Shown one piece after another: positions 1 through 64,000 of a stretch of 64,000 bases of DNA (position 1 is the first letter of the stretch; each line of letters opens with the position of its first letter). The stretch lies in assembly GCF_031127815.1 (NCBI RefSeq), contig NZ_JARXHY010000004.1, forward strand, positions 1 to 64,000. Direction: 5' to 3'. This DNA is from Pelagicoccus sp. SDUM812003. GTDB lineage: Bacteria; Verrucomicrobiota; Verrucomicrobiia; Opitutales; Opitutaceae. The notes under the pieces were generated by a model that made no database searches, was not told where the DNA came from, and worked only from the letters and a program-made list of their open reading frames with translations. The position numbers and the translations under genes are program-made.

Positions 1-75
1 AGACATGACTAGAAAAGCTGCCGATGCTCCAAGAGTGAATGATGCGATTGCCAATAGAATTAGGTGTCTTTTCAT
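1..75 (-). CDS. Partial exported cassette protein
   Basis: Only the first 25 codons are inside the window; the gene continues beyond position 1. The start ATG is at 73-75, 15 nt from the recombination point of the attC at 84-156, as in the other cassettes. The visible peptide has two basic residues followed by a hydrophobic run ending in GASAA, a typical Sec signal peptide. The mature protein is not visible, so no function can be assigned. It shows that the cassette array continues to the left of the window. Confidence 0.6.
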   Translation of the reverse strand, partial: MKRHLILLAIASFTLGASAAFLVMS

Positions 76-83
76 TTTCTTTT

Positions 84-156
84 GTCGAACGTGAAGTCCA
101 TACGCGTAGGTCAGCGCGGAGCGCTGGCCGAAGTTGTATGGGACGACTGGATGGAC
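84..156 (-). repeat. attC recombination site 1
   Basis: Integron attC site of 73 bp, read on the minus strand. The outer boxes are R'' GTCCATC and R' GTTCGAC. The inner arms CCATAC/GTATGG and the central hairpin CAGCGC-GGA-GCGCTG are shared with the other twelve sites. Its R'' box departs from the usual RYYYAAC. It encodes the end of the 111-458 gene (tail IQSSHTTSASAPR, stop TGA). Confidence 0.9.
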
Positions 157-458
157 CAGTTTTCTCTGGGGTTCATGGTTGGGATTCCTGTGAGCAGGAT
201 CTTGTCGATTTTAGCTAGCTCGTCGAGTCTTCGCACATGAGTCTTTCTCTTCAGTTGGCGCAGGGTCGGGCTGGATATTCGAAGCCTCCAGTGCAGGAGT
301 TCTGTCTCTATTCTGATTACTTCGTAGTGGCGTTGGAAGATTTCTGGAAGGATTCCGTGTAAAGGGGCTTTGATGGTCGAACTTAGACCTTTCGTATCAG
401 GATTTTGGGGATTTCTAGATTCGATTCCATTCGTTAGTTCAAACAGTCGATTTTTCAA
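111..458 (-). CDS. Hypothetical cassette protein (115 aa)
   Basis: No family recognised; basic, soluble, with no signal peptide or membrane segment. The reading frame enters the attC in the same frame as six other cassettes and ends with the attC-coded tail QSSHTTSASAPR, which supports that it is translated. The listed start is TTG at 456-458. Alternatively translation may begin at the ATG made by the cassette's own recombination box (GATGGAC, ATG at 521-523), which opens a 22-codon frame that stops next to this TTG; that would imply a frameshift or coupled translation. A CCCC-TTC-GGGG hairpin lies at about 468-478 between the two starts. Confidence 0.55.
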   Translation of the reverse strand: MKNRLFELTNGIESRNPQNPDTKGLSSTIKAPLHGILPEIFQRHYEVIRIETELLHWRLRISSPTLRQLKRKTHVRRLDELAKIDKILLTGIPTMNPRENWSIQSSHTTSASAPR

Positions 459-517
459 AATTTTCGACCCCTTCGGGGTGAGGCGTGATTAAGCCATCTC
501 GCCAATTCACTTTGTTT

Positions 518-590
518 GTCCATCGTGAAAGCCATACGCGTAGGTCAGCGCGGAGCGCTGGCCGGAGTTGTATGGGCTGACTGGTTGAGC
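518..590 (-). repeat. attC recombination site 2
   Basis: 73-bp attC; minus strand R'' GCTCAAC and R' GATGGAC. The R' box lacks the canonical GTT, yet is exactly complementary to the R'' box at the other end of the same cassette (site 1). Central hairpin CAGCGC-GGA-GCGCTG. It supplies the last 13 codons and TGA stop of the 545-1480 gene. Confidence 0.9.
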
Positions 591-1480
591 TCATCTTTCT
601 TTATGAATTTCTGGAAGTCTTTCAGATAGGAATGCTTGGGAATCCAGTTCGCGTCCTTCACGATCAGACTGCTGTCAACTGGCTGACTGGCGAAGGATAC
701 TTCTAGATCTTCTCTTGATTGTATCTTGCTCAGCTCTTCGCGTGACTTTCGAGAAACCGGTCTATTCAGTGCTTGACCAATAGAGTCGAAGAACTCGACC
801 ACGGAAACCGCTCTTGGCTCAGCGATGCAGTAGACGGGACCACTCAAGCACCTCTCGATTATCGATAGGTAAGCTGTTGCTAGGTCGCATCTCTCGACCA
901 CCGACCAAAGAACTCTTTCGTCATCTATAGACACCAAATCGTTCTGGTACGCACTCCTCAAAATGCCCTGAAAAGGTCCGACTGATCCGTAAACGATACT
1001 TGGCAGGCAGAGCTGAACCCAAGGATAGGAACTCTCTCTGAGATACTCCAGAATGGGTATTCTAGGCTTAGCGTAGTCGAGTGGGGCTAAAGGGCTCTCC
1101 TCGCTGATAACGCTGGATCCGGACTGACTCCCGTAGACCCAGACTCCGCTCGTGTATATCAAACGCTTCGTGCGAGCCGAATAAACCGCTTCGATATTCT
1201 TGATGTGGTCGATCCCGAAATCGTCCATGTCCTCCGCATTGTATCGGGGTTGGGCGCAATCCACGATGTAGTCGAATTCGATTTTAGGAAGATCGTTGAC
1301 GAGGCTGGAAGCGTGAAGATCAATGCAATGCGAGAAAACACCTTTGATGTCGCTCGTGCTTCGTCTGGATACTGAATGAACTTCGAACTTCCCGCTCTCG
1401 GCGAAAACCTCCGCGACAGCGCTTCCAACGGTTCCTGAACCTCCAAGTATTAGGATCCTATGCTTTTCGCGGGTATTCAT
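545..1480 (-). CDS. NAD-dependent epimerase/dehydratase-like protein
   Basis: Extended short-chain dehydrogenase fold of 311 aa. The N-terminal Rossmann motif GGSGTVGSAV (residues about 12-21) binds the dinucleotide, followed by the family's typical DYIVDCAQ and YTSGVWVYG stretches. A clear YxxxK pair is not obvious where expected, so the catalytic activity is uncertain. The start ATG at 1478-1480 is 15 nt from the recombination point. The last 13 residues, NQSAHTTPASAPR, are encoded by attC site 2 and are not part of the SDR fold. The substrate is unknown; nucleotide-sugar epimerase or reductase relatives are the closest. Confidence 0.8.
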   Translation of the reverse strand: MNTREKHRILILGGSGTVGSAVAEVFAESGKFEVHSVSRRSTSDIKGVFSHCIDLHASSLVNDLPKIEFDYIVDCAQPRYNAEDMDDFGIDHIKNIEAVYSARTKRLIYTSGVWVYGSQSGSSVISEESPLAPLDYAKPRIPILEYLRESSYPWVQLCLPSIVYGSVGPFQGILRSAYQNDLVSIDDERVLWSVVERCDLATAYLSIIERCLSGPVYCIAEPRAVSVVEFFDSIGQALNRPVSRKSREELSKIQSREDLEVSFASQPVDSSLIVKDANWIPKHSYLKDFQKFIKKDELNQSAHTTPASAPR

Positions 1481-1488
1481 TCTTTTCT

Positions 1489-1561
1489 GCTCAACGTGAA
1501 AGCCATAGGCGTAGGTCAGCGCGGAGCGCTGGCCGAAGTTCTATGGGCTGACTGGTTGGAG
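1489..1561 (-). repeat. attC recombination site 3, with compensated stop-creating change
   Basis: 73-bp attC; R'' CTCCAAC and R' GTTGAGC. Unlike the other sites, the inner arms read CCATAG (1503-1508) and CTATGG (1541-1546) instead of CCATAC and GTATGG. The two changes restore base pairing. The same change makes the TAG stop codon of the 1541-1981 gene. Confidence 0.9.
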
Positions 1562-1981
1562 TTGTTTTTTCAATTCGTTGATCCGATCACTAGCTTCATC
1601 GTAGTTGAGATCTTCTTCCACGTATGTTCCGTCTTTGAGCTGGAGCACATATCGTACTCTTTTTTCCTCTGAACCAGCACCGTACTTGAAGCTGTGCTGA
1701 TTTGGGAAACTAATGCTTCCATCTTTTAGCTTTTCAACTTGCTCGGAACTAAAACAGACGTCGCTTTTACTATTTATAACATCAACCGCCCAACCTCGAA
1801 GTATGAGTTGGTCCGTTGTGTCCTTGGATGACAAAATTGCTATAGCCTGCTGAACCAACATCGAATCGACATCTTTGCTCTTCAGTGCTGCGTTCACCCA
1901 CGAAGTCACAACAAGCACTACAACGGGCAGGATTAGAATCTGTAGCCAAGATTGGATTTTTTCTTCTGTTTCCTTCTTCAT
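1541..1981 (-). CDS. Hypothetical membrane-anchored cassette protein (146 aa)
   Basis: Unrecognised family. After a short charged start (KKETEEKIQ) there is one hydrophobic segment at about residues 14-32 (LQILILPVVVLVVTSWVNAAL), then a soluble charged domain, so it is likely anchored in the inner membrane by its N-terminus. It enters the attC in the frame that normally has no stop; a TAG unique to attC site 3 ends it after QPVSP. The start ATG is 12 nt from the recombination point. Confidence 0.7.
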   Translation of the reverse strand: MKKETEEKIQSWLQILILPVVVLVVTSWVNAALKSKDVDSMLVQQAIAILSSKDTTDQLILRGWAVDVINSKSDVCFSSEQVEKLKDGSISFPNQHSFKYGAGSEEKRVRYVLQLKDGTYVEEDLNYDEASDRINELKKQLQPVSP

Positions 1982-1986
1982 TATTT

Positions 1987-2059
1987 CTCCAACGTGAAGG
2001 TCATACGCGGAGGTCAGCGCGGAGCGCTGGCCGGAGTTGTATGGACCGACTGGTTCGTC
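1987..2059 (-). repeat. attC recombination site 4
   Basis: 73-bp attC; minus strand R'' GACGAAC and R' GTTGGAG; inner arms partly changed (TCATAC/GTATGGA) and central hairpin CAGCGC-GGA-GCGCTG. It encodes the NQSVHTTPASAPR tail and stop of the GNAT gene. Confidence 0.9.
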
Positions 2060-2565
2060 CCGTTTTTTATGGAGTAGACCGTTGTTAAGATGCCGCGATT
2101 TCGAGTGTTTCGGTATTCCTTTTTTAGAGTCATCCCTGCTTTTTCTGCGGTTCTTCTAGATTGGTGGTGATCTTTAGCCATGTAGCTGTAGAGCTCCTTC
2201 AACCCAAGATTGCCAAACCCGTACCCAACCATAGCTCGTGCTGCTTCTGGAGCCAGGCCCATTCCCCAGAAACTCTTGTGGATTCTGTATCCTACCTCGA
2301 ATAGTTCTTCGCCGTCTATTTTCTGAATCGTTATCCCGCAATCTCCAACATAGCGACCGGAGCGCTTGTCTATGGCCGCGAAAAGACCGTAACCAGAAGA
2401 TTCATACGTTTGGATGTTTTGGGCTATGACTCCGGCGACTTCAGCTTTGGTGTATGGTCTTGGGTAGAAGGACATCGTTTCAGGATCTCCTAGAATGCTG
2501 AACTCATCGTCCAGATCCTCCTCGCGAAAGGGGCGAAGTATCAGTCTTGCTGTCTCGATCTCCAT
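2014..2565 (-). CDS. GNAT family N-acetyltransferase (RimJ/RimL-like)
   Basis: 183 aa. It begins with METETAR-type RimJ/RimL sequence (IETARLILRPFREEDLDD) and retains the family pattern of YVGDCGITIQ, the FEVGYRIHKSFWGMGLAPEA region that binds acetyl-CoA, and a C-terminal N/S-RRTAEKAGM block. Members transfer acetyl groups to protein N-termini, amines or antibiotics; the target cannot be told here. GNATs are common passengers of integron cassettes. The last 13 residues come from attC site 4. The ATG at 2563-2565 is 15 nt from the recombination point. Confidence 0.88.
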   Translation of the reverse strand: MEIETARLILRPFREEDLDDEFSILGDPETMSFYPRPYTKAEVAGVIAQNIQTYESSGYGLFAAIDKRSGRYVGDCGITIQKIDGEELFEVGYRIHKSFWGMGLAPEAARAMVGYGFGNLGLKELYSYMAKDHHQSRRTAEKAGMTLKKEYRNTRNRGILTTVYSIKNGTNQSVHTTPASAPR

Positions 2566-2573
2566 TATTTACT

Positions 2574-2646
2574 GACGAACGTGAAAGCCATACGCGGAAG
2601 TCAGCGCGGAGCGCTGGCTGGAGTTGTATGGGCTGACTGGTTAGCA
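2574..2646 (-). repeat. attC recombination site 5
   Basis: 73-bp attC; R'' TGCTAAC and R' GTTCGTC. The central stem carries a paired change relative to most sites (AGTCAGCGC...GCGCTGGCT instead of GGTCAGCGC...GCGCTGGCC), i.e. covariation that preserves the hairpin. Confidence 0.9.
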
Positions 2647-3149
2647 TTGAGTTTTAGTGAAGCGAGGATCTCTTCCACTATTCGTGTTAACTCTTTTTTT
2701 CCTCGAAATCTAATATTCAGATTCTTCGTCCCAGCTAGGACGTAATAGTCGATCGTGAATATCTCTTTTTCGTCAATGTTGGTGAAGTCTTTCACAACCT
2801 CAAAACCTTCGAATTCACCACAAGTTGTTTGTTGGGGCTCTGGAATGTCAGCTAAATCCCATCCCGATTGGAGTAAAGTGTGCCTGCTTTTTTCAACCCA
2901 GAATCTGTACCAATTCTCGAAAGAGGGGTCATCCCAGCGAGACATATCTGGAACCACTAGGGATAGCTTCGCTTCATCATTCTCACCGCCTATCTGAACG
3001 ATGTATGCTTCAAGGTTCGTTTCAGGGTATATAAGAACCTTGGCGGTGAACTCATCAGGGATCTCAAATTTGATTGTACTGCCAACTATTTCTTTAGCCT
3101 GAGTGTGAGTGGCCAGAATTAGGATGCATGTGGCGAGTATTCGTTTCAT
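2601..3149 (-). CDS. Hypothetical exported cassette protein (182 aa)
   Basis: The start is placed at the ATG at 3147-3149, 12 nt from the recombination point, because it opens a clean signal peptide (MKRILATCILILATHTQA, cleavage after TQA). An upstream in-frame start would lie inside the attC. The mature part is an acidic soluble domain with KLSLVVPDMSRW and a C-terminal helix; family not recognised. A periplasmic or secreted location is likely. It ends with the attC-coded NQSAHTTPASAPR. Confidence 0.72.
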   Translation of the reverse strand: MKRILATCILILATHTQAKEIVGSTIKFEIPDEFTAKVLIYPETNLEAYIVQIGGENDEAKLSLVVPDMSRWDDPSFENWYRFWVEKSRHTLLQSGWDLADIPEPQQTTCGEFEGFEVVKDFTNIDEKEIFTIDYYVLAGTKNLNIRFRGKKELTRIVEEILASLKLNANQSAHTTPASAPR

Positions 3150-3154
3150 ATTCT

Positions 3155-3227
3155 TGCTAACGTGAAAGCCATACGCGGAGGTCATCGCGGAGCGATGGCC
3201 GGAGTTGTATGGGCTGACTGGTTCGAA
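3155..3227 (-). repeat. attC recombination site 6
   Basis: 73-bp attC; R'' TTCGAAC and R' GTTAGCA. The central hairpin is CATCGC-GGA-GCGATG, a compensated change at one base pair relative to CAGCGC/GCGCTG. The stop TGA of the incoming gene is preserved (now CGA TGA). Confidence 0.9.
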
Positions 3228-3640
3228 TTCTTTTCTTTAAGATAGTTCTCTGCTTTCGCTTCTAACAATTCTCTCATTTCAGTATCCGAGATCGGAAAGT
3301 GCGGGCTCATATCCTCAAATAGGATGAATAACTTCTTCACAGCATTAGGATCAATCAGAACTATCGGCTTTCCCGTAAATTCAACTGATTCATCCTCAAA
3401 TGTTATCTGAATTGGTTCTTCTCTATTTATCCTTACCGATATTTGCTCAAGTAGCTCTGAATTGCCTAAAACCAATATTACATGAGAAAATATTTCATGT
3501 TCTTCGGCGAAGTTCGCCTGTGCAGCGAAATGAGTGCCGGAGATTTCAAACTCGTGACTCCACAGGCTCCACATAGAAAGTGTCATGGTGTAGCCCGATT
3601 GCAAAAGAAGGAGTAGGGACGTTAGTGTCCAAATTTTCAT
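3182..3640 (-). CDS. Hypothetical exported cassette protein (152 aa)
   Basis: Hydrophobic N-terminus (MKIWTLTSLLLLLQSGYTM) consistent with a signal peptide or anchor, followed by a domain rich in acidic and beta-prone residues (ISGTHFAAQANFAEEHEI; QISVRINREEPIQITFEDE). No family recognised. The start is 11 nt from the recombination point. It ends in the attC-coded tail NQSAHTTPAIAPR, where the S-to-I change follows the hairpin covariation of site 6. Confidence 0.7.
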   Translation of the reverse strand: MKIWTLTSLLLLLQSGYTMTLSMWSLWSHEFEISGTHFAAQANFAEEHEIFSHVILVLGNSELLEQISVRINREEPIQITFEDESVEFTGKPIVLIDPNAVKKLFILFEDMSPHFPISDTEMRELLEAKAENYLKEKNSNQSAHTTPAIAPR

Positions 3641-3644
3641 TTTC

Positions 3645-3717
3645 TTCGAACGTGAAGTCCATACGCGCAGGTCAGCGCGGAGCGCTGGCCGGAGTTGTAT
3701 GGGACGACTGGTTCTCC
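3645..3717 (-). repeat. attC recombination site 7
   Basis: 73-bp attC; R'' GGAGAAC and R' GTTCGAA; inner arms CCATAC/GTATGG and central hairpin CAGCGC-GGA-GCGCTG. It supplies the NQSSHTTPASAPR tail of the 3672-4238 gene. Confidence 0.9.
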
Positions 3718-4238
3718 CTTCTTTTGTTTGTGCCCATCATTCGGGAAATAGCTGATCTTTTAGCTGCAAGCACCAAGCCAGCGACCACCATGATCGTGCT
3801 GTGCAAAGCGAATGGGCCGTGGACTGAAAACTGGTCGTCGACTGAAGTGCTAGAAGCCGTCGTCTTGACCCAACGAAATCCAGATTCTAAAAATCCAGGT
3901 AGGTTGCTTACTAGAATGTAAACGCCGATCAGTCCGATTCCGACAGATAGCAGCGCCTGTGCATCAATCCTTCCTTCGAAAATTATCGTGCTATTCTCCT
4001 TGAAAAGCAGATTCGATATCTTGCTGGCTGAAAAACAGAGCAGAAGTCCCAAGAGGGCCTGAGTCACTAGACTGATAGTGATGATTTGCAGGAATGCTGA
4101 ACCGTTCTCAGAGTCGTAGCTCATCATGGCGAATCCCTGTGACAGTAGGTAGCCCTGTGAAACTTGGAAAATCACCAAGTAGATGAAGAGTATTCCGATG
4201 ATTCGGAGCAGGACTGTTGAGAGAGCTCTTTGATTCAT
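3672..4238 (-). CDS. Hypothetical four-helix membrane cassette protein (188 aa)
   Basis: Four hydrophobic segments at roughly residues 8-35, 48-70, 88-112 and 142-160 suggest a polytopic inner-membrane protein with a soluble loop of about 30 residues before the last helix. The C-terminus is basic (KRSAISRMMGTNKRR) and is followed by the attC-coded NQSSHTTPASAPR. No family recognised. The start ATG is 19 nt from the recombination point. Confidence 0.7.
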   Translation of the reverse strand: MNQRALSTVLLRIIGILFIYLVIFQVSQGYLLSQGFAMMSYDSENGSAFLQIITISLVTQALLGLLLCFSASKISNLLFKENSTIIFEGRIDAQALLSVGIGLIGVYILVSNLPGFLESGFRWVKTTASSTSVDDQFSVHGPFALHSTIMVVAGLVLAAKRSAISRMMGTNKRRENQSSHTTPASAPR

Positions 4239-4250
4239 TGTCTATTTTTT

Positions 4251-4323
4251 GGAGAACGTGAAAGCCATACGCGGAAGTCAGCGCGGAGCGCTGGCTGGAG
4301 TTGTATGGGCTGACTGGTTAGGA
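4251..4323 (-). repeat. attC recombination site 8
   Basis: 73-bp attC; R'' TCCTAAC and R' GTTCTCC. It has the same covariant stem as site 5 (AGTCAGCGC...GCGCTGGCT). The TAA inside R'' is the stop codon of the 4318-4995 gene. Confidence 0.9.
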
Positions 4324-4995
4324 TTCTTTTTCATTGATGTAGTCTACTGTTTCTTCTCCGACATAGACGAAATGTTCATAATTGTCACTCTTGTGAAGCT
4401 GGAAGAATAGGTAAGGTATCGTTATGAGCAATACAACGTATTGGGGGGTGATCCATGTCGTGCTCCACAGCGAGCAAATCGTTGAATGTTCCAAAAAGAG
4501 AGTTATGGAGACGAGTGAGGATACCAAAAACTTAAGAACACATACCTGGTATTCTTCTCTTATTTTACGTTCATTCTCAATTAGCTTTTCATGCAGTATC
4601 TTGTTATCGTTTTGGGACAGGTAGTGACTCAGTTTGTAGTTTGGAATACTGTGTCTCTTGAGGTCGTCTAGTACTTCCCTTCTGATCTTAGAAAGGCCGG
4701 TCTTGTGAAGAATCCATGTAACAGGCCAATTCGTAATGATGAACGCCCAGAAATACAGCTTTCGACAGAAAAGAAGGAGTAAGGCATATAAAAGGACAAA
4801 TATGATTAATGCTCCCACAGGAACGCTGGAGTCGAGCGTTTCCAGTGTCAGTGATAGTAGGCTAGATTTCGCATATGACGATGCGGCAATGTCGCTGGAT
4901 ACAACAAATGTAGCAAACTGCAAAACATACCTACGGTCAAATATATGATCGACTCTGGGGAGGAGTGAATTGGCCAAATTGGTGGAGTAGCTCAT
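4318..4995 (-). CDS. Hypothetical membrane cassette protein (225 aa)
   Basis: A first hydrophobic stretch lies near residues 25-35, then about 57-90 (VGALIIFVLLYALLLLF and AFIITNWPVTWIL), and two more at about 150-170 and 182-200. An amphipathic, charged segment (KIRREVLDDLKRHS to ENERKIREEYQ) lies between the pairs. Probably an inner-membrane protein with a cytoplasmic loop; family not recognised. It stops at the TAA formed by the TCCTAAC box at the edge of attC site 8. Confidence 0.7.
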   Translation of the reverse strand: MSYSTNLANSLLPRVDHIFDRRYVLQFATFVVSSDIAASSYAKSSLLSLTLETLDSSVPVGALIIFVLLYALLLLFCRKLYFWAFIITNWPVTWILHKTGLSKIRREVLDDLKRHSIPNYKLSHYLSQNDNKILHEKLIENERKIREEYQVCVLKFLVSSLVSITLFLEHSTICSLWSTTWITPQYVVLLITIPYLFFQLHKSDNYEHFVYVGEETVDYINEKES

Positions 4996-5005
4996 TTTCT
5001 ATTCT

Positions 5006-5078
5006 TCCTAACGCTGAGGTGTCACGCGGAGGTAAGCGCGGAGCGCTTACCGGAGTTGTGACGACCGTTTTGTTGGCA
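5006..5078 (-). repeat. attC recombination site 9 (diverged)
   Basis: 73-bp attC; R'' TGCCAAC and R' GTTAGGA. More diverged than most: inner arms GTCAC/GTGAC, central hairpin TAAGCGC-GGA-GCGCTTA (compensated change). The change removes the TGA normally found in the hairpin, but the gene of this cassette already ends at 5116, before the site. Confidence 0.88.
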
Positions 5079-5115
5079 TATGATGCACTTAATTGCTGTA
5101 GGCTTTCTTGTGATT

Positions 5116-5982
5116 TTAGAGCTTCTTTGATACCTCCCAAATGGATGTGTCATCCTTTATGTCTGCAGACTTATTGTCGATTCTATCTTTCTCGATTATT
5201 TTGATCGTCTCCTTTGGGTTCAGCATTACGAAAATCGATCGACGAGCACTGCTTCCAGTATGGATTCCAAATATTCTTCCTTTGTTGTCTATAGCTGCAG
5301 ATCCACTATCACCTGGTAGAGTGGGGATTGTAGAAGGAGTCTCATGAAATTCGTACCCATCATAGATTTTCTTTCCGTAGATGAAAGAAAGATCGTAATA
5401 GCCTGCCCCTGTCTCGTTAAGTCTACCGCCAGAGAATATTGTTTCTCTTTTATTAATCGGTTCTTCTCTTAGATCGAGGCACTCTTTAGGCCCTTTGAAG
5501 GGAGCCTTTATTATGGCAAAATCAGCCTTTTTGTTTGAAAACACAGTACGAACGCTCGAAATCGAGAATCTCTCTATAGTCTTTTGATTTGGTATATCGA
5601 CTATTTCTTCCACGAAAACTATCCATACTTTTTTCTCGTCTACCACATGGTTTGCTGTCAAAAAATACCCATCTTCAGACACCAAAGCGGCCGAGCCCCA
5701 TTCGAGGGCTGATTCAGTTTCTACGGTTACATGGAATCCACCATTACCATCAGGGGCTATTGTTGGTCTCGGAGGTTTCGTATGGCCTCCTATCGTGATC
5801 GCATTGAATTTTCGCAAATAGGCTCTCGGTGAGAGTTGTGTCTTTTCTCCAAGGCGCACACTTTCGAGTTCTCTGTCAATCAGAGTAACATTCGAGGACA
5901 GCATCGACATTTTCTGATCGTTGAGGTCGTAAGTCTTGCAGCTTGAAAGCAGCACTAGGGATAGAAGCAATATTGTTCTCAT
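5116..5982 (-). CDS. Trypsin-like serine protease lipoprotein
   Basis: 288 aa. The start at 5980-5982 opens a lipoprotein signal (MRTILLLSLVLLSSCKTYD, lipobox LSSC), so the protein should be lipidated and envelope-attached. It has a chymotrypsin/trypsin-fold triad: His in TANHVV, Asp in KKADFAIIK, and Ser in LPGDSGSAA followed by IFGIHTG. Such proteases cut envelope or secreted proteins; the substrate is unknown. The gene ends about 40 nt before attC site 9, so it has no attC-coded tail. The start is 13 nt from the recombination point. Confidence 0.85.
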   Translation of the reverse strand: MRTILLLSLVLLSSCKTYDLNDQKMSMLSSNVTLIDRELESVRLGEKTQLSPRAYLRKFNAITIGGHTKPPRPTIAPDGNGGFHVTVETESALEWGSAALVSEDGYFLTANHVVDEKKVWIVFVEEIVDIPNQKTIERFSISSVRTVFSNKKADFAIIKAPFKGPKECLDLREEPINKRETIFSGGRLNETGAGYYDLSFIYGKKIYDGYEFHETPSTIPTLPGDSGSAAIDNKGRIFGIHTGSSARRSIFVMLNPKETIKIIEKDRIDNKSADIKDDTSIWEVSKKL

Positions 5983-5988
5983 TTTTTC

Positions 5989-6063
5989 TGCCAACGTGAA
6001 AGCCATACGCGGAAGTCAGTCGCGGAGCGACTGGCTGGAGTTGTATGGGACGACTGGTTCTAA
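5989..6063 (-). repeat. attC recombination site 10 (75 bp, extra hairpin pair)
   Basis: R'' TTAGAAC and R' GTTGGCA. The central hairpin is CAGTCGC-GGA-GCGACTG (6017-6033), one base pair longer than in the other sites, giving 75 bp. The added pair shifts the frame so that the TGA at 6016-6018 ends the 6016-6648 gene. Confidence 0.9.
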
Positions 6064-6648
6064 CTCATTATTTTTATTTTTTACTATTCGAAAGCCTCTT
6101 AGAATGACATCTGTACCCGAAATGATCTTAATTGCTTTTGAATTTATCTTTGAGATCTTTGGCGTTTCATAGCCTCCGAATCTATCGTCATTTGTGACTC
6201 TGAGGATTTCTCCCTCAATTTCTCCTGATCGAATTGCTTCTTTTATTTTGGTATCTGCATCATCAAGAAGCTCAATGTATTTTGAATTGGATATTCTGAT
6301 CTTTCCAACAATGTAACCTTGATAGTCGGGTCTTTTGTCTTTGTTCAGTGTGGAGAAGAAAAGCAATCCATCAGGTCCGGTTCGAAGGCGACTAAAATTC
6401 CCTTCCGAGTCATCTTCGTAGTATCGACCGTTGTGATTGATGACTAAGAACGCTCCATCCTCTTTGTCTAAAAGGCGGTATTCTAACAAGAGGATTGGAG
6501 TCTCGGAATCCATCGTTTGGAACGCCCAAAGTCCGTTGATGAAATCCATCGTGTCAGAACTTGGTATCGCGTCTCCCACTTTCTCTGGGAAGATAGTCCC
6601 ACCGTACAAGTTGGTGGAGATGAAGAGTAGGAAGATTAGCTTTACCAT
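6016..6648 (-). CDS. Hypothetical exported cassette protein (210 aa)
   Basis: The start is placed at the ATG at 6646-6648, 14 nt from the recombination point; it opens a signal peptide (MVKLIFLLFISTNLYGG). Longer in-frame starts lie in the neighbouring cassette. The mature protein has beta-rich segments (LLLEYRLLDKEDGAFLVINH; GYIVGKIRISNSKYIELL), perhaps a periplasmic or secreted domain. No family recognised. It reads into attC in the frame that usually has no stop and is terminated after VVPYNSSQSLRD thanks to the extra base pair in site 10. Confidence 0.72.
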   Translation of the reverse strand: MVKLIFLLFISTNLYGGTIFPEKVGDAIPSSDTMDFINGLWAFQTMDSETPILLLEYRLLDKEDGAFLVINHNGRYYEDDSEGNFSRLRTGPDGLLFFSTLNKDKRPDYQGYIVGKIRISNSKYIELLDDADTKIKEAIRSGEIEGEILRVTNDDRFGGYETPKISKINSKAIKIISGTDVILRGFRIVKNKNNELEPVVPYNSSQSLRD

Positions 6649-6655
6649 TATATTT

Positions 6656-6722
6656 TTAGAACGTCGAGTCCTCACGCGGAGGGGGCGCAGCCCCCGGAGT
6701 TGTGAGCGACGACTTGATATGT
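6656..6722 (-). repeat. attC recombination site 11 (diverged, 67 bp)
   Basis: R'' ACATATC and R' GTTCTAA. The shortest and most diverged site: inner arms CTCAC/GTGAG, central hairpin GGGGGC-GCA-GCCCCC. The R'' box lacks the canonical AAC but is complementary to the R' box of site 12 at the other end of the same cassette, which supports the boundary. Confidence 0.85.
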
Positions 6723-6794
6723 GCACTTCTTTTTGTTTCAGAGTTTGGCTGAGGTGTCGCATGCGATATAAAGTCGATAATCTTGGTTTTTAGC

Positions 6795-7055
6795 TCAAGA
6801 CTCTTTGCTTTCGGTTGATTCTCTTTCGAAATAGTCCTTATATTTTTTGCTGTTCATCTTTTCAGTTAAGAACTCGTGTATTGTTGGTGTAATCCTGAAA
6901 GTGACCGATCCTAGTAAAAGGATCGTTCGTAGCTCTAGGCTTACTCGTAGATGTATGCTGAAAATGCTTAGAATGAGTTGTGTGGTGACCAACAATATGA
7001 AGGCCACAGCGAGCAACGTACTGATGTATTTTGAGATATTGTATGTCGTTTTCAT
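6795..7055 (-). CDS. Small membrane cassette protein (86 aa)
   Basis: The start at 7053-7055 (MKTTYNISKYISTLL) is preferred over an upstream GTG at 7074-7076 that lies in the recombination box. Two hydrophobic segments at about residues 12-33 and 42-57 are followed by a charged C-terminus (KMNSKKYKDYFERES). Probably a two-helix inner-membrane protein. No family recognised. It stops about 70 nt before attC site 11, so it carries no shared tail. The distance from recombination point to start is 26 nt, the longest in the array. Confidence 0.6.
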   Translation of the reverse strand: MKTTYNISKYISTLLAVAFILLVTTQLILSIFSIHLRVSLELRTILLLGSVTFRITPTIHEFLTEKMNSKKYKDYFERESTESKES

Positions 7056-7074
7056 GTTGGATTCTTTATTTTTC

Positions 7075-7147
7075 ACATATCGTCGAGGTGATACGCGAGG
7101 ATCAGCGCGGAGCGCTGACCGCAGTTGTATCGACCGCCTGGTTGGGC
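7075..7147 (-). repeat. attC recombination site 12
   Basis: 73-bp attC; R'' GCCCAAC and R' GATATGT, the second site whose R' lacks GTT. Inner arms GATAC/GTATC; hairpin CAGCGC-GGA-GCGCTG. It encodes the variant tail NQAVDTTAVSAPR of the thioredoxin-like gene. Confidence 0.88.
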
Positions 7148-7734
7148 TCTTTGTTTTCTATTTGTTTATATTCTCGGTTCGCTATCTGTTCTATCGATCC
7201 GATCAATTTCTTATCGATATCAAATTTCCCACCTATTGCGGCAATAGCGAGGTTCCAATCTTGGTCGATTATAAAGTGCGTGGGTAATGACGATACGCCA
7301 TTTGCTGAAATCAAATCTACGACCTCCATCCCCATCTTGCACACAGGCATTCTCATTTCATTGTTTTTTAGATACTGATTTAGCCTGACCTCCGTATCGA
7401 AGCAGTTGATGGATAGTATGACGACATCGGGGTCGTCTGAGAAGTAGGTGAATGCCGTGTTTAATTCTGGCATTTCTTTTAGGCAGGGTCCGCAGCCGGT
7501 GGACCAGAAATTAAGGTATACAACCTTTCCCGTCAGAGTTTCCGAGTTCCATCGTTTTCCGTTCGTGTCTATCAAATCAATTTCCGGGAATGTTGACCCG
7601 ATTCTTGGAGCGAATGAATCGTGCGATTCGAGGGAAAACTTCAAAATCGTGGCATCGGTGGTTGTTTGTGCCTGGGTCGCCGTTGCAAACGCGAGGAATG
7701 TCAAAAGCAGAGGGATCTGGAGTGTTTTATTCAT
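7102..7734 (-). CDS. TlpA-like periplasmic thioredoxin
   Basis: 210 aa. It has a signal peptide (about residues 1-22, ending ATQAQ), then a TlpA/ResA-type domain: FPEIDLIDTNGKRWNSETLTGKVVYLNFWSTGCGPC-type core with the redox motif CGPC near residue 81, then KEMPELN and the cis-Pro region SSLPTHFIIDQ. Such proteins reduce disulphides in periplasmic proteins such as cytochrome c apoproteins. It ends with the attC-coded tail NQAVDTTAVSAPR. The start ATG is 17 nt from the recombination point. Confidence 0.88.
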   Translation of the reverse strand: MNKTLQIPLLLTFLAFATATQAQTTTDATILKFSLESHDSFAPRIGSTFPEIDLIDTNGKRWNSETLTGKVVYLNFWSTGCGPCLKEMPELNTAFTYFSDDPDVVILSINCFDTEVRLNQYLKNNEMRMPVCKMGMEVVDLISANGVSSLPTHFIIDQDWNLAIAAIGGKFDIDKKLIGSIEQIANREYKQIENKEPNQAVDTTAVSAPR

Positions 7735-7744
7735 TAGTTTCTTT

Positions 7745-7817
7745 GCCCAACGTGAAAGCCATACGCGTAGGTCAGCGCGGAGCGCTGGCCGGAGTTGTAT
7801 GGGCTGACTGGTTAAGT
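7745..7817 (-). repeat. attC recombination site 13 (first in the array)
   Basis: 73-bp attC with consensus arms; R'' ACTTAAC and R' GTTGGGC. The TAA within R'' is the stop codon of the 7812-8204 gene. It closes the cassette nearest the attI-like end. Confidence 0.9.
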
Positions 7818-8204
7818 TTCTATAATTTTCTCAATCTCAGGATCCTTGCAGTGAACTCGTCCTATCCACTCCATCTTTCCAATATTTTCTAGATCCATGA
7901 TAAAGTCATGTGGAGGTTGTGAAATCAGAGTCCAAATGTGGTAGTAGTCTCCTACTTTTTTGTCACTCGATATTTCTATTCCTTTGTATCGCAGCACTCT
8001 TCGAGTGCGGTCAACATATTGAATACGCGTATTCTTCTTTACCAATGCTTTTGCGCGCTGCCCATTCTTAGCGGACTCGATTACATGGTATGAATCTGGT
8101 AAGTTACGTTCATGAGGGATGGAGACAATGAAGCTGTCTTCGTCTTCCGACAGAATCTTGCAGTAGATTCCATCTAGCTCAATCTCTGCGTATTTCTGAT
8201 TCAT
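7812..8204 (-). CDS. Hypothetical cassette protein (130 aa), first cassette
   Basis: Soluble protein without signal peptide; beta-rich start (KYAEIELDGIYCKILSEDEDSFIVSIPHE) and a KALVKKNTRIQYVDRTRRVLRYKG segment. No family recognised. The start ATG is only 9 nt from the recombination point at 8213. As the cassette next to the attI-like end it would be the most recent insertion and, in a working integron, the best expressed. It ends at the TAA made by the R'' box of site 13, so it carries no tail. Confidence 0.68.
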   Translation of the reverse strand: MNQKYAEIELDGIYCKILSEDEDSFIVSIPHERNLPDSYHVIESAKNGQRAKALVKKNTRIQYVDRTRRVLRYKGIEISSDKKVGDYYHIWTLISQPPHDFIMDLENIGKMEWIGRVHCKDPEIEKIIET

Positions 8205-8206
8205 CT

Positions 8207-8290
8207 ACTTAACAGTATTAATATAGGTAAGTGAAATGGGGTGGGGGTTTGAGGGTGAATTTTGCGTTAGCGTAAATTTTACGTTTACAT
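8207..8290 (-). other. attI-like end of the cassette array
   Basis: GTTAAGT (minus strand, 8207-8213) pairs with the ACTTAAC box at the far end of the first cassette, so recombination must have occurred here. Beyond 8213 the attC inner arms and hairpin are absent, so this is attI or a decayed attC. Next to it an AT-rich stretch at about 8268-8296 has repeated TTACG/CGTAAA words, including the near-palindrome CGTAAATTTTACG, which may be integrase-binding or promoter sequence. No convincing promoter hexamers were found. Confidence 0.55.
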
Positions 8291-8357
8291 TTACGTGAGG
8301 TGGGTGAAGTCTGCAGATTGCATTAGGTAGTTGCAAGGCTGTAAACGCGCGTAGGCT

Positions 8358-8561
8358 ATGAAGCAGGAACCTCGTTATACGATCGAAGTGACGGATCACC
8401 GTTCGAAGGCGGGCTTTAGGGTCGAACTGTATGCGGACTACTATCTGGAGACCGCACGTAATTTTAGGGTGTTCGTTGATGGTAAGCCTGCGAAGAAGAC
8501 TCCTGTCGCTAGCAAGACCAAAGTCCTCGATCTCATTCGGCGATGGCTGGTTGCTCACTGA
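8358..8561 (+). CDS. Small hypothetical protein (67 aa)
   Basis: Begins with an ATG after the AT-rich array boundary and is transcribed away from the cassettes, the position and direction an integron integrase would have; but the sequence is not a tyrosine recombinase. The composition looks protein-like (YTIEVTDHRSKAGF, then FRVFVDGKPAKKT and a basic C-terminal helix). Family not recognised. From 8562 to about 8860 I see no supported gene. Confidence 0.4.
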   Translation: MKQEPRYTIEVTDHRSKAGFRVELYADYYLETARNFRVFVDGKPAKKTPVASKTKVLDLIRRWLVAH

Positions 8562-8956
8562 AATTCTAGGTCCTCCGCTGCTTCTAGAAGGTGTGGAGAT
8601 GAGGTCGCTTCGGCGGTAGTTGCTGGTTTTCTTTCCGCTATTGTGTGTCGTTCGAATGGAGTTTCGATTGCTTGCTTCGAATCTCTCACGCAAAGCCTTT
8701 GGTTCTTCGTAGGACGCTTTGGGGGTAGCGAGCTTGATGGCTTTCGATTGGATGTGGCTAGGTGTAGGATCTACGCCTGCATTGGAGCGGGATTGTTCGA
8801 CGTTGGTCAGGTCGAGCTACGGACGGGCTCCTTGCTAGAACTCGGAGCGTGTTCTGTTTAAGAGGCTGTCAACTAAGGTGTGAAACTGACGTCTTATCGC
8901 GTATTCATGCACTGTATTGACGCTTTTTCCAGAATGCTCCCCAGTTATAGGGAGTC

Positions 8957-9240
8957 GATGGACACCGAAGCATTCCAATCGATCTGACAGACGCGGAGTG
9001 GAGCGTGATTGAGCATCTGAATCCGGGGGCGTGCAGGTGAGGTCGTTCTCTACTTTAAGATAAGTGACGCGTGCTCGATGCGATTTTCTATCTGGTGCGA
9101 AGCAGGCTTTGCATGGAGGATGACGCCCAAGACTTGCCGCCCTGGAGCTTCCGCTTGCCATTGCTTCTCGAAATGGAAGAGCGAAGGGGCTGGCTGAGGC
9201 TCGCCCACGAGCTTCGAGGCTATCGGTGGTTTAAATATGC
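8957..9240 (+). pseudogene. Decayed IS5-family transposase N-terminus
   Basis: Translations contain the hallmark N-terminal blocks of IS5/IS427-group transposases: IDLTDAEWSVIEHLNPG (8978-9028), VLDAIFYLVRS (about 9074-9106), AWRMTPK in another frame and DLPPWS in the first frame again. There are three in-frame stops between 9035 and 9062, and at least two frameshifts. Nothing of the DDE catalytic core follows. GAGGCTGTCAACTAAG at about 8863 may be the left inverted repeat, with no matching right end. An insertion and deletion here could have removed an integrase gene. Confidence 0.75.
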
Positions 9241-9411
9241 AATAGCTGCAAATGCTGGATACGGATTGGCGGTCATGTTCTATTCAGGTATGCTGAGGGT
9301 TCTGTGAGCGATATGGCTGTCTGGAATGAATCAGAAGTTCCCGCTTGCCAGTGGGGAACGGGGCTCCGGCTGAGGATGCTGTACAGGGAGCGGGTATGCC
9401 CTTGAACATTG

Positions 9412-9442
9412 AAAAGCCCCGCTTCGGGGGAAGCGGGGCTTT
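9412..9442. terminator. Strong bidirectional terminator hairpin
   Basis: Perfect 12-bp stem AAAGCCCCGCTT / AAGCGGGGCTTT with a six-base loop, A and T runs on both sides. It lies downstream of nrdA on the minus strand and closes off the integron/IS remnant region on the plus strand. Confidence 0.75.
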
Positions 9443-9498
9443 GATGGTAAAGGTTTTTGGTGGCCGTCGGGATGGCGATCGCTACCACGGCTGAGTTA

Positions 9499-9520
9499 GG
9501 CTCGCCGCGGCGGGCGAGCC
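9499..9520. repeat. Short palindromic intergenic element
   Basis: GGCTCGCC-GCGGCG-GGCGAGCC followed by CTACCTGT. A similar unit followed by the same CTACCTGT occurs at 14874-14902, suggesting a dispersed REP-like family. No gene is visible from 9241 to 9617. Confidence 0.5.
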
Positions 9521-9617
9521 CTACCTGTTGGGAACTGTGCTCCTAACACTTTTCACATATTGTCTCGTTTTGCTCGAGAGTCGTCGCTGCGTTCCTCGGT
9601 ACGCTTCGTGAAAGTTG

Positions 9618-12600
9618 TTATTGGCAACTTTCACATATCTCGGGTTCAGCCGCCGTGGCTTTGCCGGCGACGATGCCTCGGAGTTCTTTGGCTTTGCTGA
9701 CGGTTGCCTTTTCGATGTTGGAGGCGCCAAGGGTGCGGAGGTAGTAGGTGGTTTTGAGGCCATGTCTCCAAGCGGCGCGGTACATGTGGGACAGGGTCTT
9801 CATGTCCGGGCTGGCGAGGAAGAGGTTCACGCTTTGGCTTTGGTCGATCCACTTCTGGCGGCGGGCTGCGGCGAGCACGAGCCATGAGTGGTCGATGGCG
9901 AAGGCGGTCTTGTACTTGGCTTTGAGGTCTTCGGGGATCTCTTCGATCTCGTCGAGCTCGCCGTCGAAGTACTTGAGGTTTTCGAGCATTTCCTTGCCCC
10001 AGAGGCCGCGGGACTTGAGGTCGCGAACGAGGTGCTGGTTGAGGATGATGAATTCGCCGGAGAGGTTGCTCTTGACGAAGAGGTTCTTGTAGCCGGGCTC
10101 GATGCAGGGGCTGGTGCCGGTGATGTTGGAGATGGTCGCGGTGGGAGCGATGGCCATGACGTTGGAGTTACGCATGCCTTGTTTGGCGATCTTCTCGCGA
10201 ACGGGGGTCCAGTCCATTTTGCCACCGCGGGGAACTTCCACTTCCTGACCGCGCTCTTCGGCCAGCAGGTCGAGAGTGTCTTGCGGGAGCAGGCCGCGAT
10301 CCCACTTGGAGCCCTTGAAGGAGCTGTAGGCGCCACGTTCCGCGGCGAGGTCGGAGGAGGCTTCGATGGCGTAGTAGGCCACGGCTTCCATGATTTCGTC
10401 GTTGAACTCGACCGCTTCTTGGGAAGCGAAGGCCACGCCGCGCTCGTAGAGGCAGTTTTGCAGTCCCATGATGCCGAGGCCGATGGGGCGGTGGCGGGAG
10501 TTGGAGAGGCGAGCGGCTTCGGTCGGGTAGAAGTTGATATCGATGACGTTGTCGAGAGCCCGGATGGCGATGCGAACGGATTCGCGCAGCTTCTCGTGGT
10601 CGATGTTTCCGTCCTTATCGAGGTGGTTGTCCAGGATGATGGAGCCGAGGTTGCAGACGGCGGTTTCTTCCTTGGAAGTGTTGAGGGTGATCTCGGTGCA
10701 GAGGTTGGAGCTGTGAACGACGCCCACGTGGTCCTGCGGGGAGCGCACGTTGCAGGGGTCCTTGAAGGTGATCCAGGGGTGGCCGGTTTCGAAGATCATG
10801 CGCAGCATGCTTTTCCAGACTTCGATGGCGGGGACTTCCTTGGACCAGATCTCGCCCTTGGCGGCCTTGGCCTCGTAGGCGAGGTATTTCTTTTCGAAAT
10901 CGGAGCCGTAGGAGTCGTGCAGGTCGGGCACTTCGGAGGAGCGGAAGAAGGTCCAGGACTGGCGGGCTTCCATGCGTTTCATGAACAGGTCCGGAATCCA
11001 GTTGGCGGTGTTCATGTCGTGGCAGCGACGACGGTCGTCACCGGTGTTCTTGCGCAGTTCGAGGAAGTCGTAGAGGTCGTTGTGCCAGGTTTCGATGTAG
11101 GCGCAGCCGGAGCCGCGGCGCTTGCCGCCCTGGTTGACTGCTACGAGCTGGTCGTTGTGCAGCTTGAGGAAGGGAATGATGCCCTGGGATTCGCCGTTGG
11201 TGCCGGAGATGTAGGAGCCGGTGCCGCGCACGGCGGTCCATGAGCCGCCCAGGCCGCCCGCCCACTTGGAGAGGTAGGCGTTGTCGGCGATGCCGCGCTG
11301 CATGATGCCCTCGATGGAGTCGTCCACGTAGTAGAGGTAGCAGCTGGAGAGCTGGCTGTGGCAGGTGCCGGAGTTGAAGAGAGTCGGCGTGCTGCTGCAG
11401 AAGCGGCGGGACTTGTAGAGGCGGTAGAGGGTCTTGGCTTTGGTTTCCCGATCTTCCTCGGCGATGAAGAGGCCCATGGAGACGCGCATCCAGAAGAACT
11501 GCGGCACTTCGATGCGACGCTGCTTCTTGGGGTTGGTCTTGTCGACGATGAGGTAGCGATCGTAGAGGGTCTGAATGCCCAGGTAGTCGAAGTCCAGGTC
11601 GGCCATCGGGTCGAGGGCCCGGGCCAGTTTGGCGATGTCGTACTCCTTGAGCTTCGGGTTGAGGCGGCCGATCATGATGCCGTGGCGCACGTATTCCTTG
11701 AACTTCTTTTGGTGGAAGGTTTTGAGGGCGCCGATGCCGTCGCGAACGATGTCCCAGCCGAGCGTTTCCTGGTACATGTAGGAAAGCTTGATGCGGCCGG
11801 CGAACTTGGCGAAGTCGGCGTCGCGCTCGATGAGCGTGCGGGCGTTGAGCGTGATGGTCTTTTCGAGGTCGGCCTCGGAGATGTCGTCGAAGATGGCGCG
11901 GCGAAGCTCGGTCTCGATCTCGTCGGGGGTGAGGCAAAGCTCGAGGCCGATGGAGGCGAATTCGATGCGTTTTTTGAGGTCGAGGCCGTCCCAGAAATAG
12001 GTTTCGCCGTCCGGCTTTTTGACCACCACCATGGAGTTCTGCTCGGGGGAGTCGATGAGCTGGAGGGCTTCCTGTTCGCGCAGGCGGCGTCGCTCCTCGC
12101 GGTAGAGAACGTAGTGGGCGGCGACCTTGAAGTGTCCCTGGCGCATGAGTTCCTCCTGCACGATGTCCTGCACTTCCTCGATTTCCACGAGGGACTGGCC
12201 GGTGGTCTGCACGCGCTCGGTGACGGCGGCGGCCACGTCGACGGCGGGATCGGAATTGAGCTCGAGGGAGAGGAAGGCCCGGCGCACGGCGATCTCGATC
12301 TTCTCGGCCTTCCACGGCACGACCTGACGGTCGCGGCGGATGAGGCGCACGTTTTTCAGGCCGACGGACTTGTCGGCGACCAGCTTGCGCTGGCGGTTGA
12401 TGAGCATGGACTTGGCGACGTCGTAGGCGTGGTTGTCCACCAGGGTGTTTTCGATGACGTCGTAGAGTTCGCCTAAGCCGAAGCGGGATTCGCGGGTGGT
12501 GATGGAGCGTTCTTCAAGCTTGTCGCAAACCTGGCGGGCCACGTCGCAGACCCAGCTGCGGTTGCTCTCGGTGAAGACGTCCTTCTCGTTTTTGGAGAGC

Positions 12601-12809
12601 AGGACGTTGGCGAGGGCGTTTCCGATGGTGTCGACGATTTCGGAGAGGTCGAAGGTGGCTTCGCCCTCGTGGGTGACGACGTTGATTTTGGAACGCTGGG
12701 TTTCGGTGTCGGCGAGGCCGGCGCGCCAGTCGAAGCTGTGGCGTTTTTCGCGGGAGGCGGCGACGAGGCGTTTGAGGGCGAGGTCTTCTTGGAGATTTGG
12801 ATTGATCAT
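9618..12809 (-). CDS. nrdA: Class I ribonucleoside-diphosphate reductase, alpha subunit
   Basis: Reduces ribonucleotides to deoxyribonucleotides together with the beta subunit upstream. 1063 aa, longer than E. coli NrdA because two ATP-cone domains precede the catalytic barrel (about residues 40-150, and 155-250 starting VRLIRRDRQVVPWKAEKIE). Catalytic residues are visible: Cys in GTCHSQLSSCYLYY, the NLCTEI active-site loop, its partner in AVCNLGSI, and the C-terminal CESC pair that receives electrons from thioredoxin. PTATISNITGTSPCIEP is the usual radical-transfer and substrate block. Duplicate ATP cones suggest dATP feedback control. Probably cotranscribed with nrdB, 366 bp upstream. Confidence 0.97.
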   Translation of the reverse strand: MINPNLQEDLALKRLVAASREKRHSFDWRAGLADTETQRSKINVVTHEGEATFDLSEIVDTIGNALANVLLSKNEKDVFTESNRSWVCDVARQVCDKLEERSITTRESRFGLGELYDVIENTLVDNHAYDVAKSMLINRQRKLVADKSVGLKNVRLIRRDRQVVPWKAEKIEIAVRRAFLSLELNSDPAVDVAAAVTERVQTTGQSLVEIEEVQDIVQEELMRQGHFKVAAHYVLYREERRRLREQEALQLIDSPEQNSMVVVKKPDGETYFWDGLDLKKRIEFASIGLELCLTPDEIETELRRAIFDDISEADLEKTITLNARTLIERDADFAKFAGRIKLSYMYQETLGWDIVRDGIGALKTFHQKKFKEYVRHGIMIGRLNPKLKEYDIAKLARALDPMADLDFDYLGIQTLYDRYLIVDKTNPKKQRRIEVPQFFWMRVSMGLFIAEEDRETKAKTLYRLYKSRRFCSSTPTLFNSGTCHSQLSSCYLYYVDDSIEGIMQRGIADNAYLSKWAGGLGGSWTAVRGTGSYISGTNGESQGIIPFLKLHNDQLVAVNQGGKRRGSGCAYIETWHNDLYDFLELRKNTGDDRRRCHDMNTANWIPDLFMKRMEARQSWTFFRSSEVPDLHDSYGSDFEKKYLAYEAKAAKGEIWSKEVPAIEVWKSMLRMIFETGHPWITFKDPCNVRSPQDHVGVVHSSNLCTEITLNTSKEETAVCNLGSIILDNHLDKDGNIDHEKLRESVRIAIRALDNVIDINFYPTEAARLSNSRHRPIGLGIMGLQNCLYERGVAFASQEAVEFNDEIMEAVAYYAIEASSDLAAERGAYSSFKGSKWDRGLLPQDTLDLLAEERGQEVEVPRGGKMDWTPVREKIAKQGMRNSNVMAIAPTATISNITGTSPCIEPGYKNLFVKSNLSGEFIILNQHLVRDLKSRGLWGKEMLENLKYFDGELDEIEEIPEDLKAKYKTAFAIDHSWLVLAAARRQKWIDQSQSVNLFLASPDMKTLSHMYRAAWRHGLKTTYYLRTLGASNIEKATVSKAKELRGIVAGKATAAEPEICESCQ

Positions 12810-13175
12810 GGGCGCTGCGCTGAAGTGGTGAAGAGTGAGTGGTGAAGGTGTTGACTGCCCACAGATTGCTCAGATGGGCGCGGATGGATTTTGAAGATGC
12901 GAAAAGGTTGGGGAGGTGGGAAAGCGAGGGATGTTCTTTTGGGCCCACGAATCGCGCGAATGCTTGAGTGGCGAGGTGGGGAAAGCGTCCTGATCGGACG
13001 CTTGATGGCGTTTGGACTGCCGCGGCCCCGTCGGGGGGCGACGGGGCGTGGCGGTTGGAATCAAGGGTTGGTGGATAGCTGGGAGGCGCGTTCCGCAGGA
13101 ACGCGGCTACGGGTGAAATGATGAGGGAATTTGAGATTTGGAATTTGAGATCTCAAATGCGCGACGGAAGTCGTG
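12810..13175. other. Repeat-rich intergenic region between nrdB and nrdA
   Basis: No gene. It carries pieces that look like dispersed intergenic repeats: a CCACAGATTGCTCAGATGGG stretch (12858-12877), CACGAATCGCGCGAATG (about 12945), a GC-rich hairpin at 13018-13055, GCGTTCCGCAGGAACGC (13087-13103) and a tandem AATTTGAGAT repeat at 13129-13157. No NrdR box was seen here. Confidence 0.5.
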
Positions 13176-14261
<1,086 letters not shown>

Positions 14262-14407
14262 AGTGTTGTTCGAGGTGTGTGAGACGGTTGAGACTAGATT
14301 GGAAAGTGGTCGGTCGCTGGCACGGCGAAATGCGAAGGGTGGAAACAGGAACACGAGCGAAACCCGCTGGCGAGTTCGAGTTGTTCCGAGTTATCCACTT
14401 CGTATTA

Positions 14408-14454
14408 ACCACAAGATAGTGTGGTCCTTGGTGTGAAGACCACAAGATATTGGG
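14408..14454 (-). promoter_or_regulatory. Tandem NrdR boxes upstream of nrdB
   Basis: Two 16-bp boxes, ACCACAAGATAGTGTG (14408-14423) and ACCACAAGATATTGGG (14439-14454). On the minus strand they contain CTATCTTGTG and AATATCTTGTG, matching the core of the NrdR consensus ACACwATATmTwGTGT. Their starts are exactly 31 bp apart, the three-helix-turn spacing known for NrdR. NrdR represses RNR genes when dATP is high. The pair lies about 150 bp before the nrdB start. Confidence 0.8.
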
Positions 14455-14926
14455 AGGCTTTTCCTCGGGTCAACGCGGATTTAAATTTTTTTTCGACTTG
14501 AAATTTGGCTGAAAACCGTGGGCGTCGGGTCGCGTTTTCGCTAAGGATTTCGGCGAGAGCGACTTAGCGTCGGCGCCGATTTGGCGCGCTGGATTCGCGC
14601 GAATTTTACGCGAGAAAATGGGTGGAGGAAGCGTGGCGGAGAGGGGGGATGTGGAAAAAGGGGGGGGCAGGTTTCGCGGATGGTTCGGATGGGTGAGGCC
14701 TAGCTCTGATGGCGGAGTTGGGAGGAGTCGTCTGAAGGCGTCTGAGAGGACGATTGGGGTTTTGAGAAAGAGATTTCTACAGCTTTTGGTGACGAGGCAT
14801 TGTTTATGTGCGAAATGTAGCTCGCGTATCCTTCGTTTGATGGGCGGCTTCCTAGGTTTTCGGGGGCCGATGCGGCGTGCCCGGCGGTCACGCCCTACCT
14901 GTGCGACTGACCAGATGAAAAGCGCG
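14455..14926. other. Intergenic region with a palindromic element
   Basis: No supported gene. It contains GGCGTG-CCCGGCGGT-CACGCC (14874-14894) followed by CTACCTGT, resembling the element at 9499. A GC-skewed stretch with G runs lies around 14660. The nrdB promoter must be near its left edge. Confidence 0.5.
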
Positions 14927-17704
14927 TTAGCGGCGGGTGGGGCGGTGTTCGCGCAGGTCGGTGCTGCGGGAGTCGACGCCGATCTCTTCGGAGGTGGACG
15001 GATCGAAGAGCCTGAGCGAGGGTTCGCTGAAGGTGCCGCTGATGGTGACTTCGAGGGCGTTGGAGACGATGTTGAGCGGGAGATTGATGATGGGGGTGAT
15101 GAGGGGCACCTTGCTGTTGCGGAAGGGGAAGAGGCGGGCCTTGAAATCGAGGGCGTCGGTCTCGAGTCCGTAGGTGCCGGAGGCCTGGATGCTGGCGACG
15201 GGGCCTTCGATGGAGACGTCGGAGAAGCGAACTTTTGTTTTCTCGACCGAGAACGGGCTGGCGACCTTGTTGAACTTGAGGGTGGTGAAGCCGAACGGGG
15301 TGATTTCGAGGGCTCGGGAGAGCAGGCCCAGCAGGCGGAATTTTCCGAAGTCGGCATCATGGATGTCGAGCTGGCCTTGCCCGTTGTAGGAGAGGGCGTC
15401 GCCGACCCATCCGAACCCCTGGAAGCTGGCGTTGATGACGCCGCCGTAGTTGAGCAAGCGTTGGGGATCCATGTTTTCGGCGGTTTCGCTGCCGTCTCTC
15501 AGGAAGTAGGTGTTGGAGGCGTTGAGCAGCCGGCCGAAGCCTGCGTCTGCGAGCTGCACGTCGAGGTCGATGCGGTCGCCGACGATGAAGGCGGAAGCGT
15601 CGAGGGCGCCGCCTCCGAGCGATGCTCTGGCGTTGGGAATGTCGACTCGATCGTTTGCCACATGCACGAAGGTGGAGAGCGAGTCGAAGGGATAGCCGTA
15701 GTAGCTAAAGGGGCCGGGGCTATCGATATCGAGGTCGATGTCGTAGATGAATTGGTCCTCGCGCATGAAGGCGGAGGAGCGAGCCACGACCAACGGCGGC
15801 AGGTGGTAGCAGTAGGGTGCGAGGATCTTGCGGGTGGAGTCGGCGATTTCCCAGATGACGTCCGGACCGATTTTCAGATCGAGGGTGGAGATGACGTCTA
15901 TCCAGATCCCGGTGAGCTTGTCTTTTTCATCCCGTCGGTCGCGGTCCATGTGGAACTGGATTTCGCCGAAGGCTTGCTGGTTGTTTTTCGCGTACAGCTC
16001 GATGTCGTAGAGGTCGACGTAGTGAAAGAGGGAATACACTTTAAGGCGAAGCTCTTCGGTGTCGATGCCTCGCAGATTGATATCCTTGACAAAGCCGGTG
16101 CCGGTGACGCGCACGGTGTCGGGCTGCTTGAAGATGGCTTGGGAGTCGAGCAGGGTGTACATGCCTTCGTCCGGAAAGTTCATGCCCTCCCACATCGCGG
16201 CCCACCAGGGCTTGAACCAGTCGTTGATGAGCGTCGGGTCGAAGCTGCCTTCGACCAGGATGCGACGCAAAAGGGTGTCGAGGTTGTATCCAATCGTTAT
16301 GACGCCTGCCTGCTCGCCCGAGCGGAGGGCGATCTTGGGCAAGTCGATCTGGGGGCCTTCGATGCGTGCCACGGCGGTAGCCCGGTCGATGGGTGCTCCT
16401 TGTATTTCGAGGTGTCCAGACTGCACGGTGGCGGTGATCCGCTCCGGCTTGAGCTTGGGGTCGAGGCTGCCTTGGACTCTCAGGTCGATGGGTTGGCCGA
16501 CTGTTGCTAGGGTGGGGAGGTCCACGCCAGCGAGTCGCTCGGCGATGGGAGCGAGGAATTCCGGCAGTTGGTCCGAAAGCTCGGCTTGCAGGTCGAAGGA
16601 GCTTCGTTCGCTGTCCAGTTCGTAGTCCAGTCGCAGTTCGATGGGACTGTTGGCGAGGGACAGTTGAAGGTTTGCCCCCACGCTGTTGTCCTTGGGCTCG
16701 ATGGAAGCCAGCAAAGAGGGCAGGGCGACGTCCTTGTAGGCGAGCGTTGTCGTTGATGCGAGGATACGGTTCGGAAGCCACTCTTCTTTTGTGGGGATTT
16801 CCGGCCAAGAGGTTGCGAGGATGACTTGGCGAGCGACGCTGTCCTGCGGGAGTTTTATTTCTGCGGCTTCCAGGCGCAGCTTCAGCTCCTGAAAGCGTTC
16901 GAGATCTGCTTGCAGGTGGATCCCGCTAGCGGATAGCTGAGGGGAAAACGCGAATGCCTCGGCCCCGGCGCGCAGGGAGATGGTCTGTGAGCCTTGATCG
17001 TCCAGCGAAAGCGTGAGCAAGGCGAAGGGCTGATCGAAGCGTTTGAGTTGCTCCTGCAGTTTGAGGATTTGCGGGGCGATGGAGATGATGGTTTGAGAGG
17101 CGGAGGCCCGTGGCGCCCGATCGGGCTTTGGTTTGGGGCGCAAGTAGGCGGCGTCGATGGTGCCGTAGGCGGATAGGCGCAGCCGATCTATCGCGAGGTG
17201 GGCGTATTGGAGTTCCCAATACTCGCCTCTGAGTCGCGCTTCCAGGCTGATCGAGGTGGCGACAGGGGTGGGGGTGCCGGACGGGGCGATCATGGCTGGC
17301 AGGATGAAGCGGCCATTGGACAGTTTGACCTGCTCGATCGTGAGTCGCCCCAGCAGCAGGTGGGCGATGTCGAGTTTGGCGACCGCGAGGTCGGCGGTGA
17401 GCACGTCGGATCCCAGGTCCTGCGAATGGAACTGGGGTCTTTCGATGGTGATCCGGCCGCTGGGATGGAGACGGATGCCATCCATGCGTATGGCGAGCCC
17501 TTGCGTTCGAAGCTCGTCTCGGAGCTCTCGTATCAGAAAGTTCGGTACAGGAATGTCGTCTAGAGTCGCGACATAGGCGGCGAAGGCGGTGAGGCAGAAG
17601 AGCAGAATGACGATAGCCGAGTAGAAGCAATGGAAGGTCGCCCGGCAGGTCGTAAAGACGCTACGCCATGCGAGGCGGATCGGGCTCTTGCTCGGCTTCT
17701 TCAT
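14927..17704 (-). CDS. AsmA-like/DUF3971-type envelope protein
   Basis: 925 aa. One N-terminal membrane helix at about residues 25-47 (FHCFYSAIVILLFCLTAFAAY), then a long periplasmic, beta-rich region with the repetitive LxLxxxxL pattern of AsmA/TamB/YhdP proteins, which act in outer-membrane lipid homeostasis. The C-terminal AsmA_2-like block (GQGQLDIHDADFGKFRLLGL to PLITPIINLPLN) is intact. It follows the DUF4340 gene by 18 bp and is the last gene of the five-gene operon. The exact role is inferred from the family. Confidence 0.8.
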   Translation of the reverse strand: MKKPSKSPIRLAWRSVFTTCRATFHCFYSAIVILLFCLTAFAAYVATLDDIPVPNFLIRELRDELRTQGLAIRMDGIRLHPSGRITIERPQFHSQDLGSDVLTADLAVAKLDIAHLLLGRLTIEQVKLSNGRFILPAMIAPSGTPTPVATSISLEARLRGEYWELQYAHLAIDRLRLSAYGTIDAAYLRPKPKPDRAPRASASQTIISIAPQILKLQEQLKRFDQPFALLTLSLDDQGSQTISLRAGAEAFAFSPQLSASGIHLQADLERFQELKLRLEAAEIKLPQDSVARQVILATSWPEIPTKEEWLPNRILASTTTLAYKDVALPSLLASIEPKDNSVGANLQLSLANSPIELRLDYELDSERSSFDLQAELSDQLPEFLAPIAERLAGVDLPTLATVGQPIDLRVQGSLDPKLKPERITATVQSGHLEIQGAPIDRATAVARIEGPQIDLPKIALRSGEQAGVITIGYNLDTLLRRILVEGSFDPTLINDWFKPWWAAMWEGMNFPDEGMYTLLDSQAIFKQPDTVRVTGTGFVKDINLRGIDTEELRLKVYSLFHYVDLYDIELYAKNNQQAFGEIQFHMDRDRRDEKDKLTGIWIDVISTLDLKIGPDVIWEIADSTRKILAPYCYHLPPLVVARSSAFMREDQFIYDIDLDIDSPGPFSYYGYPFDSLSTFVHVANDRVDIPNARASLGGGALDASAFIVGDRIDLDVQLADAGFGRLLNASNTYFLRDGSETAENMDPQRLLNYGGVINASFQGFGWVGDALSYNGQGQLDIHDADFGKFRLLGLLSRALEITPFGFTTLKFNKVASPFSVEKTKVRFSDVSIEGPVASIQASGTYGLETDALDFKARLFPFRNSKVPLITPIINLPLNIVSNALEVTISGTFSEPSLRLFDPSTSEEIGVDSRSTDLREHRPTRR

Positions 17705-17722
17705 GCTGCGCGGGCAGCGCCT

Positions 17723-19747
17723 TTAGTCCGCGGCGGGTTCCGGGGCGGTATCCTCGCTCGTTTCGGCCGCGTTTTCTTCTGGCGTGGGGGACTCGTCGAC
17801 GGGCAAGCTCTCGGGCTCGGCTTGGGCCTGCGATTGGTCTTGGCTTGCTTGCTCCGGCAGGGGACGGCTGCTGAAAGGCTGTTGTGGGGCGGGTCTGGCG
17901 ACGCGGTCGAAAACGATCTCCGAGAAGGCGTCGATGAAGTCGATGTCGAAGCGGAAGGACAGGTCGCGGTCGGGAATCGCTCCGTAGAGCAGCGGGCCTC
18001 CGGAGGTCTCCGAGACGAGAAGTTCGATCGGCTCGGGAGCGGAGTCGGGATCGTCGTTACCGTTTCTGACGGTAGCGGTCAATTGGTAGACCCATGGCGT
18101 TTCCCGACCAGCGATATCCACTGTGGGGGTGTAGCCGCCCGGATTGAAGCTTTCGACGGTCAGGCTGGCGATCTGGGCGGCGAGGCTTCTGGCGCGTTCT
18201 GGAGCGGCGCTGTTGGCTTCGAGCGAGAAGCTGGCCAACTGCTCGGAGTTGGCGATCCTGCTGATGGTGAGGCGGCTGATGCGCTGGCCTGCTGGCAGGT
18301 CGATGATCTGGCGGTCCTTGTAGCGGTCGGGGTTGTTGTCGATGCGTTCGAAGATGTCGTTGTAGACCGAATACACGAAGTCCTTGCTCTGCCGCTTGAC
18401 GAAGCTCTCCATGCGATCGTCTGGGGAGCGGTCGCCGATGAGCAGGGTTTCGGTGGCGGGCTGCGACAGCGTTTCCTCCGAGGCGTAGACGCGGTTGGAA
18501 GTGATGGTGATGGAGTATTCCGGAACCTCGAGTCCGTAGGATTCGAGGTCGGGCGCGGAGGGCGCGTCGTTGACGAAGCCGGTACCGGGCACCGCTTTCA
18601 GCTCGTTGAGCCAGAGCAGGATTTCCTCGATGATTTCGGCGTCTCCCTTTTGGGTTTGTATGCCCTGCTCCTGATGGCGCACCACCAGCTCCCAGCTGCC
18701 GTTTTCCAGCTTCTGCAGGGTGAGGGGCTGCTCGTCTCGGCGTTCGATGGTGAGGGTGGAGGCCGCGGTGACGTCCAGCTCGAAGATGCGGCGCTCCCGG
18801 AGTTTGGTCTGGGCATTGCCGAGTGTATCCAGAAAGTCGATGCGGAGTTGGAAGACGGTGGGCCGGCTTTCGCGTTTCGCGTAGCGGAAGTCGGATTCGG
18901 GCGAGATGCGCTCGCCGATTTCCAGCACTTCGCGGTTCTGGTCGGACTCGATGGCGATACGGTAGAGCGGGCTTTGCAGTCCGTAGGGCGAGAGGTCGGT
19001 GGGGTTCGATGCCACGATGGAGTCCGCTTCCAGGTTGAGGCAGCGGTTGAGCAAGGTATTGACCGCGGCGGAATCGGCTCGGGCTCGGATGGGCGTCTGA
19101 AAGTTCCAGCGATCGCCCTCCTTGGCGAACCAGGCGCGTACGTTGCGGTTGTTTTCCCTCACTTGGATGTTCCATGAGGTGACTTCGAAGACGGCGGTTT
19201 GGAAGAGGCGCGAGGAGCGCAGGCTGTCGAGCGAGACGCTGAGGCTTTCCAGCAGGCTGCGGTTGACCACCAGCACTTGGCTTTGGTCGGTGGAGAGGAT
19301 GTAGAGGTTGTTGCCGATCTCGGTGGGTTTGCCGATGCCGATGGCGACGCGTTCCTTTCCGCGGCCGAGGAAGAGGGTGCTTTGGGGTGGGCGGAGGCCG
19401 TAGTCGGACATGGAGACCCCGGATTGGCTGACGATGTCGGTCTCGAAGCTGGAGATGCGCTCGAGAAAGCGCAGCTCGGTGAGGATGCGCTGCACTGCGA
19501 ATTCGTTAGCGGGCCATTCGTAGGGCTCGGTGAGGAACCATTTGTTGTTTCTCAGCTGCAGGGTGATGCGCTGGCCGGTGGCGTTGTTGAGGATGCTCAG
19601 GTAGTCGAGACCGATCGCGAGGTCGCCCAGAACGTTGCTGCGGGTTTGGTCGTAGTCGTCCTCATCGATCTGATTGTCGATGTAGAAGATGTAGGTGAGC
19701 AGTCCTAGCAGTATGGCTAAAAGGGTGAGGGTGATTTTTAGGCGCAT
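17723..19747 (-). CDS. DUF4340 domain protein
   Basis: 674 aa. N-terminal membrane segment MRLKITLTLLAILLGLLTYIFY, then a large extracytoplasmic region with repeated DUF4340 modules (YGLRPPQSTLFLGRG..., YGLQSPLYRIAIES..., YGLEVPEYSITIT...), and a C-terminal acidic Pro/Glu-rich tail. DUF4340 proteins regularly sit next to Gld-type ABC transporter genes, as here. A role together with the transporter in the envelope is inferred; biochemical activity is unknown. Confidence 0.85.
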   Translation of the reverse strand: MRLKITLTLLAILLGLLTYIFYIDNQIDEDDYDQTRSNVLGDLAIGLDYLSILNNATGQRITLQLRNNKWFLTEPYEWPANEFAVQRILTELRFLERISSFETDIVSQSGVSMSDYGLRPPQSTLFLGRGKERVAIGIGKPTEIGNNLYILSTDQSQVLVVNRSLLESLSVSLDSLRSSRLFQTAVFEVTSWNIQVRENNRNVRAWFAKEGDRWNFQTPIRARADSAAVNTLLNRCLNLEADSIVASNPTDLSPYGLQSPLYRIAIESDQNREVLEIGERISPESDFRYAKRESRPTVFQLRIDFLDTLGNAQTKLRERRIFELDVTAASTLTIERRDEQPLTLQKLENGSWELVVRHQEQGIQTQKGDAEIIEEILLWLNELKAVPGTGFVNDAPSAPDLESYGLEVPEYSITITSNRVYASEETLSQPATETLLIGDRSPDDRMESFVKRQSKDFVYSVYNDIFERIDNNPDRYKDRQIIDLPAGQRISRLTISRIANSEQLASFSLEANSAAPERARSLAAQIASLTVESFNPGGYTPTVDIAGRETPWVYQLTATVRNGNDDPDSAPEPIELLVSETSGGPLLYGAIPDRDLSFRFDIDFIDAFSEIVFDRVARPAPQQPFSSRPLPEQASQDQSQAQAEPESLPVDESPTPEENAAETSEDTAPEPAAD

Positions 19748-19836
19748 CGGCTAAATGAAAGATGAAAGAGTGAGAGCGAGAAACGGAGTTGTCCTGGCGC
19801 GTTCGCGGGAGAGTGGTCAGGGGCCTCCGTCTTCTC

Positions 19837-21294
19837 CTAGTTTCTGCGGGAAAGGTAGACGAGGAGGCCAAGCAGGCCGACGATGGCGGGCGGGCCGAAC
19901 CAGATGAGATAGCGCACGAGGTGGAGCTGTTCCAAGGAGAGGTCGAGTTTGACCTTTCGGATGGGGCGCGGGGGGATGTTGAGCCGCGTGAAGCGGTCGA
20001 TGGAGTAGTTGATGGCGTTGAGGATCAGGTAGAGGTTGCCCGATGATTGAATCCGCTGGTTGGATACGAAGTTGGAGGTCCCGATCACGGTGACCTTTCC
20101 GCCGGGCAGAGAGATGCCGAGGGAGGAGTCGACCTGCTGCTCGGAAATCGCGGCGATCTTGACCGGCCCCGGGATGTCGATGCTCGGGTCGAAGGTCGCC
20201 GGTCCGGGTTTGCGGTATTGTCGATCGGCCCAGCTGTTGTCCGATGTGATCAGCAGTTCGGTGACCGCGAGGGAATCGTCGAGCGGGCGACCTGGATCCT
20301 CGCGCACCGAGATGGCGCGATCGGTGATGACGCGAATGTTCAGGTTGTAGAGCGAACTGGTGACCGGGTGGTCCGCGAAGCGTCGGATGATGAGGTCGCC
20401 CCCGTTTATGATGTAGGCCGGGTCCCTCTCCACCACTAGGGCGTCCTCCACTAGCAGCCCCCAATTGTAGAGAAGGTCGTCGAGTCCGTGCTCGTGCCCG
20501 GGCTCGAGCAGGATCAGCACGCGGCCGGCTCGCTTGTCGAGGTAGTTCTGCAGCAGCAGCTGCTCCTGGGGAAGAAAGCGGGCCTTGGGGGAGGCGATCA
20601 GGAGCATGGAAGCGTCCTCCGGGATGCGTTCGGCGGTGCTGAGGTCGATGGGGCGGGTGGCGAAGTTGCGGGATTTGAGCTCGTTGAAGAGGGCGGAGGC
20701 GCCGCTTTCCTGTCCGACGTCGTTCGGCGCCAGCTCGCCGTGACCGGTGGTGACGTAGATGACCGGTTCGCTGCTTTCCACGATCTCCAGGATGGAGCGG
20801 GTGAAGACGTTTTCGCCTAGGAATTCGCGCAGCTCGGAGTCCTGCAGCTTGTAGAGTTCGTTGATGCGGACCTGTCGCTGCCGATTTCCCGTCTTGAAGA
20901 CGATGACGTTCGGATCGTCGATGCCTAGGGCTCGAGCTCGGCTGGTCTGGCTGTAGATGTTGAGGTATTCGACGGTGACGCGGTTTTCGCCCTGGTTTCG
21001 CGTGGCGTATTCATACTCCCGCAGCAGCAGGCGCACGTCCTTAAGGATATCGGAGAGGCCGGGATCGTCGGAGTTTTCCGGGATGGTGACGATGGCTTGA
21101 ATGGGCTGGTCGAGCTGCTGGAGGTAGGCTCGCGTTTCCGGGGAGAGGGAGTAGATGTTTCCTTTGGTCAGATCGATGCGCTGGTAGGTGCGCATGCCGA
21201 TGTAGTTGACGGCGATCAGGATGAGAAAGACGAGGGCAACCTGGACGATCGCTTGGAGGCGGTCTGAAATGCGGTTGTTCTGAAAGGAGTCCAT
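19837..21294 (-). CDS. GldG-like ABC transporter auxiliary protein
   Basis: 485 aa. Membrane helix at about residues 15-35, then the GldG/ABC-type domain (YSLSPETRAYLQQLDQPIQAIVTIPE, RVTVEYLNIYSQ, VIYVTTGHGE), and a second helix near the C-terminus (LVRYLIWFGPPAIVGLLGLLVYL). In Bacteroidota GldG works with GldA and GldF in gliding; homologues outside that phylum have an unspecified transport function. It lies between the permease and DUF4340 genes in the same operon. Confidence 0.88.
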   Translation of the reverse strand: MDSFQNNRISDRLQAIVQVALVFLILIAVNYIGMRTYQRIDLTKGNIYSLSPETRAYLQQLDQPIQAIVTIPENSDDPGLSDILKDVRLLLREYEYATRNQGENRVTVEYLNIYSQTSRARALGIDDPNVIVFKTGNRQRQVRINELYKLQDSELREFLGENVFTRSILEIVESSEPVIYVTTGHGELAPNDVGQESGASALFNELKSRNFATRPIDLSTAERIPEDASMLLIASPKARFLPQEQLLLQNYLDKRAGRVLILLEPGHEHGLDDLLYNWGLLVEDALVVERDPAYIINGGDLIIRRFADHPVTSSLYNLNIRVITDRAISVREDPGRPLDDSLAVTELLITSDNSWADRQYRKPGPATFDPSIDIPGPVKIAAISEQQVDSSLGISLPGGKVTVIGTSNFVSNQRIQSSGNLYLILNAINYSIDRFTRLNIPPRPIRKVKLDLSLEQLHLVRYLIWFGPPAIVGLLGLLVYLSRRN

Positions 21295-21338
21295 TTAGGA
21301 ATGGTGAAATCTTAGGCTGCGTGGCGCGTGCGGTCCGC

Positions 21339-22100
21339 TTAGGACAGACCGTCCTTGTACTCCACCATGAGAATGGCGAGGAAGAGGAACGCTAGGGACG
21401 AAGTGATGTAGAGCACTACGGCGCGGGTGTCGATGATGCCGGCGGAGAAGTCGCTCATGTGCTGCAGGGCGTTGGTGTGATCGGCGAGCTGGCGAATCCA
21501 AAGGTGCTGTCCGGGAGCGATGGTGGTGAGGTCGGAAATGTTGCTGCCGATGACGATGAAGCCGAACACCAGAGAGAATCCCAGTATGCCTGCCACCAGC
21601 TGGCTGCTGGTGAGCGAGCTGGCGAAGATGCCGAGGGCCAGGAAGAGGGCTCCGCTGAGAAAGATGAAACCGTATCCGCCGATCAGCGGATAGGGGTCGA
21701 TGATGGTGTCCTGTTGAGCGAAGGTGAAGAAGATGATGTGGAAGGTCCCGGTGATCAGCCAAAGCGTGCAGTAGTAGAGGTAGCTGGCGGAAAACTTGGC
21801 AAGCACCACCTCGGTGATGGTGACCGGCGTGGTGAGCAGGCTTTCGATGGTGCCGCTGCTGCGCTCGTCCGCCATGCTTCTCATGGTGAGGAGAGGGACC
21901 ATGAAGAAGACCGGGATGAAAAACATCTGGAAGAAGAGCACGCTAGGCGTCTCGTCCTGCGGGTCGGAGGAGTAGAGGGTGAGCATGTATTGGAACATGA
22001 AGCCCATCACCAACAGAAACAGGAAGGCCGCGATGTAGGTGCTGGGGTTGATGAGCAACCGCCAGATCTCGCTGCGTAGAAGTGTGAAATAATGGCGCAC
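21339..22100 (-). CDS. ABC transporter permease, GldF-like (ABC-2 family)
   Basis: 253 aa with six predicted membrane helices. The central MRSMADERSSGTIESLLTTPVTITEVVLAKF motif is characteristic of ABC-2 permeases of the GldF/NosY type. It forms the channel for the ATPase encoded just upstream and is separated by 44 bp from the GldG-like gene. The exported substrate is unknown. Confidence 0.9.
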   Translation of the reverse strand: MRHYFTLLRSEIWRLLINPSTYIAAFLFLLVMGFMFQYMLTLYSSDPQDETPSVLFFQMFFIPVFFMVPLLTMRSMADERSSGTIESLLTTPVTITEVVLAKFSASYLYYCTLWLITGTFHIIFFTFAQQDTIIDPYPLIGGYGFIFLSGALFLALGIFASSLTSSQLVAGILGFSLVFGFIVIGSNISDLTTIAPGQHLWIRQLADHTNALQHMSDFSAGIIDTRAVVLYITSSLAFLFLAILMVEYKDGLS

Positions 22101-22179
22101 GGGAAATTTGTTTAACCACGGAGGGCGCGGAGAAGCTCGGATGCTTCTGGCGATGTGGATAGGGTGAAAGGTTTCATTC

Positions 22180-23238
22180 TCATCGAGCGTCGCGCGGCTC
22201 CTGCGGGCGTATTTCGTCGGTACGGTCTTCCGCGGCTCGAGGCATCGGGTTCGCGATCCCTTCGTCCACTTCCTCCCAGCTGCGGCGGGTGGCGGCCAGG
22301 AAGACGTTTTCCAGGGGCGCGGCCCGTTTTCGCAAGGAACGGATGCGTAGGGAGTCGTGGTGGGAGAGGCAGCGGAAAAGCTCCTCTCCGTAGTCGCAGT
22401 TGCCTTTGATGCGCAGGTCGATGGTGGCGAAGCCGTTCGCGTCGGCGGCTTTGGTGGTATCGATCGCCAGGTCGGGAGCCTCCAGGTCTTCCAAGGCCTT
22501 TTCGAGCTCCGAGAGCTCGCCGTTGAGCTCGATTTCGTAGGAGGTGGAGTCGATGAAGGTGGTCCGCAGCTCCTCGGGCGTGCCTTGACCCACGATCTTG
22601 CCGCCGTTGATGATGATGATCTGGTCGCAGGTCATTTCGATCTCAGGCAGAATATGGCTGGAAATGATGACCGTCATGCGTCCGCGAAGCTTGGCGATGA
22701 GGTCGCGGATGAGGATGACCTGATGCGGGTCGAGCCCGATGGTCGGCTCGTCCATGATGATGACCTCCGGATCCGCCAGGATGGCGTCCGCGATGCCCAC
22801 GCGCTGGCGGAAGCCCTTGGAGAGCTTGCCGATGATGCGGTCCTGAGCCCGGGCCAGGTCGCAGCGCTCCAGGGCGGCGTCGACCGCACGGCGGCGCTTG
22901 GAGAAGGGGATCTCCTTCATCTTGGCCCGCCATTTCAGGTACTCGCGCACGCGAAGCTCGTGCGGCAGCGGGTTGTTTTCCGGCATGTAGCCGATGCGGC
23001 GCTTGATCTCGTGCGGGTGGCTGGCCACGGGAATGCCGCAGATGCGTGCGGAGCCCGAGCTCGCCCGCGTGTAGCCGGTGAGGATGCGCATGGTAGTGCT
23101 TTTCCCCGCCCCGTTGGGTCCGAGAAAGCCGACGATCTGGCCTTTGCCGACTTCGAAGCTGATGCCATTCACTGCGTCGACCTTGCCGAATCGCTTGTGG
23201 AGTTTCTCGACTTCGATTGTGTTGTTTCGGGAGTCCAA
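22180..23238 (-). CDS. ABC transporter ATP-binding protein, GldA-like
   Basis: Walker A GPNGAGKST, Q-loop, signature LSKGFRQR, Walker B VIIMDEPTIGLD and the H-loop in SSHILPE are all present. The C-terminal extension (about 110 residues) resembles GldA/CcmA-type exporters. No ATG sits at the expected N-terminus; TTG at 23236-23238 gives MDSRNNTIEVEKLHKRFG and 352 aa. A far-upstream in-frame ATG at 23433 would overlap the GDPD gene and adds non-homologous sequence. First gene of the five-gene operon. Confidence 0.9.
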   Translation of the reverse strand: MDSRNNTIEVEKLHKRFGKVDAVNGISFEVGKGQIVGFLGPNGAGKSTTMRILTGYTRASSGSARICGIPVASHPHEIKRRIGYMPENNPLPHELRVREYLKWRAKMKEIPFSKRRRAVDAALERCDLARAQDRIIGKLSKGFRQRVGIADAILADPEVIIMDEPTIGLDPHQVILIRDLIAKLRGRMTVIISSHILPEIEMTCDQIIIINGGKIVGQGTPEELRTTFIDSTSYEIELNGELSELEKALEDLEAPDLAIDTTKAADANGFATIDLRIKGNCDYGEELFRCLSHHDSLRIRSLRKRAAPLENVFLAATRRSWEEVDEGIANPMPRAAEDRTDEIRPQEPRDAR

Positions 23239-23360
23239 TTGATCGCTCGGTTTCGTGATGCTACGAGAGGAGACATTGAAAGACGGGCTTTTATCCCTCC
23301 GCAATCTCAATATCGTTGAATGGGATGGATTTGCGTAGGTGATGCGGCTCGGGGCGAAAT

Positions 23361-24131
23361 CTACCGAGACAGCTGCTGACGCAGGCGAGACGGATGATTG
23401 GTGGTGAGCGAGGCGGCGCCCAGGGCGATCCACCGCCTGGCGAGATCCGGATCGTCGACGGTCCAGACGTGCAAGTCGATGCCGGCCTTCCGCAGCCCCT
23501 GGGCGAAGCTTCGGGAGGGCAAGGGCAGGGCGGACAGGCCTACGCCGCTGGCTCCGCAGCTTCGGACGGTGTCGATCACGAAGGGCAGGGCTTCCCGATC
23601 AGGCGGCTGGCAAAACTCGTGCAGCCAGCGGACCTCGATTTGGGGACGCCGTCCTTTGAGCTCCGCCAAGGCGTTGGCTTGGAAGGACATGAAGGTGAGC
23701 TGCGATAGATCGACCGGGCGCTGGTCCAGTTCCGCCAGCAGCGGTTCCACGATTTTCGATCCAGTCTTGAGCTCCAGCAAGGCGGATTTGCCCGGCGGTA
23801 CGAGGTCGAGAAACTCCGTCAGGCTCGGAATGCGGGCTCCGGCGAAGGCCTCCGATTTCCAGCTTCCGCAGTCGAGTCCTCGCAGGGTGGCGAAATCGGT
23901 GCGCTCGATGGGAAGGGATTTGTCGGAAACGCGTCCCGTATCCTCGTCGTGAATGCAGACCACCCGCTGGTCGGCGGTCAGATGAAAGTCGCCTTCGATG
24001 GCGTCGGCGCCTTCGTCCCATGCCAGCTGAAAAGCGGGCAGGGTGTTTTCCGGCGCTTCGCCGGAGGCGCCTCGATGGGCTACGATCTGGAAGGGTGGGT
24101 GGCGAATTGGCGGCAGTGGATTCCCTCGCAA
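23361..24131 (-). CDS. Glycerophosphodiester phosphodiesterase
   Basis: Hydrolyses glycerophosphodiesters to an alcohol and glycerol-3-phosphate. GDPD hallmarks: IVAHRGASGEAPENTLPAF, GADAIEGDFHLTAD with the catalytic Glu/Asp metal ligands, CIHDEDTGR with catalytic His, LLELKTG, and the C-terminal HVWTVDDPDLARRWIALGA. No ATG is available; TTG at 24129-24131, 14 nt after the methyltransferase stop, gives 256 aa. Translation is probably coupled to the preceding gene. No signal peptide, so cytoplasmic. Confidence 0.88.
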   Translation of the reverse strand: MRGNPLPPIRHPPFQIVAHRGASGEAPENTLPAFQLAWDEGADAIEGDFHLTADQRVVCIHDEDTGRVSDKSLPIERTDFATLRGLDCGSWKSEAFAGARIPSLTEFLDLVPPGKSALLELKTGSKIVEPLLAELDQRPVDLSQLTFMSFQANALAELKGRRPQIEVRWLHEFCQPPDREALPFVIDTVRSCGASGVGLSALPLPSRSFAQGLRKAGIDLHVWTVDDPDLARRWIALGAASLTTNHPSRLRQQLSR

Positions 24132-24145
24132 CAGCGAAGGGGGGC

Positions 24146-24820
24146 TCAGGCTTTGCGGGCTTGGTAGAGACGGTAGGCGGCCCGCTTGGCTCCCTCGTAG
24201 ACCTTGGCTGGGATTTCCTGGGTGACGAAGCCCGCCTTTTTGAGCTTCAGGGCGAATCGCTCGTCGGGACCGGCCGACCAGAAGATGGCTTGTCCGTTCG
24301 GCTTGAGGCTCGCCTTGAGCTGCCGTAGGCCGGAGGGGGAGTAGAGGGAGGCGTTTCCGCTGGCGACCATGGGCGCCGGGCCATTGTCGACATCGAGCAG
24401 AATGCAATCGTAGGTGGCAGGGGCCGCTTTGCGGATGACCGGGGCCACGTCTCCTGTTTCCACCCGCACCCGCGGGTCGTCCAGGCAGCGCCCGTTGAGG
24501 GACTTCAGGTGCTGGCGGTTCCACTCGATGACCTCGGGAGCGAGCTCCCAAACCTCGATCTGGCTTTCGCTCGGGGCGGCCTCCAGCAGCGCTCGCAAGG
24601 TGAAGCCCAGACCCAAGCCGCCGACGAGGGTACGACTCGGCTCGGCGGCGGGCAGGCCGGCTGCTCCCAGCTGTCCTAGCAGGACTTCCGAGGCGGAAGC
24701 CTTGGAGTGCATGAGCTCTTGGCCACGGTAGTTGATGGAGTAGGCCCCGTCCTGTTCGTAGAGGGCTAGGATGTTTCCCGATTCGAGGGAGGTTTCGGCG
24801 AGTTTGATGCGAGGTTTCAC
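24146..24820 (-). CDS. Spermidine synthase-like SAM-dependent methyltransferase
   Basis: 224 aa. Class I Rossmann methyltransferase fold related to spermidine synthases: SAM-binding loop LVGGLGLGFTLRALLE, acidic WELAPEVIEWN after strand 2, TGDVAPVIRK, and YDCILLDVDNGPAP after strand 4. Spermidine synthases use decarboxylated SAM, so aminopropyl or methyl transfer is possible; the substrate is unknown. It lies just upstream of the GDPD gene. Confidence 0.75.
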   Translation of the reverse strand: MKPRIKLAETSLESGNILALYEQDGAYSINYRGQELMHSKASASEVLLGQLGAAGLPAAEPSRTLVGGLGLGFTLRALLEAAPSESQIEVWELAPEVIEWNRQHLKSLNGRCLDDPRVRVETGDVAPVIRKAAPATYDCILLDVDNGPAPMVASGNASLYSPSGLRQLKASLKPNGQAIFWSAGPDERFALKLKKAGFVTQEIPAKVYEGAKRAAYRLYQARKA

Positions 24821-24867
24821 GATGCGGGTTGCGATGCGGGTGGCGGGAGCGGGGCTGGGGCGAGGCG

Positions 24868-26577
24868 TTAGCGAACGAAGGGAAGCTCGATGCGCATGGT
24901 GGTGCCATGTTCGCTTGTATCCGTGACGCTGATATCGCCGTGGTGAGAGCGCAGGATGCGTTTGACGATGGAAAGCCCCAGGCCTGTGCCCTCGGCTTTT
25001 CCGGTGAGGAAGGAGTCGAAGATGCGGGCGACTAGGTTCTCGGGGATGCCGGAGCCTGTGTCCTCGATGTAGAGGGCGACCACCGATCGCCTTTCGATCT
25101 GCTCCACTTTTGTAGTGATAGTGAGGATACCGCCCTTGGGCATGGCGTCAGTGGCGTTGATGATGAGGTTCAGCAGGACCTGCTGCAGCTGGCCTTTGTT
25201 GCCATTCACTCGGGCCTTGCGCGAGCTGGCATGGTGCCTGAGGTCGATCTTGAGCTGTCCCATCTTGTGTCGCACCAGCAAGCAGGTGTCGGCGATCAGG
25301 TCGTCGATGTCCCAGTGCGTGAAAATCCCCTCTGGGGCCTTGCCGAAGGAGAGCACCTTGCTGACGATTTCTTCCAGGTGGTCGATCTTTTCTCGGATGA
25401 CTTGTTTGTCCTTGTTGCGCGGATCGCTCTCCGGGTATTGCAGGTCGAGCGAGCTGAAGAGAAGCTTGATCACGGTGAGCGGATTTCGGATCTCGTGGGC
25501 GATCTCCGCTGAGAGCAGTCCTAGGGTGGTGAGGCGTTCGCTTTTGCGCAGGCGCTCCTCGCTATTAAACACGCGCGAGTAGAGCTCGGCGTTCTGGGCG
25601 GCCACGGCAGCTAGGCTGGCGAAGGCCTGGAGGAGGCGTCGCTCGCTGTTTGCGAAGCGGTGTCGTTCCCGAGTGAATACGTTTATGATGCCGATCACCT
25701 TGCCCTCGTAGATCATCGGAGTGGAGAGGCAGGAGGTGACCTCGGAATCGTGCGGCACGTCATGCAAGTCCCGGTAGTCAGGCGTGGTGATGTTGGAGAA
25801 CTCCACTTGCCGTTTGGTTCGAATGGCGGAGCCAGCGAGGCTTTCGGTCACTGCGATGTCGCCCACCATGTCCAAGAATTCCAGGTTTTCGGGGAAAACG
25901 GTCTGCAGGCTGACCTTCTTCTCCTTCGACTCGTACAGCTGCAGCGTGCAGAGGCCAGCCCCCGTCAGTTGGTGGGCCGCTTCGGTCACGGTTTGCCAAA
26001 GGCTTTGTATTTCAAATTTAGATACAATGCTTTGTCCGACTTCGATCAAGGCGTTGAGCTGGCTGGACTGCATGACCAGCTGGCGTTTTCGCCAGACGCT
26101 TTGCAGCACGCGCGATGCCTCGTTGGCGATATGGACCAGGTTGTCGAGGTCGTCTTCCGTGAACCCGTCGACGTGATCGCGGTCCACGTTGAGGGCTCCG
26201 ATGATCTGGCCGCCTGCGATCATCGGGGCGGCGATCTTGGAACGCACGCCTTCGATGAGCTTCACGTAGCGCGGATCGGTCTCGACGTCGTTGCAAAGAA
26301 TCGGCTCCCCGTTGAACGCGGCTCGTCCGGAGATGCCTTTTCCCGGATGGATGGCCAGTTCGGGAAGGTTGGGCGGGTACCCGAGAGCGTAGTCGATCTC
26401 CAGCAGGCTCGTATTTGGATTTATGAGACAGATAGCCGCGGCGTGCGGATCGTAGAGCCGCTGGAGCTCTTCGATGATGACGATGTAGGCGTCGCGCGGA
26501 GTGTTGGCGCTGCTCGCCGCTTGGCTGATGCGGTAGAGCGCCAGCAGGGTGTTCGGATTTTCGCTGAGACGTTGCAA
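24868..26577 (-). CDS. GAF-domain sensor histidine kinase
   Basis: Two GAF domains (beginning LLALYRISQAASSANTP and IEVGQSIVSKFEI) sense a ligand or signal; then HisKA with the phospho-accepting His in SAEIAHEIRNPLTV, and HATPase_c with N-box NLIINATDAMPKG, G1 DTGSGIPENL and G2 GTGLGLSI. No membrane helix, so cytoplasmic. The TTG at 26575-26577 is proposed because the longer ATG-initiated frame (to 26730) overlaps mnmA and adds a Ser/Pro-rich, non-domain N-terminus. No response regulator is adjacent. Confidence 0.85.
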   Translation of the reverse strand: MQRLSENPNTLLALYRISQAASSANTPRDAYIVIIEELQRLYDPHAAAICLINPNTSLLEIDYALGYPPNLPELAIHPGKGISGRAAFNGEPILCNDVETDPRYVKLIEGVRSKIAAPMIAGGQIIGALNVDRDHVDGFTEDDLDNLVHIANEASRVLQSVWRKRQLVMQSSQLNALIEVGQSIVSKFEIQSLWQTVTEAAHQLTGAGLCTLQLYESKEKKVSLQTVFPENLEFLDMVGDIAVTESLAGSAIRTKRQVEFSNITTPDYRDLHDVPHDSEVTSCLSTPMIYEGKVIGIINVFTRERHRFANSERRLLQAFASLAAVAAQNAELYSRVFNSEERLRKSERLTTLGLLSAEIAHEIRNPLTVIKLLFSSLDLQYPESDPRNKDKQVIREKIDHLEEIVSKVLSFGKAPEGIFTHWDIDDLIADTCLLVRHKMGQLKIDLRHHASSRKARVNGNKGQLQQVLLNLIINATDAMPKGGILTITTKVEQIERRSVVALYIEDTGSGIPENLVARIFDSFLTGKAEGTGLGLSIVKRILRSHHGDISVTDTSEHGTTMRIELPFVR

Positions 26578-26617
26578 GGCGGGTAGTCGAATGGTGGGTT
26601 TGGAAAGGGAAAGGGGA

Positions 26618-27703
26618 TCAGCCGATCTTGGAATAGACGCCGCCGCCGAGCAGGGTCGGTCCGTCGTAGAAGGCGATGATTTGTCCAAGGGCGAGGGCGC
26701 GCTGGGGCTCCTCGAAGGCGACTTCGACATGGTCGTCGCTCGTTCGGCGGTAGTTGATTTTCACCCGCGGATCGCGGTAGCGCACCTTGGCTTCGATGCT
26801 GCAGTCCTGAGGGATGGGAAGTCCGGTGTAGCTGAGGCCGGACACTTCGCAGCGGGAGGTGTAGAGGCCGGGAGCGCCGGGGGATTCGAAGGAAACCAGC
26901 AGGGCGTTCCGTTTGCTGTCCTTTCCCACTACGACATAGAACTGGTTGTCGGTGTTCGACGGTACGCCGATGCCTTTGCGTTGGCCGATGGTGAAGTAGT
27001 GCAGTCCGCGGTGCTCGCCGAGCTGCTGACCGTCGTCGGCGCGGAGGATGGGCCCTGGCTGGTCGGGCACGTATTCGCGCAGGAAGTCGGACATCTTGAT
27101 GTTTCCGATGAAGCAGATGCCTTGGCTGTCCTTTTTCGAGGCGTTGGGCAGCTTGGCTCGCTGGGCCAGCTCGCGCAGCTGCGGCTTGAGCAGGTGACCC
27201 ACCGGAAAGTTGGCTCGGGCCACTTGCTCGGGCCGCATCATGGCGAGGAAGTAGCTCTGGTCCTTGTTGGGATCGGCTCCTTCAATGATGGAGCGTTGGC
27301 CGGTTTCTTCATCGCGACGGAGCTGGGCGTAGTGGCCGGTGGCGACTTCGTCGAAACCGTTTTCCAAGGCGTAGTCCAGGAAGACGCCAAACTTGATTTC
27401 CCGGTTGCACATCACGTCCGGATTCGGGGTGATGCCAGTTTGGTAGCCGTGTAGCAGGTACTCCACGATGCGAGATCGGTACTCGTGCATGAGATTGACC
27501 ACGCGGAAGGGGATTCCCACTGCATCCGCCACTGCGGCGGCGTCTTCGATGTCCTGCTGCCAGGGGCAATCGCCCAGGATATTGTCCTCATTGATCCAGT
27601 TCTTCATGTAGGCGCCTTCGATGTCGCACCCCTGTTCCTTGAGGAGCAGGGCCGCGACGGCGGAGTCGACGCCTCCGGACATGGCGACTAGGATCTTCTT
27701 CAT
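26618..27703 (-). CDS. mnmA: tRNA-specific 2-thiouridylase MnmA
   Basis: Thiolates the wobble uridine (U34) of tRNA-Lys, -Glu and -Gln. PP-loop SGGVDSAV near the N-terminus binds [15 protein letters not shown] contains the catalytic Cys; QGICFIGN has the second catalytic Cys; the C-terminal beta-barrel is intact. 361 aa, normal length. Single gene upstream of the GAF kinase; its stop lies about 40 nt before the proposed kinase start. Confidence 0.97.
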
Positions 27704-27941
27704 GGCTGGGGAAATAGTGGGGGCTGCGGGGGCGAGGCAAGCTCTACCTGAGCGGGGTGGCGCAGCGGCCTGGCGGTTTTAGGACGCGGCGCGGCGCCGC
27801 TGGTCGGTCAGCATGACTCTCAGGTCGGCTAAGTGCTTGTCTATAGGATAGATTCGCGCTCCTGACGGTTATTCCGTTCTCGCTTTTTACAAGGAAGCGC
27901 GCAAAAACGGAGCTCCCATTCAACATCAGATTCGCAGCTCA

Positions 27942-28661
27942 ATGACCCCGGAAGCGTTCACGGAGAAACTTAGGTCGGCCTTAGGAGAGCGACTTACGAT
28001 GGTGTCGCTTTACGGTTCAGCGGCGGTTGGCGACTCCGCGGAAGGCTACTCGGACGTGAACATGATGGTGGTGTGCGCCCAGCTGGGCATGGAGGAGCTG
28101 AACGCCCTGCGGAGTTTGGCCAGGCGCTGGGCCAGGCAGGGAAACCCGCCTCCCTTGCTCTTCGCCCACGAGCGATTGATGAATTCCTCTCACGTCTTTC
28201 CCATCGAGTTGCTGGACATCAAGGAAAACCACCGGGTGCTCTACGGTCCGGACCTGCTGAAGGCCCTGCCCATCAGCCAGGCGAACCTGAAGTTTCAGCT
28301 GGAGCACGAGCTCAAGGGAAAGCTGATCCAGCTGCGCGAAAGCTACCTGCTGACCGAAGCGGGAGCGGAGGCCCTGCTCGATTTGATGCTCCAATCGCTC
28401 TCCGCCTTCCAGATCATGCTCAAAGCGGCCTTGCGCTTCTACGAAGTGAGCGTGCCGGCCAAGAAGCGCGAAGCGGTTTCCAAGCTGCAGCGACACGTCA
28501 TGTTCGACCTGTCCGTATTCGAGGAGCTGCAGGCGATTAAGGACGGCTCGCAGCTTGCTCCCTTCGGAGAGGAGGAGGCCCTGGCGCTTTTCGAGCGCTA
28601 CCTCGAGGCCATCGAACGCTCGGCGGATTTGCTAGGCAGCGTCGGGCGCCGTGGCGTCTAG
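27942..28661 (+). CDS. Nucleotidyltransferase-domain protein
   Basis: 239 aa. N-terminal pol-beta/MNT-type motif LYGSAAVGDSAEGYSDVNMMVV (GS...SD, with N in place of the second acidic residue), followed by helical sequence resembling a HEPN-type substrate-binding region (LLDLMLQSLSAFQIMLKAALRFY). The DxD metal pair is incomplete (SDVN), so catalytic activity is doubtful. It could modify an RNA, protein or antibiotic. 83 bp upstream of the GH13 gene, same strand. A divergent promoter region of about 240 bp precedes it. Confidence 0.7.
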   Translation: MTPEAFTEKLRSALGERLTMVSLYGSAAVGDSAEGYSDVNMMVVCAQLGMEELNALRSLARRWARQGNPPPLLFAHERLMNSSHVFPIELLDIKENHRVLYGPDLLKALPISQANLKFQLEHELKGKLIQLRESYLLTEAGAEALLDLMLQSLSAFQIMLKAALRFYEVSVPAKKREAVSKLQRHVMFDLSVFEELQAIKDGSQLAPFGEEEALALFERYLEAIERSADLLGSVGRRGV

Positions 28662-28743
28662 CGACGATATCGCCGCCGCGGCGGAGGGTTTTTCTTGTGT
28701 TGGCGCGAATCGTGTTTTGATGCATGGTTACAAGCACTGATCT

Positions 28744-31191
28744 ATGGCGCCTGCATCTGACTCGAAACACATCCGCAAGGCCTACCTGACCTCAATGAAA
28801 GAGGGAGTGGTGGAGCTGCAACGCGATTGGAGGGCGACTCGCATGCCTCCGATCAGCATGGAAGGAAAGCTGCACGGCTACCTTTCGCTCTATCCGCTGC
28901 CCGCTAGCGAGTTCGGCGAAAAGAGCGGCTACTTCGTGGACGAGACGAATCATATCGTGTTCGTCTTCTATCCGGAGAAGTATTCGAAAATCGAGTACAA
29001 AGGAGCGTCCATATATGTGGCGGGCGGCTTCAACGGCTGGCAGGACGCGGTGGGCAAGGACGAGTGGGAGCTGGTGCCGGAACGCGTGGGCGGCCGCCGC
29101 GTTCTGGCGCTGCGCAAGGACCTGGACTCGTTGTCGCCCGCGGAGGGCAGCCAGTTCAAGTTCGTCACGGATCGCCATCACTGGTTTCTGGTCGACATGT
29201 CCGCCCCGAACCTGGCTCAGGACGGCATGGGCAACTGGAACTACGCGTACTCCAGCAAGGTCACCGGCAGGCACCGGCTTGGCTTCGTGCTGAAGTCGCA
29301 GATCGACTTTTCGGAAAACAACAGCTTGCTCTACCACACGCGCAAGGGCGTGGAGCGGGCGAACCTCAACCTCGGGGATTTCTTTCTGGGCCTGAAGTCC
29401 GACAAGGAGCTGGGAGCGATCCCCCAAGGAAAGCGCGTGACCTTCCGTTTGTTCGCTCCCAGGGCGAAATGGGTGAAGGTCGGCTTTTTCGAGGACCTCG
29501 ATCAGCCCGAGAAAGTGATCTGGGTGCTCATGAAACGTGGGGAGGACTTCGTCTGGGAGGCTACCGTGGAGCAGGACCTGCGCGGCTGGTACTACTGGTT
29601 CCGCCTCGATGGGCCGAAAAACGAGTTCAGCCTCTTCGATCCTAACTTCAAGGTGCTCGATCCCTACGCCAGGGCCGCCATCGGCCGGGAGGGTCCGGGC
29701 ATCGTGGTCGACGATTCGCGACACGGCCGCCCGCCGCATCCGTTTTCCTCCCCTCAGTGGCAGGATCTGGTGGTGCTTGAAGGCCATGTGCGGGACTTCA
29801 CTCAAAACCTTGCCGACCTGCCGGCGGAGGAGGGCAAGCCACGCGGTTTCTCCGATCTGGCGGCCTACGCCAAGCGCAAGGATTTCTATCCCAAGCGCCT
29901 CGGGGTGAACGCCATCGAGCTGCAGCCCATTCAGGAAAACGATAGCCAAAGCTACGACGAGTACCACTGGGGCTATATGACCGCCAATTTCTTCGCTCCA
30001 CATTCTGGATACGCCAAGGCCCCGGAGAAAGCCTCCCAGGTCGACGAGTTCAAGGAGCTGGTATCCACGCTGCATGGACAGGGCTTCGCGGTTATCCTCG
30101 ATGTGGTTTACAATCACGTGGGCGAGCCGGCTCATCTGATGTTCATCGACAAGCTCTACTATTTCCACGTGGGAGCGGATGGTTCGCTGAGCAACTGGAG
30201 CGGATGCGGGAACGATTTTCGCAGCGACGCCCCTATGGCGAGGCGCATCATCGTGGATAGCCTCAAGCATCTGGTCTCGTTCTACGGCGTGGATGGCTTC
30301 CGCTTCGATTTGGCGGATCTGGTCGGCAAGCCTGCCCTGGAGGAGGTGGAGCGCGAGTTGAAGGCGATCCGGCCCGACATCATACTCATCGCGGAGCCGT
30401 GGAGCTTTCGCGGCCATATCGGACCCGAGCTGCGCGATACTGGCTACGCGTCTTGGAACGATGGATACCGAGAGTTTTTGAAGCGCTTCGTACGCGGAGG
30501 GGCGGGCATGCCGGAAATCCAGTACTTCACAAAGGGCTCGCCCATCCACTACGCCACTTGGCCTGCTCAGACGATCAACTATGTGGAATCCCACGACGAT
30601 CGGGTCTGGATCGATGACGTGACGGAGCATGGCGGTTTCGATGGGACGTATCCAACGCATCACGACATCGCTCGAACCCGGCTGATGATCGCCACCCTGA
30701 TGATGTCCATCGGCATGCCGATGCTGCATGCAGGTATGGACTTTCTGGGGACGAAGAACGGGGTGCGCAACACATACCAGGATGGGCCGCGAAACGCCCT
30801 CGACTACAAACGGGCCCTGCAGTACCCGAACTGCGCCCGCTACTTTGCGGATTGGGTGCGTTTTCGGCTATCCAGCAAGGGCGAGCTGCTGCGTCACTAC
30901 AATCGGGCTTCAGATGCGTTCTTCGAGTTCATCGACGGGAAAAGCAGCGGTTCCTACGCATGTATATATAATGCGAAGGGGGAATGGGGGGATGCCAAGC
31001 TGCTCTTCGCCATCAACCCCGGACTTGGTCCGGTGGAGATCGAGCTCGGCAAATGGGCGGAGCTCGCTTGGCGCCAGATCGCCGATCACGAACGCTTTCA
31101 TGACGCCAAAGATGAAACGTGGGCTAATCGGGTAGATAAGCGTCTCTTTTTGCCTCCCTTGAGCTGCGGCTTGTGGGAGAAAAGAAGCTAA
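28744..31191 (+). CDS. GH13 glycogen debranching/pullulanase-type enzyme
   Basis: 815 aa. N-terminal AMPK/CBM48-like glycogen-binding segment (IYVAGGFNGW), a second CBM48-like E-set domain (about residues 230-310), then an alpha-amylase barrel with the conserved regions DVVYNH (about 453), DGFRFDLA (nucleophile Asp near 521), IAEPWSF (acid Glu near 549) and ESHDD (about 614), and a C-terminal beta domain. The second E-set domain and YDEYHWGYMT region fit type I pullulanase/isoamylase, i.e. hydrolysis of alpha-1,6 branches in glycogen. No signal peptide, so cytoplasmic. It is followed by gap after 130 bp. Confidence 0.85.
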   Translation: MAPASDSKHIRKAYLTSMKEGVVELQRDWRATRMPPISMEGKLHGYLSLYPLPASEFGEKSGYFVDETNHIVFVFYPEKYSKIEYKGASIYVAGGFNGWQDAVGKDEWELVPERVGGRRVLALRKDLDSLSPAEGSQFKFVTDRHHWFLVDMSAPNLAQDGMGNWNYAYSSKVTGRHRLGFVLKSQIDFSENNSLLYHTRKGVERANLNLGDFFLGLKSDKELGAIPQGKRVTFRLFAPRAKWVKVGFFEDLDQPEKVIWVLMKRGEDFVWEATVEQDLRGWYYWFRLDGPKNEFSLFDPNFKVLDPYARAAIGREGPGIVVDDSRHGRPPHPFSSPQWQDLVVLEGHVRDFTQNLADLPAEEGKPRGFSDLAAYAKRKDFYPKRLGVNAIELQPIQENDSQSYDEYHWGYMTANFFAPHSGYAKAPEKASQVDEFKELVSTLHGQGFAVILDVVYNHVGEPAHLMFIDKLYYFHVGADGSLSNWSGCGNDFRSDAPMARRIIVDSLKHLVSFYGVDGFRFDLADLVGKPALEEVERELKAIRPDIILIAEPWSFRGHIGPELRDTGYASWNDGYREFLKRFVRGGAGMPEIQYFTKGSPIHYATWPAQTINYVESHDDRVWIDDVTEHGGFDGTYPTHHDIARTRLMIATLMMSIGMPMLHAGMDFLGTKNGVRNTYQDGPRNALDYKRALQYPNCARYFADWVRFRLSSKGELLRHYNRASDAFFEFIDGKSSGSYACIYNAKGEWGDAKLLFAINPGLGPVEIELGKWAELAWRQIADHERFHDAKDETWANRVDKRLFLPPLSCGLWEKRS

Positions 31192-31227
31192 TACTGTGAT
31201 GAAAATTCACGCGTCATAACTTCTTGA

Positions 31228-32340
<1,113 letters not shown>

Positions 32341-32364
32341 TCGAGTGAGTCGCTGATTTTTCCA

Positions 32365-32409
32365 GGCCCTTTGCTTGCGCCCGTAATTGCGCGGGCAAAG
32401 GGCTTTTTT
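32365..32409 (+). terminator. Terminator after gap
   Basis: GCCCTTTGC / GCAAAGGGC stem with a GC-rich loop, followed by TTTTTT. It lies between gap and pgk, so pgk probably has its own promoter or receives read-through. Confidence 0.8.
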
Positions 32410-32511
32410 CGTTTCCAGGCGCGTACCGGTTTTGGAAACCGAGCCCGCCCACCTCCACTCTCAATTTTCGGACGCCTTCCGGGAAGGCCGTCCATCCATT
32501 CTTTTTAAGCC

Positions 32512-33714
32512 ATGGCTACAAAAACCATCGAAGACATCGACCTTAACGGTAAGAAGGCGGTTATCCGCGTCGACTTCAACGTGCCCCTCAAGGACGGCGA
32601 AGTGACCGACAAGACCCGTATCCTCGGCGCTCTGCCGACTATCAAGCACGTGATCGCCAATGGCGGCACCGCGGTGCTGCTCAGCCATCTCGGCCGCCCC
32701 AAGGGCGAGGTGAATGCGAAGTACTCGCTCGAACCCGTGGCGAAGGCCCTCTCCGCTGAGCTCGGTCAGGCGGTGGTGTTCGTGCCCGAATCTCGCGGCG
32801 AAGTCGCTGAAAAGGCGGTCGCGGAGCTTGCTCCCGGCAGCGTTGCCCTTCTGGAAAACGTGCGCTTCCACCCGGGCGAGGAGAAGAACGATCCGGAGCT
32901 TTCCAAGGCCTTCGCCAAGCTGGGCGACGTTTACATCAACGACGCCTTCGGCACTGCCCACCGCGCTCACGCCTCCACCGCGGGCATCGCGGAGTTCCTC
33001 AAGCCAGCGGTTTGCGGCTTCCTCATCCAGAAGGAGCTCGAGTTCCTCGGCGACAAGACTGCGAACGCGGAGCGTCCTTTCACCGTGATCCTCGGAGGAG
33101 CGAAGGTCAGCGACAAGCTCAAGGTCATCGACGCGTTGCTCGAGAAGGCCGACACCATCCTCATCGGCGGCGCCATGGCCTACACCTTCGCATTGGCCAA
33201 CGGCAAGACCGTCGGCTCCAGCCTCTGCCAGCCCGACATGGTCGACATGACCAAGGCCCTGCAGGAAAAGGCCAAGGCCAAGGGCGTGAAGCTGCTTCTC
33301 CCCATCGACAACGTAACCGTGGACTCCTTCGATTTCAGCACCATGACCGCCGGAAACATCGGCGAATCCGATGCGGAAGGAAACATCCCGGAAGGCTGGG
33401 AAGGCGTGGATATCGGCCCCAAGACCACTGAGCTCTACTGCGCTGAAGTTGCCAAGTCCAAGACCGTGCTTTGGAACGGTCCGATGGGCATCTTCGAAAG
33501 CGACGCCTGCAACAAGGGCACCTTCGCGGTGGCCAAGGCCATCGCGGAAAACCAGGACGCGGTCACCATCATTGGTGGTGGCGACTCCGTCACCGCGGTC
33601 AACATGTCTGGCTACGGCGACAAGGTTTCCTTCATGAGCACCGGCGGCGGAGCCAGCCTGGAGTTCCTCGAAGGCAAGATCCTTCCTGGCGTCGACGCGC
33701 TCGACAAGAAGTAG
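32512..33714 (+). CDS. pgk: Phosphoglycerate kinase
   Basis: Converts 1,3-bisphosphoglycerate and ADP to 3-phosphoglycerate and ATP. Substrate-binding RVDFNVP and SHLGRPKG; hinge and nucleotide-binding VILGGAKVSDK; C-terminal WNGPMGIFE and IGGGDSVTAV, STGGGASLEFLEG. 400 aa, normal length. The next gene, tpiA, follows after 51 bp. Confidence 0.98.
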   Translation: MATKTIEDIDLNGKKAVIRVDFNVPLKDGEVTDKTRILGALPTIKHVIANGGTAVLLSHLGRPKGEVNAKYSLEPVAKALSAELGQAVVFVPESRGEVAEKAVAELAPGSVALLENVRFHPGEEKNDPELSKAFAKLGDVYINDAFGTAHRAHASTAGIAEFLKPAVCGFLIQKELEFLGDKTANAERPFTVILGGAKVSDKLKVIDALLEKADTILIGGAMAYTFALANGKTVGSSLCQPDMVDMTKALQEKAKAKGVKLLLPIDNVTVDSFDFSTMTAGNIGESDAEGNIPEGWEGVDIGPKTTELYCAEVAKSKTVLWNGPMGIFESDACNKGTFAVAKAIAENQDAVTIIGGGDSVTAVNMSGYGDKVSFMSTGGGASLEFLEGKILPGVDALDKK

Positions 33715-33765
33715 GGCCAAGGCCGAATTCCGAATCTCAAATCCGAAATTTCAAAACACAACACT

Positions 33766-34533
33766 ATGTCCCGCAAATATCTCATCGCAGGAAACTGGAA
33801 AATGAACAAGACGCCGGCCGACGGCGCCGACCTCGCGAAGGAAATCGCTTCCTTCGTGAGCAAGGACGAGTCGGTCGAGGTGGTGGTCTGCCCGACTGCC
33901 GTGGCTTTGGATCGCGTTTCCCAGGTCATCGAGGATTCCGCTGTGAAGCTTGGCGCCCAGAACCTCTATCCGAAGGCTAGCGGCGCCTACACCGGAGAAA
34001 TCTCCGCTGAAATGTTGCGCGCCGTTTTTGCCAAGTACGTGATTCTCGGCCACAGCGAGCGTCGCGAATACTTCGCGGAAACCGACGCGTTCGTGAACGA
34101 AAAGGTGAAGTTCGCTCTCGAAAGCAACCTGATCCCCATCCTCTGCATCGGCGAAACGCTGGAGCAGCGCGAAGCGGATGAGACCCTCGAAGTCAACAAG
34201 ACTCAGCTGCTCGGCGGCATGGAGGGCGTTTCCGCCGAGGACGCCGCCAAGGTGGTCATCGCTTACGAACCGGTTTGGGCCATCGGCACCGGCAAGACCG
34301 CTACGCCGGAAATGGCTCAGGAGGTGCACGCCGCCATCCGCTCGGTATTGGCGGAAAAGTACGGCTCATCGGTCGCAGAGAAGATTCGCATCCTCTATGG
34401 CGGTTCCATGAAGCCGGCAAACGCGGACGATCTTCTCGCCCAGAAGGACATCGATGGCGGTCTGATCGGCGGCGCCGCGCTGGAGGCGAAGTCCTTCTGC
34501 GATCTCATCGAGTCCGCCCGCAAGGCTGACTAG
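33766..34533 (+). CDS. tpiA: Triosephosphate isomerase
   Basis: Interconverts dihydroxyacetone phosphate and GAP. Substrate Lys in AGNWKMNK; His in LGHSERR; catalytic Glu in AYEPVWAIGTGKTA; phosphate loop YGGSMKPAN and GLIGGAAL. 255 aa. Last gene of the gap-pgk-tpiA cluster, closed by a terminator. Confidence 0.98.
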   Translation: MSRKYLIAGNWKMNKTPADGADLAKEIASFVSKDESVEVVVCPTAVALDRVSQVIEDSAVKLGAQNLYPKASGAYTGEISAEMLRAVFAKYVILGHSERREYFAETDAFVNEKVKFALESNLIPILCIGETLEQREADETLEVNKTQLLGGMEGVSAEDAAKVVIAYEPVWAIGTGKTATPEMAQEVHAAIRSVLAEKYGSSVAEKIRILYGGSMKPANADDLLAQKDIDGGLIGGAALEAKSFCDLIESARKAD

Positions 34534-34564
34534 TCCCGCATCTCGCTTTAGCGATTCTTTTCGA

Positions 34565-34600
34565 AAACGCCTTCGGTCCCCGCGGCCGAGGGCGTTTTTT
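34565..34600 (+). terminator. Terminator after tpiA
   Basis: AACGCCTTCGG / CCGAGGGCGTT stem (one wobble pair) followed by TTTTTT. From 34601 to 34806 no gene is visible. Confidence 0.8.
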
Positions 34601-34806
34601 GCGTGGGAACCCAGAGTGTTTTTTTGTCGAGTCAGTCGCCATGGTGGCGCGCGACCTCCGGGCTCGCGTACTAAACCTCAGCCCGATCAAGACGCGCGAC
34701 AATCCAAACGGCGAACGCGCTAGGCGAGTGGGGACAGTCGTCCCGGCGGTCGTGATTCGAGGCGGGCGTCCGACCGAGCGAACGACGCTGCCGTTTGAGG
34801 GCTAGC

Positions 34807-35400
34807 CTAGCTCTTCTTGCCGCGACGGCTGCGGATGCGCGGCCAGCTGCGCAGGAGCTGGTCCTTGATGATGGTCGCGGTGATCGGCTTTTCCAGATAG
34901 CCGTTCATGCCGGCTCGACGGCACTTGAGACGCGTCTCATTGGAGACGTTGGCGGTCACCGCGATGATCTCCGCCTGAGGCTCGTCCCGCTCGGCGGAGC
35001 GGATGGCATGGGTGGCTTCGATGCCGTCCATCTCCGGCATGTCGATGTCCATGAAAATGTAGTCGTAGTTGTCCTCGCTGTGGCGCTCGAGAGCTTCGCG
35101 ACCGTTTTCCGCTTCCACGCAGCTGTAGCCTAGCTTTTGCAGGATGATGCGAATGACCTTGCGGTTGATCTCGTTGTCGTCAGCCACCAGGATGTTCAGC
35201 GGTCTCCGCTGGGCGAATGAGTGGTCCAGCAAGCGGCTGGTGGAGGTGGGAGTCGGCGTGCGCTCCGTCTTCTTGCTCCTCGGGTTTCGTGGGGAGAGTC
35301 GGTCAAGCTGATCGCTAGTGAAGAGGGTCTCTTGAGTAGCGGTCGAATAAGCGTCGGAGCTCCACAGCTCCAGCTGATTTGACGGTGACTTTTTTGGCAT
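34807..35400 (-). CDS. Stand-alone response regulator receiver protein
   Basis: 197 aa. A Ser/Thr/Pro-rich, probably disordered N-terminal 70 residues precedes one REC domain: ADDNEINRK (acidic pocket), phospho-acceptor Asp in YIFMDIDMPEMDG, IIAVTAN (Thr switch) and YLEKPI (Lys). No output domain. REC domains of this sequence type are typical of hybrid histidine kinases and of phosphotransfer relays. No kinase is adjacent. Confidence 0.9.
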   Translation of the reverse strand: MPKKSPSNQLELWSSDAYSTATQETLFTSDQLDRLSPRNPRSKKTERTPTPTSTSRLLDHSFAQRRPLNILVADDNEINRKVIRIILQKLGYSCVEAENGREALERHSEDNYDYIFMDIDMPEMDGIEATHAIRSAERDEPQAEIIAVTANVSNETRLKCRRAGMNGYLEKPITATIIKDQLLRSWPRIRSRRGKKS

Positions 35401-35565
35401 GCGAAGCGTTGCGGTTGGTATGTTTGTTAAAAATTCGGGAATAATGCAAGCCCGCCCGGGGGGAAAGTGGACCCTATGGTTTCACCTAGTTAGACGTTTG
35501 AAAAGGACCTCTGCCGGAGGCTTTTTGAACTTTCCAAAAACGCGCCTTTTTTTTCAAAACGACGC

Positions 35566-35593
35566 TTGACTTGGGTATGCTCGATCCTACTTT
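35566..35593 (+). promoter_or_regulatory. Putative sigma-70 promoter for tRNA-Asp
   Basis: TTGACT and TACTTT separated by 16 bp, ending 21 nt before the tRNA start. The -35 is good and the -10 is weak. From 35401 to 35565 nothing else was recognised. Confidence 0.45.
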
Positions 35594-35614
35594 CAGCGTC
35601 CTCATCAACACCAC

Positions 35615-35987
<373 letters not shown>

Positions 35988-36173
35988 GTTGCTCGGCTGC
36001 ATGCAAGTCCGTTCGCGAAGGCGTGTTCGATAGCCGGTTCCCCCCTTGGACAAAACGGGCGGGAGGCGCCGTCGTTGGGCTTGGTGGACAGGCGGTGTGA
36101 AGGGTAGCGTTCTCTGGCTCGAGAATTCTAAGGTGCGACTTTGAGATGCGGAGCGAGCGGCGAGACGCTTTTC

Positions 36174-36425
36174 GGGCTCCCTCATTGCGGAGCCCAGCTC
36201 GAAGGGGGAGTAGGTATTCTCTCAACTTACACGTATACGAAATGTGAATACAGGTATGGCCTGAGGTCCTTATGACCCGAATTTGGCGGTTTTTTGAAAC
36301 CCAAGGCCATCTACCTAGGTGCAAGGTGTCGTTTGCGCGCCAAAAAGCGTGGCTTGTTCACATCAATGTGACGGCGGAGTTACGAATTTATAGGAACTGT
36401 TACGGCGTAGTGACAAGACTGTTAC
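36174..36425 (+). promoter_or_regulatory. Region upstream of the TonB receptor with Pho-box-like repeats
   Basis: No gene from 35988 to 36491. A hairpin GGGCTCC/GGAGCCC lies at 36174-36195. At 36397-36425 three 7-mers CTGTTAC, TAGTGAC, CTGTTAC are spaced by 4 bp (11-bp period); ATGTGAC and GAGTTAC with the same spacing lie at 36366-36383. This is the layout of PhoB-binding Pho boxes (CTGTCAT-like 7-mers with 4-bp gaps). Phosphate control of the next two genes is inferred. Confidence 0.65.
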
Positions 36426-36491
36426 AGAGCGGATTTCCCATTGAGATTCTATCAGGCTGTGAAGTCATGTGGCTTCAAACTGTTTTTAGCT

Positions 36492-39368
36492 ATGGTTTTA
36501 AATTCCCGTAATACAAAGTCCACATGGGGCTTCGCCAAACTGCCGATCTTCGCGATGGTAGTGGCCCTATTTGTGTCTCAAGGCGCTGTTCTTAGGGCAG
36601 CCAGCACTGGCATCGTCTCGGGGTCCGTTTTGGACGCCGATTTTGGCGGAGGCGTACTGAGCGCTCGCGTCACATTGGTTGGCACCGATATCTCGGCCAC
36701 CACGGATTTGGATGGCCGTTTCATTCTGACGAACGTGCCGGAAGGCGAGTACACGCTGATCGCCACCGCTAACTACTACAAGTCATCCACGGTCGAGGAG
36801 CTAGCGGTCAGCCCGGGCGATGTCGCCAAGGTGAACGTGCCGCTTTATGGCGATGACTCCGACATCGTGGAGTTGGATAGTTTCACCGTTAAGGCCACCA
36901 TTCTGGAGAGTTCGGATCTTGGCCTCTTGTCTAAGCGGCAGAAGTCGGCGTCTGTTGGCGATGCCATCGGAGCGGAAGCGTTTAGTCGACTTGGCTTGGG
37001 CGACGCCGCCGACGCCATGTCCAAGGTGACAGGGGCGTCTATAGTAGACGGAAAGTATGTCGTCATGCGCGGCTTGTCAGATCGCTACAACAACACGACG
37101 TTGAACGGCACCAACATACCGAGCTCCGATCCGAATCGCAAAGCGGTCCAGCTCGACCAGTTCCCGAGCGGATTGATTGATGTCATTTCCACCTCCAAGA
37201 CGTTTACTCCGGACAAGTCAGGAGAGTTCACTGGTGGTTCCGTCGACATTCAGACCAAGGCGTTTCCTGACCAGTACTTTTTCACTGCTTCGATTGGCTT
37301 TGGCTTTCGCGATGGTACCACAGGCGAAGAGGTTTTATCCTACCCAGGTGGCGGTGACGATTGGATGGGCAAGGACGATGGAACACGAGCTTTGCCGGCG
37401 CTCGCCTTGGACCCGCAAAACCTGACCAGCAATGCGTCTGTCGAAACGCGCGATGAGCTTATTCGCTCATTCTCCACGACGATGAGCCCCATTCGCTCCG
37501 AAGCTCCGATGGATCAAAGCTGGTCGATCGCTCTCGGGGATAACTTGATGCTCGGCGGAAGACGCTTTGGGTATGTGGCTAGTCTGTCATACTCACGTGA
37601 ATACACGCATCAGGAGGATGCCGCGGAAACGCGTTATGAAACCAGGCTCTCTCAGGGCGAATGGGTGATCAACGAACTTGAGGATTTCGAGGTCGATAAG
37701 ACGGTCGACAACGTAAATGTCGGAGCGCTTTTGAACCTCTCCTATCAGCTCGCGGAGAATCATGAGGTTGGGCTCAAGAACTTCTACAGTCAGTCCGGTT
37801 CGGACCAATCGGTTTTTCAGCAAGGTTCGGTCGTCGTGAGCGAGGACATCTTTCTCCGGGAAAGTCGCCTGCATTTCACGGAACGCCAGATCAGCTCCCA
37901 TCAACTTTACGGCAAGCATCAGTTCGAGAATCTCAATGGATTGAAGGTGGAGTGGGACTATTCCGATTCCTCAAGCTCCCAGGACGAGCCTGACTTCCGC
38001 TTGTTTTTCGATCGCGTTCGACTTGATAACTATCCGGATCCGGAGCCAGGCGATTGGGGATTCCCTGTTGGCTCCACCAACCAGCGCTTGTTTCGCGAAT
38101 TGCAGGAGGACAGCGTTGAGAACGGTCTGGATGTAACCATCCCGCTTCCTTTCCTTGAGCGTAACGCTACGGCCAAGGTGGGCTACCGAGCGATTGAAGC
38201 GGACCGATCTTACGACGAGCTCGCGCTTGGCTTCGGTCGCGATCCTCGAGGGTTTGGCGTTCCGTATCTTGGAGATCGGACCACCTTCCTATCCGACAGC
38301 AATATTGGCCTCAGCGAGAATGGCTTTCTGCGGCGTGTCATGATTGATGTCACCGACTTCGTTCCGACCTACGATGGCACGCGAAACATCGATGCGATGT
38401 ATGGTATGGTGGACATTCCGTTTGGGGAGAAGTACCGTTTGATCGCTGGCGTCCGCAAGGAGGATACTCAGATCGAGGTTCTGTCGACGGACCGTTTCGG
38501 AAACGAGCTGGACGATCGGATCGGCTCTATCGACCAAAGCGATACGCTGCCATCGGTGAACTTCGTTTGGAGTCCGACCAAGAATCAGAACGTGCGCCTC
38601 GCGTACTCGGAAACGATCGCTCGTCCCAACTTTAGAGAGTTGTCACCAGTCGCTGGATACTCGGCGCTCGCGTCGCAGAAGATCATCGGAAACCCGGATC
38701 TGGAGCTGACCAACATCGAAAACTACGATTTGCGTTGGGAGTGGTTCCTGCAGGACGGCGACCTGCTTGCGGTCAGCGTTTTCAAGAAGGACCTCATCAA
38801 CCCGATCGAGCAAACGGTCGACTTCATCAATCAGCAGACTTGGCAGAATGTCGACGAAGGCGAAGTGTCAGGCTTCGAGCTCGAAGCCCGCAAGCAGCTG
38901 CCCTGGCTTTCTGGCGAGTTCCATCGATTCACGGTAGGCGGCAACTTCTCCATAATCGATTCGGAGGTGACGCGTCCGGACGACGAGCTGACTCGCAAGC
39001 TAGTGTTTGATCCGGAAACTTCGAGCACTCGCGAGCTGCAGGGGCAAAGCGACCAGATTCTCAACCTCGACGTTACCTGGGAGCATTTCAGTTGGGGCTC
39101 GTCCTTCACTTTCAACTACAACTCGACCGGCACCCGCCTGTCACGCATCTCCGTGGCTCAGTTGCCGGATGTGTACGAAGATCCCGGCGAGACGCTCGAT
39201 TTTATCTATACCCAACGCTTTGGCGATTCGTGGAAGCTCAAGCTGAAGGCGTCGAACATCTTGAGGGATTCTTCGCTCGGGTATCACGAGTTTCTCGGTG
39301 GCACCTACATCTACCACCTAGAAGACCCATCTACCAAATACTCTCTCGGGCTGAGCTACTCTTTATAG
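36492..39368 (+). CDS. TonB-dependent outer-membrane receptor
   Basis: 958 aa from the ATG at 36492, which gives a basic start and a hydrophobic signal (LPIFAMVVALFVSQGAVLRA); an in-frame TTG at 36441 is also possible. Order: carboxypeptidase-regulatory-like domain (about residues 40-120), plug domain (about 150-290) with VVMRGLSDRYNNTTLNGTNIPSSDPNRKA-type sequence, then a beta-barrel ending in LGLSYSL with the terminal aromatic-like signature. Imports a large substrate using TonB energy. It is followed after 42 bp by the beta-helix gene and preceded by Pho-box-like repeats. Confidence 0.92.
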   Translation: MVLNSRNTKSTWGFAKLPIFAMVVALFVSQGAVLRAASTGIVSGSVLDADFGGGVLSARVTLVGTDISATTDLDGRFILTNVPEGEYTLIATANYYKSSTVEELAVSPGDVAKVNVPLYGDDSDIVELDSFTVKATILESSDLGLLSKRQKSASVGDAIGAEAFSRLGLGDAADAMSKVTGASIVDGKYVVMRGLSDRYNNTTLNGTNIPSSDPNRKAVQLDQFPSGLIDVISTSKTFTPDKSGEFTGGSVDIQTKAFPDQYFFTASIGFGFRDGTTGEEVLSYPGGGDDWMGKDDGTRALPALALDPQNLTSNASVETRDELIRSFSTTMSPIRSEAPMDQSWSIALGDNLMLGGRRFGYVASLSYSREYTHQEDAAETRYETRLSQGEWVINELEDFEVDKTVDNVNVGALLNLSYQLAENHEVGLKNFYSQSGSDQSVFQQGSVVVSEDIFLRESRLHFTERQISSHQLYGKHQFENLNGLKVEWDYSDSSSSQDEPDFRLFFDRVRLDNYPDPEPGDWGFPVGSTNQRLFRELQEDSVENGLDVTIPLPFLERNATAKVGYRAIEADRSYDELALGFGRDPRGFGVPYLGDRTTFLSDSNIGLSENGFLRRVMIDVTDFVPTYDGTRNIDAMYGMVDIPFGEKYRLIAGVRKEDTQIEVLSTDRFGNELDDRIGSIDQSDTLPSVNFVWSPTKNQNVRLAYSETIARPNFRELSPVAGYSALASQKIIGNPDLELTNIENYDLRWEWFLQDGDLLAVSVFKKDLINPIEQTVDFINQQTWQNVDEGEVSGFELEARKQLPWLSGEFHRFTVGGNFSIIDSEVTRPDDELTRKLVFDPETSSTRELQGQSDQILNLDVTWEHFSWGSSFTFNYNSTGTRLSRISVAQLPDVYEDPGETLDFIYTQRFGDSWKLKLKASNILRDSSLGYHEFLGGTYIYHLEDPSTKYSLGLSYSL

Positions 39369-39410
39369 CCCTATTTGAAAATCCTCAATCAACCTAAAAC
39401 TAACGACTAT

Positions 39411-41285
39411 ATGAAACGAGCACTCAAGCTAATCGCTGTTACCGGATTGTTGGCCGGAGCGGCTCATGCGGCTGACATCACCGTAGATGCCCCCATCTCG
39501 GAGAACACCGTATGGACGAACGACAACGAGTATACGCTCTCTGGATTTATCTTCGTCCAAGAAGGAGCAAGCCTAACCATCGAGCCGGGTACGGTGATTC
39601 GTGCTGAGGCTGGAACAGGAGCATCCGCTTCGGCGCTGGTCGTGCAGCGCGGAGCCAAAATCTATGCGGTAGGCACTCCTAGCGAGCCCATCATCTTCAC
39701 CGCAGCTGCCGATCCTATGGACGGCACTTGGACGCCCGACCAAGGCGGAGCATGGGGAGGCGTGGTTATTCTTGGCGCAGCTCCGATCAATTCTAACGCT
39801 TCCGGCACTGGAACAGCTCCTGGCCTTGAGGACGCTATCGAAGGTATCCCTGCCGCATTCGGAGACGCTCGTCTCTACGGTGGCGAAGACGCTGAAGACA
39901 ACTCCGGTATCTTCCGCTACGTTTCGATTCGTTTCGGCGGTTCCCTCCTTGCTCCAGACAACGAACTGAATGGTCTGACCCTTGGCGGTGTCGGATCGGG
40001 AACTCTCATCGAGTTCGTCGAAGTTTTTGCTAATGCGGACGACGGCGTCGAGTTCTTCGGCGGTACGGTCAACACTCGCTTCATGGCGGTAGCCTATCAG
40101 GGTGATGACGGTTTCGACTACGACCAAGGATACAACGGCAAGGCCCAATTCTGGTTCAATATCGCGGACGCTCGGATCAACTCTGCCAATGATTCTTTCG
40201 AGCCGGACAACGGCGCCGAAATGGATGGTGAAGTGAACTCCCAGGGTGGCAACATCGGTGGCGCCACCATCTACAACGCCACTTTCGTTGGTCCAGGCGA
40301 TGGCGCAGGTCGCGCTCTGCGCACTCGCGACAACGCGTTCTCCAAGTACTTCAACTCCATCTTCACAGGCTGGACAGACGAAGCGGTTCGTATCGATGCC
40401 GACTCTGCTGAGCGTATCGCTCCTGACGACGATGCCACCATGATCGAGCTTGCTAACAACATCTTCGACGCGACTTCCTTCGCCGGAACAACTGCGGCGG
40501 ATCTTTCTCACGGTGATGAAGGCGAAGGCGACGACGAAGAGTACCTCTTCGACCCATCCTTCAACAACTCTGTTGTCGACCCAATGCTGCGCGGCCTGAG
40601 CCGTGGCACCTTCACCCTAGTAAACGAAGCAAATCCAGACGGTCCTGGTTTCGTTAGCGGTGACGGCATGCTCGATCCTCGCCCATCGGCTGACAGCCCA
40701 GCATTCAGCAATGCCAGGAAGGCTCTTCCTGCGGACGATCCCTGGTACCTGTCCGTCGACCACATTGGCGCCTTTGGTTCCACCAACTGGCTCTATGGCT
40801 GGAGCTACCTCGACAGCGCCGGCTACCTGCCGCAAATCGACAACGCCTACCCAATTGCGGCTCCGACCTCCGTTTCCAGCCTCGCCCAGACCAACGTAAA
40901 TGGTTTCGCCAACATCGCTCTGGTGGTTGAAGGCGACCTGCCTCGTCTTTTCATCATTCGCGCTCGTGGTCCTAAGATCCTCGACGATAGTAACTTCGAA
41001 GCGGCTGATCTGCTCGCCGATCCGGAGATCCTGATCCGCGACTTCACCACTGGCGAAGTCGTAGCGACGGAAACCGGATGGACCGATCGCGCTGACGTCA
41101 TCGACATGATGGGCGCTCGCGTTGGCATGTCCACGCTCGCTCCGGAAGACGGTCGCCCGACCGACGACACCACCTCCGCAGCGTTGCTCATCAGCTTGAA
41201 CCCAGGCGTCTACACCATCCGCGCTTCTGGCGAAGATGACGGAGCTGGCATCGTCCAGATCGCCGCTTGGATGCTCGATCGCTAA
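39411..41285 (+). CDS. Exported beta-helix protein paired with the TonB receptor
   Basis: 624 aa from the ATG at 39411, which opens signal peptide MKRALKLIAVTGLLAGAAHA. The body has the repeated turns of a parallel beta-helix (GAWGGVVILGAAPIN, GIFRYVSIRFGGSL, EFVEVFANADDGVEFFGG, YQGDDGFDYDQG), rich in Asp/Gly. Homologous families occur beside TonB receptors in Bacteroidota and Proteobacteria; their biochemical role is not established. A C-terminal domain of about 120 residues follows (PRLFIIRARGPKI...). Likely on the cell surface or in the periplasm, cotranscribed with the receptor and perhaps a substrate-capturing partner. Confidence 0.8.
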   Translation: MKRALKLIAVTGLLAGAAHAADITVDAPISENTVWTNDNEYTLSGFIFVQEGASLTIEPGTVIRAEAGTGASASALVVQRGAKIYAVGTPSEPIIFTAAADPMDGTWTPDQGGAWGGVVILGAAPINSNASGTGTAPGLEDAIEGIPAAFGDARLYGGEDAEDNSGIFRYVSIRFGGSLLAPDNELNGLTLGGVGSGTLIEFVEVFANADDGVEFFGGTVNTRFMAVAYQGDDGFDYDQGYNGKAQFWFNIADARINSANDSFEPDNGAEMDGEVNSQGGNIGGATIYNATFVGPGDGAGRALRTRDNAFSKYFNSIFTGWTDEAVRIDADSAERIAPDDDATMIELANNIFDATSFAGTTAADLSHGDEGEGDDEEYLFDPSFNNSVVDPMLRGLSRGTFTLVNEANPDGPGFVSGDGMLDPRPSADSPAFSNARKALPADDPWYLSVDHIGAFGSTNWLYGWSYLDSAGYLPQIDNAYPIAAPTSVSSLAQTNVNGFANIALVVEGDLPRLFIIRARGPKILDDSNFEAADLLADPEILIRDFTTGEVVATETGWTDRADVIDMMGARVGMSTLAPEDGRPTDDTTSAALLISLNPGVYTIRASGEDDGAGIVQIAAWMLDR

Positions 41286-41342
41286 AATAAGTATCCGCTC
41301 TTTTAGAATTTCAAAGCCGCTAGTGGCTTTGTGATTACGGGG

Positions 41343-41372
41343 ACCAGCCCTCTTGGCGGAGGGCTGGTTTTG
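41343..41372 (+). terminator. Terminator after the receptor operon
   Basis: CCAGCCCTC / GAGGGCTGG stem followed by TTTT. A weaker hairpin AAAGCCGC/AGTGGCTTT lies just before, at about 41313-41330. Confidence 0.75.
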
Positions 41373-41396
41373 AGCGTTTAAGATTTCGCCGAAAAA

Positions 41397-41888
41397 ATGA
41401 TGATCAAGAAACTGAAAACATTTCCTAGCTTCTCGGACTCCGTGAGAATGGCCCGCTGGAAGCTGAGCCCTGTTTTCGTGATACTGTCTCTCTTCGCCGG
41501 GGCTGCTAACGGTTCGGAGATGAGCTCCTCGCTCAAATCCTACGAATTCAACGGAATCCTGCGCATCGGCGATAGGGCCCAGTTCTGCATCCACGATCGC
41601 GTGGGCGGAGGACACTTTTGGCTGGGGCTGAAGGAGGCTCGAGCGGGTTTGACTCTCCTTGAGTGGGATGCGGAGACCGAATCGATTCTGATCGAGCTCA
41701 ATGGCTCGAAGGGCCGACTTGCTTTCAAGGAAGAGCGAGTGACGCCGCTCAAGATCCGCAAGCAGCTGACCGCGGCCATGAGCGCCGAAAAGAAGGAGGA
41801 GCTGCGTGAGCAACGGCAGTTGGAAGAGTCGCAGGGCTTGGATCTGGCCGTCGGCTACCAGCTGATCAAGCAGCGAAAAAGGCCTTAG
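41397..41888 (+). CDS. Hypothetical exported protein (163 aa)
   Basis: Family not recognised. The start may be the ATG at 41397 or the one at 41448; the latter gives signal peptide MARWKLSPVFVILSLFAGAANG. The mature part, with a FNGILRIGDRAQFCIHDR beta region and a Lys/Glu-rich helix near the end, resembles small periplasmic proteins of pilus or secretion systems, but nothing in the context confirms this. It lies between the receptor operon and metK. No gene was seen from 41889 to 42010. Confidence 0.6.
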   Translation: MMIKKLKTFPSFSDSVRMARWKLSPVFVILSLFAGAANGSEMSSSLKSYEFNGILRIGDRAQFCIHDRVGGGHFWLGLKEARAGLTLLEWDAETESILIELNGSKGRLAFKEERVTPLKIRKQLTAAMSAEKKEELREQRQLEESQGLDLAVGYQLIKQRKRP

Positions 41889-42010
41889 CGACTTCGTTGC
41901 TGCGCTGACCGGCCCGCTCGTTGGCTCTCGTTTCCTCGCCCGCCATAGGCGTATCTGCTCAAGGCATTCTTCCCCGCAAGCATAGGGTGAATCCGCTCTT
42001 GCTTTTTGCA

Positions 42011-42042
42011 ATCAACATATCAATAGATCGTCATATGTTGAT
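42011..42042. promoter_or_regulatory. Perfect inverted repeat upstream of metK (candidate operator)
   Basis: ATCAACATAT and ATATGTTGAT, ten-base arms with a 12-base spacer, ending 50 nt before the metK start. It is AT-rich and lies at promoter distance, so a transcription-factor site is more likely than a terminator. In many bacteria metK/ahcY genes are controlled by ArsR-family SahR, but the match to its motif is not verified. No SAM or SAH riboswitch was recognised. Confidence 0.5.
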
Positions 42043-42091
42043 AAATGGCGAGCGAAGATTCGTTTCGCCTAAGACGGAAACCTAAACAGCT

Positions 42092-43270
42092 ATGCCAAAA
42101 AACTTCGTATTCTCTTCCGAGTCCGTGGCCGAGGGCCATCCCGACAAAGTATCCGACTACATTTCCGACAGCGTTCTCGACGCTTGTCTCGAGCAGGACC
42201 CCGATAGCCGCGTCGCTTGCGAGACTCTGGTGAAGAGCAACGTGGTGGTGCTTGCTGGCGAGATCACTACCAAGGCCAAGTTCGACTACGAGCAGGTGGT
42301 GCGGCAAGCCATTCGCGAGATCGGCTACGTAAATGACGACGACGTTTTCCATGCGGACAAGGTGTTCATCACCAACAACCTGACCAGCCAATCGCCTGAC
42401 ATCGCACAAGGCGTCGACGCCAAGAAGGCCAAGGGCAAGGATACGGCGGAGCAGGGCGCGGGCGACCAGGGCATCATGTTCGGCTACGCTTGCGACGAGA
42501 CGCCGGAGCTCATGCCCGCCGCTGTCATGTACGCCCACCGCGTCGGCCGCGAGATCGCTCGCATCCGCCATGGCGGTCGTCAAGCCAAGTGGCTACGCCC
42601 CGACTGCAAGTCTCAGGTGTCCATCCGCTACGAGGACGGCAAGGCCAAGGAAATCACCGCGGTGGTCATTTCCACGCAGCACGCCGCGGACGTCGACAAG
42701 AAGACCATCGAGAAGTTCATGATCGACAAGGTTATTAAGAAGAGTCTTCCGAAAAAGCTTCTCACCAAGAACACCCAATTTCTCATCAACCCGACCGGAC
42801 GTTTCGTCATTGGCGGTCCGCAGGGCGACGCCGGCCTCACCGGCCGTAAGATCATTGTGGATACTTACGGAGGAACCGGCCGTCATGGCGGCGGAGCCTT
42901 CTCCGGCAAGGATCCCTCCAAGGTCGATCGCTCCGCGGCATACATGTGCCGTTGGGTGGCCAAGAACATCGTGGCGGCTGGCCTAGCGGCCCGAGCCGAG
43001 TTGCAGGTGGCCTACGCCATCGGCTATCCGGAGCCGGTCAGCATCACTGTTGACACCTTCGGCACCAACACGGTCGACGAGGAAGTCATCGAGAAGGCGG
43101 TTTCCGAGGTCTTCAAGTTCAAGCCAGCGGACATCGTATCTCAGCTCAAGCTCAAGCAGCCGATCTACCGCAGCACCACCAATTACGGCCATTTCGGCAA
43201 GGACGATTTGCCTTGGGAGCAAACCAACAAGGCGGCGGCCCTCAAGAAGGCGGCCAAGGCGCTTTCATAG
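42092..43270 (+). CDS. metK: S-adenosylmethionine synthetase
   Basis: Makes SAM from methionine and [15 protein letters not shown] at the N-terminus; [32 protein letters not shown]-type P-loop and metal sites ([17 protein letters not shown]); the C-terminus is conserved ([10 protein letters not shown]). 392 aa, normal. ahcY follows after 34 bp, so the pair likely forms an operon for the SAM cycle. Confidence 0.97.
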
Positions 43271-43304
43271 GCCTGCGAGACAACACCACAGCCAAATTAG
43301 TATC

Positions 43305-44744
43305 ATGCCAGAAACTACAGAAATTCTCCCTTACAAAGTAGCGGCCAAGACTCCCGAGGAGTTCGAGGCGCAGGCCCAATTCGGTCGCAAGGAAATCACT
43401 ATCGCGGAAGCTGAAATGCCAGGCCTGATGGGCGTGCGCAAGAAGTATGCGGACGACAAGCCACTGGCTGGCGTTCGCATCATGGGCTCCCTGCACATGA
43501 CCATCCAGACCGCGGTCCTGATCGAGACTTTGGTCGACCTCGGCGCCGACGTTCGCTGGGTCTCCTGCAACATCTTCTCCACGCAGGACCATGCCGCTGC
43601 GGCCATCGCCAAGGCAGGCGTGCCGGTATTCGCCTGGAAGGGCGAGACGCTGGAAGAGTACTGGTGGTGCACCGATCAGGCTCTCAAGTTCCCTGGTGGC
43701 CTAGGCCCGCAGCTCATCGTGGACGACGGTGGCGACGCCACGCTTCTCATCCACAAGGGCTACGAGCTGGAAAACGGTAGTGACTGGGTCAATACGCCGT
43801 CCGAATCGGAAGAGGAAGGGGTCATCAAAGCGCTTCTCAAAAGCTCTCACGAAGAGAACCCAACGCGCTGGCACGATCTGGTGAAGGAGTGGAAGGGCGT
43901 TTCGGAGGAAACGACAACTGGCGTGCATCGCCTCTACCACATGGAGAAGGCTGGAAAGCTGCTCGTTCCCGCCATCAACGTGAACGACTCCGTGACCAAG
44001 TCCAAGTTCGACAATCTCTACGGCTGCCGCGAATCCCTCATCGACGGCATCAAGCGCGCCACCGACGTCATGACTGGCGGCAAGGTGGCAGTGGTTTGTG
44101 GATACGGCGATGTTGGCAAGGGCTGCGCCCAAGCGCTCGTCGGCATGGGCGCTCGCGTGATCGTGACCGAGATCGACCCGATCTGCGCTCTGCAGGCCGC
44201 CATGGAAGGTTTCGAAGTCACGACCATCGAGGACACCCTCGGTCGCGCTGACATCTACGTGACCACCACTGGCAACAAGGACATCATCACCATCGATCAC
44301 ATGAAGGCGATGAAGGACCAGGCTATCGTTTGCAATATCGGTCACTTCGACAACGAGATCCAGGTTTCCAAGCTGGTGAACTTCCCGGGCATCAAGCACG
44401 AGAACATCAAGCCTCAGGTCGACAAGTACACCTTCCCAGCTGGCAACGAGATCTTCCTGCTCGCCGAGGGACGTCTGGTCAACCTCGGCTGCGCCACCGG
44501 CCACCCGTCGTTCGTCATGTCGAACTCCTTCGCCAACCAGACGCTCGCTCAGCTCGATCTCTGGAGGAACAAGGACGTGTACAAGGTCGGCGTCTACCGC
44601 TTGCCGCAACACCTCGACGAAGAAGTCGCTCGCTTGCACCTCGAGAAGATCGGCGTGAAGCTGACCAAGCTCACCGACTCGCAGGCGGACTACATCGGAG
44701 TAGATGTGGCCGGACCGTATAAGCCGAGCCACTACCGCTACTAG
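43305..44744 (+). CDS. ahcY: Adenosylhomocysteinase
   Basis: Hydrolyses S-adenosylhomocysteine to adenosine and homocysteine, removing the product of SAM-dependent methylation. The start at 43305 is preferred because the longer frame upstream overlaps metK and is not homologous. 479 aa. NAD-binding [10 protein letters not shown]; active-site [23 protein letters not shown]-terminal KPSHYRY with catalytic Lys/Tyr. Coupled functionally and in position to metK. Confidence 0.97.
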
Positions 44745-44769
44745 TCGAAAGACAGATTTTCATCTTCAG

Positions 44770-44801
44770 AGCGACGGGTTGTCTCAGCCCGTCGCTTTTT
44801 T
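44770..44801 (+). terminator. Terminator after ahcY
   Basis: AGCGACGGG / CCCGTCGCT stem followed by TTTTTT. Between it and lhr (44802-44951) no gene is seen; a short inverted repeat around CGACCTACAG ... TGTAGGTCG (about 44839-44873) occurs there. Confidence 0.85.
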
Positions 44802-44951
44802 GTGGGCGGTGAATGGTTTCGCATTGTCGGGTCGGCGCCTCGACCTACAGGGTTCTCGTTTGCGATTGTAGGTCGCCGCGTTGGGGCGACTTCATTTTCG
44901 GCTTCTCCGTAGTCGTCGTTGATTGTACTAAGAGTACCGTTGTTTTACCTC

Positions 44952-47900
44952 ATGCCTGCCGACGCTTCCGAATCAATTCTCGAACGTTTTCATCCAGTTC
45001 TTGCTGGTTGGTTTCAGAAGCGTTTTGGGCGGCCGACCGAAATTCAGGAGAAGGCTTGGCGGCTCATCGCGGACGGCGAGCACTGCCTGATTTCCGCCGC
45101 CACTGGTAGCGGCAAGACCTTGGCGGCGTTTTTGTGGAGCATAAATCAGCTGCTATGCGGGGAGTGGGAACTCGGAGGTACGCGAGTGCTTTACATTTCA
45201 CCGCTCAAAGCGTTGAACAACGACATCCGCCGCAATGTGCTCTCTCCGCTGGCGGAGCTGAAGGCGGTTTTCCGCGACGAAAAGCTGGATTGGCCGGAAA
45301 TTCGAGTGATGACTCGAAGTGGCGACACCGAGCAAGCGGACCGTCGAAAGATGCTGCGCAAGCCTCCGGAGATCCTGATCACCACTCCGGAAAGCCTAAA
45401 TCTGCTCCTGACTTCGAACGACGGTCGCCGGGCTTTGTTGGGCGTCCGATCGGTGATTCTGGATGAGATACATTCCGTAGTCGGATCCAAGCGTGGCGTT
45501 TACCTCATGACAGCGGTGGAACGCCTCGCTCATCTAAACGGCGAATTTCAACGAGTCGCTCTCTCCGCCACGGTTAAGCCGATGGAGACTGTGGCTGCTG
45601 TGGTGGGAGGGTTCTTCGAGGGAAGGCCCCGCCCTTTGAGGCTGGCGGAATCTTCTGTGGAGAAACGCTATCAGATCGCAGTCCGTTTCCCGGAAAATTT
45701 CGATGAAGAGGCGAACGATGAGGACACCTGGGCGCCGATCGTGGCCGAGCTCAAGACGCTGGTTCGGGAAAACCGCTCCACCTTGATCTTCGTCAACAGC
45801 CGCATGCTTTGCGAGAAGATCGCACATCGTCTGAACTTGGAGGAAGCGACGCCGCTGGCGTATTCACATCATGGATCGTTGTCGAAGGAGATTCGATCCG
45901 CTGTGGAGCAACGTCTGAAGCAGGGCGAGCTCAAAGCCATCGTAGCGACCAATTCGCTGGAAATGGGGATCGACGTCGGAGCTCTGGATTGCGTGGTCAT
46001 GGTGCAGAGCCCCAATCGGATTTCGTCCGCTATCCAGAAGGTCGGCCGAGCCGGGCATCAGGTGGGCGCGGTGAGTCGAGCGGTGGTCTTTCCTTCGCAT
46101 TCGCGTGACTTTCTGGAATCCGCCGTATTGTCCGAGGCGATACGCGAGCGCGATATCGAAGCGGTGCAGCCGGTGGAACGACCGCTTGACGTGCTCGCTC
46201 AGGTGATCGTTTCGACGCTTGGGGCGGGTCCTTGGGATATTGACGAGCTCTTTGCGCTTGTTCGCAGCTGCTACTGCTACCGTGAACTGACCCGAGAGCA
46301 GTTCGACCTGGTTTTGAACATGCTCGCGGGCCGCTATGCGGAGAGCCGATTGCGCGAACTGAAACCGCGGATTTCGATAAGTCGTAGTGAAAACACGGTT
46401 ACGCTTCGAAAGGGGGCCTTGATGGCTTTCTACTTCTCAGGCGGAGTCATTCCGGACCGAGGCTATTTTCATCTGAGGTTGACTGGAAACGGAGCTCGGC
46501 TCGGCGAGCTCGATGAGGAGTTCGTGTGGGAGAGAAGCATCGGTGACGTGTTCACGCTCGGAGTACAGAGCTGGAAGATCGAGCGCATCACCTACAACGA
46601 CGTGTTCGTGGTCCCGGCGGAGGCAGGCGAGATGGCGCCACCGTTTTGGAGGGCGGAGCGCTATAACCGCGACTTCCATTTCGCGGAACGAATCGGCAGC
46701 TTCCTTGAGTGGGCGAACGATCGACTGGACGAGAAGGCCTTTCCGCAGGAGCTGGAAAGCCGATTCGAGTTGAACGCCGCCGCGGCCGAATCGCTTGCGC
46801 GCTTTTTGCGTAGTCAAAAAGTGGTGACACGCAGTAGTCTGCCGCATCGTCATCATCTTTTGGCCGAGCTGATCGATGCCGCGCCTTCGGGGGCTCCTGG
46901 CAAGCAGCTCGTTTTGCATACGCATTGGGGCGGCCGCGTCAATCGGCCGTTCGCTTTGGCTTTGGACGCGGCGTGGAACGAGACGATGGGCCATCGAACC
47001 GAAATCTACGTCAACGACGACTGCGTGGTGCTGATGCTGTCCGAAGGCGTGACAATCGAGGAGGTCCTGCCTTTGGTGACCGCTGGAAATGTGGAAAGCT
47101 GGCTGCGCAAACGCCTAGAAGGATCCGGGTTTTTCGGGGCGCGTTTCCGCGAGGCGGCTGGCAATGCCTTGCTCGTCACACGAAATCGGGCGGGGCAACG
47201 TTTGCCGCTTTGGCTGAGCCGCTTGCGGGCCAAGAAGCTTTTCGAGTCCGTGCAGCGCTTTGGCGATTTTCCGCTCTTGCTGGAAGCGTGGCGAACCTGC
47301 TTGAAGGATGAATTCGACATGGACGCCCTCAAGCTCGTCCTGGCCGAGCTGGAGGATGGCGAGATCGAAATCTCGCAAGCTCATTTGTCGGTCGCCAGTC
47401 CGTTCGCCTCCAGCGTCGCTTGGAGGCAGATCAACGATGAATATATGTACGCGACGGACGACCCGAATTCGGACGGACGCTCCTCGCTAAAGGAGGACCT
47501 GGTACGATCGATCGCGTTCGACGAATCAGCGCGACCAAAGGTATCTAAAGACCTGATACGGGAGTTCGAGGCGAAGCGCCAGAGAACGGCTGCGGGCTAT
47601 GAACCCGGAGACGTGTTGGAGATGCTGGAGTGGCTGCGCGACCGCGTCGCTCTGCTCGAGTCGGATTGGGAGGGGTTGTTGCGGGCGTCCCAGCTGGAAG
47701 GCCACGACCAGTTTGTTTCGAAAACCGTAAGGCTGAAAGTGGGCAGTGAAACCTGGATCGCGCATGAGGACGAGCGCGAGAAGGCCGAAGCCCTCTTTGG
47801 CGATCTGCCCGATGCTGACGTATTCATCGAATGGCTATCCTATTTCGGACCGATTTCCCTGGAATCGGCCCAGGGAAGTTTGGCGTGCTCGGGGGAAAGG

Positions 47901-49292
47901 CTGATGGCTATGCTGGATGCCCTGGCTGACGAGCGCCGGCTGGTGGTGGGAGAGCTGGTGGAAGGCGAGCGGGGGCTGTACGTTTGCGAAGCGGAGAACT
48001 ACGAGACCTTGCTTCGAATGAATCGGGCTAGGAACCGCCCTCGATTCTCGGCCTTGCCGTTGGAGGACTTGCCCCTGTTTCTCGCTCAATGGCAGGGTTT
48101 GGTGACGCCGGAGGAAGGCGTTCGTTCGGTTCGAGACGCCTTGGATCGCCTATGGGGCATGAGCTTTGGGATCGAGGACTGGGAGAAGTCGATCCTGCCG
48201 GTTCGAGTTAAGAACTATCACCCCGCCTTGCTCGATAGCGTCCTTCTGGAGGACGAGATGAGGTGGCGTGGCTTTGGCGAGGGCAAAGTGTGCTTCGCTT
48301 TGGAGGACGATTGGGACCTCTTTGTGGAGTCCGGCGAAGGAAGCGAGCTGGATGAGGCGGAAGGACAGGTCCTTGCTCGGCTGGCTAGCGGTCAGCGCTT
48401 GAGTTTCGCGAAGCTGCAAGAAACCTTGGAAATGCCTTCGAGGGAATTGGAGAGCTCCCTCTGGGGATTGGTATGGAAGGGGCGCGTCAGCAACGATGCG
48501 TTCGCGACGGCCCGCAGAGGGGTTGGCGGGGGCTTCGCACTCTGCGAACGAAGCGCTCAACCAGAGCGTCGCACGAGACGCCAGCGGCTTGGCCGCCGAT
48601 CCTCAGCCATCAGGACGGTGACGTACCCAGGCGCTTGGTACGTTTTGCCGGACGTCGAAGACGAAGGCGACCCAGTCGAGCGGCTGGAGCTGCAGCGAGA
48701 GCGAGCCCGTTTGCTGCTCGACCGGTACGGAGTGGTTTTCAAGGAGATCCTTCAACGGGAGGCGAACGGTTTTCGTTGGAGGGACGTATTCAAAGCCTTG
48801 AGACTTCTGGAGCTTTCTGGAGAAGCGATCGGAGGGCGGTTTTTCGAGGGCGTGCCCGGTCTGCAATTCGCCTCAAAGGCGGCCTTTCGAGCCTTGTTGA
48901 AGGATCTGCCAAGATCGGCGCTCTACTGGCTAAGCGCTGCGGATCCAGCTTCGGTTTGCGGTTTGGGTCTCTTAGGCGGTGGCGCTTCGACGATGCCCGC
49001 TCGCCGAGCCGGCACTGTTCTCGCCTATCGAGGATCGACCCTGGCTCTCGAGAGTTCGCGTGGCGGCAAGTCGCTGCGCATTCACTTGCCGCTGGACGAC
49101 CCGGATCTGACTTCCGTCTTCGCTATGCTGGAATCGATGTGGGGACTCGGTCGAGCCGGCGTATCGCGGGTTTTGGTTGAGGAGATAAACGGCGAGGACG
49201 CTCGCCTAAGCCCTTATTTGGAGGGCTTGGGAAGCGTCCTGAAATTGCACAGCGACCACAAGCGAGTGGTGGTGGAAGGCGGTTTTAGCTAA
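44952..49292 (+). CDS. lhr: Large ATP-dependent helicase Lhr
   Basis: 1446 aa. DEAD/H core: ATGSGKTLAAF (motif I), SPLKALNND (Ia), DEIHSVVGSKRG (II), ALSATVKP (III); second RecA domain with FVNSRMLCEK, SHHGSLSKEIR, GIDVGALDCVV and Q-RxGRAGH (IQKVGRAGHQ); then the Lhr-core winged helix and a long C-terminal region. Lhr is a 3'-5' helicase linked to DNA or RNA repair. The start at 44952 is the ATG in CTCATGCC. A single gene, convergent with the psp side genes (37-bp gap). Confidence 0.93.
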   Translation: MPADASESILERFHPVLAGWFQKRFGRPTEIQEKAWRLIADGEHCLISAATGSGKTLAAFLWSINQLLCGEWELGGTRVLYISPLKALNNDIRRNVLSPLAELKAVFRDEKLDWPEIRVMTRSGDTEQADRRKMLRKPPEILITTPESLNLLLTSNDGRRALLGVRSVILDEIHSVVGSKRGVYLMTAVERLAHLNGEFQRVALSATVKPMETVAAVVGGFFEGRPRPLRLAESSVEKRYQIAVRFPENFDEEANDEDTWAPIVAELKTLVRENRSTLIFVNSRMLCEKIAHRLNLEEATPLAYSHHGSLSKEIRSAVEQRLKQGELKAIVATNSLEMGIDVGALDCVVMVQSPNRISSAIQKVGRAGHQVGAVSRAVVFPSHSRDFLESAVLSEAIRERDIEAVQPVERPLDVLAQVIVSTLGAGPWDIDELFALVRSCYCYRELTREQFDLVLNMLAGRYAESRLRELKPRISISRSENTVTLRKGALMAFYFSGGVIPDRGYFHLRLTGNGARLGELDEEFVWERSIGDVFTLGVQSWKIERITYNDVFVVPAEAGEMAPPFWRAERYNRDFHFAERIGSFLEWANDRLDEKAFPQELESRFELNAAAAESLARFLRSQKVVTRSSLPHRHHLLAELIDAAPSGAPGKQLVLHTHWGGRVNRPFALALDAAWNETMGHRTEIYVNDDCVVLMLSEGVTIEEVLPLVTAGNVESWLRKRLEGSGFFGARFREAAGNALLVTRNRAGQRLPLWLSRLRAKKLFESVQRFGDFPLLLEAWRTCLKDEFDMDALKLVLAELEDGEIEISQAHLSVASPFASSVAWRQINDEYMYATDDPNSDGRSSLKEDLVRSIAFDESARPKVSKDLIREFEAKRQRTAAGYEPGDVLEMLEWLRDRVALLESDWEGLLRASQLEGHDQFVSKTVRLKVGSETWIAHEDEREKAEALFGDLPDADVFIEWLSYFGPISLESAQGSLACSGERLMAMLDALADERRLVVGELVEGERGLYVCEAENYETLLRMNRARNRPRFSALPLEDLPLFLAQWQGLVTPEEGVRSVRDALDRLWGMSFGIEDWEKSILPVRVKNYHPALLDSVLLEDEMRWRGFGEGKVCFALEDDWDLFVESGEGSELDEAEGQVLARLASGQRLSFAKLQETLEMPSRELESSLWGLVWKGRVSNDAFATARRGVGGGFALCERSAQPERRTRRQRLGRRSSAIRTVTYPGAWYVLPDVEDEGDPVERLELQRERARLLLDRYGVVFKEILQREANGFRWRDVFKALRLLELSGEAIGGRFFEGVPGLQFASKAAFRALLKDLPRSALYWLSAADPASVCGLGLLGGGASTMPARRAGTVLAYRGSTLALESSRGGKSLRIHLPLDDPDLTSVFAMLESMWGLGRAGVSRVLVEEINGEDARLSPYLEGLGSVLKLHSDHKRVVVEGGFS

Positions 49293-49328
49293 GCCTTTCG
49301 TGAGGCCGACATCGCTGTCGCCCGGGAC

Positions 49329-49562
49329 TCAATCGTATTCGTAGCGGCAGTGGCGGTAGCGTCGAGGCGAGCGGAAGCGGGCGGCGTCGATGATCGACCA
49401 GAGGTGGACGACCCATCCTAAGAGGATGATCCAGAGCAGCCATGCGAAGACGAAGTGTATGAGAGCTGCCAATACGCGGCCTTGAAGCAGTTGGCCTAGG
49501 CCGGGGATGAAGAAGCTGCAGAGGGCGGCGATGACGTTGCCGGCGGATCCTTGGTCTGACAT
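49329..49562 (-). CDS. Small two-helix membrane protein (77 aa)
   Basis: Resembles small TM2-type or DUF-type membrane proteins: N-terminal GNVIAALCSFFIPGLGQLLQG, then a hydrophobic segment VLAALIHFVFAWLLWIILLGWVVHLWSIIDAARF. A conserved P-G-L-G-Q turn followed by W-x-I-x-D-A motif fits this class. It overlaps the next gene by one base and is the last gene of the presumed psp operon. Role unknown. Confidence 0.7.
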   Translation of the reverse strand: MSDQGSAGNVIAALCSFFIPGLGQLLQGRVLAALIHFVFAWLLWIILLGWVVHLWSIIDAARFRSPRRYRHCRYEYD

Positions 49563-50014
49563 TAGAGAATATGGGTTGAGTTTAGAAGGTCGGTGAGTGT
49601 TTTCAGATCCTCGCTCGACTGAGGGAGGAGGAAGCTGCGGGAGTCGTTGGGGTAGGCCAGGGCGTACCGCTGCGCGAACTCCTCGCCGCTGGGGGCGCCT
49701 GATATGCGAGCGTAGCGCACTCCCATTTCTTCGAGCTGATCATGTATGATGCTCGTGGATACTGAATGGTCCGGAAGTTGAGAGAGGTCGATCACGATGA
49801 TTTGAAAACGGTTTGCGAGCTGCTTAGCGGCGTTTATCCAGTTTTCTTCGTGTTCTTGCGAGTTGTGCAGGAGCACGAGCTCGGGACCGTGCCCATATGA
49901 CGAATACGCGATAGGTTCGGCTTTCTTTTCCGAGGCAAGGGCGATGGTAAGGAAACCGATCAGAACGATCAAAGTGAACGAAGTGTGAGTTGCTCGATAG
50001 GGAAGAGCTTTCAT
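49562..50014 (-). CDS. Alpha/beta-hydrolase-like exported protein, nucleophile apparently missing
   Basis: 150 aa. Signal-peptide-like N-terminus (SFTLIVLIGFLTIALA), then the first half of a hydrolase-like fold (SSYGHGPELVLLHNSQEHEENWINAAKQLANRFQIIVIDLSQLPDHS; the LLHN-type oxyanion loop) and RISGAPSGEEFAQRYALAYPND where a nucleophile elbow (GxSxG) is expected; here it reads SGAPSGE, without the canonical pattern. Shorter than true hydrolases (about 250 aa). Possibly a degenerate, non-catalytic relative. It lies downstream of pspC. Confidence 0.55.
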   Translation of the reverse strand: MKALPYRATHTSFTLIVLIGFLTIALASEKKAEPIAYSSYGHGPELVLLHNSQEHEENWINAAKQLANRFQIIVIDLSQLPDHSVSTSIIHDQLEEMGVRYARISGAPSGEEFAQRYALAYPNDSRSFLLPQSSEDLKTLTDLLNSTHIL

Positions 50015-50145
50015 GACGGAAGGAGATGTCGGGATTAGCGGTGAGTTGGCGTTGCTATTCCAAGACGGCGGGACATGGTGGTCCCGTTTCGCGAGTGGTA
50101 CGCTCGCGGGAAGAAAGAAGGAGGAGAGGAGGAGAGGTGAGGAGC

Positions 50146-50526
50146 TTACTTGCCGGCGTTGAAGCGGCGCTCCCAGTCGTAGGACTTGTTGGTCACGTAA
50201 TTCTCCATGCGACGGATGCGCGATTCGATGGAGTCGAAGCGGTTTTTCAGGCGACGCAAACTAAGCATGCGAGGCGAGTCGCTGGTTTCGAAATAGTCCT
50301 CTTCGTAGCAGAAGCTACGCTCTTCCCGTCGCAAGCCTTCGGGCTCGGGCTTGATGATGAGAGCTGCGATGGCGTAGAGAACGGGGAAGGGGAAGAATCC
50401 GGTGAAGAGTGAGATCGCGACGAGGCCGAGTCGTATCCAAACGACGGATAAGTCGAAGTGGTCGGCGAGTCCTTGGCAGATGCCGAAGACGATGCGGTTT
50501 TTTGACCGATAAAGCGGTTTACTCAT
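50146..50526 (-). CDS. pspC: PspC-domain protein
   Basis: 126 aa. N-terminal PspC motif LYRSKNRIVFGICQGLADHFDLSVVWIRLGLV and a membrane helix (VAISLFTGFFPFPVLYAIAALII), then a charged C-terminal part with coiled-coil character (LSLRRLKNRFDSIESRIRRMENYV). PspC proteins take part in membrane-stress sensing with PspA and PspB. It follows the pspB-like gene by 30 bp. Confidence 0.88.
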   Translation of the reverse strand: MSKPLYRSKNRIVFGICQGLADHFDLSVVWIRLGLVAISLFTGFFPFPVLYAIAALIIKPEPEGLRREERSFCYEEDYFETSDSPRMLSLRRLKNRFDSIESRIRRMENYVTNKSYDWERRFNAGK

Positions 50527-50556
50527 GGTAGGTGTCTCGGTGTAGCCTCTAGTCGA

Positions 50557-50796
50557 CTACTTTTTGTTGATGATGATGGTTTCGAGCGCTTCGACCCGTT
50601 TCTCCATCTTTTGCAAGGACTGGTGAAGGTCTTGCATGATGCGGGCCTCTTCGTCGCTCAGTCCGGCTCCCCCCTTCGCTTTGGCCTCGGTCTTCGCTTT
50701 GACGATGCTCGTGATGGACCCGAAGATGATTCCGACGATCGCGATCGGTATAACGAAGGGCATCATTTCGAGAAGGAAGTGAAAGGGGTTCATCAT
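50557..50796 (-). CDS. PspB-like membrane protein
   Basis: 79 aa. One N-terminal helix (LLEMMPFVIPIAIVGIIFGSIT) followed by a coiled-coil segment (IMQDLHQSLQKMEKRVEALETII), the architecture of PspB, though the sequence is only weakly similar. Located between pspA and pspC as in the classical pspABC order, which supports the assignment. Confidence 0.75.
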   Translation of the reverse strand: MMNPFHFLLEMMPFVIPIAIVGIIFGSITSIVKAKTEAKAKGGAGLSDEEARIMQDLHQSLQKMEKRVEALETIIINKK

Positions 50797-50842
50797 GTTC
50801 TAGGCTGATTAGAGGGCTGCGAGTTGGGAGTGATGAGAAGTC

Positions 50843-51517
50843 CTATTTTTCGTTGGACTTATTCTCGATTTCCGCCTTCAGGGCCGCAAGTTCCTTTTCC
50901 AGGGTCTCGTCGCCTTCGAGTTTCGCGAACTCGTCCTCCAGGCTTGGCTTGGACTTGGCGTTGACCAGGTCAGCGTCGGCCTCCATGCGCTCGATGCGGT
51001 TTTCGAAGGCATCGAAGCGAGCGAAGGCGTCCGAGTTGTCGTTCTTGCGCAGCACGCTCTGGGCCTTGTAGCGCTTTTCCGCTTGGGTGTGGCGCTGGAT
51101 GAGCATCTGGTGCTTCTTGCGAGCGTTTGCGAGCTTGTCCTCGAGCTGGCCGATATCGCTCTGGTACTTTTCCACGATGTGGTCGAGCTGATCGATCTCC
51201 TTCTGCAGGCGATCCGCCTCCTCGGTGAAGACGCGCTTCTCGGCGAGCGCTTCGCGAGCTAGGTCCTCGCGTCCTTTGGAGACTGCCAGACGAGCCTTGT
51301 TCTCCCAATCGGTGACGCGGTACTGGACGCTATCCAGGGCGCGGATGATTTTGGACTTGGTGGCCATGGTCGAGGCGCAGGAGGCTTTGAGCTCCACGAG
51401 CGTATCCTCCATTTCCTGGATCATGAGCTTGATCAGCTTCTCCGGATCTTCCGCCTTGTCGAGCATGGCGTTGATGTTGGAGGAGACGATGTCTTTGAAG
51501 CGTGTGAATATTCCCAT
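50843..51517 (-). CDS. pspA: Phage shock protein A (PspA/IM30 family)
   Basis: 224 aa, mostly coiled coil. Starts with the membrane-binding amphipathic helix (MGIFTRFKDIVSSNINAMLDKAEDPEKLIKLMIQEME), typical of PspA/Vipp1, and continues as a long helical hairpin, e.g. DRLQKEIDQLDHIVEKYQSDIGQLEDKLANARKKH. Stabilises the inner membrane under stress and represses PspF. First gene of the operon, directly under a sigma-54 promoter. Confidence 0.95.
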   Translation of the reverse strand: MGIFTRFKDIVSSNINAMLDKAEDPEKLIKLMIQEMEDTLVELKASCASTMATKSKIIRALDSVQYRVTDWENKARLAVSKGREDLAREALAEKRVFTEEADRLQKEIDQLDHIVEKYQSDIGQLEDKLANARKKHQMLIQRHTQAEKRYKAQSVLRKNDNSDAFARFDAFENRIERMEADADLVNAKSKPSLEDEFAKLEGDETLEKELAALKAEIENKSNEK

Positions 51518-51558
51518 TTTCGTTTTTGGTTAAAATTGTTTAGGTTCGGAAAAGTATA

Positions 51559-51574
51559 AACACGATCCGTGCCA
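51559..51574 (-). promoter_or_regulatory. Sigma-54 promoter of the psp operon
   Basis: On the minus strand TGGCACG (51574-51568), four bases, then GTGTT (51563-51559), close to the consensus TGGCACG-N4-TTGCW with the essential GG and G conserved. It lies 42-57 nt before the pspA start and faces the divergent pspF activator gene. Confidence 0.75.
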
Positions 51575-51694
51575 AAGCTCCTTCGGATATCTTAAGCGAC
51601 TGATAGTTAGGGGTTAGAAAATTTTCATCGAATTCTTCAGCTTTTGGTTTGATAAAAATTAGGTTGAGATCACCAAAAAACGGATAAATAAACC

Positions 51695-52720
51695 ATGCGA
51701 ATGAACCAGGAAGATGAGGGTAGTTTTGAGATGGGGCCGTTGCCCGATGCCCTCGGCATTTCGGAGGCGTTTTTCGACTTTCAGCAGCGGCTCTCGCAGG
51801 TGGCGAAGATCGATCGTCCGGTACTGATCATAGGGGAGAGGGGAACGGGCAAGGAGTTGGCGGCTTCGCGACTGCACTATCTTTCTTCGCGGTGGCAGGG
51901 GCCGCTGGTGGCTTTGAACTGCGCGGCGTTGGCGGAGACGGTTTTGGAGTCGGAGCTGTTCGGGCATGAAGCGGGGGCGTTCACGGGCGCGGTGAAGCGG
52001 CGCATGGGGCGCTTCGAGGCGGCGGAGGGAGGCACCTTGTTTCTCGACGAGATCGGGTTGGTCTCCATGACGGTGCAGGAGAAGATCCTGCGAGCGGTGG
52101 AGTATGGCATTTTTCAGCGAGTGGGCGGTTCGAATTCGGTCAAGGTCGACGTGCGCATCGTGGGCGCTACCAACGCGGATTTGCCGGAGATGGCGAACCG
52201 GGGGAAGTTCAAGAGCGACCTGCTGGATCGCCTTTCCTTCGACGTGCTTTATTTGCCGCCCTTGCGGGCCCGCAGCGAGGATATCGAGCATTTGGCCATG
52301 CACTTCGCGGCCTCGATGGCGCAGGAGCTTGGGCTGGGCGATGTGCCGCAGTTTTCCAGCGGAGCGTTGAAGAGCCTGAACGCCTACCGCTGGCCGGGAA
52401 ACATCCGGGAGCTCAAGAACGTAGTGGAGCGAACCGTCTACCGATCCGGAGGCAAGCGAATCGATACGATCGAATTCGACCCGTTTGTGAACCCCTATCT
52501 GCAAGGGGGGGAGAAGCGGAGCGCCTCGGAAGGGACCGAAGCCAGTGACGACGACCAGCGACCCCTACCGGAAAAGGTCAAGGAGCTGGAGATTCGTTCG
52601 CTTCGTTCGGCGTTGCGAGCGTGCGGCTTCAAGCAGACGAAGGCTGCCGAGCGGCTTGGGATCAGCTACCATCAGTTTCGGGCCTTGTATCGACGGCTCA
52701 AAGACGAGCTGGACGTTTGA
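51695..52720 (+). CDS. pspF: PspF-type sigma-54 activator
   Basis: 341 aa. AAA+ domain: Walker A GERGTGKE, the sigma-54-contacting loop GAFTGA, Walker B TLFLDEI, the RWPGNIRELKN motif; C-terminal Fis-type helix-turn-helix (SALRACGFKQTKAAERLGISYHQF). No N-terminal receiver domain, as in PspF, which is controlled by PspA binding. Divergent from pspA with 177 bp between. Confidence 0.93.
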   Translation: MRMNQEDEGSFEMGPLPDALGISEAFFDFQQRLSQVAKIDRPVLIIGERGTGKELAASRLHYLSSRWQGPLVALNCAALAETVLESELFGHEAGAFTGAVKRRMGRFEAAEGGTLFLDEIGLVSMTVQEKILRAVEYGIFQRVGGSNSVKVDVRIVGATNADLPEMANRGKFKSDLLDRLSFDVLYLPPLRARSEDIEHLAMHFAASMAQELGLGDVPQFSSGALKSLNAYRWPGNIRELKNVVERTVYRSGGKRIDTIEFDPFVNPYLQGGEKRSASEGTEASDDDQRPLPEKVKELEIRSLRSALRACGFKQTKAAERLGISYHQFRALYRRLKDELDV

Positions 52721-52963
52721 GCGAGCGGCGCGCGGGAGCGTCGCCGGGGGGAGAAGTCCCGGTCTTCTCTTGAGCGTTGATACGCGCTCGCCCTAGCCAA
52801 GGAAATGGAAAGCGGACGAAAGCGGCGTAATACTCCTCGTTTCGCGTAAATGGGGAAAAGTCGCTCGGGCGCCGGTCGTATTAGGAAACGCTTCCCGGCC
52901 CTGGCTCTTCGGGGCGCAAGGGCAGCGCAACTCTCAATCTACACTCTAACGACCGCACGCTTT

Positions 52964-53146
52964 ATGACTATCGATTCATCCTCTACCGCGGCGCAGGCAG
53001 CGCTCGCTTCTCCCTTGACGGCCTTGAAAAATGCGAAGGAAGCGCCCGGCAAAGCGGCCTTGAAGGTGATCGAAGGCGTGGCCGAACAAGTCGAGCAGTC
53101 GCAGCCCAGTGGGCCGGTAGGCGGCAAGCTCAACGTGAAGGCCTAG
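52964..53146 (+). CDS. Small Ala/Ser-rich protein (60 aa)
   Basis: The start is placed at the ATG at 52964 (MTIDSSSTAAQAAL). No family recognised with certainty; composition and size recall small putative motility proteins of the YjfB type, but this is weak. A candidate promoter region lies in 52721-52963, and a strong terminator follows at 53170. Expression is plausible. Confidence 0.5.
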   Translation: MTIDSSSTAAQAALASPLTALKNAKEAPGKAALKVIEGVAEQVEQSQPSGPVGGKLNVKA

Positions 53147-53169
53147 CCCCTCGCGAATCGCAAAGACGA

Positions 53170-53226
53170 AAGCGGCTCCGTCTCTCTCGATCCATTGGGA
53201 TCCATGAGAAACGAAGCCGCTTTTTT
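53170..53226 (+). terminator. Terminator after the small ORF
   Basis: AAGCGGCT / AGCCGCTT stem with a 37-base loop containing a smaller hairpin, followed by TTTTTT. Confidence 0.7.
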
Positions 53227-53300
53227 CGTTTATCTGAAAACTGGAGGCGAGAGGCCTCCGGTCTTGCGGGACGGGTCGCTGGGACCCGTCCTAGATCTCG

Positions 53301-53828
53301 CTACGAGGCGGAGCTCGAAAGCTTTTTCGAGAGTTTTTCCACGGCGTCCTCAAACGCCTGTTCGGCTGCCTCGACGAACTGATCCGAGACGTCGTAGGCG
53401 TTGGTCACGGCGATGCCGGTCGTGGTGCCACGCACGAGGCCGAGGTTGGTTTTCTCGCCATTCGAGTCGAAGTATTCCGCTTGGGCGGTGAACTCGTAGA
53501 AGTTGGAGCGTGTCCGTTCCCAATCCACTACGCGGAAGCGAAGGTGGTCGCGGGCGTTCTTGGGCAGGGCGGTGTTGTATTCGAACTCGAACTCGCCGAT
53601 CCAGTCCTTGCGGTCCGCAACGTTGTAAAATGCAGATTGCAAAAGATCCTCTCTGACGCGTTCGGACGAGAAATCCAGGTGTCCCTGAAGGTCGTCGATG
53701 AGCACCGTGAGCTTGGAGCTCTGGGCGGTTTCGCCGCTGTCAGCCGACAGGGCGGGCGCCATGGCCAGCAGGGCGGCTGCGGCGAAGGCGTGCAAGAGAT
53801 GGATTGATTTGTTTCGAAGCTGTCTCAT
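53301..53828 (-). CDS. Hypothetical exported protein (175 aa)
   Basis: Signal peptide with basic start (MRQLRNKSIHLLHAFAAAALLAMAPALSADS). The mature protein contains VLIDDLQGHLDFSSERVREDLLQSAFYNVADRKDWIGEFEFEYNT and ends in an amphipathic helix. No family recognised; probably periplasmic. Single gene, convergent with the small 60-aa ORF. Confidence 0.7.
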   Translation of the reverse strand: MRQLRNKSIHLLHAFAAAALLAMAPALSADSGETAQSSKLTVLIDDLQGHLDFSSERVREDLLQSAFYNVADRKDWIGEFEFEYNTALPKNARDHLRFRVVDWERTRSNFYEFTAQAEYFDSNGEKTNLGLVRGTTTGIAVTNAYDVSDQFVEAAEQAFEDAVEKLSKKLSSSAS

Positions 53829-54079
53829 GGCAGTTTCCTTTCATGTTTCGGGTTCCAGTCTGGTCTCCGAAAGTCGCAGAATGCGCGCCAGGTGGGGATC
53901 GTCCCCCCGTTTCGGAGCGGGAGAGCGATCTGCTCGCGGAGTGGAGACGGTTTCCCTATTTCATCGCTCAAGTCGCTTCCTCGCTGCGACTTGCGTCGAA
54001 ATTTTCCCCGGCGAGAGCTAAACTTGTGTCGGTCGGCTCCGTTGGTATTAGCGCGGATCAGTGCCCAGAGGGACTCTGT

Positions 54080-54736
54080 ATGAATGATGATCAACGAGTT
54101 TGGCTTGTGAAGTCCGGCGATGGCCGGATCAAGGGACCGTTGCTCCGGGACGAGTTGGCCTTGCTGGTGGAAAGCGGTGGCTTCGAGCCCGCGGAGCTTC
54201 AGGTGGCGCGTACGGAGGACTGGCAAAACTGGAGGCCGTATTCGCAATGTGGAGTCGGAGGAAAACGCAAAGCGCCTTCGGTCGCGCCGAAACCCGACGG
54301 AGCGAATGAGCGGATCGATGCGGTGGAGCTCGCTCGGCTCGCTTCGCGGCGGAGAACGGAAGCGAAGAAGGAGGCGCGGTCCGGATGCAAAGCGAAACGC
54401 GACCCTTCTGCGAGGGAATCCGAGATGGTGGAGATCGCCCGCATCGCCCATGGCAGTCCGGTCCGGGATACGCGAAGCGAAGTTTTTTTGGAAACGCACA
54501 GCCTAGTCTTCTTTCTCATCGCTGTCGTTCGAAACATGCTGATCGGGCTATTGTTTGCGCGTGTGAATTGGATACTGCCAACATGGGAAGAGTGCCTGGT
54601 CTCGGCCTGTTGGGTGGGTGCCGCGATCACGATCGGTCAGGAGCTTTGGCTTCGCGGAATCGCTTTCCCAAGAGCCGCAGCGGTCGGCGAAGGCTCGTGC
54701 GGCGCTGGAAAGCGATGGAGTGGAGAGGCTGAATGA
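54080..54736 (+). CDS. GYF_2-like domain membrane protein
   Basis: 218 aa, started at the ATG at 54080 because homology begins at once: VWLVKSGDGRIKGPLLRDELALLVESGGFEPAELQVARTEDWQNWRP has the W..G..GP...L...G.....V....W pattern of GYF_2 domains. Then a basic linker (RRRTEAKKEARSGCKAKR) and one or two membrane helices (SLVFFLIAVVRNMLIGLLFA; ISACWVGAAITIG). The stop overlaps the next start (ATGA). Function unknown; GYF_2 often binds proteins. Confidence 0.6.
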   Translation: MNDDQRVWLVKSGDGRIKGPLLRDELALLVESGGFEPAELQVARTEDWQNWRPYSQCGVGGKRKAPSVAPKPDGANERIDAVELARLASRRRTEAKKEARSGCKAKRDPSARESEMVEIARIAHGSPVRDTRSEVFLETHSLVFFLIAVVRNMLIGLLFARVNWILPTWEECLVSACWVGAAITIGQELWLRGIAFPRAAAVGEGSCGAGKRWSGEAE

Positions 54737-55353
54737 TCGATTTCAAGGGAATTCTCATCAGGCACGGAGGCATGCTGCTCTTCATCTTGGCCACTGGCTT
54801 TTTCGTCTACACGCCGGCTCCGAAAAGCGCTTACCAGAACTCCGATCGAGGAGGGACGGTGGTTGAGCAGCTTGAATTTGTCGGCTCGTTCACGGGTGAT
54901 GAGTCAGCGGGGTTGGCGGAACGGGCGCTGGTGGGCGCCTACCATCAGTCGGCGCGCCTGTCACGCAACCTGCATGTCGTGCTGAACGCGGAGTATCAGC
55001 GCGTCGCGAACATCGTCAGTCTGGCGATTCCTTCTCTGAAGCCCTCTGAAGAGACCGTTTCATTTGGCAGGGTTCCGAGAGATTCTGAACTGGAGTATCG
55101 GTTTCTGGGAATCTGCGTGTTTCTCTTCCTCGTCCTCTCCGGTTTTGTCGCCATGCACGTTCTGGGGTCGAACAGGCTGAAACGCGACCTCATCGTTTGG
55201 CAGTTCGTTTGCGTGGGGATCATGCTGCTGCTTTTGGCGGAGCTCATCAGCTTTTCGCCCATTTCGATGATTTTAAACCTGCCCTTGTGCGTCGGGCCTG
55301 GCCTTTGCTTTTACGAAGCGAGGGAGATGAAGGACTTGAAATACCTGTTTTGA
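54733..55353 (+). CDS. Hypothetical membrane protein (206 aa)
   Basis: Helix 1 at about residues 13-27 (MLLFILATGFFVYTP), a roughly 95-residue extracytoplasmic domain, then two C-terminal helices (LGICVFLFLVLSGFVAMHVL; FVCVGIMLLLLAELISFSPI). It overlaps the previous stop by 4 bp, so translation is coupled with the GYF_2-like protein. No family recognised. Confidence 0.65.
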   Translation: MIDFKGILIRHGGMLLFILATGFFVYTPAPKSAYQNSDRGGTVVEQLEFVGSFTGDESAGLAERALVGAYHQSARLSRNLHVVLNAEYQRVANIVSLAIPSLKPSEETVSFGRVPRDSELEYRFLGICVFLFLVLSGFVAMHVLGSNRLKRDLIVWQFVCVGIMLLLLAELISFSPISMILNLPLCVGPGLCFYEAREMKDLKYLF

Positions 55354-55358
55354 ACCCC

Positions 55359-55514
55359 ATGGCGACCTTGCCCGAAGCCGCTCTCGTCAGGAAGGCGACC
55401 CGATTTCTCAAGATCGTGTTGCTGGTGGTCCTGCTGATCCTGCCGTTGGCGCTGGTGGAGGACTGGTCGAATGTCAGGGGCTTCGATCGCTCGGCTGGCG
55501 CCGTCCAGCGCTAG
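55359..55514 (+). CDS. Small membrane protein (51 aa)
   Basis: Starts 6 nt after the preceding stop. A single hydrophobic segment (FLKIVLLVVLLILPLALVEDW) is flanked by basic and polar residues. Part of the same small operon. Not recognised. It ends 17 nt before the converging outer-membrane efflux gene. Confidence 0.5.
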   Translation: MATLPEAALVRKATRFLKIVLLVVLLILPLALVEDWSNVRGFDRSAGAVQR

Positions 55515-55530
55515 CTCGGCGTGCGTTCAG

Positions 55531-56976
55531 TCAGAGCTGGATGCCCACCTGATCGAGCGTGCTGCCTTTGACCTGATAGTAGCGGGCCACGGCGATGTTG
55601 TAGTTGGCGATCGCCTCCAGCTCGCGGACCTGAGCGGCGGTGAGGTCTTCCTGAGCTTCGAGCACGAAATAGGCGGTGCTTTGGCCGAGGTTGAGTTTGC
55701 GTTCCTCCGCCTCCAAGGACCTTTCGGCGAATTCGCGGCCTTCGCGCGCCAGCTGGCGGCTCTGGGCCTCCGTGCGGATGCGGCGAGCCGCGTTGTCCAG
55801 TTGGATCGCGATGGACTGCTTGAGCTGCTGTTCGACCAGGTGGGCCCGGTCGTTGAACAAGCTGGCGCTGGCCCGTTGGGCGCGACCGGTGATGTTCAGC
55901 AAGGGGCGACTGAAGATGACGCCCACGAAGAGATCGTCCTCCGCGTCAGCCAGACCCTTGTAGCTGCTGGTGAAGGAATCGTTGAAGGAGGTGCGGAAAT
56001 AGCGAGCCGTGAGGTCGAGCTGCGGGAGCGCTTGGCTGTGGCCCGCTTTGACCTGGATCTCGGCCTTCTGGATTTCGATGAGGGACTGCAGGTAGTCCGG
56101 GCGATTGAGCAGAGCGTATCCAAAATCCTCTTTCAAGTCGCCGCTCCAAGGCGTGGGCTCGGGGATCTCGCCAACCGTGACCTGCCATTCCACCAGGGCG
56201 ATCGACTCGTTGGATACGAAACGCTTCAGTTCGTTGAGGGCTTCGTAGTAGAGGCGCTCCTGCTGGACGACATTCGCTTCGCGTTGGGAGAGTCGAGTCT
56301 CCGCGACCTCTACCCCGCGGGCTTCCACCGTGCCCAGTTCCGCCCGCTTGCGGGTGTCCTCGACGAGCTTTCGTCCCAGTTCGCGGCTCTGTTCGGCGAC
56401 GCGCAGGGAGTCCTTGCGCAGGGCGACCTGGTTGTAGAGCGTGATGGCGTTGGTGACGGTGGCGATCGCCTGAAGCTTGAAGGATTGCTCGGTTTGCTCG
56501 TAGTCGCGCTTGGCGATGCGCAGGCGGCGCAGGCTTTCCGCTCCCCCGAAGTTTTTCAGCAAGGGCTGGTTGAGAGCGATGCCCGCGTTGGTGGCGTAGG
56601 CGTCGCCGAACTCGTTTTCAAATTTCCCGGTCGCCGCGTCGAGCACCACGTTTCCCCCTGTTGGAAGATTCTGCGAAATGGAGGCGCTGGTGACGTGTCC
56701 CTCCTGGCTATTGAAGGACGAGGCGGCTCCTCCTCCGCCTCCCAAGGCACCGTCGGAGTGTCTGGCGCTCACGGCGGGGTCCCAGTAGCCCGCGTTCGCT
56801 CTCGCGGTCTGACGAGCGATGTCTCGATCGATCTCCACGATACGGATTTGGAAGTCGCGCTGGAGAGCGAGCTGGATGAGGCTCTCTAGGCCGATGGTAT
56901 CGGTCTCTTCGGCGCTTGAAGCGCTTGCGGCGATCGCGAGGGACGCGAGAGTGACGATGAGGCGTTTGGGAAGCAT
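55531..56976 (-). CDS. TolC-family outer-membrane efflux protein
   Basis: 481 aa from the ATG at 56974-56976, which begins the signal peptide MLPKRLIVTLASLAIAASASSA; an ATG 33 nt upstream is also in frame. The two repeated OEP domains are present (IGLESLIQLALQRDFQI...; the LLNRPDYLQSLIEIQKAEIQVK... second repeat), with long coiled-coil helices. It forms the outer-membrane exit duct for the ABC and adaptor proteins encoded just upstream. Confidence 0.92.
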   Translation of the reverse strand: MLPKRLIVTLASLAIAASASSAEETDTIGLESLIQLALQRDFQIRIVEIDRDIARQTARANAGYWDPAVSARHSDGALGGGGGAASSFNSQEGHVTSASISQNLPTGGNVVLDAATGKFENEFGDAYATNAGIALNQPLLKNFGGAESLRRLRIAKRDYEQTEQSFKLQAIATVTNAITLYNQVALRKDSLRVAEQSRELGRKLVEDTRKRAELGTVEARGVEVAETRLSQREANVVQQERLYYEALNELKRFVSNESIALVEWQVTVGEIPEPTPWSGDLKEDFGYALLNRPDYLQSLIEIQKAEIQVKAGHSQALPQLDLTARYFRTSFNDSFTSSYKGLADAEDDLFVGVIFSRPLLNITGRAQRASASLFNDRAHLVEQQLKQSIAIQLDNAARRIRTEAQSRQLAREGREFAERSLEAEERKLNLGQSTAYFVLEAQEDLTAAQVRELEAIANYNIAVARYYQVKGSTLDQVGIQL

Positions 56977-57016
56977 GGCGAAATGAAGGGGATGATGAGG
57001 AAGGGGCATCTGGCAC

Positions 57017-59461
57017 CTATTCTTCTCGAAGGCAGTTTGCGAGATTGGCGCTGATGACTTCGCGGGCGGGAGTGAACAAGGCGATGGCCGCGATGGCGGT
57101 GGTGACGAGAACGGGGATAACGTAGTTCAGAATCGCGACGTTGAATCCGCCCAAGGCTTGGCTGATCACGCTGACCAGGGCCCAACCGAGCAAGGCGCCC
57201 AGGCCGATGCCGATGGCGATCTGAGCGGCCCCCAGTCGCAGGACCTGCTTCATGATGGTGGCGGAGTTCGCCCCAAGGGCTTGGCGAATGCCAAACTCTT
57301 GGAAGCGCTGGCGTACTGAGAAATCCATTACGCCGTAGACGCCGATGGAAGCGAGGGCGAGCGCCGCGATGCCGAAGAGACCGAACATGTTTCGGAAGAA
57401 GAGAGGGCCGAAATTGGCGTCCTTGACCGCTTGAGCGACAGTCTTGACGCGGTACAAGGCGATGCTGGGATCGATGTCGTAGAGGACGGCTCTGATCAGG
57501 TTCGCTTGGGCGGTCGGGTTGCCGGATGACTTGGCGAAGACGGTGACGGAATCCTGCGGGGCGGAGCTCATGGGGCGATAGACGCCGCCGAGCTCCTCGT
57601 CGTCGCGCGGTCCGGGGCCTGCCATTTTGGTGTCGGGCACCACGCCCACGATCGTCAGCCAGGGGAAATCGTCCTGCCAGACATCGCGGATCTGCTTGCC
57701 GACCGGGTTTTCGTCCGGCCAGAGCCGCTTGGCCAATGGCTGGTTGATGACGCAGACGTTCTGGGCGTTTTCGCCTTGATCGGTGAACTCGAAGCCGCGT
57801 CCGTAAAGGATCGGGATGCCGAGAAGGTCGAAGTAGTTGTCGGAGACGATCTCGTGACGGGCCCGGATGAAGTCGTCGGCCGTTTCCTGCTGCATGCCTT
57901 GCACCTCCCAACGGGAATTCCAGTTGAATAGCATGTCGATAGAGGTGGTGAATCCGATGCCCTGCAAGCCTTGCGTATTCTCGAGCCGGGCCTGGATGCG
58001 GGCCAACAGCTCCGCGTTTCCGGCGTCACCGCCGGTGGTCTCCGGCAGATCGAAACGAGCGGACATCATGCCGCTAGGATCGTAGGGAGGCTTGAAGACT
58101 GCGGTATCCTGCGCGGTGCTGACCATGGTGGAGGTGGTGATCAGCAAACCGCAGGAGACGCAGAGCTGAAAGAGGGCCAGCAGCTTGCTGAACAGGCCGA
58201 TCTTCAGTCCGGTGGAGCCGCGGGAATTGTCTTTTAGGATGTCGTTTACGTTGGCTCGGGACGCCTTGATGGCCGGGATGATGCTGGCGACGAGGCTGGC
58301 GAACAGGGTGATGAGCGATAGCAGGCCGACAACTTGAAGGTCCACATCCATATTCATCCACTCCGGAGCGTTGGCTTCCTCCGCTTCGGCGATCCACGCC
58401 CAAGTGGCCTTGGAGGACCAGATCGTGATCACCAAGCCTAGCAGTCCGCCAATGATGGCGAGAGAGAAGCCCTCCACGATCATTTGACCGACCAATCTGC
58501 CGCGATTGCCTCCGAGCGAGGAGCGTATGGCCAGCTCCTTCACCCGGTGCGTCGCCCTGGAGAGGGTGAGGTTTGCCACATTCGTGCAGGCGATCAGCAG
58601 GACGAGCAGCGAACAGATGAACATGAGGTAGAACATGCGCTTCATCTCCTTGCCCAGGTAGACGCTCGACATGGGTTCCATTTGAAAGGAAACGTAGCCT
58701 GTATTGCTTTCTGGATACGCTTTTTCGAATCGCTTGGCGATCGTGTTGAGTTCGATCAAGGCGGATGCAGGCGTGTATTCAGGTTTCAGTTGTCCGATGA
58801 CGAAAAGCTGATCGCCTTCGCCGCGTTTCATCGCCAAGGGATCGAGCGATTCCACCACCCAGATGTCGTTTTGGCTGGGGAAGTCGACGTCCTTGCCTGC
58901 AACTCCGATGATGAGAATCGGCTCGCCGTTTACGGTGAGGTAGTCGCCGACGATGGAATCGCGACCTTCGAGTTGGTTTCGCCACAGGTGGTCGGAGATG
59001 ACAGCCTTCTTTTCGGAGCCAGGCAGGTCGTCTCCTTCTTGAAAGAATCGGCCGAGCTGAGGTTTCAAGGTGAGCGCATCGAAGTATTCCGCTGAAACGA
59101 AGCTGCCGGAGAAGCGCTCCGCGTAGTCGTCTACAACGATGGAAAAGGTCTGTCCTCTCTGGGAAGCGAGGTGTTGAAACACGTCTTGCTGGTCGTGCAA
59201 CTCGCGAAAATCGCGATAGCGAAGGTTCGGCGTTTGAGTGCCGCTCTTCCAAAGGTGCTTGGTGGACTCGTCCCACGAGAGGGTTTGCGTCGTGTCGAAG
59301 TCGATGTCCTTGGGGTGGGCGCGAACCACTCCGAAGATGAGTGTAAGCATCAGGCCGACCAAGCCGAGGCCGACGGCGTAGGCGACCACTGCGAGTATGG
59401 CGCTGCCGGGATTCTTCCGTATTTGTCGGAGACCTACAATGAAATCGTTTGCGAATGACAT
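57017..59461 (-). CDS. MacB-type/ADOP-like ABC transporter permease
   Basis: 814 aa. Two FtsX-like modules of four helices each, with large periplasmic MacB_PCD domains between; the first helix is near residues 17-45 (PGSAILAVVAYAVGLGLVGLML), and ELAIRSSLGGNRGRLVGQMIVEG is the FtsX coupling helix, repeated as EFGIRQALGANSATIMKQVLRLG. Two modules in one chain matches the acidobacterial-type duplicated permeases. Works with the separate ATPase (59584-60297) to drive efflux. Confidence 0.9.
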   Translation of the reverse strand: MSFANDFIVGLRQIRKNPGSAILAVVAYAVGLGLVGLMLTLIFGVVRAHPKDIDFDTTQTLSWDESTKHLWKSGTQTPNLRYRDFRELHDQQDVFQHLASQRGQTFSIVVDDYAERFSGSFVSAEYFDALTLKPQLGRFFQEGDDLPGSEKKAVISDHLWRNQLEGRDSIVGDYLTVNGEPILIIGVAGKDVDFPSQNDIWVVESLDPLAMKRGEGDQLFVIGQLKPEYTPASALIELNTIAKRFEKAYPESNTGYVSFQMEPMSSVYLGKEMKRMFYLMFICSLLVLLIACTNVANLTLSRATHRVKELAIRSSLGGNRGRLVGQMIVEGFSLAIIGGLLGLVITIWSSKATWAWIAEAEEANAPEWMNMDVDLQVVGLLSLITLFASLVASIIPAIKASRANVNDILKDNSRGSTGLKIGLFSKLLALFQLCVSCGLLITTSTMVSTAQDTAVFKPPYDPSGMMSARFDLPETTGGDAGNAELLARIQARLENTQGLQGIGFTTSIDMLFNWNSRWEVQGMQQETADDFIRARHEIVSDNYFDLLGIPILYGRGFEFTDQGENAQNVCVINQPLAKRLWPDENPVGKQIRDVWQDDFPWLTIVGVVPDTKMAGPGPRDDEELGGVYRPMSSAPQDSVTVFAKSSGNPTAQANLIRAVLYDIDPSIALYRVKTVAQAVKDANFGPLFFRNMFGLFGIAALALASIGVYGVMDFSVRQRFQEFGIRQALGANSATIMKQVLRLGAAQIAIGIGLGALLGWALVSVISQALGGFNVAILNYVIPVLVTTAIAAIALFTPAREVISANLANCLREE

Positions 59462-59502
59462 GGAAAGGAGAGGGGAGCTTTGGTTTGGGCATGACGTTCC
59501 GA

Positions 59503-59532
59503 GGTAGCGGCCGTACGGATACGGCCACTACC
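59503..59532. repeat. Palindromic intergenic element
   Basis: GGTAG-C-GGCCGTA-CGGA-TACGGCC-A-CTACC: two paired stems with a single mismatch, between the ABC permease and ATPase genes. It may be a REP-like dispersed unit. Confidence 0.45.
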
Positions 59533-59583
59533 GATTGCAGAACGTAGAGTGAGAAGGGGTTCGACGATGAACCCAGAAATGGT

Positions 59584-60297
59584 TTAGGCGGTGGCGACCG
59601 CTTTGGCTCTCACCGTTTCGTCGACGATCTTGCCGTCGAACAGGTGCACGATGCGTGACGCGATCTCGTTGTATCGCTCGTCGTGAGTGACCATGCAGAT
59701 CGTGGCGCCTTCGTTGTTCAGGTCCTGCAGCATCTGCATGACCATGGCGCCGTTTTTGGAGTCGAGGTTCCCTGTGGGCTCGTCGGCGAGCAGGATGCGC
59801 GGGGAGCCTCCAAGGGCGCGGGCCACGGCGACGCGCTGCTGCTGGCCGCCGGAAAGCTGATGCGGGTAGTGGCTTTGGCGGTGGGACATTTGGACCTTTT
59901 CCAGAGCCTCCATGACGCGGCTTTTGCGATCCGCTGACTTGAGGCCGCGGTAGATGAGCGGGAGCTCCACGTTTTCGTAGACCGTGAGATCGCCGATCAG
60001 GTTGAAACTTTGGAAAATGAAGCCTACATCCAGATTACGGATACGCGAGCGTTCGTTGTTGTCGAGCGTGGCCACCTGGCGTCCAGCCAGGGTGTAGGAA
60101 CCGTCCGATGGGGAATCCAGCAGTCCGAGGATGGAGAGAAGGGTCGACTTCCCGCAACCGGACGGCCCGCTGATGGAAAGGAACTCTCCCTCGTTTATGT
60201 CGAGGTTGATGTCGGAGAGGGCGTGCGTTTCGATCTCGTCGGTCAGAAAGACTTTCGAGATATTTTCGAGGTGGATGAGAGCTTGGTTGTCGGACAT
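59584..60297 (-). CDS. ABC transporter ATP-binding protein (LolD/MacB type)
   Basis: 237 aa. Walker [11 protein letters not shown]-loop FIFQSFNLI, signature LSGGQQQR, Walker [14 protein letters not shown]-loop THDE. The LolD/MacB-like FIFQSFNL and LDS motifs distinguish it from importers. Energises the permease encoded 122 bp downstream. Confidence 0.95.
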
Positions 60298-60348
60298 GGT
60301 GAGTCTAGGGTTCTGGATGTTCTATGCTAGGATTTAAGGTGTAGAGAT

Positions 60349-61602
60349 TTATTGGATACGGATCTTGTCGTGAGTGTCCCATTCGCTCATGTCGTTGAGC
60401 ACGACTTCGTCGCCTGGCTGGAGACCTTCCACGACTTCGATCTGGTTGACGGACGCTTTGCCGTAGACGACTGGCACGCGCAGGGCGAAATCGCTTTCGG
60501 GCTGGAGCTTGAAGATGGTCATCTGCGCGTCCGGTCGGCTGGAGGCGGGGCGTTTGACCTTGATCACGTTTGCCAGCCGTTCGAATTCTACCACGCCTTC
60601 GACGGTCAGGTCGGGGCGGGCTCCTTCGGGCAGGCGTTCGGTGAAGCGAATGTCGACTGCGACGGTGCCGTTTTCCACGTTGGGATCGACGCGTGATATG
60701 GCGCCGCGAACTTTGCCGTTGCGGGTGTCGACCACGGCTGGGAGGCCGATGCTGAGATCCTTGGCGTTGATCTCGGCGATGCGAACCACGGCTTTCAGGT
60801 TTTTGGGATCGGCGACCTGTGAAAGGTTTTGACCGATGCCGACCTGCATACCCTCTTCGACCGTCTGCTTTTGCAGCACGCCTGCCACTCCGGCTACCAC
60901 GGTGAGGCCTTCGAACTGGTCGCGCAGAAGGTCGAATCGGGCTTTTGCTTGGTTGACCTGGGCTTTCCTGGCGGAGAGCTGGGTATCCAAATTTCTTTCG
61001 CTGAACTCGAGGCGCTGGCGTTCGATATCCAGCCGGGTGGTCAGCTGTTCGTGCCGGAGGAGCGAGCGGCGCATTTGCAGATCGGATACGAGCCCCTCCT
61101 TGTTGAGCTCGGTATCGATCTCGGCGTCCAAGGCGGCCTCCTTTTGCTGGGCTTCGAGCTGAGCGAGATTGGAGCGAAGCTGGAGAATGTTGTTCTGCAG
61201 CTGGACGTCGTAAGTGACGTAGTCCGCTTGCGCCGCCTCGTAGGCGAGCTTGGCGTCGAGCGCTTGCTGTTCCAGCGTGGGGTTGCTCAGGATCATGATT
61301 GCGGTATCCGGTTCGACCCAGGCGCCAGGGCGCACGATGATCTGCTCCACGCGACCGCTGGTTTCGGAAGCGATCCAGCGAAAGTCCTCGGGCACCAAGG
61401 TGCCGATGCCGCGCGCTTCTCGCATCATCTCGCCTTGCTCGACGTGGCCGAGCCAAACGCGGTCGTGCTCCACGGTGGGGGTGGAGACGTCGAGAGTGCT
61501 CAACCACCAGGCGCCGGCGGCGATCGCCACTACGGCGATGCCAGCAGAGATGATCTGCTTGCGGCGCTTCTTTTGTTTCAGGTCTTTTCTAACAATGTCC
61601 AT
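60349..61602 (-). CDS. HlyD-family periplasmic adaptor
   Basis: 417 aa. N-terminal membrane anchor (QIISAGIAVVAIAAGAWWL), lipoyl/biotinyl-like half motifs (ETSGRVEQIIVRPGAWVEPDTAIMIL and LTVVAGVAGVLQKQTVEEGMQVGIG), long coiled-coil hairpin (LDAKLAYEAAQADYV to LLRDQFEG) and a beta-barrel/membrane-proximal end. It links the inner-membrane transporter to the TolC homologue. First of the four transporter genes. Confidence 0.93.
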   Translation of the reverse strand: MDIVRKDLKQKKRRKQIISAGIAVVAIAAGAWWLSTLDVSTPTVEHDRVWLGHVEQGEMMREARGIGTLVPEDFRWIASETSGRVEQIIVRPGAWVEPDTAIMILSNPTLEQQALDAKLAYEAAQADYVTYDVQLQNNILQLRSNLAQLEAQQKEAALDAEIDTELNKEGLVSDLQMRRSLLRHEQLTTRLDIERQRLEFSERNLDTQLSARKAQVNQAKARFDLLRDQFEGLTVVAGVAGVLQKQTVEEGMQVGIGQNLSQVADPKNLKAVVRIAEINAKDLSIGLPAVVDTRNGKVRGAISRVDPNVENGTVAVDIRFTERLPEGARPDLTVEGVVEFERLANVIKVKRPASSRPDAQMTIFKLQPESDFALRVPVVYGKASVNQIEVVEGLQPGDEVVLNDMSEWDTHDKIRIQ

Positions 61603-61788
61603 GAGGGGGAAGGAGGGGGGAGGTTTGGAAGGATATAATCAGGACGTGCGCCAAGGTGGCGATCGGGTGCGTAAGGTGTTGTATAATAGAAGTATAAGAA
61701 ACTGATTATTTTCGGTCTGCGGTGGGAGCCGCCTCGCGTCCCGTTTGCGGTACGTGAGGCGTCCCGATTTTGGGACGGCGGTTTCTGT

Positions 61789-62835
61789 CTACTCGAAGAG
61801 GTTTCGGATGTCGTTGAGCAAGGTGTTTTCTTTTCGCCGTTCCTCCCAGTAGTCGATGTAGTCCTTCTGGGTGACGATGGCGAGCGGGCCTTGGTAGATG
61901 CCACCGCCGTGCTCGAGATCGTAGACGCGGACCGCGATGGTGTTTTGCTGCGTTAGCAGGGAAGCGGGAAAGTAGTAGTTTCGCAGGTGGTTGTAGGCTC
62001 GTGTGCTGGGCTGCTCGAAATCGCCGGTTGCTCCGATGAGCTCGCCGTTGAGGTAGACTTGATCCATGTCGTCGATCTTTCCCAGCAGCATCACCATCTG
62101 GCCCTGCAGCTCTCCGGGATCGACGGAAAACGTTTTGCGATACCAGCCGATGCCGTCGTAGTCCTTGTATCCAAAATCATCCCACAGGCTAGGGACGGTG
62201 ACGATCTGAAAGTCGGTGGTGTCGGTTTCAGGCTGGGCCCATTCGAGATTGTCTCCGGCTCGGAAGAGCCACTTGCCTTCGAGATTGGCTGTGATCGCAG
62301 GCATGCGCGATTCGTAGATGCCGACGCGGCCGGAGCGGATGCCGCCTTCCTGCTCTCCATCGTAGACGCGTACCGCGAGAACGTTTTCGCCATCAGGGTT
62401 CAGCAGGTCCTTGGAGATCGGGTAGGCGCGACCCTGTCCCCAGGCGGTTTTGTAGTGAGGCGGAAACATTCCTAGACCTCCGACGAGCGTGCCGTTGAGG
62501 TAAGCTTCGTCCGCATCATCGATTTCGCCGAGCGCCACGAAGAGCTGGCCGGTCGTGTTTTTTGGGGTCTTGAAGGAGACGCGGTACCAGGCGAAACCAT
62601 CGTAGTGTCGGTAGCCTTCGCGCTCCCAGGCGTTTGGCACGCTAATCTTTCCCCAGTCGCGATCATCGAAGGCCGGGTCTGCCCATGCGGGGTCGTCGCC
62701 GACGGAAAACTTCCATTCGCGGGGAAAGCGCAGCACGCGATCGCTGTGGCGCGTGTCGCACATGACGTTTTCGTTGGCCAGCGAGCTGGAGGTGAAGGCG
62801 ATGGAGATGAAAGCGAGAGAGAGGAAGCGTTTCAT
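61789..62835 (-). CDS. Exported protein with two tandem sugar-binding-like jelly rolls
   Basis: 348 aa. Signal peptide (MKRFLSLAFISIAFTSSSLA), then two homologous halves (about residues 30-175 and 185-335), each with the GH2 N-terminal pattern: W.f..GD...WA.P..dd..w..i.VP..We..GY..YDG..WYR..F. Both halves contain the AWYR/GWYR and AVRVYDxExGGGI blocks. There is no catalytic barrel. Probably a carbohydrate-binding or scaffold protein rather than an enzyme. It is upstream of the efflux genes on the same strand. Confidence 0.7.
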   Translation of the reverse strand: MKRFLSLAFISIAFTSSSLANENVMCDTRHSDRVLRFPREWKFSVGDDPAWADPAFDDRDWGKISVPNAWEREGYRHYDGFAWYRVSFKTPKNTTGQLFVALGEIDDADEAYLNGTLVGGLGMFPPHYKTAWGQGRAYPISKDLLNPDGENVLAVRVYDGEQEGGIRSGRVGIYESRMPAITANLEGKWLFRAGDNLEWAQPETDTTDFQIVTVPSLWDDFGYKDYDGIGWYRKTFSVDPGELQGQMVMLLGKIDDMDQVYLNGELIGATGDFEQPSTRAYNHLRNYYFPASLLTQQNTIAVRVYDLEHGGGIYQGPLAIVTQKDYIDYWEERRKENTLLNDIRNLFE

Positions 62836-62965
62836 GATTGTTTGCTTATACCGCGGCGATGCGGCAACGGTTACAGAATTTACTGATTGCGGCTTGGAGG
62901 ACTGGGGGAAACGCGCAAGGGCGATGCCGTCGCGCCCTGCGTGAGCGAGCAGGGCTGGGGTGGGT

Positions 62966-64000
62966 CTAGGCTCGCTTGAGGGTGATGCTCGCGATGCAGC
63001 CTTGGCGATCGGTTCGGTTTTTTAGGGAAAGGGAGCCCCCGACCGCCTCCACGATTTGCTTGCTGATTGCCAGACCGATGCCGCTGCCGTTTTCCTTCGT
63101 GGTATAGAAAGGCACGAACAGGTTGTCGGGATTGGAGATGCCCGGGCCTTCGTCCTCGATGGAGATGGCGACGCTTTCCTCGCTGGACCGAGTGGAGACG
63201 CGAACGGATTTCGCTCGATGGCTGGTGGCTTCGCAGGCGTTTTTCACCAGATTGATCATAGCCTGCTCGATTTGGGAAGGATCCGCCAAGGCGTAGGGAG
63301 AGGTCGATGGCAGATCGAGCTGAACCTCTTCGGAGTAGAGCTGGCAGACTTTTCTCAGCACGTGAGAGATGCTGACTGCTCGAACGTTCGGCTCGGGCAG
63401 ACGGGCCAGCTGGGTGTAGTCCTTCATGAAGCGCACGATGTCCTCCGAACGCGTGGCGATGGTTTCCATGCCGTCGAGCAGGTCGGTCTTCGTCTCCGAA
63501 TCCATCTCGGTGGCTCGGGTGATTTTGTGCAAGGTGTTGGCCAGCGAGCTGATGGGTGCCAGCGAGTTGTTGAGCTCATGTCCCAGCACGCGGAGCAAGC
63601 GTTTCCATGACTCGCGTTCCTGCTCGCTCGAAGCCTGGGTGATGTCGGTCAGCAGGATGAGGCTATAGCGCTGGCCTTCCATGCGGAATATGCCGCGACG
63701 TCCTTCGAAGCGCCGAGAAGCGTCGCGGTAGGAGAAGCGGCTGAAATCGCTGGGTGAGTCGTCCAGGCAGAAGGCGATGCGCAGCTCGTCGACGCTGCAA
63801 TCGATGGGCGAGGCCTCCCAGTTGGTGATCGATGCGATGAGGCGGCGCGCCGCGTCGTTGGCTTGCTTGACGACGCGGTTCTGGTCGACGACGAGTATGG
63901 CCACGTCGATGTGCTCCATTATCTTGACGATGGCGGACTGGGTTTCGATGCCTGCGGTTCGGGAATGCTCCAGCAGCTCGGAGATGTAGTTGATTTCCTT
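62966..64000 (-). CDS. NtrY-like sensor histidine kinase (N-terminus outside window)
   Basis: The frame is open to position 64000, so only the C-terminal about 344 residues are visible. It begins with an SIVKIMEHIDVAILVVDQNRVVKQAN PAS domain, then HisKA with the phospho-accepting His in LLRVLGHELNNSLAPI, and HATPase_c with NLVKNACEAT, EDEGPGISNPDN and GSGIGLAIS. The GHELNNSLAP type is typical of NtrY-like kinases paired with sigma-54-dependent response regulators. The efflux operon downstream may be its target. Confidence 0.88.
   Translation of the reverse strand, partial: KEINYISELLEHSRTAGIETQSAIVKIMEHIDVAILVVDQNRVVKQANDAARRLIASITNWEASPIDCSVDELRIAFCLDDSPSDFSRFSYRDASRRFEGRRGIFRMEGQRYSLILLTDITQASSEQERESWKRLLRVLGHELNNSLAPISSLANTLHKITRATEMDSETKTDLLDGMETIATRSEDIVRFMKDYTQLARLPEPNVRAVSISHVLRKVCQLYSEEVQLDLPSTSPYALADPSQIEQAMINLVKNACEATSHRAKSVRVSTRSSEESVAISIEDEGPGISNPDNLFVPFYTTKENGSGIGLAISKQIVEAVGGSLSLKNRTDRQGCIASITLKRA

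Follow-up and report, generated by a model that had tools for sequence, protein, structure and literature searches.

Part of an integron cassette array, with its genes on the minus strand, occupies the first 8 kb of the 64,000-nucleotide stretch of Pelagicoccus DNA analysed here (the window). One attC site of this array, site 3, reads CCATAG/CTATGG where the usual site reads CCATAC/GTATGG, so that both arms differ from those of the neighbouring sites with pairing kept; in the sense of the gene it is CATAG...CTATG, the majority of its neighbours being CATAC...GTATG. The resident gene ends within this L box, which raises the question of whether the site was altered to suit its gene, whether the two met by accident, or whether site 3 is one case of a wider relationship between attC sites and reading frames. 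Integrase is known to recognise attC by its fold and not by its sequence, the site being defined by AAC and GTT cores and by L'' and L' repeats (PMC2727003). A sequence-only reading of this DNA had proposed that site 3 alone carries a paired mutation which keeps the fold and creates the stop codon that its gene needs. The analysis partly supports this interpretation: the kind of explanation was correct, but it was drawn too narrowly and claimed too much about cause, site 3 being one rare instance of a fit between attC hairpins and reading frames that extends across the genus. The features of the array are listed in Table 1.

Table 1. Sites and genes of the cassette array in the window, by position (L-box and hairpin types as described in the text).
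Feature	Position	Strand	Remarks
attC, short hairpin	84..156	-	ORF 111-458 enters in frame A, TGA at +39
attC, short hairpin	518..590	-	gene 545-1480 enters in frame A, TGA at +39
Gene of the cassette next to site 3	545..1480	-	NAD-dependent epimerase family, 311 aa
attC site 3	1489..1561	-	short hairpin, L-box CATAG/CTATG; R'' side at 1561, R' side at 1489
Cores of site 3	1555-1557 and 1493-1495		AAC core and GTT core, respectively
L' arm of site 3	1503..1508	-	compensating change; CTATGG on the minus strand, CCATAG by direct reading of the plus strand
L'' arm of site 3	1541..1546	-	CCATAG, with the TAG stop of the resident gene at 1541-1543; CTATGG by direct reading of the plus strand
Resident cassette gene of site 3	1541..1981	-	146 aa, ends in QPVSP and the stop
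attC, short hairpin	1987..2059	-	gene 2014-2565 (GNAT acetyltransferase), frame A, TGA at +39
attC, short hairpin	2574..2646	-	gene 2601-3149, frame A, TGA at +39
attC, short hairpin	3155..3227	-	gene 3182-3640, frame A, TGA at +39
attC, short hairpin	3645..3717	-	gene 3672-4238, frame A, TGA at +39
attC, short hairpin	4251..4323	-	gene 4318-4995, frame C, stops at the R'' core TAA (-1); cassette outside the counted set
attC, GTCAC L box	5006..5078	-	gene 5116-6006 ends 44 nt ahead of attC
attC, hairpin one base pair longer (AGTCGC..GCGACT)	5989..6063	-	TGA at +41 closes frame C
Gene	6016..6648	-	enters the long-hairpin attC in frame C, ends at its TGA
attC, L-box type CTCAC	6656..6722	-	gene 6795-7076 stops ahead of attC
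attC, GATAC L box	7075..7147	-	gene 7102-7734 (thioredoxin-like), frame A, TGA at +39
attC, short hairpin	7745..7817	-	rightmost site detected in the window array

Positions within a site are numbered from the AAC of the R'' core, which is 0. Frame A has this AAC as a codon, frame B begins one base later and frame C two bases later (CCA GTC AGC CCA TAS). The flip of the innermost L-box pair turns the frame-C codon at +14 into TAG, and the gene of site 3 enters in frame C and ends at this codon, as the sequence-only reading had stated. The frame is indeed one that the common site leaves open: of 166 unflipped sites of short-hairpin length, 141 close frame A and no other, and frame C is closed in 7. 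The claim that the fold is kept also holds, as the bottom strand of site 3, folded with DNA parameters, takes up an attC-like hairpin in which one base of the L'' arm is unpaired; its energy is -13.8 kcal/mol, against -13.0 kcal/mol with one arm reverted to the consensus base and -14.5 kcal/mol with both reverted. The same procedure gave the neighbouring sites 2 and 4 a minimum-energy structure other than the attC fold. The cores of site 3, ..CCAAC at R'' and GTTGAGC at R', agree with RYYYAAC and GTTRRRY. The resident protein has no match in Pfam. If its TAG were read as sense, the frame would stay open for 331 more codons, through the start and the body of the next gene, so that without this stop the two neighbouring cassette genes would be fused in frame. 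We consider it probable that site 3 is an ordinary integron attC that would also act as the translation end of its gene. The window holds a second frame-C case besides site 3, the gene that ends in the long-hairpin attC.

AttC-like sites were catalogued from parts of the window's genome (G000), from stretches of seven congeners (G001-G007) and from a few other genomes; the stretches were selected because they surround matches to a single attC pattern, and so do not sample integrons at random. The 464 sites yielded 372 usable cassettes (143 from G000 and 229 from the congeners), after removal of 6 sites with L-box words judged false, 60 that were first in their locus, 20 with too long a cassette, one with too short a cassette and 5 duplicates, and the cassettes yielded 276 clear genes, 120 of them in G000. 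Generic attC finders were dropped because they recovered too little of the window array (a single hit, or 9 sites). The detector retained for the catalogue in effect demands a fully paired L box, and the attC with the GTCAC L box in Table 1 escaped it, as did further sites; the count of L-box pairs was redone on 217 sites found with no pairing condition, and in 207 of these the L box is perfectly paired. The start of the cassette is complementary to its own R'' at 6 of 6 bases in 318 of 378 cases, compared with 17 of 378 for a control pairing. G000 carries an integron integrase (TIGR02249, 381 bits for a cut-off of 265; G000:C8:230860-231783) on a contig that also carries attC sites (C8:233102-239218); the window array runs to the end of its contig, and the assembly holds no link between it and the integrase contig. 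A second integron-integrase match above the cut-off, with one in-frame TGA, lies at G000:C1:338137-339066.

Other features of these arrays were noted. A second class of attC sites, with 82-86 nt between the L arms and often CGGGCCAAGCGCCCGAGTTGTGG..., is found in the same arrays (for example L002, L004, L005, L006 and L010), and it often closes several frames together. The R' core has a second dialect, GAT for GTT, seen in the window at 518-590 (GATGGAC) and 7075-7147 (GATATGT); over the catalogue the triplet is GTT in 405 of the 464 sites and GAT in 52, and the cassette that follows a GAT site ends in ATC and not AAC in 41 of 45 cases, so that cassette start and end remain complementary. There is also a recurrent cassette family whose copies end in GTCCAT (window 84-458, L004, L007, L009 and L010); the longest ORF ends 64 to 138 nt ahead of the attC in four of the five copies, and the gene may therefore be degenerate or misread.

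In the eight genomes of the genus, 115 of the 276 clear genes reach the attC core without a stop of their own, and 112 of these 115 stop inside the attC. When the sites were shuffled among the 115 cassettes (20000 trials), 67 genes on average and 86 at most were closed. The same result is obtained with one cassette per gene family (102 of 105 closed; shuffled mean 60, maximum 78), in the window's own genome (50 of 51; mean 31, maximum 42) and in its relatives (56 of 58; mean 33, maximum 45), and with another detector all 8 of the genes running into attC in the window array are closed. A stop of its own is absent from 112 of the 156 clear genes whose frame is closed by the attC, versus 3 of the 120 whose frame is not (127 of 207 versus 7 of 165 over all 372 rows, unclear ORFs included); the other 44 of the 156 nonetheless keep their own stop. 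Sites share ancestry, and p values here and below thus overstate independence. These observations suggest, we think with good reason for confidence, that attC acts as the terminator of its gene, and that variants which keep the fold go with other reading frames.

Three genes run into an attC that does not close them. The first, in the window's genome (L013 x=1782), enters a short unflipped site in frame C and is not closed until +116, which lies in the next cassette. The second, in the sister species G002 (L065 x=2137, contig C8, minus strand), enters a long-hairpin site in frame A and runs to +321: because frame and hairpin type do not fit, it reads through a complete attC into a VapB-like antitoxin gene (Pfam PF09957), giving one frame of 286 aa. 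The third, in G006 (L072 x=2453), stops at +60, just beyond R'. These exceptions indicate that an attC stop is not absolutely required, and that its failure gives the expected run-on. In the third case, the TGA and the ATG of the cassette that follows seem to overlap (ATGA). Outside the genus, the other detector was applied to three genera (G012, G019 and G020), five further genomes with fewer than four validated cassettes being left out; an own stop is absent from 14 of 28 genes in closed frames versus 0 of 7 in open frames, which agrees with the rule in direction but is weak, the numbers being small. In the largest of these sets, G020, 11 of 11 genes are closed compared with 10.1 expected from the shuffle, which has no power there because G020 sites close frames very widely.

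Genes were assigned by ORF length alone, and 96 of the 372 cassettes have no clear ORF, so one may ask whether the longest open frame was taken for a gene and runs into attC by chance. This may have happened in the case of L006 x=5875, which was given a frame-C ORF whose protein looks non-coding. Nevertheless, ORF length was measured only up to the attC, so that a stop inside the site cannot sway the choice of gene; two of three homologous pairs have mostly synonymous differences (synonymous to nonsynonymous 41/7 and 5/0, and 40/26 in the third); and the window array gave the same result with a different detector. We therefore regard a gene-calling artefact as most unlikely, the least probable of the explanations considered in this work.

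The way in which a site closes its gene depends on the length of its hairpin. In the short hairpin, AGCGCTCCGCGCTGACC (or ATCGCTCCGCGATGACC), frame A is closed by a TGA at +39. In the long one (AGTCGC..GCGACT, or AAGCGC..GCGCTT) an additional base pair puts the stop at +41 and thereby in frame C. Of the clear genes running into short sites, 60 are in frame A, 1 in frame B and 1 in frame C; of those running into long sites, 1 is in frame A and 16 are in frame C (Fisher 1.7e-14). Over all rows the numbers are A65 B2 C1 versus A1 C17, one of the 17 being the doubtful ORF L006 x=5875, whose codon at +41 is CGG. Long and flipped sites taken together are used as terminators more often than short ones (19 of 24 versus 61 of 131 clear genes, p=0.004; 19 of 25 versus 66 of 160 over all rows, p=0.002, L006 x=5875 not being counted as a user). 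Some related genes are informative: three related proteins (L002 x=9925, L013 x=633 and L008 x=6743) end alike in frame C at three types of attC, whose frame-C stops are TAG at +41, TGA at +41 and TGA at +50, respectively, and in the related pair L063 x=2111 and L005 x=3351 one gene has frame A with a short hairpin and the other frame C with a long one. A third relative of this pair (G003 L129 x=4068) stops ahead of its attC and is thus uninformative on the frame match.

Since the same encoded tail (NQSAHTTPASAPR and similar) ends many cassette proteins of different families, the feature under selection might be the tail itself, as a functional C-terminal tag, and not the stop. Against this idea, the tails of frame-C genes are of quite another kind (EPGSPYNSGQSLRD, or QPVSP alone), and what all the genes have in common is only the stop. 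A selected tag is in our opinion very improbable.

The flip of site 3 is rare. The innermost L-box pair is C-G in 366, G-C in 4 and T-A in 2 of the 372 cassettes, as counted with a detector that in effect demands pairing, and C-G in 207, C-A in 5, G-C in 4 and T-A in 1 of the 217 sites found with no such requirement. In these 217 sites a gene-side G never occurs without a C opposite, both arms being changed in all four flips. The G-C sites are site 3 itself, two more from its own genome (contig C32) and one from G002, so that the earlier statement that site 3 alone has the variant is correct for the window and incorrect for the genome. Searching 57 genomes of the genus, family and order for the pattern recovered the four known sites and a single further match, in G014, where the letters matched bear no resemblance to this hairpin. 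The 19 matches in a collection of named genomes, from which the window's genome is perhaps excluded, were rejected, as none has attC arms or cores.

All four flipped sites lie under frame-C genes, three of which end at the TAG and the fourth at a TAA at -1. Of the 276 unflipped sites whose L box belongs to the same class (NATAC or NATAT), 91 are under frame-C genes (p=0.013); the corresponding figures are 4 of 4 versus 69 of 207 for clear genes only (p=0.014) and 3 of 3 versus 20 of 103 for genes running in (p=0.009). The enrichment of the paired variant in frame-C cassettes that the sequence-only reading led one to expect is thus present, and the variant was not found under genes of another frame. 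The word "needed", as applied to the stop, has to be qualified. The TAG of site 3 is used, and the common site would leave its frame open; however, the fourth flipped cassette has its TAA upstream, the frame-C gene of L013 lives with an unflipped short site, and with a sense codon at +14 the frames at the other three flipped sites would stay open for 70, 17 and 17 codons, so that in two of them closure would come only 17 codons later anyway. Compared with the 331 codons of site 3, these values indicate that the cost of losing the TAG depends on the neighbour.

The origin of the flip is a separate matter. No BLAST match links any two of the four flipped-site genes; three of their proteins, searched in the 57 genomes, matched only themselves, and the fourth has no match within the 372-cassette set. 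The sites, for their part, are only 0 to 4 bases apart over 59 and have a C-to-T change in common (a derived core, TTC plus the flip), which suggests that they are probably of one lineage. Two of them are identical over all 59 bases, and are found in two species with unrelated genes; the flip is then probably older than some of its gene pairings. Identical 59-base cores on unrelated genes in two species (L005 x=8853 and L066 x=887) are a sign that attC lineages change genes. The counts given above are an association, not four independent inventions.

These properties bear on two explanations of site 3. According to the first, the two-arm change arose in place, after the gene had lost its stop, and was selected for supplying one, perhaps in one step of template switching. 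It would account for the position of all four flips under frame-C genes, for the absence of a one-armed G among the 217 sites and for the more frequent use of the rare variants as terminators. The derived core common to the four sites and the two identical cores make the variant probably older than some of its gene pairings, one of the four flips is superfluous, and the gene of site 3 has no homologue in the 56 relatives searched by which the events could be ordered. We consider adaptation in place to be unlikely, and the idea that the flip originated as the stop of this gene agrees with the frame association but is weakened by the probable age of the lineage. According to the second explanation, the flip is a neutral attC lineage that happens to lie under four frame-C genes, only the general stop rule being real. 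There are indeed only four flipped sites, they are not independent, and the TAG of one is unused; nevertheless, frame and site type in general match very strongly, and the flip falls under that match. Coincidence appears to us somewhat unlikely, if less so than adaptation in place. The explanation that we prefer, and hold to be probably correct, is that attC closes stopless genes and that its variants fit their frames.

This explanation can be put as a mechanism. Many cassette genes of the genus would have lost, or never had, their own stop, and would be translated into attC. Loss of the stop would be tolerated almost only where the attC closes the frame, as otherwise the protein would run into the following cassette. 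The common short hairpin closes frame A by the TGA in its 3' arm; an extra base pair closes frame C by moving this TGA from +39 to +41, and the rare L-box flip from C-G to G-C closes the same frame by turning TAC into TAG at +14. We propose that paired changes are of little cost to recombination, because it is the folded strand that the integrase reads, and that they give the coding strand a stop. The sequence, the pairing and the match of frame are observed directly; from them we infer that translation proceeds up to the attC stops, that purifying selection acts against run-on and that the integrase tolerates the variants.

Two processes could produce such a fit. In the first, attC would act as a filter, genes being free to lose their stop only where the site closes the frame; in the second, an attC variant would spread by closing the frame of a stopless gene. 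The commonest attC core, present in 38 of the 372 cassettes, speaks for the filter: with the site held constant, the 14 genes running in are all in frame A, and the 24 stopping earlier are distributed as A3, B13 and C8. The higher use of long and flipped sites as terminators is in favour of adaptation, an argument weakened by shared ancestry, and the excess of frame A in cassettes with short sites (A 85, B 36 and C 39 over all rows) can result from either process. The paired change itself may have been made in one step, by template switching across the hairpin. A more ambitious version, which we put forward tentatively and would not call probable, is that attC hairpins and cassette frames co-evolve as a double code, with the fold on one strand and termination on the other, paired changes, perhaps single template-switch events, adapting the site to the frame of the gene.

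To our knowledge it is not settled how new integron cassettes gain their attC site. If there is a fit by frame between genes and attC sites, each junction would record the phase in which the two were joined, and the rule could be tested in any large array. If hairpin and frame do co-evolve, new pairings of gene and attC would survive or fail by frame, leaving a trace of cassette making. In either case the arrays would offer a natural example of one sequence held to a DNA fold and a reading frame together.

The annotation of cassette genes is also affected. At least 15 nt of overlap with their own attC are found for 112 of the 276 clear genes, the commonest overlaps being 46 and 48 nt (66 and 16 of the 112). 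According to the passages concerned, work on Vibrio arrays trimmed or left out ORFs that reached 15 bp or more into a site (PMC1382264), and ORF and site may overlap by at most 15 bp in ACID (PMC2674596), rules that conflict with these 112 genes; the limit of 50 nt allowed in a metagenome survey (PMC7370490) would pass the commonest overlaps.

In the description of integron attC sites (59-base elements) given in PMC2727003, the cores, the L''/L' inverted repeats, the unmatched L'' base and the terminal hairpin are the same as here; the present sites differ in that, in most frame-fitting cassettes, the resident gene also takes its stop from them, with variants going with the frame. Among the matches listed in a literature search that covered few subscription journals, none had a title or an abstract opening that connects attC variants with the reading frame of the gene they accompany. 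PMC12444791, PMC8618304, PMC9024848 and PMC8352920 likewise yielded no passage about stops inside attC. Fused cassettes of the GES-1/aacA4 type, as they are presented in PMC4670013 and PMC8876359, have lost part or all of an attC; like the G002 exception they join two cassette genes, but the latter keeps a complete attC. The attC stem-loop is described as hindering ribosomes on their way to the next cassette (Jacquier et al., 2009, as described in PMC8876359). In both situations the attC meets the ribosome as mRNA, but it is the downstream cassette that is hindered in that account, whereas for the present arrays we predict that ribosomes translate the upstream gene into the hairpin. A further parallel is ORF-11 of attI1, which takes its stop from the cassette inserted there, namely from the GTTRRRY core (PMC8876359): there too the cassette side of a recombination site completes an open frame with a stop. 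As it is described, ORF-11 is a short leader peptide with its stop in the R' core, whereas in the arrays studied here whole genes would end at stops inside the attC hairpin.
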